Positions 1-64,000 of a stretch of 64,000 bases of DNA are shown one piece after another. Each line of letters starts with the position of its first letter. The first letter of the stretch is position 1. The DNA comes from a virus. Under the pieces are notes generated by a model. It ran no database searches, was not told the DNA's origin, and worked only from the letters and a program-made list of their open reading frames with translations. A program made the translations under genes and the position numbers. The stretch spans positions 1-64,000 of IMG/VR virus record IMGVR_UViG_3300007072_000007; one strand, 5' to 3'.

Positions 1-1
1 G

Positions 2-79
2 GCGGCAGCGGACGGAGCCGCATGGCGGGTAAGCGACGAAAGCCCATACCGTTCGCTCCGCCTCGCGTCCGTCCCTTGA
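2..79 (+). CDS. 3' end of an upstream gene (partial)
   Basis: A reading frame is open from the window edge to a TGA at 77-79, 10 bases before the next ATG. The 25 visible residues match no family I know. The tight spacing to the following gene is typical of this genome, so this is probably the C-terminus of a protein that starts outside the window. A second frame is also open to about 123, so the assignment is weak. Confidence 0.3.
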   Translation, partial: AAADGAAWRVSDESPYRSLRLASVP

Positions 80-89
80 GGACTCGGAC

Positions 90-614
90 ATGGCACTCCA
101 GCGCACGCAGTTCTTCTGGCGGCTGACCGGCGGCGAGACGAAGGTCACGGGAGGGGCGACCATCTACTACCCCATCAACCGCTCCCTGACCCGCACGCTG
201 AACGACGGAACGGGCATCGGGGCCGCGCAGAAGGTTGTCACCATCATCGACAGCACGACCAGCGCGTATTCGGTAGTTACCGGAAGCGTCTCCGACATCA
301 ACCTGACCAGCCTGACCGGACCCTTCGGCACGGTGAATATGACGGCGGTGAAGGGCATCCTGCTGGTCAACAAGGCGGCGGCGACCAACACGACCCATAC
401 TATCACCATGTTCGGGGCTACCGCATCAGCGTTCGTCGGTCCGCTGGGCGGGAGCAACCAGACGCTCGTTGTCCAACCAGGGGCGGCGGTTCTTCTGCTC
501 AATGACCAGGCGGGCGGGTGGACGACCAGTTCGCAGAACAACCTGCGCCTGCGGGGCGGCGCGGGGACGAACTCGGTGTCCTACGACCTGCATATCATCG
601 GCCTCGGCTCGTAA
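90..614 (+). CDS. beta-rich virion or fibre-like protein
   Basis: The 174-aa protein is rich in Thr, Ser, Gly and Val, has few charged residues and no signal peptide, and looks all-beta. This is common in phage decoration, fibre-tip and other surface proteins. The start ATG follows a GAGG Shine-Dalgarno. It is first in a run of three small proteins of similar size and composition (to 1587), so a role on the virion surface or in receptor contact is inferred. No catalytic motif is visible and no specific family was recognised. Confidence 0.6.
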   Translation: MALQRTQFFWRLTGGETKVTGGATIYYPINRSLTRTLNDGTGIGAAQKVVTIIDSTTSAYSVVTGSVSDINLTSLTGPFGTVNMTAVKGILLVNKAAATNTTHTITMFGATASAFVGPLGGSNQTLVVQPGAAVLLLNDQAGGWTTSSQNNLRLRGGAGTNSVSYDLHIIGLGS

Positions 615-626
615 CCGGAGGCGGTC

Positions 627-1115
627 GTGGCGACGTACGCGCAATCCAGGAATCCCACCCGCACCGATGACTACGCCGCAGGCGTCAATCCCGGCGACCT
701 GTGGACGAACACGGCGACGGGAGCGCAGTACGTCTGCATCGCCAACGGACGGGGCAACGCCGTGTTTCAGCGCGTGGCGGGAAGTACGACGGTCGAGGCT
801 CCGCTGGTGTCGGGGAACGTGGCGACGGACGCAGCCGTTGCGACTACATTCACGGTGAATCTGACGGGCAACGCGACGCTGCTGGCCCCGTCCAATCCGT
901 CTCCCGGCCGCGCTCTGGTGTGGGTGATCCGGCAGGGGTCCGGCGGACCGTACACGCTGACGTTGGCTACCGGCGCTGGCGGGTTCAGGGCGGGGGTGAA
1001 CATCCCCTTGCCGCTATCGCTGTCCACGGGTGTCGGGGACGTGGATTACCTCGCTGCGAAGTACGACGCCATCGACGGATACTGGGACGTGGTGGCGTTT
1101 ATGAAAGGGTACTGA
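627..1115 (+). CDS. beta-rich virion or fibre-like protein
   Basis: The 162-aa protein starts at a GTG preceded by GGAG seven bases upstream. The first 40 residues resemble the short carbohydrate-binding-like modules of tail fibres (NPGDLWTNTATG, YVCIANGRG). The rest is a Gly/Thr/Ser-rich beta domain ending in a Trp/aromatic strand. It sits between two other small beta-rich proteins. A tail-fibre or receptor-binding accessory role is inferred from composition and position only. Confidence 0.55.
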   Translation: MATYAQSRNPTRTDDYAAGVNPGDLWTNTATGAQYVCIANGRGNAVFQRVAGSTTVEAPLVSGNVATDAAVATTFTVNLTGNATLLAPSNPSPGRALVWVIRQGSGGPYTLTLATGAGGFRAGVNIPLPLSLSTGVGDVDYLAAKYDAIDGYWDVVAFMKGY

Positions 1116-1116
1116 T

Positions 1117-1587
1117 ATGGCGTTTCAGTCGGCATCCATGACATTCGGGTTTACCGGGCTGGAAACGAAGTCCTACGGCGGGGTTTCGATTTCGTGGCGA
1201 CCCTCCATCGTCCAGACGTTTCGCTGGGGCTTCGGCAACACCGGGACGATGGCCGACACGCTCGCGGTGATCGAGAAGATAGATGTGGGGTCCGGTACGC
1301 AGGTCTCCTTCCGTGCAGACTCGGTACAGCCCTTGAACCCAGGCTACCCCATAACGGCGGTGAAGATATACGCTTTTCTTCTGGAAAATACCGGGGTGGT
1401 TCAGTTGTACACCTTCGGCGCGGGTTTCACGGAATCGATTTTTCACACTACGTCCGCGGTTCCCGTAGGCGGTTTGGTGCAGGCGTATAACCCAGTCGGA
1501 TGGGATATAGACGGTTTTTCAACGATCCAGTTTGAAGGGGAAGGCAACGCGCATGTGTCCTTCCGGCTCTGGTGGGTCGGACGATGA
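1117..1587 (+). CDS. beta-rich virion or fibre-like protein
   Basis: The ATG follows the previous stop after one base. The 156-aa product is beta-rich with aromatic strands. Its N-terminus (ETKSYGGVSISW) echoes that of the protein at 90-614 (ETKVTGGATIYY), so the two may be distant paralogues. It ends in a Trp-Trp-Val-Gly strand. There are no enzymatic motifs, no membrane segments and no recognised family. A virion surface role is inferred from the neighbours. Confidence 0.55.
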   Translation: MAFQSASMTFGFTGLETKSYGGVSISWRPSIVQTFRWGFGNTGTMADTLAVIEKIDVGSGTQVSFRADSVQPLNPGYPITAVKIYAFLLENTGVVQLYTFGAGFTESIFHTTSAVPVGGLVQAYNPVGWDIDGFSTIQFEGEGNAHVSFRLWWVGR

Positions 1588-1907
1588 TTCGGGCACGGGC
1601 GATTTCGTCTCGTCAGTCGGTCAGGGTCATGCGAGAGGTGGCTGACTACTACGACTTCCGCGTTTACGGCCTGGGAAGGACCAGAGCCGAACGGGGATGG
1701 GTCGTCAGCGAATCCCCCCTGCGCGTCGAGATAAACGGCGCGGTGGCGGAGATTCCCGGCGTCGATGGACCCCGACCCGTCGGAATCGTGTTTCAGCGGG
1801 AAGGAGATGGCTGGCGGTTGTACGGAGTTCGATATCGGGACACCTACTGTCGTGCCAAGTTGTTGTGCTGGGCCGTGGATCAGCACAAGGTTCTTTCGGG
1901 TCAGTAA
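1584..1907 (+). CDS. small protein of unknown function
   Basis: The 107-aa protein starts at an ATG overlapping the previous stop (ATGA), so it is probably translationally coupled. It is basic, with a likely alpha/beta fold (VRVMREVADYYDFRVYG, then short strands) and two Cys near the C-terminus. I recognise no family. The immediate neighbours are the fibre-like proteins upstream and an HTH protein whose ATG directly abuts its stop codon. Confidence 0.55.
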   Translation: MIRARAISSRQSVRVMREVADYYDFRVYGLGRTRAERGWVVSESPLRVEINGAVAEIPGVDGPRPVGIVFQREGDGWRLYGVRYRDTYCRAKLLCWAVDQHKVLSGQ

Positions 1908-2132
1908 ATGGACTTGCGGAACATCATCATCCGCGAGGCTGAAAGGCAGGGTGTCTCGCTATGGGACTTGGCGAAGCGGGCTACGGCATCCCACCGGACG
2001 ACCGTTTTCCGTTACCTCAAAGGCGAAACAGACGCGCGCTCGCGCGTGGTCGAGGAACTGTTGACGGTGCTGGGCCTGCGGATTGAATCATCGAGTCGGA
2101 AATCAGGCGGGGAAACCCCCCGCCATAAGTAG
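1908..2132 (+). CDS. XRE/Cro-type helix-turn-helix protein
   Basis: The 74-aa protein has the layout of a Cro/CI-family HTH: helix 1 (LRNIIIREAERQG), HTH helices (SLWDLAKRATASHRTTVFRYL) and a final helix (VVEELLTVLGL). It probably binds DNA as a dimer and could control late or virion genes. It lies in the same direction as the virion genes, with its start abutting the upstream stop. A degenerate copy of the genome's 17-bp palindrome follows it at 2164-2180. Its operator is unknown. Confidence 0.7.
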   Translation: MDLRNIIIREAERQGVSLWDLAKRATASHRTTVFRYLKGETDARSRVVEELLTVLGLRIESSSRKSGGETPRHK

Positions 2133-2163
2133 GGCCTTTCGTTGGTCTGGTCGGCCAGGTAGT

Positions 2164-2180
2164 ATTTACGCTGCGTAGAA
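2164..2180. repeat. degenerate copy of the 17-bp palindrome
   Basis: ATTTACGCTGCGTAGAA matches the consensus ATTTACGCWGCGTAAAT except at one base of the right arm plus the final base. It lies 11 bases upstream of the start of the 1075-aa gene, close to its ribosome binding site. Confidence 0.6.
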
Positions 2181-2191
2181 ACGAGGTGTCT

Positions 2192-5100
2192 ATGCCCATC
2201 CGTGAAATGCTTTCGTCCCTGTTCGGTCTTCCGGTGGTTCGCGTCCGCGAGGCTTCGCGGCTGGACGAATCCGACGACTCGCCGGAGTTCATCGCGCGCG
2301 AGGTCGCGTCCGCGACGCTCGACCGGCATAACGACACCGCGAAGTCGGTCGCCGTGCTCGAAGGCGACGCCTACGCCGTGGTCGGCGACCGTATCGCTGT
2401 CCTCATCGAGCCGGACGGGAACATGGTCGCCCAGCGCATCCCCCGTTTCGGTGGCGACTCCGGTTCCGCGCGGGTCGTGTCGGAAGCGTTCACGCGAGAT
2501 GACGCTTACAGCATCGCTTCCGAGTTGGGCAGCATGGCCTCGTTGCGCCGTCCGGTCCGTGTCCAGGTCGTATCCCTTCTGGCGGACTACTTCTCCTATG
2601 CCAGCCTGCCCGGATTCGACCGAAACCAGTTCTTTCGGGACGCGGGTGTTACGCCGTCCCAAGTGGACCGCGCTTCTCACGACGAGGAAGCGGCTGAGGA
2701 AGCGGCTGAGGAAGCGGCCGAAATCTACCGGATGGAGCGCGTCATCCTCGAAACCTGCGACCCGGCGAAGATTCCGCAGGATGCCGCTCAGGAGTTCGAC
2801 GACGCGAAGGCCGCTACCGACGTGGACGGCGCGCTTGCGGCGTTCGCCCGCATCGTGACCGAGGCGGGAAGCATCACCGAAGCGGCGGCCAAGCGGTTTC
2901 TCAACCGCAGCCAGCGGAAGATGCTGGCACGGAACCGCTCTCGGCGCACGGGGGCTGAGCGGGTTCGGGCGCGGGAGCGCAAGCGAAACCGGATTCAACT
3001 CAACCGGCAGGCCCGCATCTACTACCGGAAGCATCGGAATCTCATCAAACGTCGCCGTCGTCGCTATGCCGCGATGGAGGGGGCGCTGGACTCCATCACC
3101 GGCCCCTTGGAGTTCACTCAGGCCCTCTCCGCTTTGCTGGAAGCGGCGCGAATCCCCTACGCCTCGGTCGCCGAGGGAGAGACGGGGGAAGTGCTGGTCC
3201 CGGAGCGGGTTTCGGACACGCTGCTGGAAAACCTCGATGGAACCGCGACGTGGGCCGACGTGCTGCTGGAGTTCGAGAAGCGGTATGACGAAGACGACTA
3301 CCGTGGCGCGCAGGCGGGGGCGGTTCAGGCGGCTGCCAAAACGGGCAAGCCGCATTTCCTGTACGTCACCGTGGACTCGATGGGCCGTGAATCGTTCTAC
3401 GCAAGCGACGAAGACCCCAATACGTTTTCGGCTGGAGGGGAAACGGTCTATCCCATCGCCAAGTTCCTGCCTGACGGTCTTTCCGTGTCCTTCAAGCGGG
3501 TCGGAAACAAGTGGGTCGAGTTCAGTGACGGGTCGAACCAGGCGCGGCGGTTGGCCGCAAGCGTCGGCTTGGAGGAGCAGTACGACGACGATGACGACAG
3601 CGACGACGAGGACAGTGAGGACTACGAAGGGGATGATGACGCAGAAGAAGACGACGAGGAGGATGAACAGGACGAGGCGTTGATCGAGAAGGTCGCGCAG
3701 ATGTACGACGACGGCGTGGATGAGGACGAGATCGCTGAGGTAGTGCGTCGTGCTTACCACGCGGCAGGTTTTGTGTCCGGTAATAATCGTGGGTCCGCAA
3801 CCCGGCGTAATGTCGTGTCGCTGACGGAGGTGTCCGCCCCGAAGTTCACGAAGGTCCACTTCACGGCGGTCGCCAAGATCATCGCCGACCTCGACCTGCC
3901 AATCGAAAAGAAACTCGCGGTCGCCTATGCGTTCGCGGACTACTTCGAGTCCCAGTCTTCGCTGTTCAAGCGCGATCTGTTCGTCAATGCCGTCCGAACC
4001 GGCAGCAAGCCTCGCAAGGATGATCCCCCGACGGACGAGTCCGCCGAGGTGGAGGAGGCGAAGAAAGCCGCCCGGCGCAGGCGCGCTGTGATCGACTACT
4101 GGCGCACCACGGACGGCGGGCACAGGGTCGGGTTCAAGGGTCGTCCGCCCAGGGGCATCCCTACGGCGGGTAATCCGATTGTGCTGGACCTGCTCAACAA
4201 AGGCGGTCGGGCCAAGGGAAAGAGGCGGCGTCGGGACGAGGCGCTCGGTACGCGATTCGACGATGAGGGCGGCGCGGGCAGCGGGCCTATCGGCGAAGCC
4301 CGCCGGACCAAGAATCCCGCCGAGATGTCGAGCGATGAAGTGGACAGCGATACTCGGATGCCGATGAGTGGTCGTGAGATCATCGACACACTGGATTGGG
4401 TACGGACCCGCAGGGCACTGAAGGGGTTTCCCGACACAGTGCATGCGCTGTTCGTAGCGAACGCGATGCGGCTGAAGAGACCGTATAGCAAGAAAGCCGC
4501 CGCCGAATACGGGCTTACCCAAACGCGGGCTGAGTGGGACAAGCAGCAGCACGAGCCTACCGACGAAGCCAAGCGCATCCCGCACGGCATGGTTCCGTGC
4601 AGCGTGAAGACCCACCACTCCGCGTGGCTGGTGACATTCGGCAACGGTAAGGACTTGTTGCTACCGTCCGACTTCGACCAAGCGGCCTTCGCTGCCAACG
4701 CGCTGGGCGGCCTGAAGGCTCCGCGTGACTGGGATGGCACGCCAAGCACCCTCCCCGGCTTTGACGACTTCGACCCCGGAGACATCTACGCCTGCCCGGA
4801 CGAATATCAGGGCATGGCCGAGTCGTCAGGTGGTGTGGTAGTGACCTCCGGTATGAAGGTCCGCGAGGCACAGGACGAAACCGGATGCGCCGAGGATGAG
4901 CAATACATCCACGGTCGGGACATCTGGACCCCCGACTACGAGAACTGGTACATCGGCGACGAGAAGATTCACGAAGGCCCGGCCAGCGGCATCCGTGACG
5001 TGATGGAGAAGCACCTGGCTGACGCCGCCGACAAGGACTTCCACGTTTTCCTGCGCTTCGAGGACGGGACGCACCAGTTGCTCTACGACTTCATCGACGA

Positions 5101-5419
5101 TTCCGTGCAGAACGGAAACGGCAAGCGGCAGGACAACGACGAGGAGGATGACGATGCCCGCGCGTCGAACATCGCGCGCCTACGGCGAGAACGCCCGTGG
5201 CTCGCCCACCTTTCCGACGCCGACCTGCTGGCGGTCGAGTGCGTTCGGTTTCCGAAGGACCGTTTGACGGAGTTCAACGAGGTCGCCAAGCGCGCCGGAG
5301 CGGACGCCGAACAGACCTACGCGACGGTGGAAGGCGACGAAATGGTGGTCGCGTTGCCGAGGCCGGTCCTGAGAAAAGTCCGCGCGTTCTTCAACGGAAA
5401 CGGGGTCGTGTACGGATGA
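2192..5419 (+). CDS. 1075-aa acidic/basic modular phage protein, probably virion-associated
   Basis: The start ATG at 2192 follows GAGGTG, the same arrangement as the ParB-like gene. Visible segments are a Glu/Ala repeat near residue 170, a very basic Arg/Lys stretch at about 245-290 (including KRRRRRY), an Asp/Glu-only tract near 467-495, an Arg/Lys-rich part at about 625-680, and a mixed C-terminal domain. No enzyme motif is evident. L-D-E-S near residue 25 fits the T4-type prohead protease consensus. The phrase RLAASVG recurs in the next gene. An internal head protein or core component processed by the protease at 10130 is plausible but unproven. Confidence 0.6.
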   Translation: MPIREMLSSLFGLPVVRVREASRLDESDDSPEFIAREVASATLDRHNDTAKSVAVLEGDAYAVVGDRIAVLIEPDGNMVAQRIPRFGGDSGSARVVSEAFTRDDAYSIASELGSMASLRRPVRVQVVSLLADYFSYASLPGFDRNQFFRDAGVTPSQVDRASHDEEAAEEAAEEAAEIYRMERVILETCDPAKIPQDAAQEFDDAKAATDVDGALAAFARIVTEAGSITEAAAKRFLNRSQRKMLARNRSRRTGAERVRARERKRNRIQLNRQARIYYRKHRNLIKRRRRRYAAMEGALDSITGPLEFTQALSALLEAARIPYASVAEGETGEVLVPERVSDTLLENLDGTATWADVLLEFEKRYDEDDYRGAQAGAVQAAAKTGKPHFLYVTVDSMGRESFYASDEDPNTFSAGGETVYPIAKFLPDGLSVSFKRVGNKWVEFSDGSNQARRLAASVGLEEQYDDDDDSDDEDSEDYEGDDDAEEDDEEDEQDEALIEKVAQMYDDGVDEDEIAEVVRRAYHAAGFVSGNNRGSATRRNVVSLTEVSAPKFTKVHFTAVAKIIADLDLPIEKKLAVAYAFADYFESQSSLFKRDLFVNAVRTGSKPRKDDPPTDESAEVEEAKKAARRRRAVIDYWRTTDGGHRVGFKGRPPRGIPTAGNPIVLDLLNKGGRAKGKRRRRDEALGTRFDDEGGAGSGPIGEARRTKNPAEMSSDEVDSDTRMPMSGREIIDTLDWVRTRRALKGFPDTVHALFVANAMRLKRPYSKKAAAEYGLTQTRAEWDKQQHEPTDEAKRIPHGMVPCSVKTHHSAWLVTFGNGKDLLLPSDFDQAAFAANALGGLKAPRDWDGTPSTLPGFDDFDPGDIYACPDEYQGMAESSGGVVVTSGMKVREAQDETGCAEDEQYIHGRDIWTPDYENWYIGDEKIHEGPASGIRDVMEKHLADAADKDFHVFLRFEDGTHQLLYDFIDDSVQNGNGKRQDNDEEDDDARASNIARLRRERPWLAHLSDADLLAVECVRFPKDRLTEFNEVAKRAGADAEQTYATVEGDEMVVALPRPVLRKVRAFFNGNGVVYG

Positions 5420-5436
5420 ACGCTGCGTAAATGGGG

Positions 5437-5466
5437 TGGACGTTCTCCCCTCGCTGCGGTTATCAT
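5437..5466 (+). promoter_or_regulatory. weak candidate sigma70-type promoter
   Basis: TGGACG, an 18-base spacer and TATCAT lie ahead of the lysine-rich protein gene. A half copy of the 17-bp palindrome (AACGCTGCGTAAAT, 5419-5432) sits immediately upstream of the -35 element. The -10 is good and the -35 is weak. Confidence 0.35.
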
Positions 5467-5494
5467 GTTCCGGTAGTCGAAACAGGAGTCAAAC

Positions 5495-6520
5495 ATGCCC
5501 ATCGTGATTGAGCACGTCAGCGACGACATTGAGCAGGCCGATGTCGATTCCCTTTACACGCCGGACGGGAACCTGACCGTCGAAGGTCAACTCATCGAGG
5601 ACTTCCTGAACTGGGTGGACTGGTCGCCCATCTTCGAGGATGCCTACTTCGACGCCATCAAGTACCGCACGACTGTTCCTGCCGACGCCATCGACGAGGA
5701 CGGCGAACCGGCGTTCTGGTCCCTGGACGAGAACGACGACGGCGACGGGCTGGTTACGATTGAGAGCATCGTCGGCGAGGACTTGGGCGACTACATCGAC
5801 GAGGACGACCTGTTCGAGTCGTTCTGCTACTACATCGAGAACCTGCCGGAGGACACGCTGGAAGAAAAGACCCGCAAGGCGGTCGGCCTTGCGATGGTCG
5901 GTCTGGAAGAGTCGAAGCGGTTCGGCCCCCGCGCAGTCAAAGAAATCATCGGTGGCGTCACCAAGGTCCGGCCCGCGTCGGCCGGGCCGTACCCCGGCAA
6001 GTTCAAGAACCTGCTGCGCAGGAAGAATCAAGCACCGCTCGCCAAGCGGCAGTTGAAGGCGATGTATTACAAGGGCGTGTACGACTACCGGACCAGGAAA
6101 GACGGTAACAAGCGCGTTGCGGTCGTCACCTACAAGTCGAGCGGCGTTCCGGCGGCGGTGAAGAAGTACAACAAGGTGAAAGCGATGATGCGGCAGAGTT
6201 CCAGCCTGCGGACGGCCCGGAAACTCGCTGGGAAGGACGCGAGCGGGGAGACCAAGGCCAAGGCTGTCGCCGGAAAGGCTACACCGAAGGTCAAGGCTGT
6301 CGCCGGAAAGGCTACACCGAAGGTCAAGAAAACGGCGGTGAAGCCGGTCAAGAAGGTTGCGAAGAAGGGCAAGTCGGTTCGACTGGCCGCGAGCGTCGGC
6401 GGTGAGGGCGGCGCGTACGCGCCTTCGGCTGGCCTGACGGAAGGCGCGTCGCTGGTGGCGGGTGTGTTCGCCCACCGCGCGAGCCAGACCGTGAATCTCC
6501 GCATCGACGAGAATCAGTAG
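5495..6520 (+). CDS. acidic N-terminus/lysine-rich C-terminus protein, probable head or DNA-associated protein
   Basis: The 341-aa protein starts at an ATG behind AGGAGTCAAAC, a ribosome-site sequence shared with the capsid and tube genes, so high expression is likely. Residues 1-130 are acidic. Residues 150-300 are Lys/Ala-rich like histone H1 tails and include an exact 11-residue tandem repeat (KAVAGKATPKV). RLAASVG near 300 is shared with the preceding gene, and the C-terminus reads LRIDENQ. It may bind or condense DNA in the prohead, or be a core protein. The family is unknown. Confidence 0.6.
   Translation: MPIVIEHVSDDIEQADVDSLYTPDGNLTVEGQLIEDFLNWVDWSPIFEDAYFDAIKYRTTVPADAIDEDGEPAFWSLDENDDGDGLVTIESIVGEDLGDYIDEDDLFESFCYYIENLPEDTLEEKTRKAVGLAMVGLEESKRFGPRAVKEIIGGVTKVRPASAGPYPGKFKNLLRRKNQAPLAKRQLKAMYYKGVYDYRTRKDGNKRVAVVTYKSSGVPAAVKKYNKVKAMMRQSSSLRTARKLAGKDASGETKAKAVAGKATPKVKAVAGKATPKVKKTAVKPVKKVAKKGKSVRLAASVGGEGGAYAPSAGLTEGASLVAGVFAHRASQTVNLRIDENQ
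6260..6325 (+). repeat. two perfect 33-bp tandem repeats inside a CDS
   Basis: Bases 6260-6292 and 6293-6325 are identical at the nucleotide level and encode KAVAGKATPKV twice. The perfect identity, including third positions, points to a recent duplication or slippage. Confidence 0.9.
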
Positions 6521-6535
6521 TATGCGAGGCAGTTC

Positions 6536-6874
6536 ATGCCAGACGGTCCCGACATACGCCCCGTCGAGGGTCTGACAGAATCCGCCGAGCAAGCCCTGCG
6601 AACATCCTCAATCTCCTCGGGATTAGCCGCCGTAGCCGCCAGAGCGAAAACCGCTCGGCCTGCGGCGGCTGTTCTTTCCGCCCGCCCGCAGCATCCCCCG
6701 TCCCGACCGCGCACGCTGGCGGATTTCGTCCGTGAGGTTTCAGACGGCTCGGACGATATCCTGGACGGCAGCACGCGCCCCGTTCCGGTGCGCTTCGGCG
6801 ATTCCGGTACGGCGGGCCGTCCGTCGTCCGGTGCGGGCATGGCGGCTGCTGCGCTGCGCAGGTTGCGGACATAG
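6536..6874 (+). CDS. Ala/Pro/Arg-rich protein of unknown function
   Basis: The 112-aa product is low-complexity (Ala, Pro, Arg, Ser) with one more ordered patch, TLADFVREVSDGSDDILDG. Third codon positions are mostly G or C as in its neighbours, which supports it over the overlapping frames. GAGG lies 8 bases before the ATG. It has no known domain. It follows the lysine-rich protein and could be another small head-associated protein. Confidence 0.5.
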   Translation: MPDGPDIRPVEGLTESAEQALRTSSISSGLAAVAARAKTARPAAAVLSARPQHPPSRPRTLADFVREVSDGSDDILDGSTRPVPVRFGDSGTAGRPSSGAGMAAAALRRLRT

Positions 6875-6888
6875 AAACGGGAACGAGG

Positions 6889-7317
6889 ATGCCTCTTCTG
6901 GCGGTCGTTGTCGGAAACGTCGATGCCGAAGCGATGGCTCGTCGGCATGGATGCGAGGTCGGGAAGCCCGGCTACCTGAAATATGTTCTCGAATCGAATA
7001 CCATCGTCGCCGTGCGCGATCTGAAGGACGTGGTGAAGGTCGCGGACGAAGCAAGGCGTTGTGGATTCACGTTGGGCGTGTTCGGGGCTGGTACGTTCCT
7101 TCAGGAGCAACTACGTTCGTTCTTCGCAACCCCGGCCGGTCCGGGCGAACGTCGAAAGAACAGGACTCTGCCGTCGGGGTCTGCGGCCCGCCGCAGACCT
7201 GATGACCGGGCGGATAATCGACATGAGGCTCACGGTTCCCCAGCCAGTCCGAATCGTCGCTTCCGGCGCGGTCGCTCTCCATTCGACCAGCCCGCTCCCC
7301 GGCACGGTCGGGGTTAG
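6889..7317 (+). CDS. protein of unknown function, alpha/beta N-terminal domain
   Basis: The 142-aa frame starts behind GAGG with a convincing alpha/beta domain over residues 1-85 (MPLLAVVVGNVDA, GYLKYVLESN, then helix VVKVADEARRCGF). The last 50 residues are basic and poorly ordered, and the final 116 bases overlap the next gene. Only the N-terminal part looks conserved. A sequencing frameshift or an out-of-frame tail is possible. No family was recognised. Confidence 0.5.
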   Translation: MPLLAVVVGNVDAEAMARRHGCEVGKPGYLKYVLESNTIVAVRDLKDVVKVADEARRCGFTLGVFGAGTFLQEQLRSFFATPAGPGERRKNRTLPSGSAARRRPDDRADNRHEAHGSPASPNRRFRRGRSPFDQPAPRHGRG

Positions 7318-8347
7318 CCTCGCCCGTCGGCTGGAGCGCGGGTCCATCGGCCTCGCCCAACTGGTTCGCGGGGCCGAGTACGTCGCCTGCCGGTTCCGGC
7401 GTGTGCAGGAAGCCCGAAACCTTCTCTACACGCCGGAAACGTCGGCTCTGCTTCGGTCGTGGGCGATGCACGGCGGGGACGCTGGCGCGGACTGGTTCCT
7501 GCGGGAGCGGAAAGCCGCGTCCGACGCCGGGGTGCTTCCCCCTGCCCCCCTGCTTTCCGTGTTCACGCTTCAACCGGAGGACATCTACAAGCGGTTCAAT
7601 CTCGGCGCGTGGAGGTTCGAGTATGGCCTGACTCCAGCCAAAGCGGCGCGTTTCGTCGAGGATTATGCGGAGGCGACAGGGAGGCAACTCGACTACCGCC
7701 GCGCTTTCGGGGACGCCGCTCCGGCCGTCATCAACGCCGTCTATCGCAGGACGGTCGGGATGTCGCCCATTCAGGCGGCCTATCACGCCATGCTGAGGCG
7801 GGGGTACGGTCAAGGGATGGACAGCGCGCTGCGAAACGGCTGGAGGACTCAGGAGGACGGGCTGGGGGACTTCCGCTGGCCCGACGTGGTAGCGTACTTC
7901 GCCGTCGCGTCGGAACAGCCGGGTTTTCTCAACGACCTGCACCAGCGCATGCCGCCGATTCCCGACGACGGGGATGGGGTCGGCCGCACGTCCCGCTGGC
8001 CCGCGCCCGTCCGTGCGATCCTTTCGAGATTCCACCCGTCCGGCGCGCTGTATGACCGCTACGCGAGCGTCGCTCCGCCCGTGATGGCCCTGCTGCGGAA
8101 GGTCGTGGATGGCGAGCGTGTTTCGTGGGCCGAGGCGGACGCGGTTCTCGCCCGCATCGCCGCGTATCAGCGGGAGAAGACCGTGGACGCAGGATTCGGG
8201 TCTTATCGCATCCTCGCCGAGTTCGTAGCCGCCGGGGACTGGTTTTCGCTCCATGCGTCCATCCCTCTCGATTCGGAGATGCGGGTCGCTTTCCTGCGGT
8301 TCGCGCAGTACCTCGACCGGATGATGCCATTTACGCAGCGTAAATAG
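7202..8347 (+). CDS. protein of unknown function (about 381 aa)
   Basis: The frame is open from well upstream. ATG at 7202 (MTGRIIDMRL) or 7223 (MRLTVPQPV) is the likely start, neither with a strong ribosome site. The protein is mostly helical, with aromatic-rich stretches (FNLGAWRFEYGLTPAKAARF, YHAMLRRGYGQG, GRTSRWPAPVR), and looks soluble. It ends PFTQRK because the 17-bp palindrome at 8329-8345 forms its last codons and leads into the stop. No known domain. The position before the decoration and protease genes suggests a morphogenesis role. Confidence 0.6.
   Translation: MTGRIIDMRLTVPQPVRIVASGAVALHSTSPLPGTVGVSLARRLERGSIGLAQLVRGAEYVACRFRRVQEARNLLYTPETSALLRSWAMHGGDAGADWFLRERKAASDAGVLPPAPLLSVFTLQPEDIYKRFNLGAWRFEYGLTPAKAARFVEDYAEATGRQLDYRRAFGDAAPAVINAVYRRTVGMSPIQAAYHAMLRRGYGQGMDSALRNGWRTQEDGLGDFRWPDVVAYFAVASEQPGFLNDLHQRMPPIPDDGDGVGRTSRWPAPVRAILSRFHPSGALYDRYASVAPPVMALLRKVVDGERVSWAEADAVLARIAAYQREKTVDAGFGSYRILAEFVAAGDWFSLHASIPLDSEMRVAFLRFAQYLDRMMPFTQRK
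8329..8345. repeat. 17-bp palindrome, perfect copy
   Basis: ATTTACGCAGCGTAAAT forms the last codons and stop region of the gene ending at 8347. A second copy follows 28 bases later. Confidence 0.9.
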
Positions 8348-8356
8348 GGTCGCGGG

Positions 8357-8373
8357 ATTTACGCAGCGTAAAT
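8357..8373. repeat. 17-bp palindrome, perfect copy
   Basis: The second of a close pair. It ends 5 bases before the -35 element of the promoter at 8379-8408, a typical operator position. Confidence 0.9.
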
Positions 8374-8378
8374 CCGTG

Positions 8379-8408
8379 TTGTAAGGCACCCAGCGCGTCG
8401 GGTATATT
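8379..8408 (+). promoter_or_regulatory. candidate promoter for the head-gene block
   Basis: TTGTAA, an 18-base spacer and TATATT, with a 17-bp palindrome directly upstream. It would drive 8456 and the following protease and capsid genes. The -10 is good and the -35 is moderate. Confidence 0.5.
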
Positions 8409-8455
8409 CACGTTGCCCGCACTACGGTTGCTGGGTGTCTTTACAGGAGTCAGTC

Positions 8456-16810: not shown

Positions 16811-17443
16811 ATGCCGATTAGCGACCTGACTGCGTTGGGGTATCTCAAGCAGCATGAGCCTCAGCGCCAGAACAATGTTGTCCTGCACATCGTCAATCCC
16901 CCGGCCCCTGCGGGCGTTCCGTCGTCGGGGACGGCCGACGACGTTCTGGTGCTGGCGCTTGAGTCGTTTCCCATCCCGAAGCGCAGCATCAATCCCATCG
17001 AAATCGGCCACTTCAACGGGCGTGTGAAGTACGCGGGTCGGCCGACCTACGACCCGCTTCAGATTGTTTACAAAGACCTCGTTACCGCCGAGACATACCT
17101 GATTCTGGCCGAGTGGTGGAAGGCGGTGCATCGGGACACCGATTTCGGCGACGGCGCGACTCCGGGGCGCATCGGGTTCAAGTGGCGGGCTGACGGGACG
17201 GGCTACGCCCGGAACGGGTACGTCCTGCTGTATCCCCCGACCGGCGACGACGGAGCGGGGGGCGACACGCTGACCCGCCAGTGGAACATCGAGGGGATGT
17301 GGCCATCGACGTTCGATCCCGGCGAGGCGGACATGAACGGCGAGGACTACATCCGCGTCAACGTAACCTTCGAGTGCGACCGCGTGTACCCCGTGGACAT
17401 CAGGACCAGCGGGCCGACCGCGCCGGAGGACTTCCAGGGCTAG
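16811..17443 (+). CDS. tail tube protein, T4 gp19-like
   Basis: The 210-aa protein starts behind GAGGAGTCAAACCC. It has the gp19-type layout: beta strands, a DPLQIVYKDL segment, a central helix (TAETYLILAEWWKAVH), RQWNIEGMWPSTFD, and a final pair of strands ending EADMNGEDYIRVNVTFECD, as in gp19 (charged residue, E-I-x-V-x-F-x-x-D). Its own promoter-like element and strong ribosome site suit a major tail component. It is followed by two palindromes and the tail chaperone gene. Confidence 0.7.
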   Translation: MPISDLTALGYLKQHEPQRQNNVVLHIVNPPAPAGVPSSGTADDVLVLALESFPIPKRSINPIEIGHFNGRVKYAGRPTYDPLQIVYKDLVTAETYLILAEWWKAVHRDTDFGDGATPGRIGFKWRADGTGYARNGYVLLYPPTGDDGAGGDTLTRQWNIEGMWPSTFDPGEADMNGEDYIRVNVTFECDRVYPVDIRTSGPTAPEDFQG

Positions 17444-17452
17444 GGCAGGGGT

Positions 17453-17469
17453 ATTTACGCTGCGTAAAT
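17453..17469. repeat. 17-bp palindrome, perfect copy
   Basis: ATTTACGCTGCGTAAAT, 9 bases after the tube gene, the first of a pair 27 bases apart. The spacing is almost the same as at 8329/8357. Confidence 0.9.
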
Positions 17470-17479
17470 GCCCCTTCCG

Positions 17480-17496
17480 ATTTACGCTGCGTAAAT
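17480..17496. repeat. 17-bp palindrome, perfect copy
   Basis: ATTTACGCTGCGTAAAT, second of the pair between the tube gene and the chaperone gene. Confidence 0.9.
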
Positions 17497-17513
17497 GCCG
17501 ACTTGCCCATAAC

Positions 17514-17532
17514 CCCCCGCCAGAGGCGGGGG
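17514..17532 (+). promoter_or_regulatory. GC hairpin ahead of the tail-chaperone ribosome site
   Basis: CCCCCGCC, loop AGA, GGCGGGGG form an 8-bp stem ending right before AAGGACGAAC and the ATG at 17543. There is no T-run, so it is not a classic terminator. It may lower expression of the chaperone relative to the tube or block upstream read-through. Confidence 0.5.
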
Positions 17533-17542
17533 AAGGACGAAC

Positions 17543-18388
17543 ATGACCGCTTCATCGACGCCTTCGCCTACGGCGTGGGCCACCTTCAGGTTGCCGTCGT
17601 TGGGCTACTTCTACGACGGCAAACTTCCCAACGGAGAGATCGGCGTTCGGAAGATGACGGCGCGGGAGGAGTCCATCCTGCAAACGCAGGGTTTGGACGG
17701 GACCGACCGTATCAACATGATTGTCGCCAACTGCATCCGCCTGCCCGACGACTTCGAGTACGTCCTTCCGGGGACCGACCGGAAGGTGAAGGGTGTGGAT
17801 GCGCTGCTGACGACCGACAAACTCGCCGCCCTGCTGTTCCAGCGCACCTTCACCTTCGGACCCAACTACACCTACACGTTTCGTTGTCAGGCATGTCGGG
17901 CGAACAACCGCGCGACCTGCAACATCATCGAGGACTTCGATTACGTCAGCCCGGAAACGCTGCTCTTGCAGGCCGAGCGGGACGGCGTAGCCCTGACGCT
18001 GGAGGAGCCGTTCGAGGTCAGGTTGCTGGACGCGGGGCTGACGGTCCGATGCCGCCTGTTGCGGGGCGTGGACGAGCGGGAGATTTTCCGCAGGGCGAAC
18101 AAGGCGAAACTGACCAATCTGGACCCCACCGACCCGTCCTACATCGCGCGATTGTCGGCACAGATTGTCGATGTGGAAGGAATGGACTGGCCCCGACTGG
18201 ACGCCATGCGGAAAGAGATGTGGTTGCGCAGCATCACGGCGGCGGACAGCGCCCGCATCCGCATCGAAACCGAGCGGAGGCAGACCGCGCTCGATACGGA
18301 CGTGTCGCCGTCGTGCCGCGCCTGCGGGGCGGTCAACGAGATGCCGTTGCAGTTCGACGTGGAGTTTTTTCTCCCGTCCCGTCTGTGA
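17543..18388 (+). CDS. tail assembly chaperone/baseplate hub protein, T4 gp26-like
   Basis: The 281-aa protein starts FRLPSLGYFYDGKLPNGEIG with KMTAREESIL and GTDRINMIVANCI, matching gp26-type baseplate hub proteins of T4-like phages. Two Cys pairs (CQACRANN near 115 and CRACGAVN near 260) form a probable zinc ribbon, and it ends QFDVEFFLPSRL. It lies between the tube and tape-measure genes, the position of lambda G. A T-run (GTTTTTTC, 18364-18371) near the stop allows slippage into the next frame (see 18372-18611), giving a G/GT-like pair. Confidence 0.75.
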   Translation: MTASSTPSPTAWATFRLPSLGYFYDGKLPNGEIGVRKMTAREESILQTQGLDGTDRINMIVANCIRLPDDFEYVLPGTDRKVKGVDALLTTDKLAALLFQRTFTFGPNYTYTFRCQACRANNRATCNIIEDFDYVSPETLLLQAERDGVALTLEEPFEVRLLDAGLTVRCRLLRGVDEREIFRRANKAKLTNLDPTDPSYIARLSAQIVDVEGMDWPRLDAMRKEMWLRSITAADSARIRIETERRQTALDTDVSPSCRACGAVNEMPLQFDVEFFLPSRL

Positions 18389-18611
18389 TGAGAAGACGCT
18401 GCGGGAGCATGTGTTCTTTCTTCTCTACTGCGGCAAGGGGGGTTACACGCAGGAGAGCATTGACCGGATGACGATGGACGAACTGCTGGCCCACGGAGAG
18501 CGGCTTCAGCAGCAGTTGCGGGAGGAGAAGGCGGCGCACGAGCGCGAGATGGCCCGCGTCAGGGCGAAGCAGTCGTCGCAGGCGGCGCGGGCGCGGTTCC
18601 GACGAAGGTAG
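18372..18611 (+). CDS. frameshift extension of the tail chaperone (GT-like product)
   Basis: This frame has no plausible ATG/GTG start near its beginning but encodes a sensible C-terminal domain: LREHVFFLLYCGKGGYTQES, a DRMTMDELLAHGERL helix and a charged coiled tail. The motif (hydrophobic, then G-x-GG-Y/F-T, then M-x-x-x-x-L) resembles gp26/gp51-type chaperone C-termini. It is reached from the 17543 frame by a +1 (or -2) shift on the T-run at 18365-18370. The joined product would span 17543-18611. Independent initiation at GTG 18411 cannot be excluded. Confidence 0.6.
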   Translation, partial: SRPVCDEKTLREHVFFLLYCGKGGYTQESIDRMTMDELLAHGERLQQQLREEKAAHEREMARVRAKQSSQAARARFRRR

Positions 18612-18617
18612 GCGGTT

Positions 18618-19256
18618 ATGAGCATCGCTGGCTTGGCTTACGGAACTGATGGAGGGGGACTTCTGGCCGCCCGCCTGACCCCCTTCGAGTTCTACCGTCA
18701 GAACCTCGTCTTTTTCGAGATAGACCAGTTCGATACCGACGTGCCGGACAGGAAGCCGCTGTCGTTCTTTGTCGAAAGCCTGTCGCTGCCCTCGCTGGGC
18801 GTCAACGTCCGCGAACTTTTCTGGGGGAACCAGCCTCATCGGGTCGCCGGCGCGCCGGCGCAGCGCGACCCGATTTCAATGACGCTGGTGGACTTCTTCT
18901 CGATAGCGCAGGATTCCGACTACTACTGGCAGGGACAACTCGCGGCGAAGGTCCATACGCTGGATGCGCTGTCCCTGATTCTCGACTGGCACGCGCTGGT
19001 TTATGACCGCATGACGGGCAACTTCGGTTATCCGAGAGATTATTTCCGCAACGCGACGATTCATTGGCTCCAGCATCAGGGATACGGCAATCCCGAAGTG
19101 GACTTCTCCGCTCCTGAAGTGCGCAGCCTCCCGCTCTACGACGTGTTTCCGTCTCGAATCGAAATGGGCGAGGCGGACATGAACTCGGACGGCGAACCGA
19201 TACGCCTGACGGTTACGCTGGAATACAGCGAGATGGGCGAGTTGATCACGGGGTGA
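18618..19256 (+). CDS. second gp19-like tail tube or tube-associated protein
   Basis: The 212-aa protein shares with the tube protein the final motif GEADMNSDGEPIRLTVTLEY and a matching central organisation (helix LDALSLILDWHALV, then GNFGYPRDYFRN). It starts FEFYRQNLVFFEIDQFDTD. Two gp19-fold proteins in one tail operon suggest one main tube subunit and one specialised subunit, for example at the baseplate end as in T4 gp48/gp54 or gp27-like joints. It abuts the tape-measure gene. Confidence 0.55.
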   Translation: MSIAGLAYGTDGGGLLAARLTPFEFYRQNLVFFEIDQFDTDVPDRKPLSFFVESLSLPSLGVNVRELFWGNQPHRVAGAPAQRDPISMTLVDFFSIAQDSDYYWQGQLAAKVHTLDALSLILDWHALVYDRMTGNFGYPRDYFRNATIHWLQHQGYGNPEVDFSAPEVRSLPLYDVFPSRIEMGEADMNSDGEPIRLTVTLEYSEMGELITG

Positions 19257-19259
19257 GCC

Positions 19260-22200
19260 TTGAGCGACTTCGCCGCCAACGCCATCGGGTTCTACCTCGA
19301 AGTCGAGGACCGTCTGACTCCCAAGTTGCGGGCGGCGGCGAGGGAGTACCGCTCCTTCACGAAACTCCTCGACCGGCTGAACACGTCTGCCTTCCGCGCG
19401 GCAAGCAAAGGTCTGGCGCAACTGGCGAAACTGGCGGACTCCTTCGAGAACATGCCCAGGCGGGCCGTCGCCGCCTACCGCGACGTGCGCAAGGCTCTCC
19501 AGAAGGAGATGAAGCCGCTCAAGCAGGAGATCGAGGTGTCGGTCGCCGGGGCCAAAGGCGGGCGGGGGGGTCTTGCCAGAGCGATTTCCGAAGTGCTGGC
19601 GAAAGCGGTCCTGCGGCTCTCCCCAGCCGCGCCGTCCCGAAAGTCGCCCCTGTTCAAGTCCGGCTCCCCGCGACGAGCCTACCGAGGCGAGGTCCAGCCT
19701 CCTGACTACACGGGGCGCATCAGGGGGCTTCCGCGCTTCGCCGAAGGCGGCGTCGTTGGCGGGGCCGACGCGGGGGAGGACAGGATTCTCGCCTACCTGA
19801 CGAAGGGCGAAATGGTCCTGACTGAGAAGATGCAGGAGGGGCTGAAGGCCATTGTCGGCGCAATCGGCAATACGGTGAACCTGCGCGGCTCCGGCGGCGG
19901 TTTCCTCGCAGGCGGCTCCAGCGAGATTGTGCAGGCGATGACGGACTTCGAGAACGTGGTCCGCGCTCTACCGAAGATGGAAAAGGCCGCCGCAGAAATG
20001 CGGATTCCGTTGCAGGACTTCGAGGACTTCGGAGTCGCGGTCGGAGTCGTAGAGCAGGCCGTCAAGACGCTGACGAATCGGATGGTCGTCATGGACACCG
20101 CGAGCCGGAAGAAGATGCTGCCGACGCTCAAGGCGATGACGAAGCAGTTGGACCGCATGAAGGGAGTCATGGAAGGTCGGAAGGGTCTGGAGGCTATTTT
20201 CGCTCGCTTCATGCGGTTGCCGGCCATAGCCGCGGTAGCAAACCTGCTCGGCAAGGCCCAGGAGGGCGTCAGTGCGATCATGGGGGTTGTTACATCGGGG
20301 ATGCAGTTGCCGGGGGCTGAGGAAATCGGCAGTTTCATCGACAACCTGAACCGCCTACCCCGCACAATCAGGATGACCCGCGACGAACTGACCGGGTTGA
20401 AGCAGGCGGGCGCTGCGATGGCGAAGGACTTGGGCGTCCCGCTCGACATCGTGGGTGAGGCGTTCGAGTCGTTGAGCCAGGCGGGCGTCAAGGACGTGGA
20501 ACTGATGAAGCGGCTGGCGGGCGCGGTGTCCCTGCTGACCACCACGACCACCGCCTCCGGCGACGAGGTGGGGAAACTCGCCTACAAACTCGCCGCCGTC
20601 GGGAAACTGACCGAGCAGCAGATCGGCGACTTCTTCGGCATGGTCAGCGCGCTCTCGAAGCACAAGGACTTCTCCGGCGTCATCGACGCGAGCGCGATGA
20701 TTCAGGGGGCGCGGGAGTCGTTCGAGGAGATGGGGGCCGTCATCCAGGATATGACGGCGGACCAGCAGAAGGCCGTCATGGACAACCTCCTGTCGATGGG
20801 CGCGGCCATCTCGACCCAGTTCGCGGGTCAGGGGGACGAGTTTATGAAACTCGTTGCTACGATGGCTTCCGGCACGCAGGAGGGGATGCAGAAGGCGGCG
20901 ACGGTGCTGGGGATGACTTCGCAGGAGGTTGCCGAATCGCTCAAGACCGCAGACGGCACGCGCAGGGTGATGGACGCCCTGCTCGGCAGGCTGGCGAACG
21001 CGACCGACCCGATGCAGATGCGCGCTCTGGCCGAAGCCCTCGGCATCGAAGCGACCAACGAAGCCTTGGGCCGCCTCACGCGAAACGCGCAGAACATCCG
21101 CGATTCTCTGAGCACCGCCGGAGCAGCGGCCTACGGGATGGGAAAGGGTATTCAGGCGATGCAGGCGGACGTGGAGAACGTCCTGACGCCCTTCCAGAAG
21201 TTTATGAACGAGGTGATGAACCGAGCCGCCAACTTTCAGGTGTTTGGCGTCAGCGGCGCGGAAGCCCTCAACTTCCTCAAGGAGTTCAACATCACGGCGG
21301 CCTACTCCTCCGTCATGCTCGTCAAGGAGTTCGGCTCGGCCCTGCTGCAAGTCGGCATGTGGCTGGGGAATCTCGTCGTCAGCGGACTTCGTTGGGTCGG
21401 TGTGATGAAGAAGGTTTCGACCGTAGCCGGGGGTGTCGGCGCACCTGGGGTTGGGGGTGCGGGCGGCGGAATCGCGGGGGCGGTCACGCGGGTCGGCGAC
21501 GTGCTGAAGGGTGCGGTTACGGCTGTGTGGGACGCGCTGAAAACCGTCCTGACCGGCGTGTGGGATTTCGTCGTCAAACTCGCCAAGGGGTTCGGCGAGA
21601 TTCTAGGGTCCATCGGCAAGGGTGTCGGAGAAGCCCTACGCTGGATTCTGACGGGAATCGGGCAAGGGTTGAGCGCGCTTGCTCCGGGCCTCGTCGCTCT
21701 GACCCCGGCGATTCCCGTCATGCTCGTCCTGTCTGTCGCCGTCGTCGCTCTGGGAGCCGCCCTGCGTCTGGCCGCCCCAGCGTTCGAGATGCTCCGCGAC
21801 GTGATTATCTACGCGATGGACAGGGCGATGGAGACATTCTACGCGCTGATAAACCTGGACGTGGGAAAACTGCTCGCCGTCGGTCCAGCCATGATCGCCG
21901 TCGGGCTGGGTTTCTCGGCGCTCGGGTCCGGTATCCTCGTCGGTTCGGTGGCCCTCATGGCCGCCGCGCCGGGCCTGCTGGCGTTCGCCGCCGCGGTGAG
22001 CGCGATGCGCGGCATTTCCGGTTCCCAGTCGGGCGGATTCGGCGACGTGGTGACGCAACTCGCCAGGTCGTTCGACATCGACAGCCGCGTGCTGAAGCGG
22101 GCTACCGTGGCCGCGCTGGCGACGGCTCCGTTCATGGCATCGCTGGTCGTGGCGGGCGGCGCGATCACGGCGGCGGGTGTGCTGGCGACGCTGGCGGAAC

Positions 22201-22985
22201 TCGGAACGAGGATGAGCGAGTTGGTGGGGCTGGGCAACCCGCTGACCAACCTCGCCGCCTACTCCGGCCAGATGGTTTCCGCCGTCGTGTCGGTCGCGCA
22301 GGCGTTTGCGGGCATCGACGCCGCCCTGCTGGCCAGCGCGGTCGTGTCCTTCAGCGCCGTCGTGGACTTCCTGACGAAGTACGCCGAAGTGGCGGAGCGG
22401 TTCGACAGCGTGACCGGCTCGGCTTTATCGCGCGCGGTCGATGCGGTCGGGTCGTGGGTCGGCGGAGACCAGATCAAGGATTGGCTCGCCGGCGCGTTCG
22501 GGCTGTCCGACGCCATCGGTCGCATCGCCTACTCGTTCAGCCAGTTGCGTCTGGAAGGAAACGCTCCGATGCAGCAGGCCCGCGATTTCTTCGAGGGGTA
22601 TATCCGCATGGCGGAGACGGCGCAGACGGCCATGTGGGTCGCCGGGGAGCGCCTCAAGCCCCAGTGGATTGAGGGATTCGTCGCTACGTCGCTCACGCTC
22701 GCGGCCGGACTCGGAAAGGCCGCCGAAGCGTTCGGGGAAACCGCGAAGAACGTCCGGCAGAAACTAGCCGTCCAGCCGATGACATCCGCCGAGATTGCGA
22801 CGCTGGTTTCCGTTCGGATCGAAGGGATGGTCAGTAGCGAGGACGAAGGGACGCACGAGCGTCTGGACCGTCTCATTGAGGTCATGCAGGGGCTTTCGGA
22901 AAAGTCTCCGGTCGCGTCCGCAGCGCGCCGCCCTGCGGTCCCCATTCCCGTCGGGGACGACGTGGCCGGGCTAGCGCGAGGTTGA
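19260..22985 (+). CDS. tape measure protein
   Basis: The 1241-aa protein is the longest in the window and follows the chaperone pair, the standard position. It starts at TTG 19260, overlapping the preceding operon end. It is long, helical and Ala/Gly-rich, with a core domain (LKQAGAAMAKDLGVPLDIVG, then SLLTTTTTASGDEVGKLAYK) typical of phage minor tail/tape-measure families, and hydrophobic segments around 690-900 that may insert into the host membrane. It would span the tail tube. At about 1.5 angstrom per residue a tail near 185 nm is expected. Confidence 0.85.
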   Translation: MSDFAANAIGFYLEVEDRLTPKLRAAAREYRSFTKLLDRLNTSAFRAASKGLAQLAKLADSFENMPRRAVAAYRDVRKALQKEMKPLKQEIEVSVAGAKGGRGGLARAISEVLAKAVLRLSPAAPSRKSPLFKSGSPRRAYRGEVQPPDYTGRIRGLPRFAEGGVVGGADAGEDRILAYLTKGEMVLTEKMQEGLKAIVGAIGNTVNLRGSGGGFLAGGSSEIVQAMTDFENVVRALPKMEKAAAEMRIPLQDFEDFGVAVGVVEQAVKTLTNRMVVMDTASRKKMLPTLKAMTKQLDRMKGVMEGRKGLEAIFARFMRLPAIAAVANLLGKAQEGVSAIMGVVTSGMQLPGAEEIGSFIDNLNRLPRTIRMTRDELTGLKQAGAAMAKDLGVPLDIVGEAFESLSQAGVKDVELMKRLAGAVSLLTTTTTASGDEVGKLAYKLAAVGKLTEQQIGDFFGMVSALSKHKDFSGVIDASAMIQGARESFEEMGAVIQDMTADQQKAVMDNLLSMGAAISTQFAGQGDEFMKLVATMASGTQEGMQKAATVLGMTSQEVAESLKTADGTRRVMDALLGRLANATDPMQMRALAEALGIEATNEALGRLTRNAQNIRDSLSTAGAAAYGMGKGIQAMQADVENVLTPFQKFMNEVMNRAANFQVFGVSGAEALNFLKEFNITAAYSSVMLVKEFGSALLQVGMWLGNLVVSGLRWVGVMKKVSTVAGGVGAPGVGGAGGGIAGAVTRVGDVLKGAVTAVWDALKTVLTGVWDFVVKLAKGFGEILGSIGKGVGEALRWILTGIGQGLSALAPGLVALTPAIPVMLVLSVAVVALGAALRLAAPAFEMLRDVIIYAMDRAMETFYALINLDVGKLLAVGPAMIAVGLGFSALGSGILVGSVALMAAAPGLLAFAAAVSAMRGISGSQSGGFGDVVTQLARSFDIDSRVLKRATVAALATAPFMASLVVAGGAITAAGVLATLAELGTRMSELVGLGNPLTNLAAYSGQMVSAVVSVAQAFAGIDAALLASAVVSFSAVVDFLTKYAEVAERFDSVTGSALSRAVDAVGSWVGGDQIKDWLAGAFGLSDAIGRIAYSFSQLRLEGNAPMQQARDFFEGYIRMAETAQTAMWVAGERLKPQWIEGFVATSLTLAAGLGKAAEAFGETAKNVRQKLAVQPMTSAEIATLVSVRIEGMVSSEDEGTHERLDRLIEVMQGLSEKSPVASAARRPAVPIPVGDDVAGLARG

Positions 22986-22986
22986 T

Positions 22987-23808
22987 ATGCCTGCCGGAGA
23001 AACGCCGTATCCGAACACCGACTACATGGATGTTCGCATCGTCCTCGACCCGTTCTGGCTGGCGAAAACGTACAGTGCGCACACCTATCAATCGCTCTGG
23101 GAAAACAGGTTCGGGGACGATTTCGGAGTCAGCGGATTCAGCCGGTTTCCGAACTCCATGAACACGTATAACTCATCCGACAACGCCATCCCGGTCGAGT
23201 TCATCGCTACCTACTGCAACATCACGGAAGAAGGGTTCGAGGAGCAGCAGGGCGTCGCGTATTCGCCAACGGATGTGGCGGGTCGGGAGGAGGCGTATCA
23301 GACCTACCAATCCGGCGAGAACCGACAGGTCTCGCTCACGTTCAAGTTTCAGGCGTTGGCGAAAGACCCGCTCGGTCCGCGCGACGAAGAGGCGGCGTCG
23401 CTCGGCGAGGACGTGCAATCGCCGTTTCAAGTCATGTTCTGGGCGCGGTGGCTTGGGCTTCTCAAGGAGAGGGTTTACTACCAGACGGAGGGAACCTATT
23501 TCACGTTCGGTCCCCCGCCTGTGCTGCTGAAAATCGGGTCTCTGCTGGTCATGCGGGCCGTCTGTACGGGGGCTGATATCACATGGCAACCCCCGTTCGA
23601 GTTGCCCTACATGCTTCCGCATGGGGCGGACGTGGCCTGCACGTTCGTTTCCGTGATGGCTCCGCCGCCATACGGAACCCCGGAAGACCCCGATACTTAT
23701 GTGCCGGAGTATCGTCTGCATCCGACGGTAGCGAACCTCCTGCAAGGAGTGCCCCGGTACAACCAGCGCGTGCAGTTCTTCGGCGGATTCGGCTGGAGGA
23801 GCGCGTGA
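22987..23808 (+). CDS. putative distal tail/tube-initiator protein (gp48/gp54-like)
   Basis: The 273-aa protein follows the tape-measure gene by one base. It is beta-rich, with FSRFPNSMNTYNSSDNAIPV near 50, a VSLTFKFQALAKDP strand, and a C-terminal half (PPPVLLKIGSLLVMRAVCTG, then DITWQPPFE) that resembles baseplate-tube junction proteins of T4-like phages, in which a P-P-x-V-L-V-K-I-G segment precedes an x-V-x-W-x-P-P-F segment. It probably starts tube polymerisation on the hub. Family assignment is tentative. Confidence 0.5.
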   Translation: MPAGETPYPNTDYMDVRIVLDPFWLAKTYSAHTYQSLWENRFGDDFGVSGFSRFPNSMNTYNSSDNAIPVEFIATYCNITEEGFEEQQGVAYSPTDVAGREEAYQTYQSGENRQVSLTFKFQALAKDPLGPRDEEAASLGEDVQSPFQVMFWARWLGLLKERVYYQTEGTYFTFGPPPVLLKIGSLLVMRAVCTGADITWQPPFELPYMLPHGADVACTFVSVMAPPPYGTPEDPDTYVPEYRLHPTVANLLQGVPRYNQRVQFFGGFGWRSA

Positions 23809-25175
23809 ACGCCTATCGGACGAGAAGGAAGGACGGGTTTGCGCCTGTCTTCTTCAGCGGTTACATCGCGGGGCCGGACGGGGCGGTGCTGTTTCATCTC
23901 CAGACCGAGCATTTCGTCAGCCTGTCCGTCAGCACGACGGGAAAGTCGGCGTGGACGGGGACGCTCTCGCTGGTGGACCGCTACGGTGTCGGCATGTCCA
24001 GGGCCGTTTACACGCCGGGGCAGTGTACCGTGGTGATGAGATGGAGGTTCGACGATCCGTGGAGCGACGATGATACCGACGCCCTGACCTACAAGGGTCT
24101 CATCGCCAGGCCGTCTCTCAGGTTTACGGCGGAAGGCATCACCGCCGACCTGGAACTGGTCGGTATCGAATCGGTCGATGCCCGTCTTGGCGCGGAGAGC
24201 GTACCCCGCGAGTTCGCGGGCAAGTCCGCCTCGGAAGTGGTCGAGGCCATCTGTACCGCGATGAGTTCGCTGCGCCCCGGAACCTTCTGGCATGAACCCG
24301 TCATTCAGGAGTCGGACGACTACCCGACCGACTGGGTGATTCCGTCAGGGCAGAGCCATTGGGATTTCATCAACTCGACGCTGTTGGAGTCGGCGTGCAA
24401 GGCGATGTTTCCGCCCGGCGAATCCGACCGCTGCGTGGGGTTCGACCCGTTCGTTTGCTACGTGGACCCCCGTCAGAACCGACTGCATTTCCACACCGCG
24501 AAGTATGACCCGGAATCGGGGTCCGATACGAGTTACCGCATGGAAACCGGCGAGTACGTCGTCTATGCCGACGGGGCCGGAGACGTGATTTCTTTCGACC
24601 CCGAAGATGCGGCAGTTCAGGCACTTCTGGCGGGGGGATTGAGTTATCGCGGAACTGGCGTGAACTCCGACGACGGGCGGCCGGTGGATTTGGCGTATTA
24701 CGCTACGGCAGGGGTCGAACGCAACCCCACGACGTTCGACGGGGCTGGAGTGCGCACGTCCCACGAGGAGGCGGTTCACGCCATCGACTACACCAAGCAG
24801 ACCGCAAACGCCAAGCCGGTCGCCGGGCGGACGGAACAGCACGTTCTCGGTGCGGCGCGCGCCGAGGGCGGCGCGGCGACGATGGGGCTGCTGAAGGCCG
24901 ACCTGACGGTGAAGGGAACGCACGACCATTCGTTCTTCGACATCATCTACGTTCGGTACTTCGACCACACGGGAGCAAAGAACTATCTGTCCGGGTTCTA
25001 CTCCATCGTCGGAATCGAGCATGAGGTGAGCGGAAACGGCTGGACGACGAGACTTTCGCTGGTCCGGTCGGGGTTCCGGCGGACGACGGGGGCGACGCAG
25101 CAGGTCGGTTCGACCCCAGGCGGGGCAGGAAGTGCCGAGTTCTACGCTTACGAGCCTGGGGATCAGGAATCCTGA
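23805..25175 (+). CDS. baseplate hub protein (gp27/gpD-like)
   Basis: The frame opens earlier, but GTG 23805 overlaps the previous stop and gives 456 aa. Beta-barrel-type strands (FHLQTEHFVSLSVSTTGKSA, GTLSLVDRYG) and an ASEVVEAICTAM helix are followed by a C-terminal KGTHDHSFFDIIYVRYFD domain ending IVGIEHEVSGNGWTTRLSLV, the usual end of late-control protein D and gp27-family hubs, which test a ring of OB-like domains. It directly precedes the gp5/VgrG-like gene, the expected partner. Confidence 0.65.
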   Translation: MNAYRTRRKDGFAPVFFSGYIAGPDGAVLFHLQTEHFVSLSVSTTGKSAWTGTLSLVDRYGVGMSRAVYTPGQCTVVMRWRFDDPWSDDDTDALTYKGLIARPSLRFTAEGITADLELVGIESVDARLGAESVPREFAGKSASEVVEAICTAMSSLRPGTFWHEPVIQESDDYPTDWVIPSGQSHWDFINSTLLESACKAMFPPGESDRCVGFDPFVCYVDPRQNRLHFHTAKYDPESGSDTSYRMETGEYVVYADGAGDVISFDPEDAAVQALLAGGLSYRGTGVNSDDGRPVDLAYYATAGVERNPTTFDGAGVRTSHEEAVHAIDYTKQTANAKPVAGRTEQHVLGAARAEGGAATMGLLKADLTVKGTHDHSFFDIIYVRYFDHTGAKNYLSGFYSIVGIEHEVSGNGWTTRLSLVRSGFRRTTGATQQVGSTPGGAGSAEFYAYEPGDQES

Positions 25176-27079
25176 TGAAGCGATACGACGGCATTTACCG
25201 TGGCATCGTCCTCGGCGTTCACGACGAGGAGGGCCGTGGGCGCGTGCAGGTAGCCGTTTACGGGGTGCATTACCCTGAACTGACGACGTGGGAATGGACC
25301 GCATCGGGGGAGCAGCAGGTGGTCAGGCGGGCTGCGCCGTCGTGGGAACACGCCGAGGTTCAGATTCTCCCGGATTCGAGTACGACCGAATCTCCGTTCG
25401 AGTGCTACCCCTGGGCCGAAGTCATCTCACCGAGTTCGTGTCTCGCCGGTCTCCATGTAACCCTGCGCGAAGGCGACCTCGTGTTCGTCGTGTTCGAGCG
25501 TGGCGATGTCCGCTACCCCCTGGTTCTGGGCGGGTGGATTAGTTGCCGAGGCGGTCTGCGCGACCATCCGCCCGAAGCGGACGGGTTCGAGTCGGAAACC
25601 CAGGGCGGACTCCGGCACACGCTGGAAGCCCCGTCCGGCGCGCTGTTCGACGCATCCGGCGCTAGCGCCGAAGGGGTGGCGCGCGTCGCTGTCCCAGGAA
25701 CCGAGTTCGTCTCGGAAGCCGCTACCGGCAGTATTGACGTGTCCGTGCTGGGGATGTTTCGCGTTCGAGGCGGGGCGGCATCGTTCTTCAACGAGGCGTT
25801 CTTCGTGGCCTCGAAGGACGTGATTCTGGATGCCTGCGACAAAGCCCCTTACGACATCGAGGACCACCGGCCCCTGCTCGGCCTCTATTCGACGTGGGAA
25901 GCCGATTTCTACGCGGCCGACGCCATCCACATCGGGCAAATCCTTCGGCGGAGGTTCGCCGAAATCCCGCCTTCCGATTACGAGCGAAACGATTTCCAGC
26001 AGTCCCGCCTGACGTGGGTTGCGCCGAAACTGCTGGCGTTGGGGTGTGTCAGGGGCGAGTCCGGCGTCCTGGAGTGGTCCACCTTCCCCGAATCGGCGGT
26101 CGATATGCACTCTACGGAGCGCGTCGCGGTGCAGGCGACCGACAGCGTTTCCGTCATCGTGCGCGGCTCGGAGAGCGTCGGGATGAACTACGGCCTGCTG
26201 GGGCTTTACTCCGATTTCTCGGCGGAGATTCACGCGACCCAGCGGGTCTGGCTGGGGCAGTATGTGGACTTGGGCGAGGGGCGAGTCTATCCCGTGCGCC
26301 AAAGCAACGTGGTCTTGGCGAACGGAGCGCGCACGGTGATCGGGGGGTTGAGGGCAGACTGCTTTCAGCACGCGGACTGGCTCAACGGATTCGTGTCTGG
26401 TGCGGACGCATCCGTCTCTCCGCGGGACTACCCCCTCAAGATTCACGCCGACGACAGGGTGGCGGAGTCCGTCAGTACGCCTTACTCCGAGATGTGGGCG
26501 TCTGTCCTCATTCAGATTCGCACCGAAACCGAAGAACCGTCCACCTACGAACAGACGTGCCCTCCCATCACCACGGACGACCTGCGCGGCGGCGACGTTT
26601 TCATCTGGGGTCGGCGGGTCATCGTGCAGGGGACCGAGGATGTTCTTTTCTACCCAGGCGTGCTGACCGTGTGGGATTCGGACAGCGCGGGGGGCCGTGT
26701 GAACGTGCTGAAGTTCACGGACTGGAACGTGGATGTAACCATCAACGAGTGCGTCGCCGAGGTGTCCGTCAGGTCGGCAGTCACCGTGAAAATCACCGGA
26801 AATGCTACAGGGGGAGGAAAGTATTTCGGCCGGGTGTTGACTGGTCCTTCGACGGCTGGGGAGGCGACCGACCTTTCCATGCCGGAAGGTCGCGGCGTTC
26901 CGACGGCGGACAACGCGCTCGTCCTCAATCTCGTCGAGAACGGCAGCGGCGGGCATGAGTTGGCGTCGGGGACGTTTCACATCGGCCTCATCGTCGGGCG
27001 TGTCGTGGACGGGGCATACGACGGCTACTTCATCGTTGAAATCGAAGCCCTGGCTGGCGAAGACTGCTCGGAGGCGTGA
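25175..27079 (+). CDS. gp5/VgrG-like tail spike protein with OB-fold
   Basis: The 634-aa protein starts in an ATGA overlap. Residues 1-125 form the gp5/VgrG OB-fold: RGIVLGVHDEEGRGRVQVAV, HPEL-like YGVHYPEL, PWAEVISP, then LREGDLVFVVFERGD and YPLVLGGW. No lysozyme domain is inserted. Residues 150-430 are a beta-rich repetitive region (repeated GLYS, IHATQRV, HSTERV patterns) compatible with a needle or spike helix, and 440-634 a separate beta domain. It would form the tail tip on the hub protein. Confidence 0.75.
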   Translation: MKRYDGIYRGIVLGVHDEEGRGRVQVAVYGVHYPELTTWEWTASGEQQVVRRAAPSWEHAEVQILPDSSTTESPFECYPWAEVISPSSCLAGLHVTLREGDLVFVVFERGDVRYPLVLGGWISCRGGLRDHPPEADGFESETQGGLRHTLEAPSGALFDASGASAEGVARVAVPGTEFVSEAATGSIDVSVLGMFRVRGGAASFFNEAFFVASKDVILDACDKAPYDIEDHRPLLGLYSTWEADFYAADAIHIGQILRRRFAEIPPSDYERNDFQQSRLTWVAPKLLALGCVRGESGVLEWSTFPESAVDMHSTERVAVQATDSVSVIVRGSESVGMNYGLLGLYSDFSAEIHATQRVWLGQYVDLGEGRVYPVRQSNVVLANGARTVIGGLRADCFQHADWLNGFVSGADASVSPRDYPLKIHADDRVAESVSTPYSEMWASVLIQIRTETEEPSTYEQTCPPITTDDLRGGDVFIWGRRVIVQGTEDVLFYPGVLTVWDSDSAGGRVNVLKFTDWNVDVTINECVAEVSVRSAVTVKITGNATGGGKYFGRVLTGPSTAGEATDLSMPEGRGVPTADNALVLNLVENGSGGHELASGTFHIGLIVGRVVDGAYDGYFIVEIEALAGEDCSEA

Positions 27080-27765
27080 TGGCTTACCAGCGTCCTCGAA
27101 CTGGCGTTTACAAACGGCTCGCGGGCCGAAAGGCGACGTATCTGCGCCCGCAGGAGGGTGGCCGGTGCTGCTGTGCGTCCGACTGTGATTGCGACCATGC
27201 TACCGTCGAACTGGTCCTCTCCGGCGTTACGGTGTGCGGGTACTGCTCGTCATATACCAGCCATGCCGACCTGAACGACTATTCATTCGAGATATCCTCG
27301 GCCCCGAACGGAACGCTCACGTTGCAGAGGTGCTATGGCGTCTGCGCCTACGCATGGCAGGAGCGGGACGGGATTCCCGACGCAGGAGCGGCAACCTTCT
27401 ACGACTCCACAAACTGCAATGAGAGCGGAGACCTCTATGTGTGTTCGGGGTACAACCGCGCTCTGGTCTGGGAGGTTGCGGCTGGGTTCTACCTGTGCCT
27501 TCTCGTCCTGGTCATCACCGACAAGGGGGGCGCTCCGGCGCGGATGGGAGTTCCTGATTACATCGTCCAAGCCATATCGCAGGTGACGTACACGTCCTGC
27601 ACGGAGGACAGTACGGTGGAGAGCAATACTTATACGTCGAGCGGCGATTGCGGGACTTACCTCGCGGTCGAGCCGCTGGACCCCTGGATTGGCGACGGAG
27701 CGTGCCAGTTCAATAGCGTAGCGATGGTCGGCGGGTGGGGAGGTACGCTTCAGGTGAGGCAGTGA
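27079..27765 (+). CDS. cysteine-rich protein of the tail operon, unknown function
   Basis: ATG 27079 overlaps the previous stop as TGATG and gives 228 aa. It has at least 13 Cys, including a CCCASDCDCDH cluster near residue 30 and single Cys spread through beta-rich sequence, which suggests metal binding or disulphide-stabilised strands in an extracellular virion protein. It lies after the spike gene and before a zinc-ribbon gene. It may be a tail-tip or receptor-contact protein. No family recognised. Confidence 0.55.
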   Translation: MAYQRPRTGVYKRLAGRKATYLRPQEGGRCCCASDCDCDHATVELVLSGVTVCGYCSSYTSHADLNDYSFEISSAPNGTLTLQRCYGVCAYAWQERDGIPDAGAATFYDSTNCNESGDLYVCSGYNRALVWEVAAGFYLCLLVLVITDKGGAPARMGVPDYIVQAISQVTYTSCTEDSTVESNTYTSSGDCGTYLAVEPLDPWIGDGACQFNSVAMVGGWGGTLQVRQ

Positions 27766-27986
27766 TGGCGTGCTGTCGAAAAGTCATTCATGGCGTGGTC
27801 GGCTTGGCGAAGGCGGCGGCCGGCATCGACCGGACCGACGAACAGACACGAAACGTCAGGCGTGAAACGTGCAAGGCGTGTCCGCACTACCGCCCAGGAC
27901 CGACCGCGCGGTGTGGCGTATGCGGGTGTGTGCTGTGGGCGAAGGTTTCGCTTCAGTCGGAGACGTGCCCGGAAGGAAGGTGGTAG
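27765..27986 (+). CDS. small zinc-ribbon protein (DUF6171-like pattern)
   Basis: The 73-aa protein starts in an ATGA overlap with the previous stop. The second half carries CKACPHYRPGPTARCGVCGC, then K and CPEGRW at the end: four to six Cys in a compact metal-binding arrangement. The same C..C-C..CGC-K-CP.(K/R)W pattern occurs in small phage proteins encoded near tail genes. Function unknown. Possibly a structural accessory. Confidence 0.6.
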   Translation: MACCRKVIHGVVGLAKAAAGIDRTDEQTRNVRRETCKACPHYRPGPTARCGVCGCVLWAKVSLQSETCPEGRW

Positions 27987-27989
27987 TCG

Positions 27990-29018
27990 ATGCCCTCCAA
28001 CAGTTTCGTTCGCAAAGGAGTGCAGGCGCGGTTGACGCGCGCGTACCTCCGGTTGAAGGCGGCTAAATCCCTGCTGGTCGAGGCGGACCGGATGCTCTAT
28101 CAGCGCGCCCAGTTTGTCGCCAAAGGGTCGTCCTTCGCCGGGATGGAATCGCTCTACGCGACTCTGACCCGGACGGCGGCGGACAAGCATACCGTATCGG
28201 TCGAAACGGCCGATGAGCACCACCTGCGCGAACGGAGCCTCTTTTGGGTCGAGGCCGATTCGTCGCCGACGCTGTTCAACGGGAAGTTCACGGTAGCCCG
28301 TCGTTCCGGGAGCACGAACTTCTCCTATCGTTTCACCGTTCCCGCAGGGGACGTGTCCGCATCGGGAACGATTTACAGGCTGAACGTCGATAACGTGTTT
28401 TTCAACGCGCGCTCCTACTTCACCGCGCCGGAGCCGCGATACGACCCGTCGTGGCTCGTTGATTCCGTATCGGGCGTTATGGGTTCTCTGATGCGGTTGG
28501 GGTATCCGACTTCCGATGACGCTCCCCTCTACTCCGAAGGGATACAGGATTTCATCGACACGGCTTCCGACCCGACGCTCCTGAACTGGTGTCGGGGGGC
28601 CGAACTCCTGCCGAGGCTGGCGGAATATCGCCAGCGGCAGGACTACGACGAGCGCCCCGACCGAATCCTGCTTATCGGCGCGATGTCCGTCCTTGCGCGC
28701 CTGTACCGGCTGGGGATGTATCGGGACAGGGTGGAGCACATCTCGACGATGCAGGACAAACTGGACAATGAGGAGACGCCGGAGTTCGACTTCAAGGGCC
28801 TGGCGACTACTCTGACGTTTGACTCAGGCGGCGATTCGTTCCTGTTTCAGACAACCGTCGATGGGGTGCCGACGCCCGGTTCTGGGGTTATTGATTTGCT
28901 CCGCGACGCCGACGTGCGCCTTCGGGAGAACGCGAAGGTCGTCGGTTCTCCCCTGCCCAACACGATTTTCGCGGAACCCGTGCCGGACGAATACAATCCC
29001 CGTCCGACATCGGATTGA
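27990..29018 (+). CDS. 342-aa protein of unknown function, tail-region
   Basis: It starts 4 bases after the previous stop. N-terminal residues 1-55 are basic and helical, then comes a beta region (FTVARRSGSTNFSYRFTVPA) and a helical C-terminal half (ERPDRILLIGAMSVLARLYR, then EHISTMQDKLDNEETPEFDF) that ends Pro-rich. It is cytosolic in appearance and contains no known catalytic pattern. It is the last gene of the tail operon, before a separate promoter for the lysis-like genes. Confidence 0.55.
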   Translation: MPSNSFVRKGVQARLTRAYLRLKAAKSLLVEADRMLYQRAQFVAKGSSFAGMESLYATLTRTAADKHTVSVETADEHHLRERSLFWVEADSSPTLFNGKFTVARRSGSTNFSYRFTVPAGDVSASGTIYRLNVDNVFFNARSYFTAPEPRYDPSWLVDSVSGVMGSLMRLGYPTSDDAPLYSEGIQDFIDTASDPTLLNWCRGAELLPRLAEYRQRQDYDERPDRILLIGAMSVLARLYRLGMYRDRVEHISTMQDKLDNEETPEFDFKGLATTLTFDSGGDSFLFQTTVDGVPTPGSGVIDLLRDADVRLRENAKVVGSPLPNTIFAEPVPDEYNPRPTSD

Positions 29019-29044
29019 CGCCGATACGTTCAACTAGCGATAAT
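29015..29044 (+). promoter_or_regulatory. candidate promoter ahead of lysis-like genes
   Basis: TTGACG, an 18-base spacer and GATAAT, starting at the stop of the preceding gene. The next ATG at 29071 follows AAAGGAGGTTCG. Confidence 0.5.
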
Positions 29045-29070
29045 GCGATTGACTACCTAAAGGAGGTTCG

Positions 29071-29643
29071 ATGTTTTCGTTCGCCGAAGCCGCCCCGTCG
29101 TTCTCGTGGACAGAACTCATCACGTCTGTCGTGATGCTCGTCATCACGGCTTTTCTCGTCCCGTTCCTGCGGCGGCGCGCGGCGGCGGCGAAGGCGGAGG
29201 CCGACAAACTCGCTGCCGAGACGACGAATACGGACATCCGCACGATGGAGGTGCTGGTCCACCGGCTCAAGCAATACCTGTGGGGTAGCGCGGAGGCGAT
29301 TGCCGAGCGGGAGTTCCCGAAACTGGCCGCGCGAATCAACAGTGGCGAACTCAAGTCGGTAACTGATGTGAAGGCGGTTCTCCACGGCTGGGGGGCGGTC
29401 CTGAAACAGCAGGCCATCGACTACTTCCAGACGCAGGGCGTGGACCTGATTGCGGCGGTCGGGGACAAGGCTCTCGACAGGCTCATCGAACGAGCCGCCA
29501 ACGCCGTCAGCCCGTTCCCCGGCAAGGATACGGCAGTCGCGCTGCTGCGCGACAACGTAACGGATGCGCTCATCGGGAAGGGCGTGGAATGGGTCCGGCG
29601 ACGCTACCTGTCCGAACCCACCGGCGAGAACGCGCCGACCTAG
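29071..29643 (+). CDS. holin-like membrane protein
   Basis: The 190-aa protein has one clear membrane segment (ELITSVVMLVITAFLVPFL, residues about 15-33), then a charged RRRAAAAKAEADKLAAE helix and a soluble helical region to the end. The layout of a short N-terminal outside part, one TM and a long cytoplasmic tail is that of some phage holins and of other phage inner-membrane proteins. AAAGGAGG precedes the ATG and a promoter lies upstream. No endolysin gene was found nearby. Confidence 0.45.
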   Translation: MFSFAEAAPSFSWTELITSVVMLVITAFLVPFLRRRAAAAKAEADKLAAETTNTDIRTMEVLVHRLKQYLWGSAEAIAEREFPKLAARINSGELKSVTDVKAVLHGWGAVLKQQAIDYFQTQGVDLIAAVGDKALDRLIERAANAVSPFPGKDTAVALLRDNVTDALIGKGVEWVRRRYLSEPTGENAPT

Positions 29644-29650
29644 GTTTGGC

Positions 29651-29667
29651 ATTTACGCAGCGTAAAT
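29651..29667. repeat. 17-bp palindrome, perfect copy
   Basis: ATTTACGCAGCGTAAAT in the short gap between the holin-like and spanin-like genes, 12 bases before the next ATG, where a bound protein could affect transcription. Confidence 0.9.
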
Positions 29668-29678
29668 CGGAGCAGGGT

Positions 29679-30152
29679 ATGGCGTGGGTCGCAACCATCA
29701 TCGGGTCGGTTGTCCGGTCAGTTCTCGCGTGGTTCGGCGAGTACCTACGGCTGTGGTACACCGAGCAGAAGTCGCGGGAGAACGAATGGGCGGCGGAGAC
29801 CCGCAAAGCGATGCTGGAGTCGTTCAAGACTTCGCTCAAGGTAGAGCAAGCCATCTCCAAAGCGGGCGCAACGCATCCCCGTAGTCCTGCGGAGTGGAAC
29901 GTCGGGCGGTCGGTTCTGGTCCTGGCGGTCGTCTGGTGGGCCGGTGCAGGATGCTTCACTCGGTACGTTTACGTCGAGTCCCGCTACCCCATCATCGAGA
30001 TTCCCCAGCGGCCTGCGGTCCCGACGCAGCCCGTCGCGTGGACGGCGAGAGAGGAAATCCTTGTCGGTTACGCCGCCTCGCTGGAGGCCGCCATCGACCG
30101 TTACAACGAGGCGGCGAAAGAGCACAACCGCAAGCACGGGTACGGCCAATGA
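29679..30152 (+). CDS. spanin-like membrane protein
   Basis: ATG 29679 is chosen because it follows GGAGCAGGGT; the frame is open further up but passes through the palindrome. The 157-aa protein has an N-terminal hydrophobic stretch (VATIIGSVVRSVLAWF), a charged helix, then a second TM (VGRSVLVLAVVWWAGAGC) followed by PIIEIPQRPAVPTQPVAW, a Pro-rich linker, and an amphipathic helix ending HNRKHG. The Pro-rich region after a TM plus coiled tail is seen in spanin subunits. The function is inferred. Confidence 0.45.
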   Translation: MAWVATIIGSVVRSVLAWFGEYLRLWYTEQKSRENEWAAETRKAMLESFKTSLKVEQAISKAGATHPRSPAEWNVGRSVLVLAVVWWAGAGCFTRYVYVESRYPIIEIPQRPAVPTQPVAWTAREEILVGYAASLEAAIDRYNEAAKEHNRKHGYGQ

Positions 30153-30619
30153 CCATATCGGAAGCCCTCAATCTGCTTCGAGCGCTGGAAAGCCCCATCT
30201 TGAAGAACGTCGTCGCCGGTGCGCCGTTTCACTACGCGGTGGCACGGAACAGGCGTCTGTTGGGGGACGTGAGGGATGCGGTTCGGAAGGCGGTCGAGAA
30301 CGACGTGAGACTGGCGGAGCCATACGACCGCAAGCGGATGGCCCTGGCCGCCCAGTGCGCCGTGCTGCGAAGCGGAGAGCCTGCCGTCGATGCGTCCGGC
30401 AGGTTGATCATCGGAAACACCGCCGCCTACGCCGAAGGTTTGGCGAAACTGCGGGCGGAGATGCCGGAGGCGGCCCAGGCGTCGGACCGTGTGGAGGCGG
30501 CGCTGGCGGACATGGGGGGCGACGATGCGGGCGTATCGCTGGTGACGGTATGCACCGAGGACGTGCCCGACCTGCCGGGGGCGGTATTCGACGCCCTCCT
30601 CCCGATGATCTCCGGCTAG
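30149..30619 (+). CDS. helical protein of unknown function
   Basis: The 156-aa protein starts in an ATGA overlap with the spanin-like gene, so the two are coupled. It is mostly helical (SEALNLLRALESPILKNVV, DAVRKAVENDVRL), with one Cys and a C-terminal strand-like SLVTVCTEDVPDLPG. No known domain. The next gene has its own promoter just downstream, so this ends a transcription unit. Confidence 0.5.
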   Translation: MTISEALNLLRALESPILKNVVAGAPFHYAVARNRRLLGDVRDAVRKAVENDVRLAEPYDRKRMALAAQCAVLRSGEPAVDASGRLIIGNTAAYAEGLAKLRAEMPEAAQASDRVEAALADMGGDDAGVSLVTVCTEDVPDLPGAVFDALLPMISG

Positions 30620-30624
30620 TATGC

Positions 30625-30653
30625 TTGACAACGCATAAATACGATGCTATGCT
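30625..30653 (+). promoter_or_regulatory. sigma70 promoter for a leaderless gene
   Basis: TTGACA, a 17-base spacer and TATGCT. The last base of the -10 is 6 bases before the ATG at 30660, so transcription would begin on or at the A of the start codon. Confidence 0.75.
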
Positions 30654-30659
30654 GCCGGT

Positions 30660-31040
30660 ATGGCGGCATATGCTCGCATAGACCTCGCGGAGATGGACGA
30701 GTTCCTGGGCCAGTTCGCGCCCGCTGGGTTTGTTTTCGTGCGGGTTACGCCGCCGGGCTGTAACGAGGTAGTGTACGACTGCCCCTTCCCGTTCGATTCC
30801 ACCGCAAAGATTCGCATTTATACGAGCATCGACCCGACTACGGGTGTCGGGCGAGGTGTCGGGGCCGACGCGATCCGTGTGACGGTCCTGCACACGCGGG
30901 ACGACCGGCCGCTGCTCCAGAGGCAGCAGCGCGTCCACCGCGTCGCCGGATGGCGCGCGAACCTGCGGGCGCGCCTGCGGTCGATCACGGTTGCACGGCT
31001 GGAGCGCGTCCGTGCGTGGCGCGGAAATCCGGTCGCATAA
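30660..31040 (+). CDS. unknown protein with leaderless-type start
   Basis: The 126-aa protein has no upstream Shine-Dalgarno. Its ATG sits 6 bases after a consensus -10, so it is probably translated from a leaderless mRNA. The N-terminal half is alpha/beta (LAEMDEFLGQFAPAGFVFV, then CNEVVYDCPFPF) and the C-terminal half is highly basic (RLRSITVARLERVRAWRG), suggesting nucleic-acid binding. It is separated from recQ by the small promoter-terminator unit. An early gene is possible. Confidence 0.55.
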   Translation: MAAYARIDLAEMDEFLGQFAPAGFVFVRVTPPGCNEVVYDCPFPFDSTAKIRIYTSIDPTTGVGRGVGADAIRVTVLHTRDDRPLLQRQQRVHRVAGWRANLRARLRSITVARLERVRAWRGNPVA

Positions 31041-31083
31041 CCTATGGCGGCGTAACGATTTACGTTGACACTAGATTTTGTCG

Positions 31084-31111
31084 TTGACAACGTGAAAAGC
31101 GGCGATATACT
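31084..31111 (+). promoter_or_regulatory. sigma70 promoter
   Basis: TTGACA, a 16-base spacer and TATACT, the second closest to consensus in the window. A second TTGACA lies 20 bases upstream (31064-31069) preceded by GATTTACG, a fragment of the palindrome arm. Confidence 0.8.
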
Positions 31112-31151
31112 GTCTGGTGTTGTGGTTCGGTAGTCTTTACAGGAGGTCAGT

Positions 31152-31220
31152 ATGGTCAGGTTTTCCGATGCCGCGAAGGCGGCGGTGAGGGTTGCGACTC
31201 ACGCCGAGTTGGGATCGTGA
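31152..31220 (+). CDS. 22-aa leader or small ORF between promoter and terminator
   Basis: ATG 31152 follows TTACAGGAGGTCAGT, the strongest ribosome site seen in this window. The ORF encodes 22 residues (MVRFSDAAKAAVRVATHAEL plus GS). It ends 9 bases before a strong terminator. Either a short peptide is made on its own or this is a translated leader that controls the terminator. The ORF is too short to be assigned, but its signals are clear. Confidence 0.6.
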   Translation: MVRFSDAAKAAVRVATHAELGS

Positions 31221-31229
31221 TACCATACG

Positions 31230-31264
31230 GCGGGCGGCGCGCAAGCGCCGCCCGCTTTTCTTTT
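31230..31264 (+). terminator. strong Rho-independent terminator
   Basis: GCGGGCGGCGC, loop GCAA, GCGCCGCCCGC, then TTTTCTTTT: an 11-bp perfect stem. With the promoter at 31084 it bounds a transcript of roughly 150 nt. The rest of the gap up to recQ (31265-31338) holds only the recQ ribosome site. Confidence 0.9.
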
Positions 31265-31338
31265 CATAGTACGACTACGCGGGATACGGTGGTCGGGCGT
31301 GTCGCTCGACCGGGCACCCGAAGCAACGGAGGTACATC

Positions 31339-33813
31339 ATGCGGTTCACGCTAGAGAACGCGCGTAGCGCGCTTCAGCGGCATTGGGGGCACGCCGACTT
31401 TCGGCGGAGTCAGGTTCCCGTCATCGAGGCCGTCGCGGCAGGGAGCGACGTGCTCGCCGTCCTCCCGACCGGCGAGGGCAAGTCGGCCTGTTTTCAGATT
31501 CCGGCTCTACTCGACACCGAGCGCACCGCGCTGGTGGTCTCTCCGCTTATCGCGCTGATGAAGGATCAGTGCGATGATGCGGAACGACGCGGCATCGCCG
31601 CGTCGTTCGTCAACTCGCACATCGACGAGGCAGAAGCCGACGCTCGCCTGCGGCGTCTGGCCGACGGGGAGTTCCGGCTGTTCTACGTCTCGCCGGAGAC
31701 CCTGAAGACCCGCCGGTTCCGCGCCGCGCTCCAGCAAACCCGCGTCAGTTACTTGGTCGTTGACGAGGCGCATTGTCATCCGGCGGGAACCCGGATTAGC
31801 ACACCGACGGGGGATGTACCCATCGAAACCATCCAAGCCGGAGACGCGGTGTACGCCTACGACGGTCAGCGTGTTGTTGTGCGTCGCGTCACGGAGACGC
31901 AGGTAAAGTTCGTGGGTTGTCGCCGCCTGTTGCGGCTGGTGGCCCCATCGGGTAGCGTATTGCTCACGGACGACCATCCGGTGTTCGTGATCGGCAAAGG
32001 ATATGTCGCAGCGGGTCAGGTCAACACGGGCGACGAAGTGCTGCTTCTGCGGTCGGGTATTTCCCGACAGGCATTGGGAGCGGACGGGGGCGAGGGGGAG
32101 GCGTGTTCACTGACGTTCGCACAGCGGAGCGCGTCGGTCGCTGGACCTGAGGCGGGATGCGCGGTTGTCCGCTGCCGGGTGGACCGTGTTGAGGTTGTCG
32201 AACGACCTGATTACGACGAAACCGGACCGCGCGCGTGGGATGATCGAGTCGTGTTTGCGCTCACGGTCGCTGGCGAGCACAACTACTTCGCCGAAGGAAT
32301 CCTGACGCATAACTGTGCGTCACGCTGGGGGCACGACTTCCGGCCCGCCTACCTCCAGATTGCCGACTGTCTGCGGTACATCTCGCAAGTCTGCCCGGAG
32401 TGCGACGGCGACGCCGCAACCGTGGACGCCGAGGGCAACACCGTCGCCACCTGCGCCGCCTGTGGGGGGCGCGGCGGCACCCGACCGCAGATCATCGCCG
32501 TAACCGCAACGGCCACCGGCGACATCGAAGCGGACATCATGCGGTCGCTGGGCGTCACGGGCGATTACACGCGCATCGTCGCCGACCCGATCCGCCCCAA
32601 CCTCGATTATCGAGTTGTGTTCGCCGACAACGACTTGGAGACCTTCAAGCGCGTCGTCGGCCAGTGGGACATCGTGAACGGTCGGCACATCGTCTATGTC
32701 GGCACACGGAAGATGGCCGAACTACTCACGAAGATCATCGCCGAGCAGATCGGGTTCCGCACGTTGGGACCGGAGGCGAAGGCGTTGTCGTGGCAGGACC
32801 GTTGCCGTGCCGCGTATGCGGCCGGAGCCGAGCGCGTCGCGTTCTACCATGCGGGCATGAAGCGCGACGATTCGGTGGAGCGCGACGAGGACGGGCGCAC
32901 GCGGAAGGTGCTGGGGCGTGTGACCGTGCAGGAAAACTTCAAGTCGGGTCGCACGCCGGTCGTGGTGGCGACCTGCGCGTTCGGCATGGGCATCGACGTG
33001 CCGAACATCCGTAACGTCCTCCATTTCGGCGTGCCGGGCTGTCTGGAGGATTACGCGCAGGAAGCCGGGCGTGCCGGTCGGGATGGACAGCCCAGTGCGG
33101 TAACGATCATCTACTCCGAAAAGAGCGTATCGCTTCGGAAGTGGTTCATCGACCAGTCCAATCCGCGCCGGGAACTGTATGACCTTGTGTGGTCGTACCT
33201 GCTGGACCAGACCAAGCGGGTGCGTGTTCTGCGCAAGTCGGCGGCGTCCATCGCCTACGAGTTATGTGCGGAGCACGGCCCCAACACCATCACCGACGCG
33301 CAGGTACACTCCATCCTGTCCGCGTTGGAACTGCGCCGGGTCATCCGCCGCGCTCCCGCCGCCAGCGGCAGCGAGATCAAAGTCAACGTGGCGAAACTGC
33401 GGGCGGCGGCGAGCAACCCCGAACTGAACCGGACCGAGCGGGAGGTTGCCGACTACCTGCTGAATACCGTGGTTGAGCCGACGTTGGGCGGCACGGACCT
33501 GAAGACCCTGGACGTGGTTCTGGACCGCGAGGACATCGCCAACGCCGTGTCGCGGTCGGAAGCCACCGTCAAGCGTGCCCTGGACACGCTGGAGGAGGAC
33601 TATGGCGCGATCACGGTGTCGCCCACGTTCAACGGCAAGTCCACCGAACTGCTGTCGCGCCCCGACGTGCTGGACGACGTGCTTCCGTGGGATGAGATCG
33701 AAGCCAAGCGCGCCCGCGAAATCGCGCGGTTGGAGCGCATGCTGTCGTATTGCCGGTCCAGCGACAAGCGGCAGGCCATCCGAGACTACTTCCTGAAGGG
33801 TCCGGTCAGGTGA
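31339..33813 (+). CDS. RecQ-like ATP-dependent DNA helicase containing a mini-intein
   Basis: The 824-aa precursor starts at ATG behind GGAGG. The N-extein (1-145) has the SF2 start RRSQVPVIEAV and TGEGKS (44-49, Walker A), and ends at DEAH. The intein is residues 146-325. The C-extein resumes CASRWGHDFRP, the standard RecQ aromatic loop after motif II. A CPEC/CAACGG zinc-finger insert (about 353-375) lies before motif III (AVTATAT), and AGRAGRDG (motif VI) is near 570. Splicing would give about 644 aa. The protein should unwind DNA in recombination or restart. Without splicing the helicase cannot be active. Confidence 0.9.
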   Translation: MRFTLENARSALQRHWGHADFRRSQVPVIEAVAAGSDVLAVLPTGEGKSACFQIPALLDTERTALVVSPLIALMKDQCDDAERRGIAASFVNSHIDEAEADARLRRLADGEFRLFYVSPETLKTRRFRAALQQTRVSYLVVDEAHCHPAGTRISTPTGDVPIETIQAGDAVYAYDGQRVVVRRVTETQVKFVGCRRLLRLVAPSGSVLLTDDHPVFVIGKGYVAAGQVNTGDEVLLLRSGISRQALGADGGEGEACSLTFAQRSASVAGPEAGCAVVRCRVDRVEVVERPDYDETGPRAWDDRVVFALTVAGEHNYFAEGILTHNCASRWGHDFRPAYLQIADCLRYISQVCPECDGDAATVDAEGNTVATCAACGGRGGTRPQIIAVTATATGDIEADIMRSLGVTGDYTRIVADPIRPNLDYRVVFADNDLETFKRVVGQWDIVNGRHIVYVGTRKMAELLTKIIAEQIGFRTLGPEAKALSWQDRCRAAYAAGAERVAFYHAGMKRDDSVERDEDGRTRKVLGRVTVQENFKSGRTPVVVATCAFGMGIDVPNIRNVLHFGVPGCLEDYAQEAGRAGRDGQPSAVTIIYSEKSVSLRKWFIDQSNPRRELYDLVWSYLLDQTKRVRVLRKSAASIAYELCAEHGPNTITDAQVHSILSALELRRVIRRAPAASGSEIKVNVAKLRAAASNPELNRTEREVADYLLNTVVEPTLGGTDLKTLDVVLDREDIANAVSRSEATVKRALDTLEEDYGAITVSPTFNGKSTELLSRPDVLDDVLPWDEIEAKRAREIARLERMLSYCRSSDKRQAIRDYFLKGPVR
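31774..32313 (+). other. mini-intein (HINT domain) in the RecQ DEAH box
   Basis: 180 codons from the Cys of DEAHC to a terminal His-Asn. Block A is CHPAGTRISTPTGDVPIETI, block B contains LTDDHPVFV (T-x-x-H), and block F/G is GEHNYFAEGILTHN followed by Cys (+1). There is no room for a homing endonuclease, so this is a minimal cis-splicing intein. It lies directly after the catalytic DEAH, at the most conserved point of the helicase. Confidence 0.93.
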
Positions 33814-33829
33814 TTTACGCTGCGTAAAT
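33813..33829. repeat. 17-bp palindrome, perfect copy
   Basis: ATTTACGCTGCGTAAAT starts on the last base of the recQ stop codon and ends 4 bases before the next GTG start. Confidence 0.9.
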
Positions 33830-33832
33830 ACC

Positions 33833-34282
33833 GTGAGCAAACCACGGCTTCGATATCCCGCCCCGCTCAAGCCGAAGTTGCGGCAACGGCTCGCGCAGGT
33901 CGCCAGTCCACCGTCGGGGTGGACTGGCGACCCCGCGCTGTACGGGTGCGTCCTGTTCTACTCCGTGAGCGTGTATGATCGCCTCGACCGGATGACGTTC
34001 GACGAAGCAAAGGCCGCCGCCGACGCCGCCGGAGAAGCCAGTGCGCACGCGCCCCTGTGGATGCGCAACGCGAAGGGTCAGTTCGGCCAGTACGACATCC
34101 CCGGATTCGGGAGCCGGAGCGGGCCTTATTGCATCGCCCTGCTGGCGGCGTTCCTGGTCTGGACGCAGCGGCAACTACAGGACTTCCCGCTCCCGACCAG
34201 CCCCTTGCTATCGGCGGCGCAGGACGGTCTGACGCTCTGGTGGGCCAGCCATCCCGACCGCAAGCCGTCGTGGGTTTCCTGA
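33833..34282 (+). CDS. unknown protein following recQ
   Basis: The 149-aa frame starts at GTG 33833 just after the palindrome, with no Shine-Dalgarno; ATG 33991 is a later alternative. It has a basic N-terminus, a YGCVLFYSVSVYDRL segment, WMRNAKGQFGQYDIPGFGSR and a helical end. No known domain. It may be translated by read-through coupling from recQ. Confidence in the start is low, and in the frame moderate because codon use matches its neighbours. Confidence 0.5.
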   Translation: MSKPRLRYPAPLKPKLRQRLAQVASPPSGWTGDPALYGCVLFYSVSVYDRLDRMTFDEAKAAADAAGEASAHAPLWMRNAKGQFGQYDIPGFGSRSGPYCIALLAAFLVWTQRQLQDFPLPTSPLLSAAQDGLTLWWASHPDRKPSWVS

Positions 34283-34317
34283 CACCGCTGGGTACAATCC
34301 CGCGAGAGGGATGAGCG

Positions 34318-34989
34318 ATGAGCCGATACGACTTTGTGCCGACGGTCCAGATGGACCCGTCCATCGCCGACCGGCTGTTTCGTTACGCTTTCGGGTACAC
34401 CGATGACGGCCACTTCGTCGAAGTCGGGGCCTACGACGGGATAACCTACTCGTTCACGAGGCGGCTGGCCGAGTCCGGCTGGAACGGGCTTCTGATTGAG
34501 CCGGAACCGTCAAACTATGCCGCCTGCGCCGCTCTCTATTCGCCGGACACGACCGAGTATCGGTTTGGCCAGCGGGTCATCGTCGAGAACGTGGCTTGTT
34601 CCGACGCCGAGCGGATGCTGACCCTCTACTCCGCTGGTGCATTGTCCACGACGTGTCCCGCACAAGTGCCGGTTCTCCAGCCGAATGTCAATGTTCGCGC
34701 GGTAGCACTCGAAACCCTGCTGGGCGCGTATCGGTGGCCGGAGCGGTATCAACTGCTCGTGGTGGATACGGAAGGGTCTGAACTGGACGTGTTGCGAGGA
34801 GCGGGGCTGTCGCGGTACGTCCCGCAACTCATCATCGTTGAACTACACGAACTGATGGACTTCCCCCATTCGGACGAGGCCGAACAGGAGCGGGCCAAAG
34901 CCGTCGCAGTCCACGACCTGCTTTCGAGAGCGGGCTACAAGCCAGCCTATCGGGACGCCATCAACACCGCGTTTGTTCTGGCAAGGTGA
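34318..34989 (+). CDS. FkbM-family methyltransferase
   Basis: The 223-aa protein has the SAM-binding core of FkbM methyltransferases: GHFVEVGAYDG (31-41, motif I), NGLLIEPEPSNY (about 55-66), NVACSD, VRAVALETLL, and VDTEGSELDVLRGAG (about 139-153), then LIIVELHEL. FkbM enzymes usually O-methylate sugars or small molecules, so the phage may modify a host glycan or its own. The ATG follows GAGAGGGATGAGCG. It shares its neighbourhood with a TSCPD protein, not glycan genes. Confidence 0.85.
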   Translation: MSRYDFVPTVQMDPSIADRLFRYAFGYTDDGHFVEVGAYDGITYSFTRRLAESGWNGLLIEPEPSNYAACAALYSPDTTEYRFGQRVIVENVACSDAERMLTLYSAGALSTTCPAQVPVLQPNVNVRAVALETLLGAYRWPERYQLLVVDTEGSELDVLRGAGLSRYVPQLIIVELHELMDFPHSDEAEQERAKAVAVHDLLSRAGYKPAYRDAINTAFVLAR

Positions 34990-34992
34990 GGC

Positions 34993-35346
34993 ATGTCTGA
35001 GCGCGAGAGGATGCCGACGGATAGATACGGGATAACCCGCAAGGGAGCCGCCTGCGGGTTCGAGTATTACGTTACGGTGAACGCCTACCCCGACGGACGC
35101 CCAGGCGAGGTGTTCGTCAAGGTCGCCAAGAGCGGGACAGAACTTTCGGGGTGGGTCAATGCGTGGGCGACGACCCTATCTATCGCGCTCCAGTACGGCG
35201 TTCCGTGGTCGATCCTACGGGACAAGTATATGGGCCAACGCTTCGGGATGGGCGATGCCATCAATCCGTCTCTCCTGCACGGCATATCTCGGTCGGTTGA
35301 CGAGATTGTGGCGGAGTTTTCTCGAAAACAACGAGATTTTCGTTGA
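34993..35346 (+). CDS. TSCPD-domain protein (class II RNR C-terminus-like)
   Basis: The 117-aa protein carries a TSCPD-type sequence: CGFEYYVTVNAYPDGRPGEV, then FVKVAKSGTELSGWVNAWA and LSIALQYGVPWSILRDKYMG. This domain normally lies at the end of adenosylcobalamin-dependent ribonucleotide reductases and also occurs alone in phages. No RNR catalytic subunit is in the window. It starts at ATG four bases after the FkbM gene. It may regulate a host or distant phage RNR; its molecular role is not known. Confidence 0.7.
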   Translation: MSERERMPTDRYGITRKGAACGFEYYVTVNAYPDGRPGEVFVKVAKSGTELSGWVNAWATTLSIALQYGVPWSILRDKYMGQRFGMGDAINPSLLHGISRSVDEIVAEFSRKQRDFR

Positions 35347-35400
35347 CTTTTCCGAACCGCCGTGTAACATCTTGACAAAGGTGATAACTGTTGCTATCGC
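35343..35400 (+). promoter_or_regulatory. tandem candidate promoters before the UvsW-like helicase
   Basis: Two overlapping candidates: TTGACT with a 16-base spacer and TAACAT (35343-35370), and TTGACA with a 17-base spacer and TATCGC (35372-35400). Both lie in the 168-bp gap after the TSCPD gene. The first has the better -10, the second the better -35. Confidence 0.5.
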
Positions 35401-35416
35401 GCGTGCGCGCACGCGC
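35399..35416. repeat. 18-bp alternating purine-pyrimidine palindrome
   Basis: GCGCGTGCGCGCACGCGC is a perfect palindrome with strict CG/GT alternation running to 35418, the type of sequence that favours Z-DNA or a cruciform. It lies at the expected start of the transcript for the helicase gene. Confidence 0.8.
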
Positions 35417-35514
35417 GCCTTGGCCCCCTATGTGACTACAGATTAGAGTTTGGAGAACTAGGTACTTAGGCAACCCCTTTGGGACAGCGCGTAAATCGAA
35501 CCGCTGCCGGAACA

Positions 35515-37092
35515 ATGCGTCGAGCCGTCATCAGCATCCGAGGCGCGTGGGCCTTCCTGCAGGGAGGCGAGGCGGTCATGGAGCGCGCCCTGGCTCTGGA
35601 CGACCCGAAGCGGTTCTTCAACTCCGCCTACCGTGAGCGCAGGTGGGACGGGAAGATTCGCCTGAACATCGGGCGGAAGTTTCCTGCCGGATTGACCGAT
35701 TACATTTCGAGCGAACTGAGGAAAGCGGGCTACGCGGTTTCGGTACTCACGGAAGCGCGCAGCGCGCCCTTGGACTTGAGCCGTTTCGACAGGAAGTATC
35801 TCGCGGGCATCACGCTTTGGGACCATCAGTACGAGGCCGTCCTGGCAATGCTCACGCACGAAAGGGGCGTCGTGAAAAGCGCGACGGGAAGCGGCAAGAC
35901 GGCGATTGCCGCAGCCGTATCGCGCTATCTGTGGGAGGAGTGTGGCTTGAAATCGCTGGTCATCACCAGCCGTCGGGGTCTTGCGAGACAGACCGCGAGG
36001 GTGTTTCGCCAATACTACGGGGACGACATCGAGGTCGGGCAGTTCGGGGACGGCGAAAAGACGGCGGGGACTGTTACGGTCGCCACCGCGCAATCGCTGG
36101 CGGCGTACTGGCCGAAGCGCATTTACAGCGCGAGAAATCGCCGGTATTCCCTCCGGCCCTGCGACCCGGCGGTTCGGCGGCTGGTTCGGGAAGCGGGCGT
36201 TCTCATCTACGACGAGTGCCATCATGCCGGTTCCTCAACGAGTTGGTTCGATGTCGGCATGGTCTGCCCTGCGGTTCGTCGGTATGGGATGTCCGGTACG
36301 CCGATCAAGGATGATGAGGTGGCGGACCTTCGGCTCATTGGTGCGACAGGTCCGGTCATCTACGACGCATCGGCCTCCGACATGATTTCGGTCGGGTTGG
36401 CGAGGCGTCCTCGCATCGTGGTGATCGCGTCGGCCAGCGCTAGCGGTCCTTCCCTGCCGTCTGTCGAGACGGTGCTGGACGAGGACGGGGATTCGGTTTC
36501 CGTTCCCATGCCCTACGCGACGGCGTACCGTCGCGGCGTCGTCGAGAGCGAGCATCACAACCGGACGGTTACGGCGGCTGTTCGCTGGCTGGTCGAGCGG
36601 GACCGGAGAGTGCTTGTTCCTTGCCGTAGGATGGACCATCTGGAACGCCTGCATCGCGCGTTTTCCGATGCGGGCATCGCGCACGCCAAACTGTCGGGGC
36701 GGACGGATACCCGGCTGCGGGACATGGCGAAGGCTGCGTTTACGGACCAGACGTTCAACGTCATCCTCGCTACCGTTATTTTCGACGAAGGCGAGGACGT
36801 GCCTGCCATCGACGCCATCGTGCTGGCCGAGGGAGTCAAGTCGGTCGTCCCGACCATCCAGCGAATCGGGCGCGGGATGCGGGTCCAGAGGGACGGCCCG
36901 ACCGACCTGTGGGTGGTGGACATCGCGCCTACGTCCAGCCCGGTGCTTTGGAGTCATGCCGTCCAGCGGGTTGAGGCGTATGAGCGGGAGGGGTATGACG
37001 TGACGCTGCTGACCGAGTGGCCTGCGAGCGTGGACCCGGCGAATCCCCCCGATAACCTTCTGCCATTCGAGGAGTTGGTCCGTGCGGATTGA
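35515..37092 (+). CDS. SF2 DNA helicase, UvsW/DEAD-like
   Basis: The frame extends to a TTG at 35479, but ATG 35515 is the most likely start (525 aa). It has motif I ATGSGKTAIA (near 122), motif Ia (LVITSRRGLARQ), DECHH (near 231, DExH box), GMSGTPI (motif III), TVIFDEGEDVP (motif V) and QRIGRGMR (motif VI). The first 110 residues form a UvsW-type N-terminal domain. UvsW-like helicases branch-migrate recombination intermediates and remove R-loops. A half palindrome (CAGCGCGTAAAT) lies just before the ATG. A short Cys-rich gene overlaps its end. Confidence 0.85.
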   Translation: MRRAVISIRGAWAFLQGGEAVMERALALDDPKRFFNSAYRERRWDGKIRLNIGRKFPAGLTDYISSELRKAGYAVSVLTEARSAPLDLSRFDRKYLAGITLWDHQYEAVLAMLTHERGVVKSATGSGKTAIAAAVSRYLWEECGLKSLVITSRRGLARQTARVFRQYYGDDIEVGQFGDGEKTAGTVTVATAQSLAAYWPKRIYSARNRRYSLRPCDPAVRRLVREAGVLIYDECHHAGSSTSWFDVGMVCPAVRRYGMSGTPIKDDEVADLRLIGATGPVIYDASASDMISVGLARRPRIVVIASASASGPSLPSVETVLDEDGDSVSVPMPYATAYRRGVVESEHHNRTVTAAVRWLVERDRRVLVPCRRMDHLERLHRAFSDAGIAHAKLSGRTDTRLRDMAKAAFTDQTFNVILATVIFDEGEDVPAIDAIVLAEGVKSVVPTIQRIGRGMRVQRDGPTDLWVVDIAPTSSPVLWSHAVQRVEAYEREGYDVTLLTEWPASVDPANPPDNLLPFEELVRAD

Positions 37093-37984
37093 TCGAACAC
37101 CTGCACCTGCGCGCCGTCCGCTGTGCTACGGGCGGAGTTACGGACGCGAGGGCCTCTGCGCCTCCTGTCCGTTCGCTTCGGAGTGCCGCCGCGTCTGCGC
37201 CCAGTGGTCTGGCGTGTTGTCGCTGGCGGAAGCGTCCCAGCGCGCCCTGGATGCCTTCCGCAGTTCGCTCGCGGACCGGAAGCCGGACGGGACGCTTTAT
37301 GAGCGGGTCTATGCGGACGTGTACGGCCGCAGGCCGAACCCGAAGTCGAAGTGTGCCTACGACTACGCGATGTTCCAGGTCGTTGAACTGTGCGGACGGA
37401 AGGGAATCGACCCCGCTGTTTATGTTCGCGCTCAGATGGAATCCCTGCGTGATGCCGTGCAGCGAATCAAGGTTCGCGGCAGGAGTCTGGGCTTCCAGCC
37501 GAACATGCTGTTCGGATTACGGGCCATGTACCGCTACGAGGCTTTCCGCTCCGCTGCGGAGAAGCGGTACGGGGCGAAGTTCGCGTCGGCTTTCTCCGAG
37601 CGCGGAAAACTCGAAACGATGCTGGTCGAGTTGACCGAAGCGGAGACGGAGTACGGGGAATCGTTGTTGTCAGGCGCGCGCTTTTCCGGTCCGCCGTTGT
37701 GGTCTGCGCTGCGTCTGGAAGGGGCGAGTCCAGAGGGCCGAAGGATTCGGCGCGACTACGGTTCCGACGTGGTGGACAGGATGATTCGCGCCGCTTTCAT
37801 GGCTGCCGCCTGTGCCGTCGCCAACCGCCGTCGTGCCGGTTTGGCGAATCGCATCGGCATCACGACGCCCGACGACGTGGAGTGGGACGACATCATTGCC
37901 GCCGTTCGGCGGTACGCCCCCGATTGTCCGCGCGATTTACGCAGCGTAAATGTGGTCGGCGAGTGGCTTCCCGGTCAGGCTTGA
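37082..37984 (+). CDS. Cys-cluster helical protein of unknown function
   Basis: GTG 37082 follows GAGGAGTTGGTCC and overlaps the helicase stop. The 300-aa protein begins with a cysteine cluster (LCYGRSYGREGLCASCPF, then SECRRVC), which may bind a metal or Fe-S cluster; the rest is helical and basic. The palindrome copy at 37935 is read in frame as DLRSVN near the C-terminus and another overlaps its stop. A small protein at 41882 has the same CYG..C..C..C pattern. It lies between helicase and origin-like region, so a replication role is possible. Confidence 0.6.
   Translation: MRIDRTPAPARRPLCYGRSYGREGLCASCPFASECRRVCAQWSGVLSLAEASQRALDAFRSSLADRKPDGTLYERVYADVYGRRPNPKSKCAYDYAMFQVVELCGRKGIDPAVYVRAQMESLRDAVQRIKVRGRSLGFQPNMLFGLRAMYRYEAFRSAAEKRYGAKFASAFSERGKLETMLVELTEAETEYGESLLSGARFSGPPLWSALRLEGASPEGRRIRRDYGSDVVDRMIRAAFMAAACAVANRRRAGLANRIGITTPDDVEWDDIIAAVRRYAPDCPRDLRSVNVVGEWLPGQA
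37935..37951. repeat. 17-bp palindrome, perfect copy
   Basis: ATTTACGCAGCGTAAAT, in frame inside the 3' end of the preceding gene (DLRSVN). First of three copies spaced 49 and 45 bases (start to start). Confidence 0.9.
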
Positions 37985-38000
37985 TTTACGCAGCGTAAAT
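37984..38000. repeat. 17-bp palindrome, perfect copy
   Basis: Starts on the final base of the preceding gene's TGA stop. It is followed by AGGGCCGCGCGT, which also follows the next copy. Confidence 0.9.
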
Positions 38001-38028
38001 AGGGCCGCGCGTATCTCCTGTCGGCTTG

Positions 38029-38045
38029 ATTTACGCAGCGTAAAT
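38029..38045. repeat. 17-bp palindrome, perfect copy
   Basis: Third of the cluster. Its right end is 29 bases before the -35 of the promoter at 38074. The 28 bases after it duplicate those after the second copy for 12 positions. Confidence 0.9.
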
Positions 38046-38073
38046 AGGGCCGCGCGTGGCTTCCCGGTCAGGC

Positions 38074-38101
38074 TTGACTTCTGTTGCGTTTGTGCTACTG
38101 T
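38074..38101 (+). promoter_or_regulatory. promoter of the helicase-primase operon
   Basis: TTGACT, a 16-base spacer and TACTGT. Initiation near 38108 would give a 5' leader of about 130 nt that contains the inverted repeat. Confidence 0.6.
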
Positions 38102-38121
38102 ATCGGCGTTGCGGTGAACGG

Positions 38122-38223
38122 GTGGCTTCCGTCGAGTGCCGGGTGCTTGGCGTCGTAAGGCGTCAACCCTCCTGCCGCAAACCAGCGGGTACACCACAAC
38201 CCCCGGCACTCGACGGAAGCCAC
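38122..38223 (+). ncRNA. structured leader with a 22-bp perfect inverted repeat
   Basis: Arms 38122-38143 (GTGGCTTCCG...) and 38202-38223 are exact reverse complements over 22 bases, separated by 58 bases. Inside the loop CCGC-AAACCA-GCGG can form a small hairpin. The arm ends 9 bases before ATG 38233 and 11 bases before the GGAGGT ribosome site, so the RNA structure, or a cruciform in DNA, could control helicase-primase expression or replication. No match to a named riboswitch is recognised. Confidence 0.6.
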
Positions 38224-38232
38224 TCGTCCTAC

Positions 38233-46959: not shown

Positions 46960-47304
46960 ATGTTCAAGGCTGGAGATTCCGTTACGATTTCGGCGTCAAC
47001 GCCCATTTCCATCAGTAGGTTCGTGAACCTGAAGCCGCTGGTGTCGCTCACCAGAGTTGTCGGCGATGACGCCGAAGTGGACGCGATGCGGCGCGAGGTG
47101 GACGCTTTGTACGCGCAAGCCGTTCTGGACGAGTTGGACCGCTACGTGGCGTTCGCGTCGTGCGAGTCCACTGAGGACATAGCGAGAATCTGTCAGGAGA
47201 GAATCCGTGTTTTCCAAACGAGTGTCAGCCGCGTTGCGCCCGCCCGCCCCTCCGCTCGAAAAGGTCCGCATGGAGCGGGCGAAAGCCCATCGCAGGCCCG
47301 CTAA
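46960..47304 (+). CDS. small protein of unknown function
   Basis: The 114-aa frame starts at ATG 46960 following CCGGGGGCATC (weak site). It is helical (EVDALYAQAVLDELDRYVAF, then CQERIRVFQ) with a basic Pro/Ser tail. The last 98 bases overlap the RecA-like gene in another frame. The first half looks coding, while the tail is composition-biased. No known domain. Confidence 0.45.
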   Translation: MFKAGDSVTISASTPISISRFVNLKPLVSLTRVVGDDAEVDAMRREVDALYAQAVLDELDRYVAFASCESTEDIARICQERIRVFQTSVSRVAPARPSARKGPHGAGESPSQAR

Positions 47305-48343
47305 CCGGGCCGCAGCCAAAGACGATATCGACGGCGTGGTGCGCGGTGTCGTGGCCGGTTTGAGGGCGACGAAAATCGGCAAGGAGTCGAGCGTCCAGTT
47401 GTTCGGGGAGGACACCGAAGCCGACGTGCGCGAGTGGATTTCTACGGGGTTTCCGAACATCGACGCGATATTCGGCGGGGGCTGGCCCGTAGGGCGCATC
47501 TCCGAACTGAGCGGTGCGGAAGCCAGCGGTAAGTCCGCGCTGGCCGATTTCAGCATCGTGCAGGTGCAGAAGATGGGCGGCTACGCCGTGGTTCTAGATT
47601 TCGAGAACACGAGGACGAAGGATCGCCTTGTTCAATGTGGGGCCGACCTGAATCGAATCGTGTTCCCCCGTCCGCAGACCGCCGAGCAGGGCTGGGAAAT
47701 CGTCTGGCGTCTGATGGATGAGATTGTTGGTCAGAAGAACAAACCGCCGGTCCTGTTCGTGTGGGACTCCCTGGGCGGTACGGATATCGAGGATGCCGAC
47801 CAGCCCGGCGGGCTGGCCCGCGTCATGTCGAAGCACCTGCGCCGTCTTTATCATCGCGCCCCTTCCGTTCGGGCGCATTTTCTGTTCGTGAATCAGGAGC
47901 GGGACAAGTTCGGCGGTAGGTCGTTCATCAGGGAGACGGATACGCCTGGCGGTCGTGCTCTCAAGTTCGCCTGCACGATACGCGCCCAGTGCCGAGCGTG
48001 GTATCTACCTCGCAAGGGCGTTCCCAAGACGGGTTTGTGTTGCTCGGTCAGGACCATCAAGAACAAGGTGGTCGCACCGAACCAATCGACTCAATGGGTG
48101 CTGGACTTCGCGCACGGTCCGTCTCCTGAGTTGACGGCGTTGCATCACGGTCTCGAAACACGGTGGGTCAAGACCGTTTCCGGCCTCTACACCTGCCCGC
48201 TTCTGGGCAGGGTGAGTCGCGCAGAGTGGGTCGCCCGCCTGCGGGGGGATTCCGACCTTGCGAGGCAGGTTTGGGATGAGTTGCGCCGGCGTTCGGCTGG
48301 TCCCGCAGGCGATGATGACGACGATGACGATGACGAATGTTAG
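47207..48343 (+). CDS. RecA/UvsX-like recombinase
   Basis: GTG 47207 follows AGGAGAGAATCC and gives 378 aa. The core has SGAEASGKSALADF (Walker A, about 103-112), GGYAVVLDFENT (motif with E), FVWDSLGG (Walker B), HFLFVNQERDKFG (L1 area) and ETDTPGGRALKFACT (L2 area), and ends in an Asp-rich tail (DDDDDDDDEC). It should form filaments on ssDNA for strand exchange. Neighbours are the SSB-like protein and the ParB-like gene. It overlaps the previous small gene by 98 bases. Confidence 0.88.
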   Translation: MFSKRVSAALRPPAPPLEKVRMERAKAHRRPANRAAAKDDIDGVVRGVVAGLRATKIGKESSVQLFGEDTEADVREWISTGFPNIDAIFGGGWPVGRISELSGAEASGKSALADFSIVQVQKMGGYAVVLDFENTRTKDRLVQCGADLNRIVFPRPQTAEQGWEIVWRLMDEIVGQKNKPPVLFVWDSLGGTDIEDADQPGGLARVMSKHLRRLYHRAPSVRAHFLFVNQERDKFGGRSFIRETDTPGGRALKFACTIRAQCRAWYLPRKGVPKTGLCCSVRTIKNKVVAPNQSTQWVLDFAHGPSPELTALHHGLETRWVKTVSGLYTCPLLGRVSRAEWVARLRGDSDLARQVWDELRRRSAGPAGDDDDDDDDEC

Positions 48344-48345
48344 CG

Positions 48346-48414
48346 GCATTTACGGACTGCTCGTACTTTTCGCTTGACATGCCGTAAATGCTGGGGTATT
48401 ATCGCAGCGTAAAT
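48346..48414 (+). promoter_or_regulatory. promoter and operator of the ParB-like gene
   Basis: TTGACA (48374-48379), a 17-base spacer and TATTAT (48397-48402) form a full consensus promoter. ATTATCGCAGCGTAAAT at 48398-48414 overlaps the -10 and matches the 17-bp palindrome at 15 of 17 bases. GCATTTACGG (48346) and CCGTAAATGC (48382) form a split inverted pair on either side of the -35. The layout fits negative autoregulation. Confidence 0.8.
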
Positions 48415-48453
48415 CGAACCCCGACGGGTTCGTAGGTCATTACGAGGTGTTCC

Positions 48454-49527
48454 ATGTCCGAGACGTTTTCACTGGGTAAGCGGAAGAACAACGCCGCGCT
48501 CGCCGTCGTTCCCATCTCGTCCGTCGAGATCAAGGAAGGCTACAACCCCCGCGCCGACCTCGGCGACCTGACCGAACTTTCGGCCAGCATCGCAAAGGAG
48601 GGGATTATCGAACCCCTCATCGTGCGCCCGCAGTCAGGGAAGGGGGCCAAAGAGGGGCACTACTGGATCGTCGCGGGGGAGCGCAGGTACAGGGCGGCGA
48701 AGAAGGCGGGTGTCGAGTCTGTGCCGTGCGTCGTTCGCACTGACCTGTCCGATGACACGGACGCCTTGTGCGTCAGTGTCGCCGAGAACAGCGAGGAGGG
48801 GCGCACGCCGTTGACGGCCATCGAACTCGGTAGGACGTTCGCGCGGCTGGCCAAGACCGGCTTGAGTCCGAACGCCATTGCCGCGCGGACGGCGACCAAT
48901 CATCAGAAGGTCCGCCGCGCCCTGGCCATCGTTACCGCGTCTCAGGAGGTCCAGCAGCGCGTCGCGTCGGGCGACCTGGGCATCATGGCCGCGAGCGAAC
49001 TCGCTACGCTGAAGCCGAAGGAGCAGGCGAAGGTCGTGTCCGCGTTGCCGAGCGGCGCGACGGCTCAGGACGTGAAGCGGGCCGTGCGCGAGGTGCTGGA
49101 TTCGACGCCATCGGCCCGCCGCCCGTCGAAGGCGGGCCGGGCCAAGACCGTCGCCAGCCCGGTATGGCGGGGGGCGCGCGAGAAGCAGCGGCTCATCAAC
49201 GCGCTGTCCTACTCCTTCCTTCACCCGGACCCCGACGAGAACTTCGACACGCTTTCCGGTGCGCTGGGCGTCCTGCTTTGGGAGCGCCAGAACCTCGATA
49301 CGCCTGTTTTCCCGCTCCTGGTTGGGAAGGACGGTCGCGTGATTGCCGACCCGCCCGAAGACGCGACGGCGGCCGAGAAGAAGGTCTATAAGGCGACCTA
49401 CTACCTCGTCGCCAAGTTCGCCGAGGACCATGCGAAGTCGGTCAACGCGGACGCCTCCAAGGACGCGACGGACGATTCCGATGAGGCTCTTTCGGACGAC
49501 GGTGCGGACGAAGGCGCGGACGAGTAG
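48454..49527 (+). CDS. ParB-like DNA-binding protein
   Basis: ATG 48454 follows CGAGGTGTTCC. The 357-aa protein has the ParB/Srx-type N-terminal domain: NPR (31-33), EGIIEPLIVRP (49-59), GERRYRAA (75-82, CTP-binding motif) and an ENSEEG segment (111-116). A helical HTH follows at about 137-160 (GLSPNAIAARTATNHQKVRR). The C-terminus is acidic, with no ParB dimer domain visible. ParB proteins bind palindromic parS sites; here the candidate sites are the dispersed 17-bp palindromes. No ParA gene was found. A centromere, transcription or genome-organising role is possible. Confidence 0.85.
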   Translation: MSETFSLGKRKNNAALAVVPISSVEIKEGYNPRADLGDLTELSASIAKEGIIEPLIVRPQSGKGAKEGHYWIVAGERRYRAAKKAGVESVPCVVRTDLSDDTDALCVSVAENSEEGRTPLTAIELGRTFARLAKTGLSPNAIAARTATNHQKVRRALAIVTASQEVQQRVASGDLGIMAASELATLKPKEQAKVVSALPSGATAQDVKRAVREVLDSTPSARRPSKAGRAKTVASPVWRGAREKQRLINALSYSFLHPDPDENFDTLSGALGVLLWERQNLDTPVFPLLVGKDGRVIADPPEDATAAEKKVYKATYYLVAKFAEDHAKSVNADASKDATDDSDEALSDDGADEGADE

Positions 49528-49537
49528 GCTTCGGTAC

Positions 49538-49567
49538 GGCCCAGACGGGTTCCACGTCTGGGCCTTT
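49538..49567 (+). terminator. Rho-independent terminator after the ParB-like gene
   Basis: GGCCCAGACG, loop GGTTCCA, CGTCTGGGCC then TTT: a 10-bp perfect stem with a short T-run. Confidence 0.75.
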
Positions 49568-49581
49568 CCCTTCGGTGTGTT

Positions 49582-50382
49582 ATGGCTGCTATCTGGGTCG
49601 AGGATTGCGCAACGACCATGCGCACTAGGCTGGAGCCGGATTCGGTGGACCTGTTGTTTGCCGACCCCCCGTTCAACCTCGGTCAGGACTACCTTGGGTA
49701 TGACGATAACAGGGAGGACTTTTCGGCGTATCTGGCGGAGCGCATCCGGTTGTGCCCCCGCGTTGTTCGCCCCGGCGGTGCGGTTGTATGGCACGTTCCA
49801 GACCGTTGGGCGGCACTGACCTACACGGTCCTGGCCGAGACGTTGGAGCCGGTCAACTGGATTATTCTGCATCAGGAGTTCGGCCAGTTTTCCGACGGGC
49901 GCTTTATCGTGTCGAAGGTGCATTGCCTGTATTTCGCAAAGCCAGGCGGGAAGCGCACCTTCAACGTGGAGGAGGTATTGGAGCCGTCGGCCCGCCTGCT
50001 CAGCGGCGACAAGCGCGTTTCGGAGAGCCGCTACGGGGGGATGCGGCCTTTTCTCGACGTGTGGTACGGCCCGTATCTCGGACGGGTGCAGGGTAACAGC
50101 GCGGAGCGTTGCAAGGCCCATCCCAACCAACTGCCGGAGATGTATCTGGCTCGCATCGCCCGCGCGCTGTCGAACTCCGGCGACGTGGTGTACGACCCGT
50201 TCGTCGGGAGCGGGACTACGCTGGTGGTCGCCGAGGCGTTGGGTCGGCGCGCCTGCGGGAGCGAGATTTCCCCGGACGCAGCGAAGTCGGCCCGCGAGCG
50301 CGTTCGGCGCGGTCCCGTGCGGAACGTTTCGGGTTCGTTGGTTACTCGTTCGGACGCGTCGGGGCCGGTGAGTGATGAGTAG
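49582..50382 (+). CDS. DNA methyltransferase (N6-adenine/N4-cytosine type)
   Basis: The 266-aa protein has motif IV DPPFN (28-32) before motif I DPFVGSGTT (206-214), the order of beta-class amino-methyltransferases, plus VVYDPFVGS and GSEISPDAAK near the end. The target base is probably adenine, but the specificity is unknown. The start ATG has a weak ribosome site after a terminator. There is no restriction enzyme beside it, so it likely protects phage DNA or marks replication or regulatory sites. Confidence 0.85.
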   Translation: MAAIWVEDCATTMRTRLEPDSVDLLFADPPFNLGQDYLGYDDNREDFSAYLAERIRLCPRVVRPGGAVVWHVPDRWAALTYTVLAETLEPVNWIILHQEFGQFSDGRFIVSKVHCLYFAKPGGKRTFNVEEVLEPSARLLSGDKRVSESRYGGMRPFLDVWYGPYLGRVQGNSAERCKAHPNQLPEMYLARIARALSNSGDVVYDPFVGSGTTLVVAEALGRRACGSEISPDAAKSARERVRRGPVRNVSGSLVTRSDASGPVSDE

Positions 50383-51451
50383 CGTAACGCTGACTCCAGA
50401 ACAGCAGGTCGCGGCCGACGGAGCCGTTGATTTCCTGATGTCCCGCGCGGCTGGGTTCCGCTCCATCGGAGGTTACGCGGGAACTGGAAAGACTACGGTG
50501 ATTTCCGATGTTTGCCGCAGGACGGGGGAGGCGGGTCTGGCAACCGCTGTCTGTGCCTTCACGGGGAAGGCGGCGAGTGTCTTGAGGAAGAAGGGGGTTT
50601 CGGCCGGAACGATTCATTCGCTCATCTACGTTCCAACGCCCGACCCTCGCGGTCGCGTTTCCTTCGTTTTGAAGGCCGACATCCCCTATGACTGCATCAT
50701 CGTGGATGAGGCGTCGATGGTCAGCGCCCAGTTGTGGTCTGACCTTCTTTCGTTTCGCAAACCGATTCTCCTGGTCGGCGATATCGGCCAGTTGGAGCCG
50801 ATAGGCGACAATCCCAAACTGTTGGCGAAACCGACGTGGCGGCTCGAACAGGTCCACCGGCAGGCGGAGTCCTCTCCCATCATCAGGTTTGCTACGGCGG
50901 CGCGTCGGGGGAGTCGCCTTCCCCGCAGTTGCCCGCCTGAGTTGCTGGTGGGTCGTCGAGGCGATTTCATCGACGCGATGCTGGACGTGGACCAGTGCGT
51001 TTGCGGATACAACGCTACGCGCCACCGATTCAACTCCGCTTTTCGGGACCATTACGGATACCGAAACGTCTTGAACGTCGGGGATAAGGTCATCTGCCTG
51101 CGGAACAACCGGAAACTCGGATTGTTCAACGGAATGATGGGTCGGATTACGGGTGTGGGCGACGTGTATCGTGATATGGTGGTCGCGTCCGTATTGGGGG
51201 ACGATGGCGTAGAGCGGTCGCGGCTGCCGATGGCTCTCTGCGCGTTCGGGGGGGAGGTTCCCGATACCCCGCAGCCTGGGATGACGTATTGGGATTACGG
51301 GTATGTCGTAACGTGCCACAAGGCGCAGGGGTCCGAGTGGGATTCCGTTGCGGTGCTGGAGGAGATTTCCTCAAGTTGGGATGCCCGCAGGTGGGTTTAC
51401 ACCGCCGCTACGCGGGCGTCGGAGCGTCTGGTCTATTGTCATGGAGGATGA
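50375..51451 (+). CDS. SF1B helicase, Dda/RecD-like
   Basis: ATG 50375 overlaps the end of the methyltransferase. The 358-aa protein has LTPEQQVAADGAV, GYAGTGKTTV (33-42, motif I), VDEASMV (motif II, near 109), LVGDIGQLEPIG (motif III, near 134) and VTCHKAQGSEWDSV (motif V), ending YTAATRASERLVY (motif VI). This is the compact Dda architecture of T4-like phages, a 5'-3' helicase used in origin opening and recombination. Confidence 0.87.
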   Translation: MSSVTLTPEQQVAADGAVDFLMSRAAGFRSIGGYAGTGKTTVISDVCRRTGEAGLATAVCAFTGKAASVLRKKGVSAGTIHSLIYVPTPDPRGRVSFVLKADIPYDCIIVDEASMVSAQLWSDLLSFRKPILLVGDIGQLEPIGDNPKLLAKPTWRLEQVHRQAESSPIIRFATAARRGSRLPRSCPPELLVGRRGDFIDAMLDVDQCVCGYNATRHRFNSAFRDHYGYRNVLNVGDKVICLRNNRKLGLFNGMMGRITGVGDVYRDMVVASVLGDDGVERSRLPMALCAFGGEVPDTPQPGMTYWDYGYVVTCHKAQGSEWDSVAVLEEISSSWDARRWVYTAATRASERLVYCHGG

Positions 51452-51454
51452 ACG

Positions 51455-52441
51455 ATGTCGCCGTGTCCGGTGATTGTGGACGCTCCCAGCGTCATCAAGC
51501 GGGCCATATTCGCGTCCGTTATGGACGACTTTCGCGCCGGGATATGGACGGGGGGTATTTACGGGGCTACGGCTATGCTTGCGAGCGTGCTGTCGCATGT
51601 GCCTCCCCCGCGATGCACGGCCGGTCCCGTGGTGGCCATGTTCGACGGGGGTATCCCGCCGCACAGGAAGGCGGCGATACCGGGCTACAAGTCGGGCCGC
51701 GAGGAGCGGCGTCGCTTGCTGACGGAGGACCAGCATGAAAAGGCGATGGCGCAGGTGGGCGAGACCCGAAAGTTCTGGGAGACGCTGGGCGTCCAGTGTG
51801 CCGCCTACGGGGATTACGAGGCCGACGATGCGGTGGCGGCGATGGTCCGGCTTACGGTGTCGATGGGGTGTCGTCCGATTGTGGTCAGCGGGGACCGCGA
51901 CCTGTATCAGACGGTCAATATGGGCGCGTCGATGTGGGACGTGGCCGCGCGCCGGCTGGTGGATGCCGTGTCCTTCAAGTCTTTGGTCGGGGTGCTGCCG
52001 AACCAGTATGTCGTTTACCGTGCCCTCGTGGGCGACTCGTCGGATTCAATCCGGGGGGTTCGCGGTGTAGGCCCCAAGCGGGCCGTCGGTCTGGTCCAGG
52101 AGGCGGCCGGCACACATGGTTTGCCGTCTGTGATGCTTTCCCGCATCGTCAAGCATTTACGCAGCGTAAATCCACGTTTGGAGTGGCAGCAGGCTGTTAT
52201 CGACGACGAGGCGCGGTTGAATAAGGTTATTGTCGGCATCGACCTGTCCGGTTCGTTTTCGGACTACGTTTCACTGCGCCGTCTGGTCCTGTCGTCGTCG
52301 AAGCCAGCCCGAAGCGGGTACGAGTCGGCCTGTCGGAAGTACCGATTCTTTCGTTTTCTGGATGAGGCGTCGGTTTATCTGGAGCCGTTCGTTCGGGCGG
52401 CTACGGTTTCGATTCCGCTGGAGGAGGGTTTGCCATGCTGA
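51455..52441 (+). CDS. 5'-3' exonuclease/RNase H (FEN-like)
   Basis: The 328-aa protein has D9, MFDGGIPPHRK (62-72), YEADDAVAAM (121-130), SGDRDLYQ (145-152) and GDSSDSIRGVRGVGPKRA (193-210), the helix-hairpin-helix typical of T4 RNase H, T5 FEN and Pol I exonuclease. It would remove RNA primers and flaps. The 17-bp palindrome at 52155 is translated as HLRSVN in the helical domain after the HhH motif. The CsrA-like gene overlaps its end by 7 bases. Confidence 0.87.
   Translation: MSPCPVIVDAPSVIKRAIFASVMDDFRAGIWTGGIYGATAMLASVLSHVPPPRCTAGPVVAMFDGGIPPHRKAAIPGYKSGREERRRLLTEDQHEKAMAQVGETRKFWETLGVQCAAYGDYEADDAVAAMVRLTVSMGCRPIVVSGDRDLYQTVNMGASMWDVAARRLVDAVSFKSLVGVLPNQYVVYRALVGDSSDSIRGVRGVGPKRAVGLVQEAAGTHGLPSVMLSRIVKHLRSVNPRLEWQQAVIDDEARLNKVIVGIDLSGSFSDYVSLRRLVLSSSKPARSGYESACRKYRFFRFLDEASVYLEPFVRAATVSIPLEEGLPC
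52155..52171. repeat. 17-bp palindrome, perfect copy, inside the exonuclease gene
   Basis: ATTTACGCAGCGTAAAT read in frame as HLRSVN. This is the same reading frame register as at 37935 and 59303, because the other frames hit a stop or give FTQRK. Confidence 0.9.
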
Positions 52442-52659
52442 CGGTGACACGGAACAGCGGGCAGTCGGTGGTGTTGGTGGACTCGCGGACGAACGACCTG
52501 ATTGCGGTCGTCATCGTGTTTCGGGCGAAGGGAAGTAACTGTATCTCCGTGTCGGTCGGCGCGCCGTCGTCCGTGCGCATCTCGCGCGAGGAGTTGTTGT
52601 CGCCGGTGGACGACAAGGGCGTCCTGGAACTCGTGCGCCGCCTGCGAGGAAAGGCTTAG
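52435..52659 (+). CDS. CsrA-like RNA-binding regulator
   Basis: The 74-aa protein follows the CsrA pattern: MLTVTRNSGQSVVL at the start, a central VVIVFRAKGSNCISVSV strand and APSSVRISREELL near residue 55, which corresponds to the conserved A-P-x-x-V-x-V-x-R-E-E-I of CsrA. CsrA binds GGA motifs at ribosome sites and blocks or stabilises mRNAs; here it could control host or phage translation. It overlaps the FEN gene end, with GGAGGAGGGTTTGCC before the ATG. The extra residues at the start of the second strand are unusual. Confidence 0.75.
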   Translation: MLTVTRNSGQSVVLVDSRTNDLIAVVIVFRAKGSNCISVSVGAPSSVRISREELLSPVDDKGVLELVRRLRGKA

Positions 52660-52660
52660 C

Positions 52661-53854
52661 ATGAAGATTGCCATTACAGCGGACCTTCAGATGGACATGC
52701 AGGCGTCTGTAGGGGTGGTTCAGCCGGACGGGTTGACAGACCGGCTGAACCACCGCATCGACTGCCTGCGATGGGTTGCGCAGGAGGCCGTCGAGCGGGG
52801 GTGCCCGTATCTGTTCGTTCTGGGCGATATCTTCGACAACCGTAGTGCCGTGGATGTCGGGGTGCTAGATGCCGTCTGCTCGGCGTTTGCCGGTATCGCG
52901 GGGTCGTTTCGAAGGATTGTGGTCCTTCCTGGGAATCACGACAGTTACCTGCGAAACGCCCGCATTACGTCGCTGCGCGCCCTGGTCGGGACGTGTCAGG
53001 TCGTGACCTCCAGCGTGCGCATGGAACTGGACGGCGTAACCGCCCTGCTGGTTCCGTGGCAGGAGCGGGTCGAGGACTACACGAATGAGATTGGTTCGGC
53101 CGGAATGAAGTCGATGGATTCGGCGGTGCTGATGACGCACGCTCTGCTGGAATCGGCGGTGCCCGGTAAGGGAATCCCTCTGTCGGCGCTGGAACCCCGC
53201 GGGAAGTTTCGGCGCGTGTTCCTCGGCGATGTGCATGAGCCGCAGGATGTAACGGGGGACGGGCGGGTTCAGTATGTCGGCGCGCCCATGCAGTACGACT
53301 ACGGGGACGCGGGAGGCCGCAGGGGGTTTGTCGTTTACGACACGAAGAAGGACAAAGTGGAGTTCGTCTCGAACGTTGTGTCCCCGAAGTTTGCCGTCGT
53401 CAAGGATCGCGGGACGGCGGAGGCGGCGAATCGGTCGATGGCGACCTACGTTCGGGTTTTGGGCGGGGCGGAGTTTGTCGGCAAGCCCGGCGTGGTCGTG
53501 GAGCGCATCGACCCGCCTCCGTCGATGGCTCCGTCGCGTTTGGGGGTGACGGCTGCGTCGTCTCCTCTGGCCGTGATTCGGTCCTACGTCGAGGCTGTGG
53601 CGAACGAAGCGGACAGGGAGAGGCTTGTCGAAGCGGGCGTGGCTTTGTTTGCTCGCGGGAACGGCATGGAGGTTTCGGATGTGGCAGGACAAGGTGAGGA
53701 AACTTCTCAGCACCGCCAAGCGGAAAGTCGAGTTGAGGGCGGAGGCGAAACTGGACGCGCTGTTGCGCCGAACCGTGTACGCCGACGTAGCGAAGCAGGC
53801 GCGCCAGCCCGTCGTGATTCGCAAAGCCCCGATTCCCGGCGACCCGTTCGATAG
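52661..53854 (+). CDS. SbcD/gp47-like recombination nuclease subunit
   Basis: ATG 52661 follows GAGGAAAGGCTTAGC. The 397-aa protein has the Mre11 metallophosphatase motifs TADLQMD (6-12, D8), LGDIFDNRS (54-62), LPGNHDSYL (near 90), THALLES (near 160) and GDVHEPQ (near 188). The first motif lacks the His of the usual D-x-H, so metal ligands may differ. The C-terminal 60 residues overlap another gene and look unstructured. It should pair with the SbcC protein encoded downstream. Confidence 0.82.
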   Translation: MKIAITADLQMDMQASVGVVQPDGLTDRLNHRIDCLRWVAQEAVERGCPYLFVLGDIFDNRSAVDVGVLDAVCSAFAGIAGSFRRIVVLPGNHDSYLRNARITSLRALVGTCQVVTSSVRMELDGVTALLVPWQERVEDYTNEIGSAGMKSMDSAVLMTHALLESAVPGKGIPLSALEPRGKFRRVFLGDVHEPQDVTGDGRVQYVGAPMQYDYGDAGGRRGFVVYDTKKDKVEFVSNVVSPKFAVVKDRGTAEAANRSMATYVRVLGGAEFVGKPGVVVERIDPPPSMAPSRLGVTAASSPLAVIRSYVEAVANEADRERLVEAGVALFARGNGMEVSDVAGQGEETSQHRQAESRVEGGGETGRAVAPNRVRRRSEAGAPARRDSQSPDSRRPVR

Positions 53855-54080
53855 GCCGCGTCAGGTCGTCATCCTCGGTATCGCCATGCACGACGATTGC
53901 GCGGTTCGGCTGGACCGGAAGGCGGCCGACGTGCTACGCGGTCGTGGCGACAAGGTGTATGAGTTGCGGGTGGTGATGCGGTACGGAGGGGTGCAGGTCG
54001 TCCGTGCGTCCGCGTCGGAACTAGGCGGTATTGTGGACCGTATCGAGCGGTCCAGAAAGGCGGACTATGCGCATAGGTAA
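53679..54080 (+). CDS. small protein nested between SbcD and SbcC
   Basis: ATG 53679 follows GGAGGTTTC, a clear ribosome site inside the SbcD frame. The 133-aa product is basic and helical at the start (DKVRKLLSTAKRKVELRAEA), then alpha/beta (RQVVILGIAMHDDCAVRL). The last 14 bases overlap the SbcC start. The overlap with the SbcD C-terminus is 176 bases. It could be an SbcCD accessory. Family unknown. Confidence 0.5.
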   Translation: MWQDKVRKLLSTAKRKVELRAEAKLDALLRRTVYADVAKQARQPVVIRKAPIPGDPFDRPRQVVILGIAMHDDCAVRLDRKAADVLRGRGDKVYELRVVMRYGGVQVVRASASELGGIVDRIERSRKADYAHR

Positions 54081-62963: not shown

Positions 62964-63524
62964 ATGACACAGGCACAGGTAACTAGCGCGGTAGTGTTGT
63001 TGGGCGAGGTCTATGACCGCGAGATTACGCGCGGCGACCTCATCACGCTTCTGTCCACGATTCGCGGGGCCGCTCCGGTGACGATTACGGCGGCGACCGA
63101 CCCGCGCTTGCGCAAGACCGGGCTGCCCGACGACCTGCGCGGCGCGCGTAAGATCAGTCGCGTCAACGGCGTCGTCAACTGGCACTACGAGGCGGCGGTC
63201 AATCGTCAGCAGGTCCGTGAGGGCGGCGACGGCACGTTCGAGGCTCAGCCGCGCAAGTGGGGTGTGCGCGTCGCGGGTACGCCCTTTGTCGAGCACAAAG
63301 GCGCGCTCTACCTCGAACTCAAGGTCGAGCGGACGCTGGGGCATGTGTACGTCGATGCCGCCGGTCAGCCCGTCGAGTACGAGCGCGTCGCACCGTTCTT
63401 GTCAGAGAAGCGGTCCAACGCCGAACATCAGGGCGTCGAGCGCGAGATTGTCCTGCGGGACTACGCCATTGAGTCGATTCAGGCCATCGCTATCGGTGGG
63501 GGCCGATATCGGGTGGTGGGCTAG
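62964..63524 (+). CDS. conserved phage protein of unknown function
   Basis: ATG 62964 follows AGGAGGTTACG and a consensus promoter. The 186-aa protein has DPRLRKTGLPDDLRGARKIS, RVNGVVNWHYEAAVNRQ, RKWGVRVAGTPFVEHKGALY and VEREIVLRDYAIESIQ. I have the impression of similar sequences in other large phages with no assigned role. The mix of basic patches and beta strands may fit nucleic-acid binding. Strong signals suggest abundant expression. Confidence 0.65.
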   Translation: MTQAQVTSAVVLLGEVYDREITRGDLITLLSTIRGAAPVTITAATDPRLRKTGLPDDLRGARKISRVNGVVNWHYEAAVNRQQVREGGDGTFEAQPRKWGVRVAGTPFVEHKGALYLELKVERTLGHVYVDAAGQPVEYERVAPFLSEKRSNAEHQGVEREIVLRDYAIESIQAIAIGGGRYRVVG

Positions 63525-63539
63525 GCTATCTGACCCCCG

Positions 63540-63575
63540 GCCCCCGTCGGACGTTGTTCCGGCGGGGGCTTATTT
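63540..63575 (+). terminator. Rho-independent terminator
   Basis: GCCCCCGTCGG, loop ACGTTGTT, CCGGCGGGGGC then TTATTT: an 11-bp stem with one G-U wobble. It isolates the 62964 gene as a single-gene transcript. Confidence 0.8.
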
Positions 63576-64000
63576 ATGTACCGGAAACCTCTACTCATCT
63601 TCGGGCTGACAGCGGCCGAAATCATGCGCGTAGGGCCTCGATTTCGCCGTCCGTGCGATGTGTGCGGGGAGGTGCCCGACGAGTACCGCCTGGACGTGCG
63701 GCGCGGGTCGGGACGGTCTCAGACCGTCTATGTGCTGTGCGAGTCCTGTGCTGGGTTGTGGTGCGAGGCGATGGCGGGCCTGTGCTCGCGCGCACAGTCG
63801 CGCTGCTATCGGCGGGGGGAGTCGATCCGGCCTCCGTTGCGGGATGTCGGAAAGCGGGAGAGTCGGGTAGCCTATATCGCTTATGGGGTCGGGGATAACC
63901 CCCGCCCGAAGCGAGGTGAATATGCTGTTGACGAGTGTGCGCGGGGGGAAACCCCGCAGCGTCCTCGCGTCGCGCGACGCGGACGGGGCTTGCGTTTGCT
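63576..64000 (+). CDS. zinc-ribbon protein (partial, runs off the window)
   Basis: ATG 63576 directly follows the terminator. The frame is open to the window end. CDVCGEVPDE and CESCAGLWC, with later Cys, make a probable zinc-binding domain in the first 70 residues. Codon use fits phage genes up to about 63,880 and is weaker after that, so the true end may be near there if a frameshift or missed stop exists. A second start at 63921 competes for the same region. Confidence 0.45.
   Translation, partial: MYRKPLLIFGLTAAEIMRVGPRFRRPCDVCGEVPDEYRLDVRRGSGRSQTVYVLCESCAGLWCEAMAGLCSRAQSRCYRRGESIRPPLRDVGKRESRVAYIAYGVGDNPRPKRGEYAVDECARGETPQRPRVARRGRGLRL
63921..64000 (+). CDS. 5' end of a gene cut by the window (partial)
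   Basis: ATG 63921 lies behind GCGAGGTGAAT (the same GAGGTG type site as at 2192 and 48454) and its frame has strong G/C bias at third positions. The 26 visible residues (MLLTSVRGGKPRSVLASRDA and on) are too few to identify. It overlaps the 63576 frame. Confidence 0.4.

What the first reader, a model, noticed from the sequence alone, without database searches (positions are those of the whole stretch)
31774..32313. Mini-intein placed inside the RecQ DEAH motif
A 180-residue HINT domain with blocks A, B, F and G and Cys +1 interrupts DEAH-C at the catalytic motif II. It has no endonuclease. Inteins in phage helicases and polymerases occur, but a RecQ interrupted exactly at DEAH is notable. It makes helicase activity depend on splicing and may act as a redox or temperature switch.
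Basis: partly seen in the sequence, partly recalled or inferred. Interest (0 to 1): 0.7.

Follow-up and report, generated by a model that had tools for sequence, protein, structure and literature searches.

The report
RecQ mini-intein hiding an endonuclease relic
A phage RecQ DNA-unwinding enzyme is interrupted at its catalytic motif by a self-splicing protein element (an intein), and the DNA of that element also carries, in a shifted reading frame, the decayed remains of a second gene for a DNA-cutting enzyme; intact relatives are widespread in phages and point to a little-recognised way for inteins to stay mobile.

Summary
ORF 31339-33813 (824 aa) is a RecQ-family helicase interrupted by a contiguous 180-aa mini-intein at 31774-32313, between DEAH and the next Cys. 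Removing it restores DEAHCASRWGHDF, the sequence of intein-free phage relatives. It has the blocks and a predicted HINT fold of a class 1 intein.

'No endonuclease' needs correcting. In the +1 frame of the same intein DNA lies the relic of an EDxHD/Vsr-type homing endonuclease (32003-32113 and 32114-32305). DUF559 hits above its Pfam cut-off, and it is the only DUF559 hit in six frames of the 74-kb record. Frame-0 constraint does not explain it (0 of 10,000 shuffles).

In relatives the endonuclease is intact and always +1, starts after block B, and usually stops inside blocks F/G. Of 80 IMG/VR loci, 77 show this nesting, as do cultured phages CP-T1 and phi673. Substitution patterns show that selection acts on the +1 protein.

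Best reading: a decayed member of a widespread intein class with an out-of-frame homing endonuclease. I found no report of this arrangement in inteins in the library searched. The redox/temperature switch has no support. Splicing is untested.

The parts
31339..33813 (+). RecQ-family helicase precursor ORF, 824 aa plus stop; spliced product 644 aa
   Evidence: TIGR00614 recQ_fam 230.8 bits over cut-off 219.8, E 2.8e-68, even with the intein inside
31339..31773 (+). N-extein, aa 1-145, ending in motif II ..VVDEAH
31774..32313 (+). mini-intein, 180 aa, Cys1 to Asn180, HINT fold
31774..31776 (+). Cys1, N-terminal nucleophile, start of block A (CHPAGTRISTP)
   Evidence: column C4 (= Cys1) at least 90% conserved in A7
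31966..31977 (+). block B TxxH motif (Thr65-Asp-Asp-His68)
   Evidence: sequence; His column at least 90% conserved in A7
32248..32298 (+). block F (VVFALTVAGEHNYFAEG); the usual Asp/Cys/Asn position is Ala
   Evidence: sequence; class consensus VYNxEVEGxHxYFANG
32299..32313 (+). block G (ILTHN) with penultimate His179 and Asn180; contains the +1-frame stop of the endonuclease relic
   Evidence: Asn invariant and His at least 90% conserved in A7
32003..32113 (+). +1-frame N-terminal fragment of the hidden endonuclease: ATG, 36 codons with one zinc-finger half (KCCFCGRVF), ending in a premature TGA (weak match on its own)
32114..32305 (+). +1-frame C-terminal fragment of the hidden EDxHD/DUF559 endonuclease (SHSGARRSLDLRRDARLSAAGWTVLRLSND..), stop TGA ending 8 nt before the intein end; lacks the catalytic E-x-D-G, hence a pseudogene
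   Evidence: DUF559 24.9 bits > 20.6; only six-frame DUF559 hit in the record; 37.8 bits, 0/10,000 shuffles
32314..33810 (+). C-extein from Cys+1 (CASRWGHDFRPAY..), with a CxxC...CxxC zinc-ribbon-like insertion absent from L006 and L007

Best explanation
The element is a cis-splicing class 1 intein in motif II of a phage RecQ helicase. It is a decayed member of an intein class whose homing endonuclease is encoded not within the intein polypeptide but in the +1 reading frame of the same DNA. Intact members: ribosomes reading frame 0 make the precursor, whose Hint domain splices itself out and rejoins motif II. The linker between the two Hint halves is the frame-0 reading of the endonuclease gene, an open but disordered loop. 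A second translation start inside the intein, just after block B, yields an EDxHD (Vsr/I-Bth0305I-like, DUF559) endonuclease with zinc fingers. It would cut intein-free alleles at the DNA for motif II, and repair would copy the intein in. In this phage, deletions that kept frame 0 open removed the catalytic part. What remains is a 180-aa mini-intein that still has to splice for RecQ to work but can no longer home by itself. Shown by sequence: intein anatomy, insertion site, empty-site relatives, the +1 relic, intact +1 relatives, purifying selection on the +1 frame and openness of frame 0. Inferred: splicing, internal initiation, DNA cleavage and homing.
For: Intein. Empty sites and sporadic distribution: (L014 is sister to intein-free L020; L022/L033 lie beside intein-free L028/L029; the window groups with intein-free L007, support 0.89). 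Relic in the window: DUF559 E 1.9e-5, above cut-off; sole six-frame hit in 74 kb; 37.8 bits against the hidden-endonuclease profile, synonymous-shuffle maximum 20.3 in 10,000; stop at -8 from the intein end, the commonest stop position in intact members (21 of 67). Intact relatives: DUF559 E 1e-8 to 1e-12 for the +1 ORFs of L002, L004, L018, L022, L033 and L006; nested at +1 in 77/80 IMG/VR loci and all 4 isolate-phage loci tested; catalytic E, D, G, H, D invariant in 45 sequences; AlphaFold2 pLDDT 88 with best PDB matches 3hrl and homing endonuclease I-Bth0305I, probability 1.00. Selection on +1: L002 vs L003 differences at frame-0 codon positions 1/2/3 are 35/6/1 inside the hidden ORF and 1/1/16 outside; most of 30 further, non-independent pairs show the same trend. 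Frame 0 kept open: 67/67 loci against 0.12 expected from synonymous shuffling of the endonuclease; +2 frame open in 0/67. Internal start: Shine-Dalgarno-like 4-mers upstream of the first +1 ATG in 29/67 against 46/513 later ATGs, p = 2e-11; median start at intein aa 85. Decay series in RecQ inteins: 327 aa with full ORF (L018), 199 aa (L006, keeps E-x-D-G-x-x-H), 185 aa (L014, lost), 180 aa (window).
Against: No splicing, cleavage or homing experiment exists. Block F carries Ala where Asp, Cys or Asn is usual, which could slow splicing; L006 shares the Ala. The length of the window's +1 ORF alone is not significant, so that case rests on homology. The 80 loci were picked by similarity to nested endonucleases, so 77/80 does not measure how often the whole family is nested. 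Foldseek E-values for the endonuclease model are modest (6e-3 to 1e-2) although probability is 1.00. Only 29 of 67 first ATGs have an SD-like signal, so how the other +1 ORFs are translated is open. The few close-pair substitution tests have small counts, and L122/L164 shows no clear signal.
Confidence: 0.9

Rival explanations
1. An ordinary mini-intein that lost an in-frame endonuclease (LAGLIDADG or HNH) in the usual way; the +1 similarity is chance or a by-product of the conserved Hint strand before block F.
For: No frame-0 endonuclease; the +1 match overlaps the RVDRVEVVE strand, so some +1 similarity could follow from frame-0 homology. Canonical inteins in Cane17 and PS1 do carry in-frame LAGLIDADG motifs by eye.
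Against: Shuffles that keep the frame-0 protein never reach the observed score (0/4000 with an independent 5-sequence profile; 0/10,000). L006 keeps E-x-D-G-x-x-H in the +1 frame, and L018, L022 and L033 keep the whole gene.
Confidence: 0.05
2. A regulated intein kept as a redox or temperature switch for RecQ activity.
For: Motif II is unusable until splicing; conditional splicing is known for other inteins (for example mycobacterial DnaB, PMC6195587).
Against: Cysteines other than Cys1, Cys+1 and one linker Cys are not conserved in L006; the intein is absent from close relatives and its distribution is sporadic; GC3 marks it as foreign.
Confidence: 0.05
3. A non-splicing insertion like the ShiLan element: an out-of-frame endonuclease inserted in a host gene whose frame-0 reading stays in the protein.
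For: Same out-of-frame logic in a phage gene (PMC11855218).
Against: Here both sides of the endonuclease are Hint halves with Cys1, TxxH, HN and Cys+1; insertion in motif II without removal should destroy ATPase activity; ShiLan elements lack splicing domains.
Confidence: 0.03
4. Split-gene (trans-splicing) arrangement, as in 'fractured genes' with split inteins and EDxHD endonucleases.
For: Same endonuclease family; L099 (near-identical to L100 over the match) has stops in the frame-0 linker with the endonuclease still at +1.
Against: In the window and all 67 loci frame 0 is continuous, so splicing would be in cis.
Confidence: 0.02

Closest known systems
Class 1 mini-inteins (Ssp/Npu DnaB, Mtu RecA mini-intein) and bacterial intein-like (BIL) domains
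   Same: HINT fold, Cys1, TxxH, HN|C, position in a conserved ATPase motif
   Different: Extein is RecQ motif II; block F position is Ala; the linker overlaps an out-of-frame endonuclease relic
EDxHD homing endonucleases / I-Bth0305I (PDB 3r3p) and DUF559 (PF04480)
   Same: E-x-D-G-x-x-H...D catalytic pattern invariant in intact relatives; fold match
   Different: Encoded at +1 inside a contiguous intein rather than in an intron, free-standing or between split genes; catalytically dead in the window
ShiLan element, out-of-frame HNH in a mycobacteriophage methylase (PMC11855218)
   Same: Endonuclease hidden out of frame in a host ORF that stays open
   Different: HNH not EDxHD; no intein or other splicing domain; the third frame there against +1 here
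'Fractured genes' with split inteins and EDxHD endonucleases (Dassa et al. 2009; known to me from citations, text not held)
   Same: Same endonuclease family between the two intein halves
   Different: The gene is not split here; L099/L100 look like the intermediate
Mycobacteriophage inteins at Walker A, Walker B and C-motif of terminases (PMC5050341)
   Same: Insertion in ATPase motifs of phage proteins
   Different: Terminase not RecQ; no out-of-frame endonuclease mentioned in the passages read

Membership tests
Intein (class 1) | N-terminal Cys/Ser nucleophile with block A | tested here: met
   Cys1 at 31774; Hint_2 E 8e-9
Intein (class 1) | Block B TxxH | tested here: met
   T65-D-D-H68; His at least 90% conserved in A7
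Intein (class 1) | Block F with the usual Asp/Cys/Asn | tested here: not met
   Ala in the window and L006, Ser in L014, class consensus Asn; an accessory feature, not defining on its own
Intein (class 1) | His-Asn end and Cys/Ser/Thr +1 | tested here: met
   HN|C; TIGR01443 24.9 bits > 15.6
Intein (class 1) | Removal restores an intact host protein | tested here: met
   DEAHCASRWGHDF equals intein-free L007
Intein (class 1) | HINT fold | tested here: met
   AlphaFold2 and Foldseek
Intein (class 1) | Protein splicing activity | not testable with these tools
   needs expression
RecQ family helicase | TIGR00614 above cut-off | tested here: met
   230.8 > 219.8
RecQ family helicase | Equivalog to bacterial RecQ (TIGR01389) | tested here: not met
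   298 < 640 bits; a divergent phage RecQ
EDxHD homing endonuclease (hidden ORF, intact relatives) | E, D, H, D catalytic residues | tested here: met
   invariant in 45 sequences
EDxHD homing endonuclease (window relic) | E, D, H, D catalytic residues | tested here: not met
   E-x-D-G deleted, premature TGA: homologous relic, not a functional member
EDxHD homing endonuclease | Site-specific cleavage and homing | not testable with these tools
   only sporadic distribution and foreign GC3
ShiLan-type out-of-frame element | No splicing domain | tested here: not met
   full Hint domain present
Fractured gene / split intein | Host gene split by stop codons | tested here: not met
   contiguous 824-aa ORF; met in L099/L100

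The most novel reading that the evidence does not exclude
Phages carry a widespread class of mobile inteins, aimed at the motif II (DE|CH, DEAH|C) DNA of helicases and clamp loaders, whose homing endonuclease is a separate protein translated from the +1 frame of the intein gene. The frame-0 linker is a by-product of overprinting, and endonuclease loss through frame-preserving deletions (this window) or a frame-0 stop (L099) generates mini-inteins and split inteins. Hidden LAGLIDADG (L027) suggests that more than one endonuclease family has done this.
Probability: 0.72. Interest if true: 0.87.

Novelty: new variant of a known kind. Interest (0 to 1): 0.77.

Why it matters
Mobile inteins are described as bifunctional polypeptides with the endonuclease domain nested in frame. 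Here the endonuclease is overprinted in another frame, so standard annotation reads it as a featureless linker and calls such elements mini-inteins (Vibrio, Pseudomonas and Corynebacterium phage records label the genes 'helicase' or 'hypothetical'). This changes how mini- and split inteins may arise, supplies many long conserved same-strand overlapping genes for studying double coding, and adds an untested set of endonucleases likely to recognise DNA for a near-universal ATPase motif. The question is directly testable in cultured laboratory phages.

Tried and rejected
A cellular source of RecQ inteins: a RecQ-selective DEAHCxxx[DGE]T scan of about 85,000 genomes gave no intein; it misses inteins that start differently. 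A similarity search of plasmids gave only Hint domains of polymorphic toxins and similar proteins. Redox-switch idea: cysteines not conserved. The window's +1 ORF judged by length alone: not significant, so homology and shuffle tests were used. 'All EDxHD/DUF559 genes are nested': rejected, as 20 gammaproteobacterial DUF559 loci show no such nesting in an intein and L132 looks free-standing. L018 begins with Ala rather than Cys; class 3 was considered but the block F Cys is missing, so it was left unclassified. L008's long intein linker does not match the endonuclease profile. Literature: 10 searches; only the ShiLan work reports an out-of-frame endonuclease, and not in an intein. The papers by Dassa 2009 and Taylor 2011 are not held.

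Full report
OBSERVATION. The window is part of a 74,244-bp IMG/VR virus record. ORF 31339-33813 encodes 824 aa. Pfam and NCBIfam find DEAD/DEAH helicase, Helicase_C and the RecQ family (TIGR00614, 230.8 bits over a cut-off of 219.8), interrupted by Hint_2 and the intein C-terminal region. The interruption runs from Cys146 (31774) to Asn325 (32313): VSYLVVDEAH | CHPAGT..GILTHN | CASRWGHDF. Another IMG/VR contig repeats the region at 99.99% over 8.9 kb, so the junctions are not an assembly slip. Because the ORF is continuous in frame 0, an RNA intron is not needed to explain it.

INTEIN. Cys1, TDDH in block B, HNYFAEG in block F and ILTHN|C in blocks G/+1 are present. The model has core pLDDT 93-98 and a disordered linker around residues 100-130. 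Its best solved matches are a bacterial intein-like domain and the Ssp DnaB, Npu DnaB and Mtu RecA mini-inteins. One atypical point: block F has Ala where Asp, Cys or Asn is usual; L006 shares it. GC3 is 0.67 in the intein and 0.81-0.88 in extein windows of equal size, and 0.60 against 0.81-0.83 in L006, which marks it as foreign.

SITE AND RELATIVES. A phage with a 46%-identical RecQ extein (L006) has the same intein at the same position; L007, L015, L016 and others have the empty DEAHC[AV]SxWGHDF site. Other phage RecQs have inteins at DEAHC|C (L014), DEAH|A (L018), DEAH|C with a different intein (L022, L033) and DE|C (L027). L033 has three inteins, at Walker A, motif II and motif VI. The RecQ tree shows sporadic occupation. 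A DEAHCxxx[DGE]T scan found several other phage helicases with inteins there but no cellular RecQ. So the site is a phage hotspot rather than a one-off.

THE HIDDEN ENDONUCLEASE. The linkers of these inteins look like nonsense, so all frames were read. The +1 frame of the intein DNA encodes a protein with zinc fingers, NPM and GGNG motifs and E-x-D-G-x-S-H...D..K...GWxVxRxSN. Pfam assigns it to DUF559 with E 1e-8 to 1e-12 in L002, L004, L018, L022, L033 and L006. AlphaFold2 gives pLDDT 88, and the nearest solved folds are 3hrl and homing endonuclease I-Bth0305I. In L027 the +1 protein is instead a LAGLIDADG endonuclease (E 1e-21).

RELIC IN THE WINDOW. In the +1 frame of the window intein, 32114-32302 hits DUF559 at 24.9 bits (cut-off 20.6), and a six-frame scan of the whole record gives this as the only DUF559 hit. 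Against a 45-sequence profile of the hidden endonucleases the window scores 37.8 bits. Among 10,000 shuffles of synonymous codons that keep the intein protein the maximum is 20.3. An independent five-sequence profile from other intein lineages gives 0 of 4,000. The relic has a start and half a zinc finger (32003-32110; a weak match on its own), a premature TGA (32111-32113), no E-x-D-G, and a final TGA ending 8 nt before the intein end, the commonest stop position among intact members (21 of 67). It is therefore a pseudogene. L018 (327 aa), L006 (199 aa), L014 (185 aa) and the window (180 aa) form a plausible decay series.

HOW GENERAL. A scan of IMG/VR with the hidden-endonuclease alignment found at least 332 relatives and kept the best 80. 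In 77 the gene is exactly +1 within a host ORF that stays open across it, and in 76 an intein end (HN|C or variant) follows; L089 runs off its contig. Vibrio phage CP-T1, Corynebacterium phage phi673 and two further Vibrio isolates show the same. Insertion is mostly DE|C, in SF2 and SNF2-type helicases and clamp-loader ATPases. The exceptions are instructive: L099 and L100 have frame-0 stops in the linker, that is, a split gene with the endonuclease still at +1 (only L099 was read through), and L132 looks free-standing. These loci were chosen by similarity to nested genes; 20 gammaproteobacterial DUF559 loci are not nested in inteins.

BOTH FRAMES ARE UNDER SELECTION. Between two Vibrio phages, differences inside the hidden ORF fall 35/6/1 on frame-0 codon positions 1/2/3 and outside it 1/1/16; +1 protein identity is 97% against 87% in frame 0. 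Most of 30 further, overlapping pairs show the same trend; L122/L164 does not. Conversely frame 0 is open in 67/67 loci although synonymous reshuffling of the endonuclease predicts 0.12, while frame +2 is open in none. SD-like 4-mers precede the first +1 ATG in 29/67 cases against 46/513 for later ATGs (p = 2e-11), and that ATG lies at a median 85 aa into the intein, just after block B. The +1 stop lies within 75 nt of the intein end in 65/67. This supports internal initiation (inference).

MECHANISM AND STATUS. Best reading: cis splicing of the intein (inferred from anatomy) makes RecQ. In intact relatives a separately translated +1 endonuclease drives homing into motif II DNA (inferred). In this phage only the splicing part survives. 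The redox or temperature switch is unsupported.

NOVELTY. Inteins in ATPase motifs, EDxHD endonucleases and an out-of-frame endonuclease in a non-intein insertion (PMC11855218) are known. Their combination, a contiguous intein with an overprinted endonuclease, was not found in ten literature searches of an open-access library, which cannot exclude a report elsewhere. I class it as a new variant of a known kind; the window itself is a decayed example.

Noticed in passing
L033 (IMGVR_UViG_3300035698_006372), ORF 5890-10824: A phage RecQ with three inteins, at Walker A (GYGK|C), motif II (DEAH|C) and motif VI (YQA|C..HN|CGRAGRDG); by eye, the first and third carry in-frame LAGLIDADG motifs and the middle one a +1-frame EDxHD endonuclease.
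   Followed up: partly
L027 (IMGVR_UViG_3300043400_000009), 6470-7363: RecQ-like intein at DE|C whose +1 frame encodes a LAGLIDADG_2 endonuclease (E 1e-21), so out-of-frame nesting is not limited to EDxHD.
   Followed up: partly
L099 and L100 (IMG/VR): SNF2-type helicase split by frame-0 stops within the intein linker with the endonuclease still at +1; a possible intermediate to 'fractured genes' with split inteins.
   Followed up: partly
L091, L098, L126, L131, L083: The intein's conserved Asp-Glu-Val codons read GAYGAGGTN, so GAGG may double as the Shine-Dalgarno for the +1 ATG 6-9 nt downstream.
   Followed up: partly
L018, intein 6424-7404: RecQ intein starting with Ala instead of Cys (DEAH|AHRQGS..LTHN|C) yet with an intact +1 endonuclease; splicing class unclear.
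   Followed up: no
window 42095-45082: Uracil-DNA glycosylase domain fused N-terminally to a 3'-5' exonuclease and family A DNA polymerase in one 995-aa ORF.
   Followed up: no
window 35479-37092: UvsW-like SF2 helicase next to RecQ with an unoccupied DECHH motif, the usual DE|CH target of this intein class.
   Followed up: no
window 32389-32475: CxxC...CxxC zinc-ribbon-like insertion between RecQ motifs II and III, absent from L006 and L007.
   Followed up: no
window 37925-38077: Short direct repeats (82-87% identical) just upstream of the DnaB-like helicase ORF.
   Followed up: no
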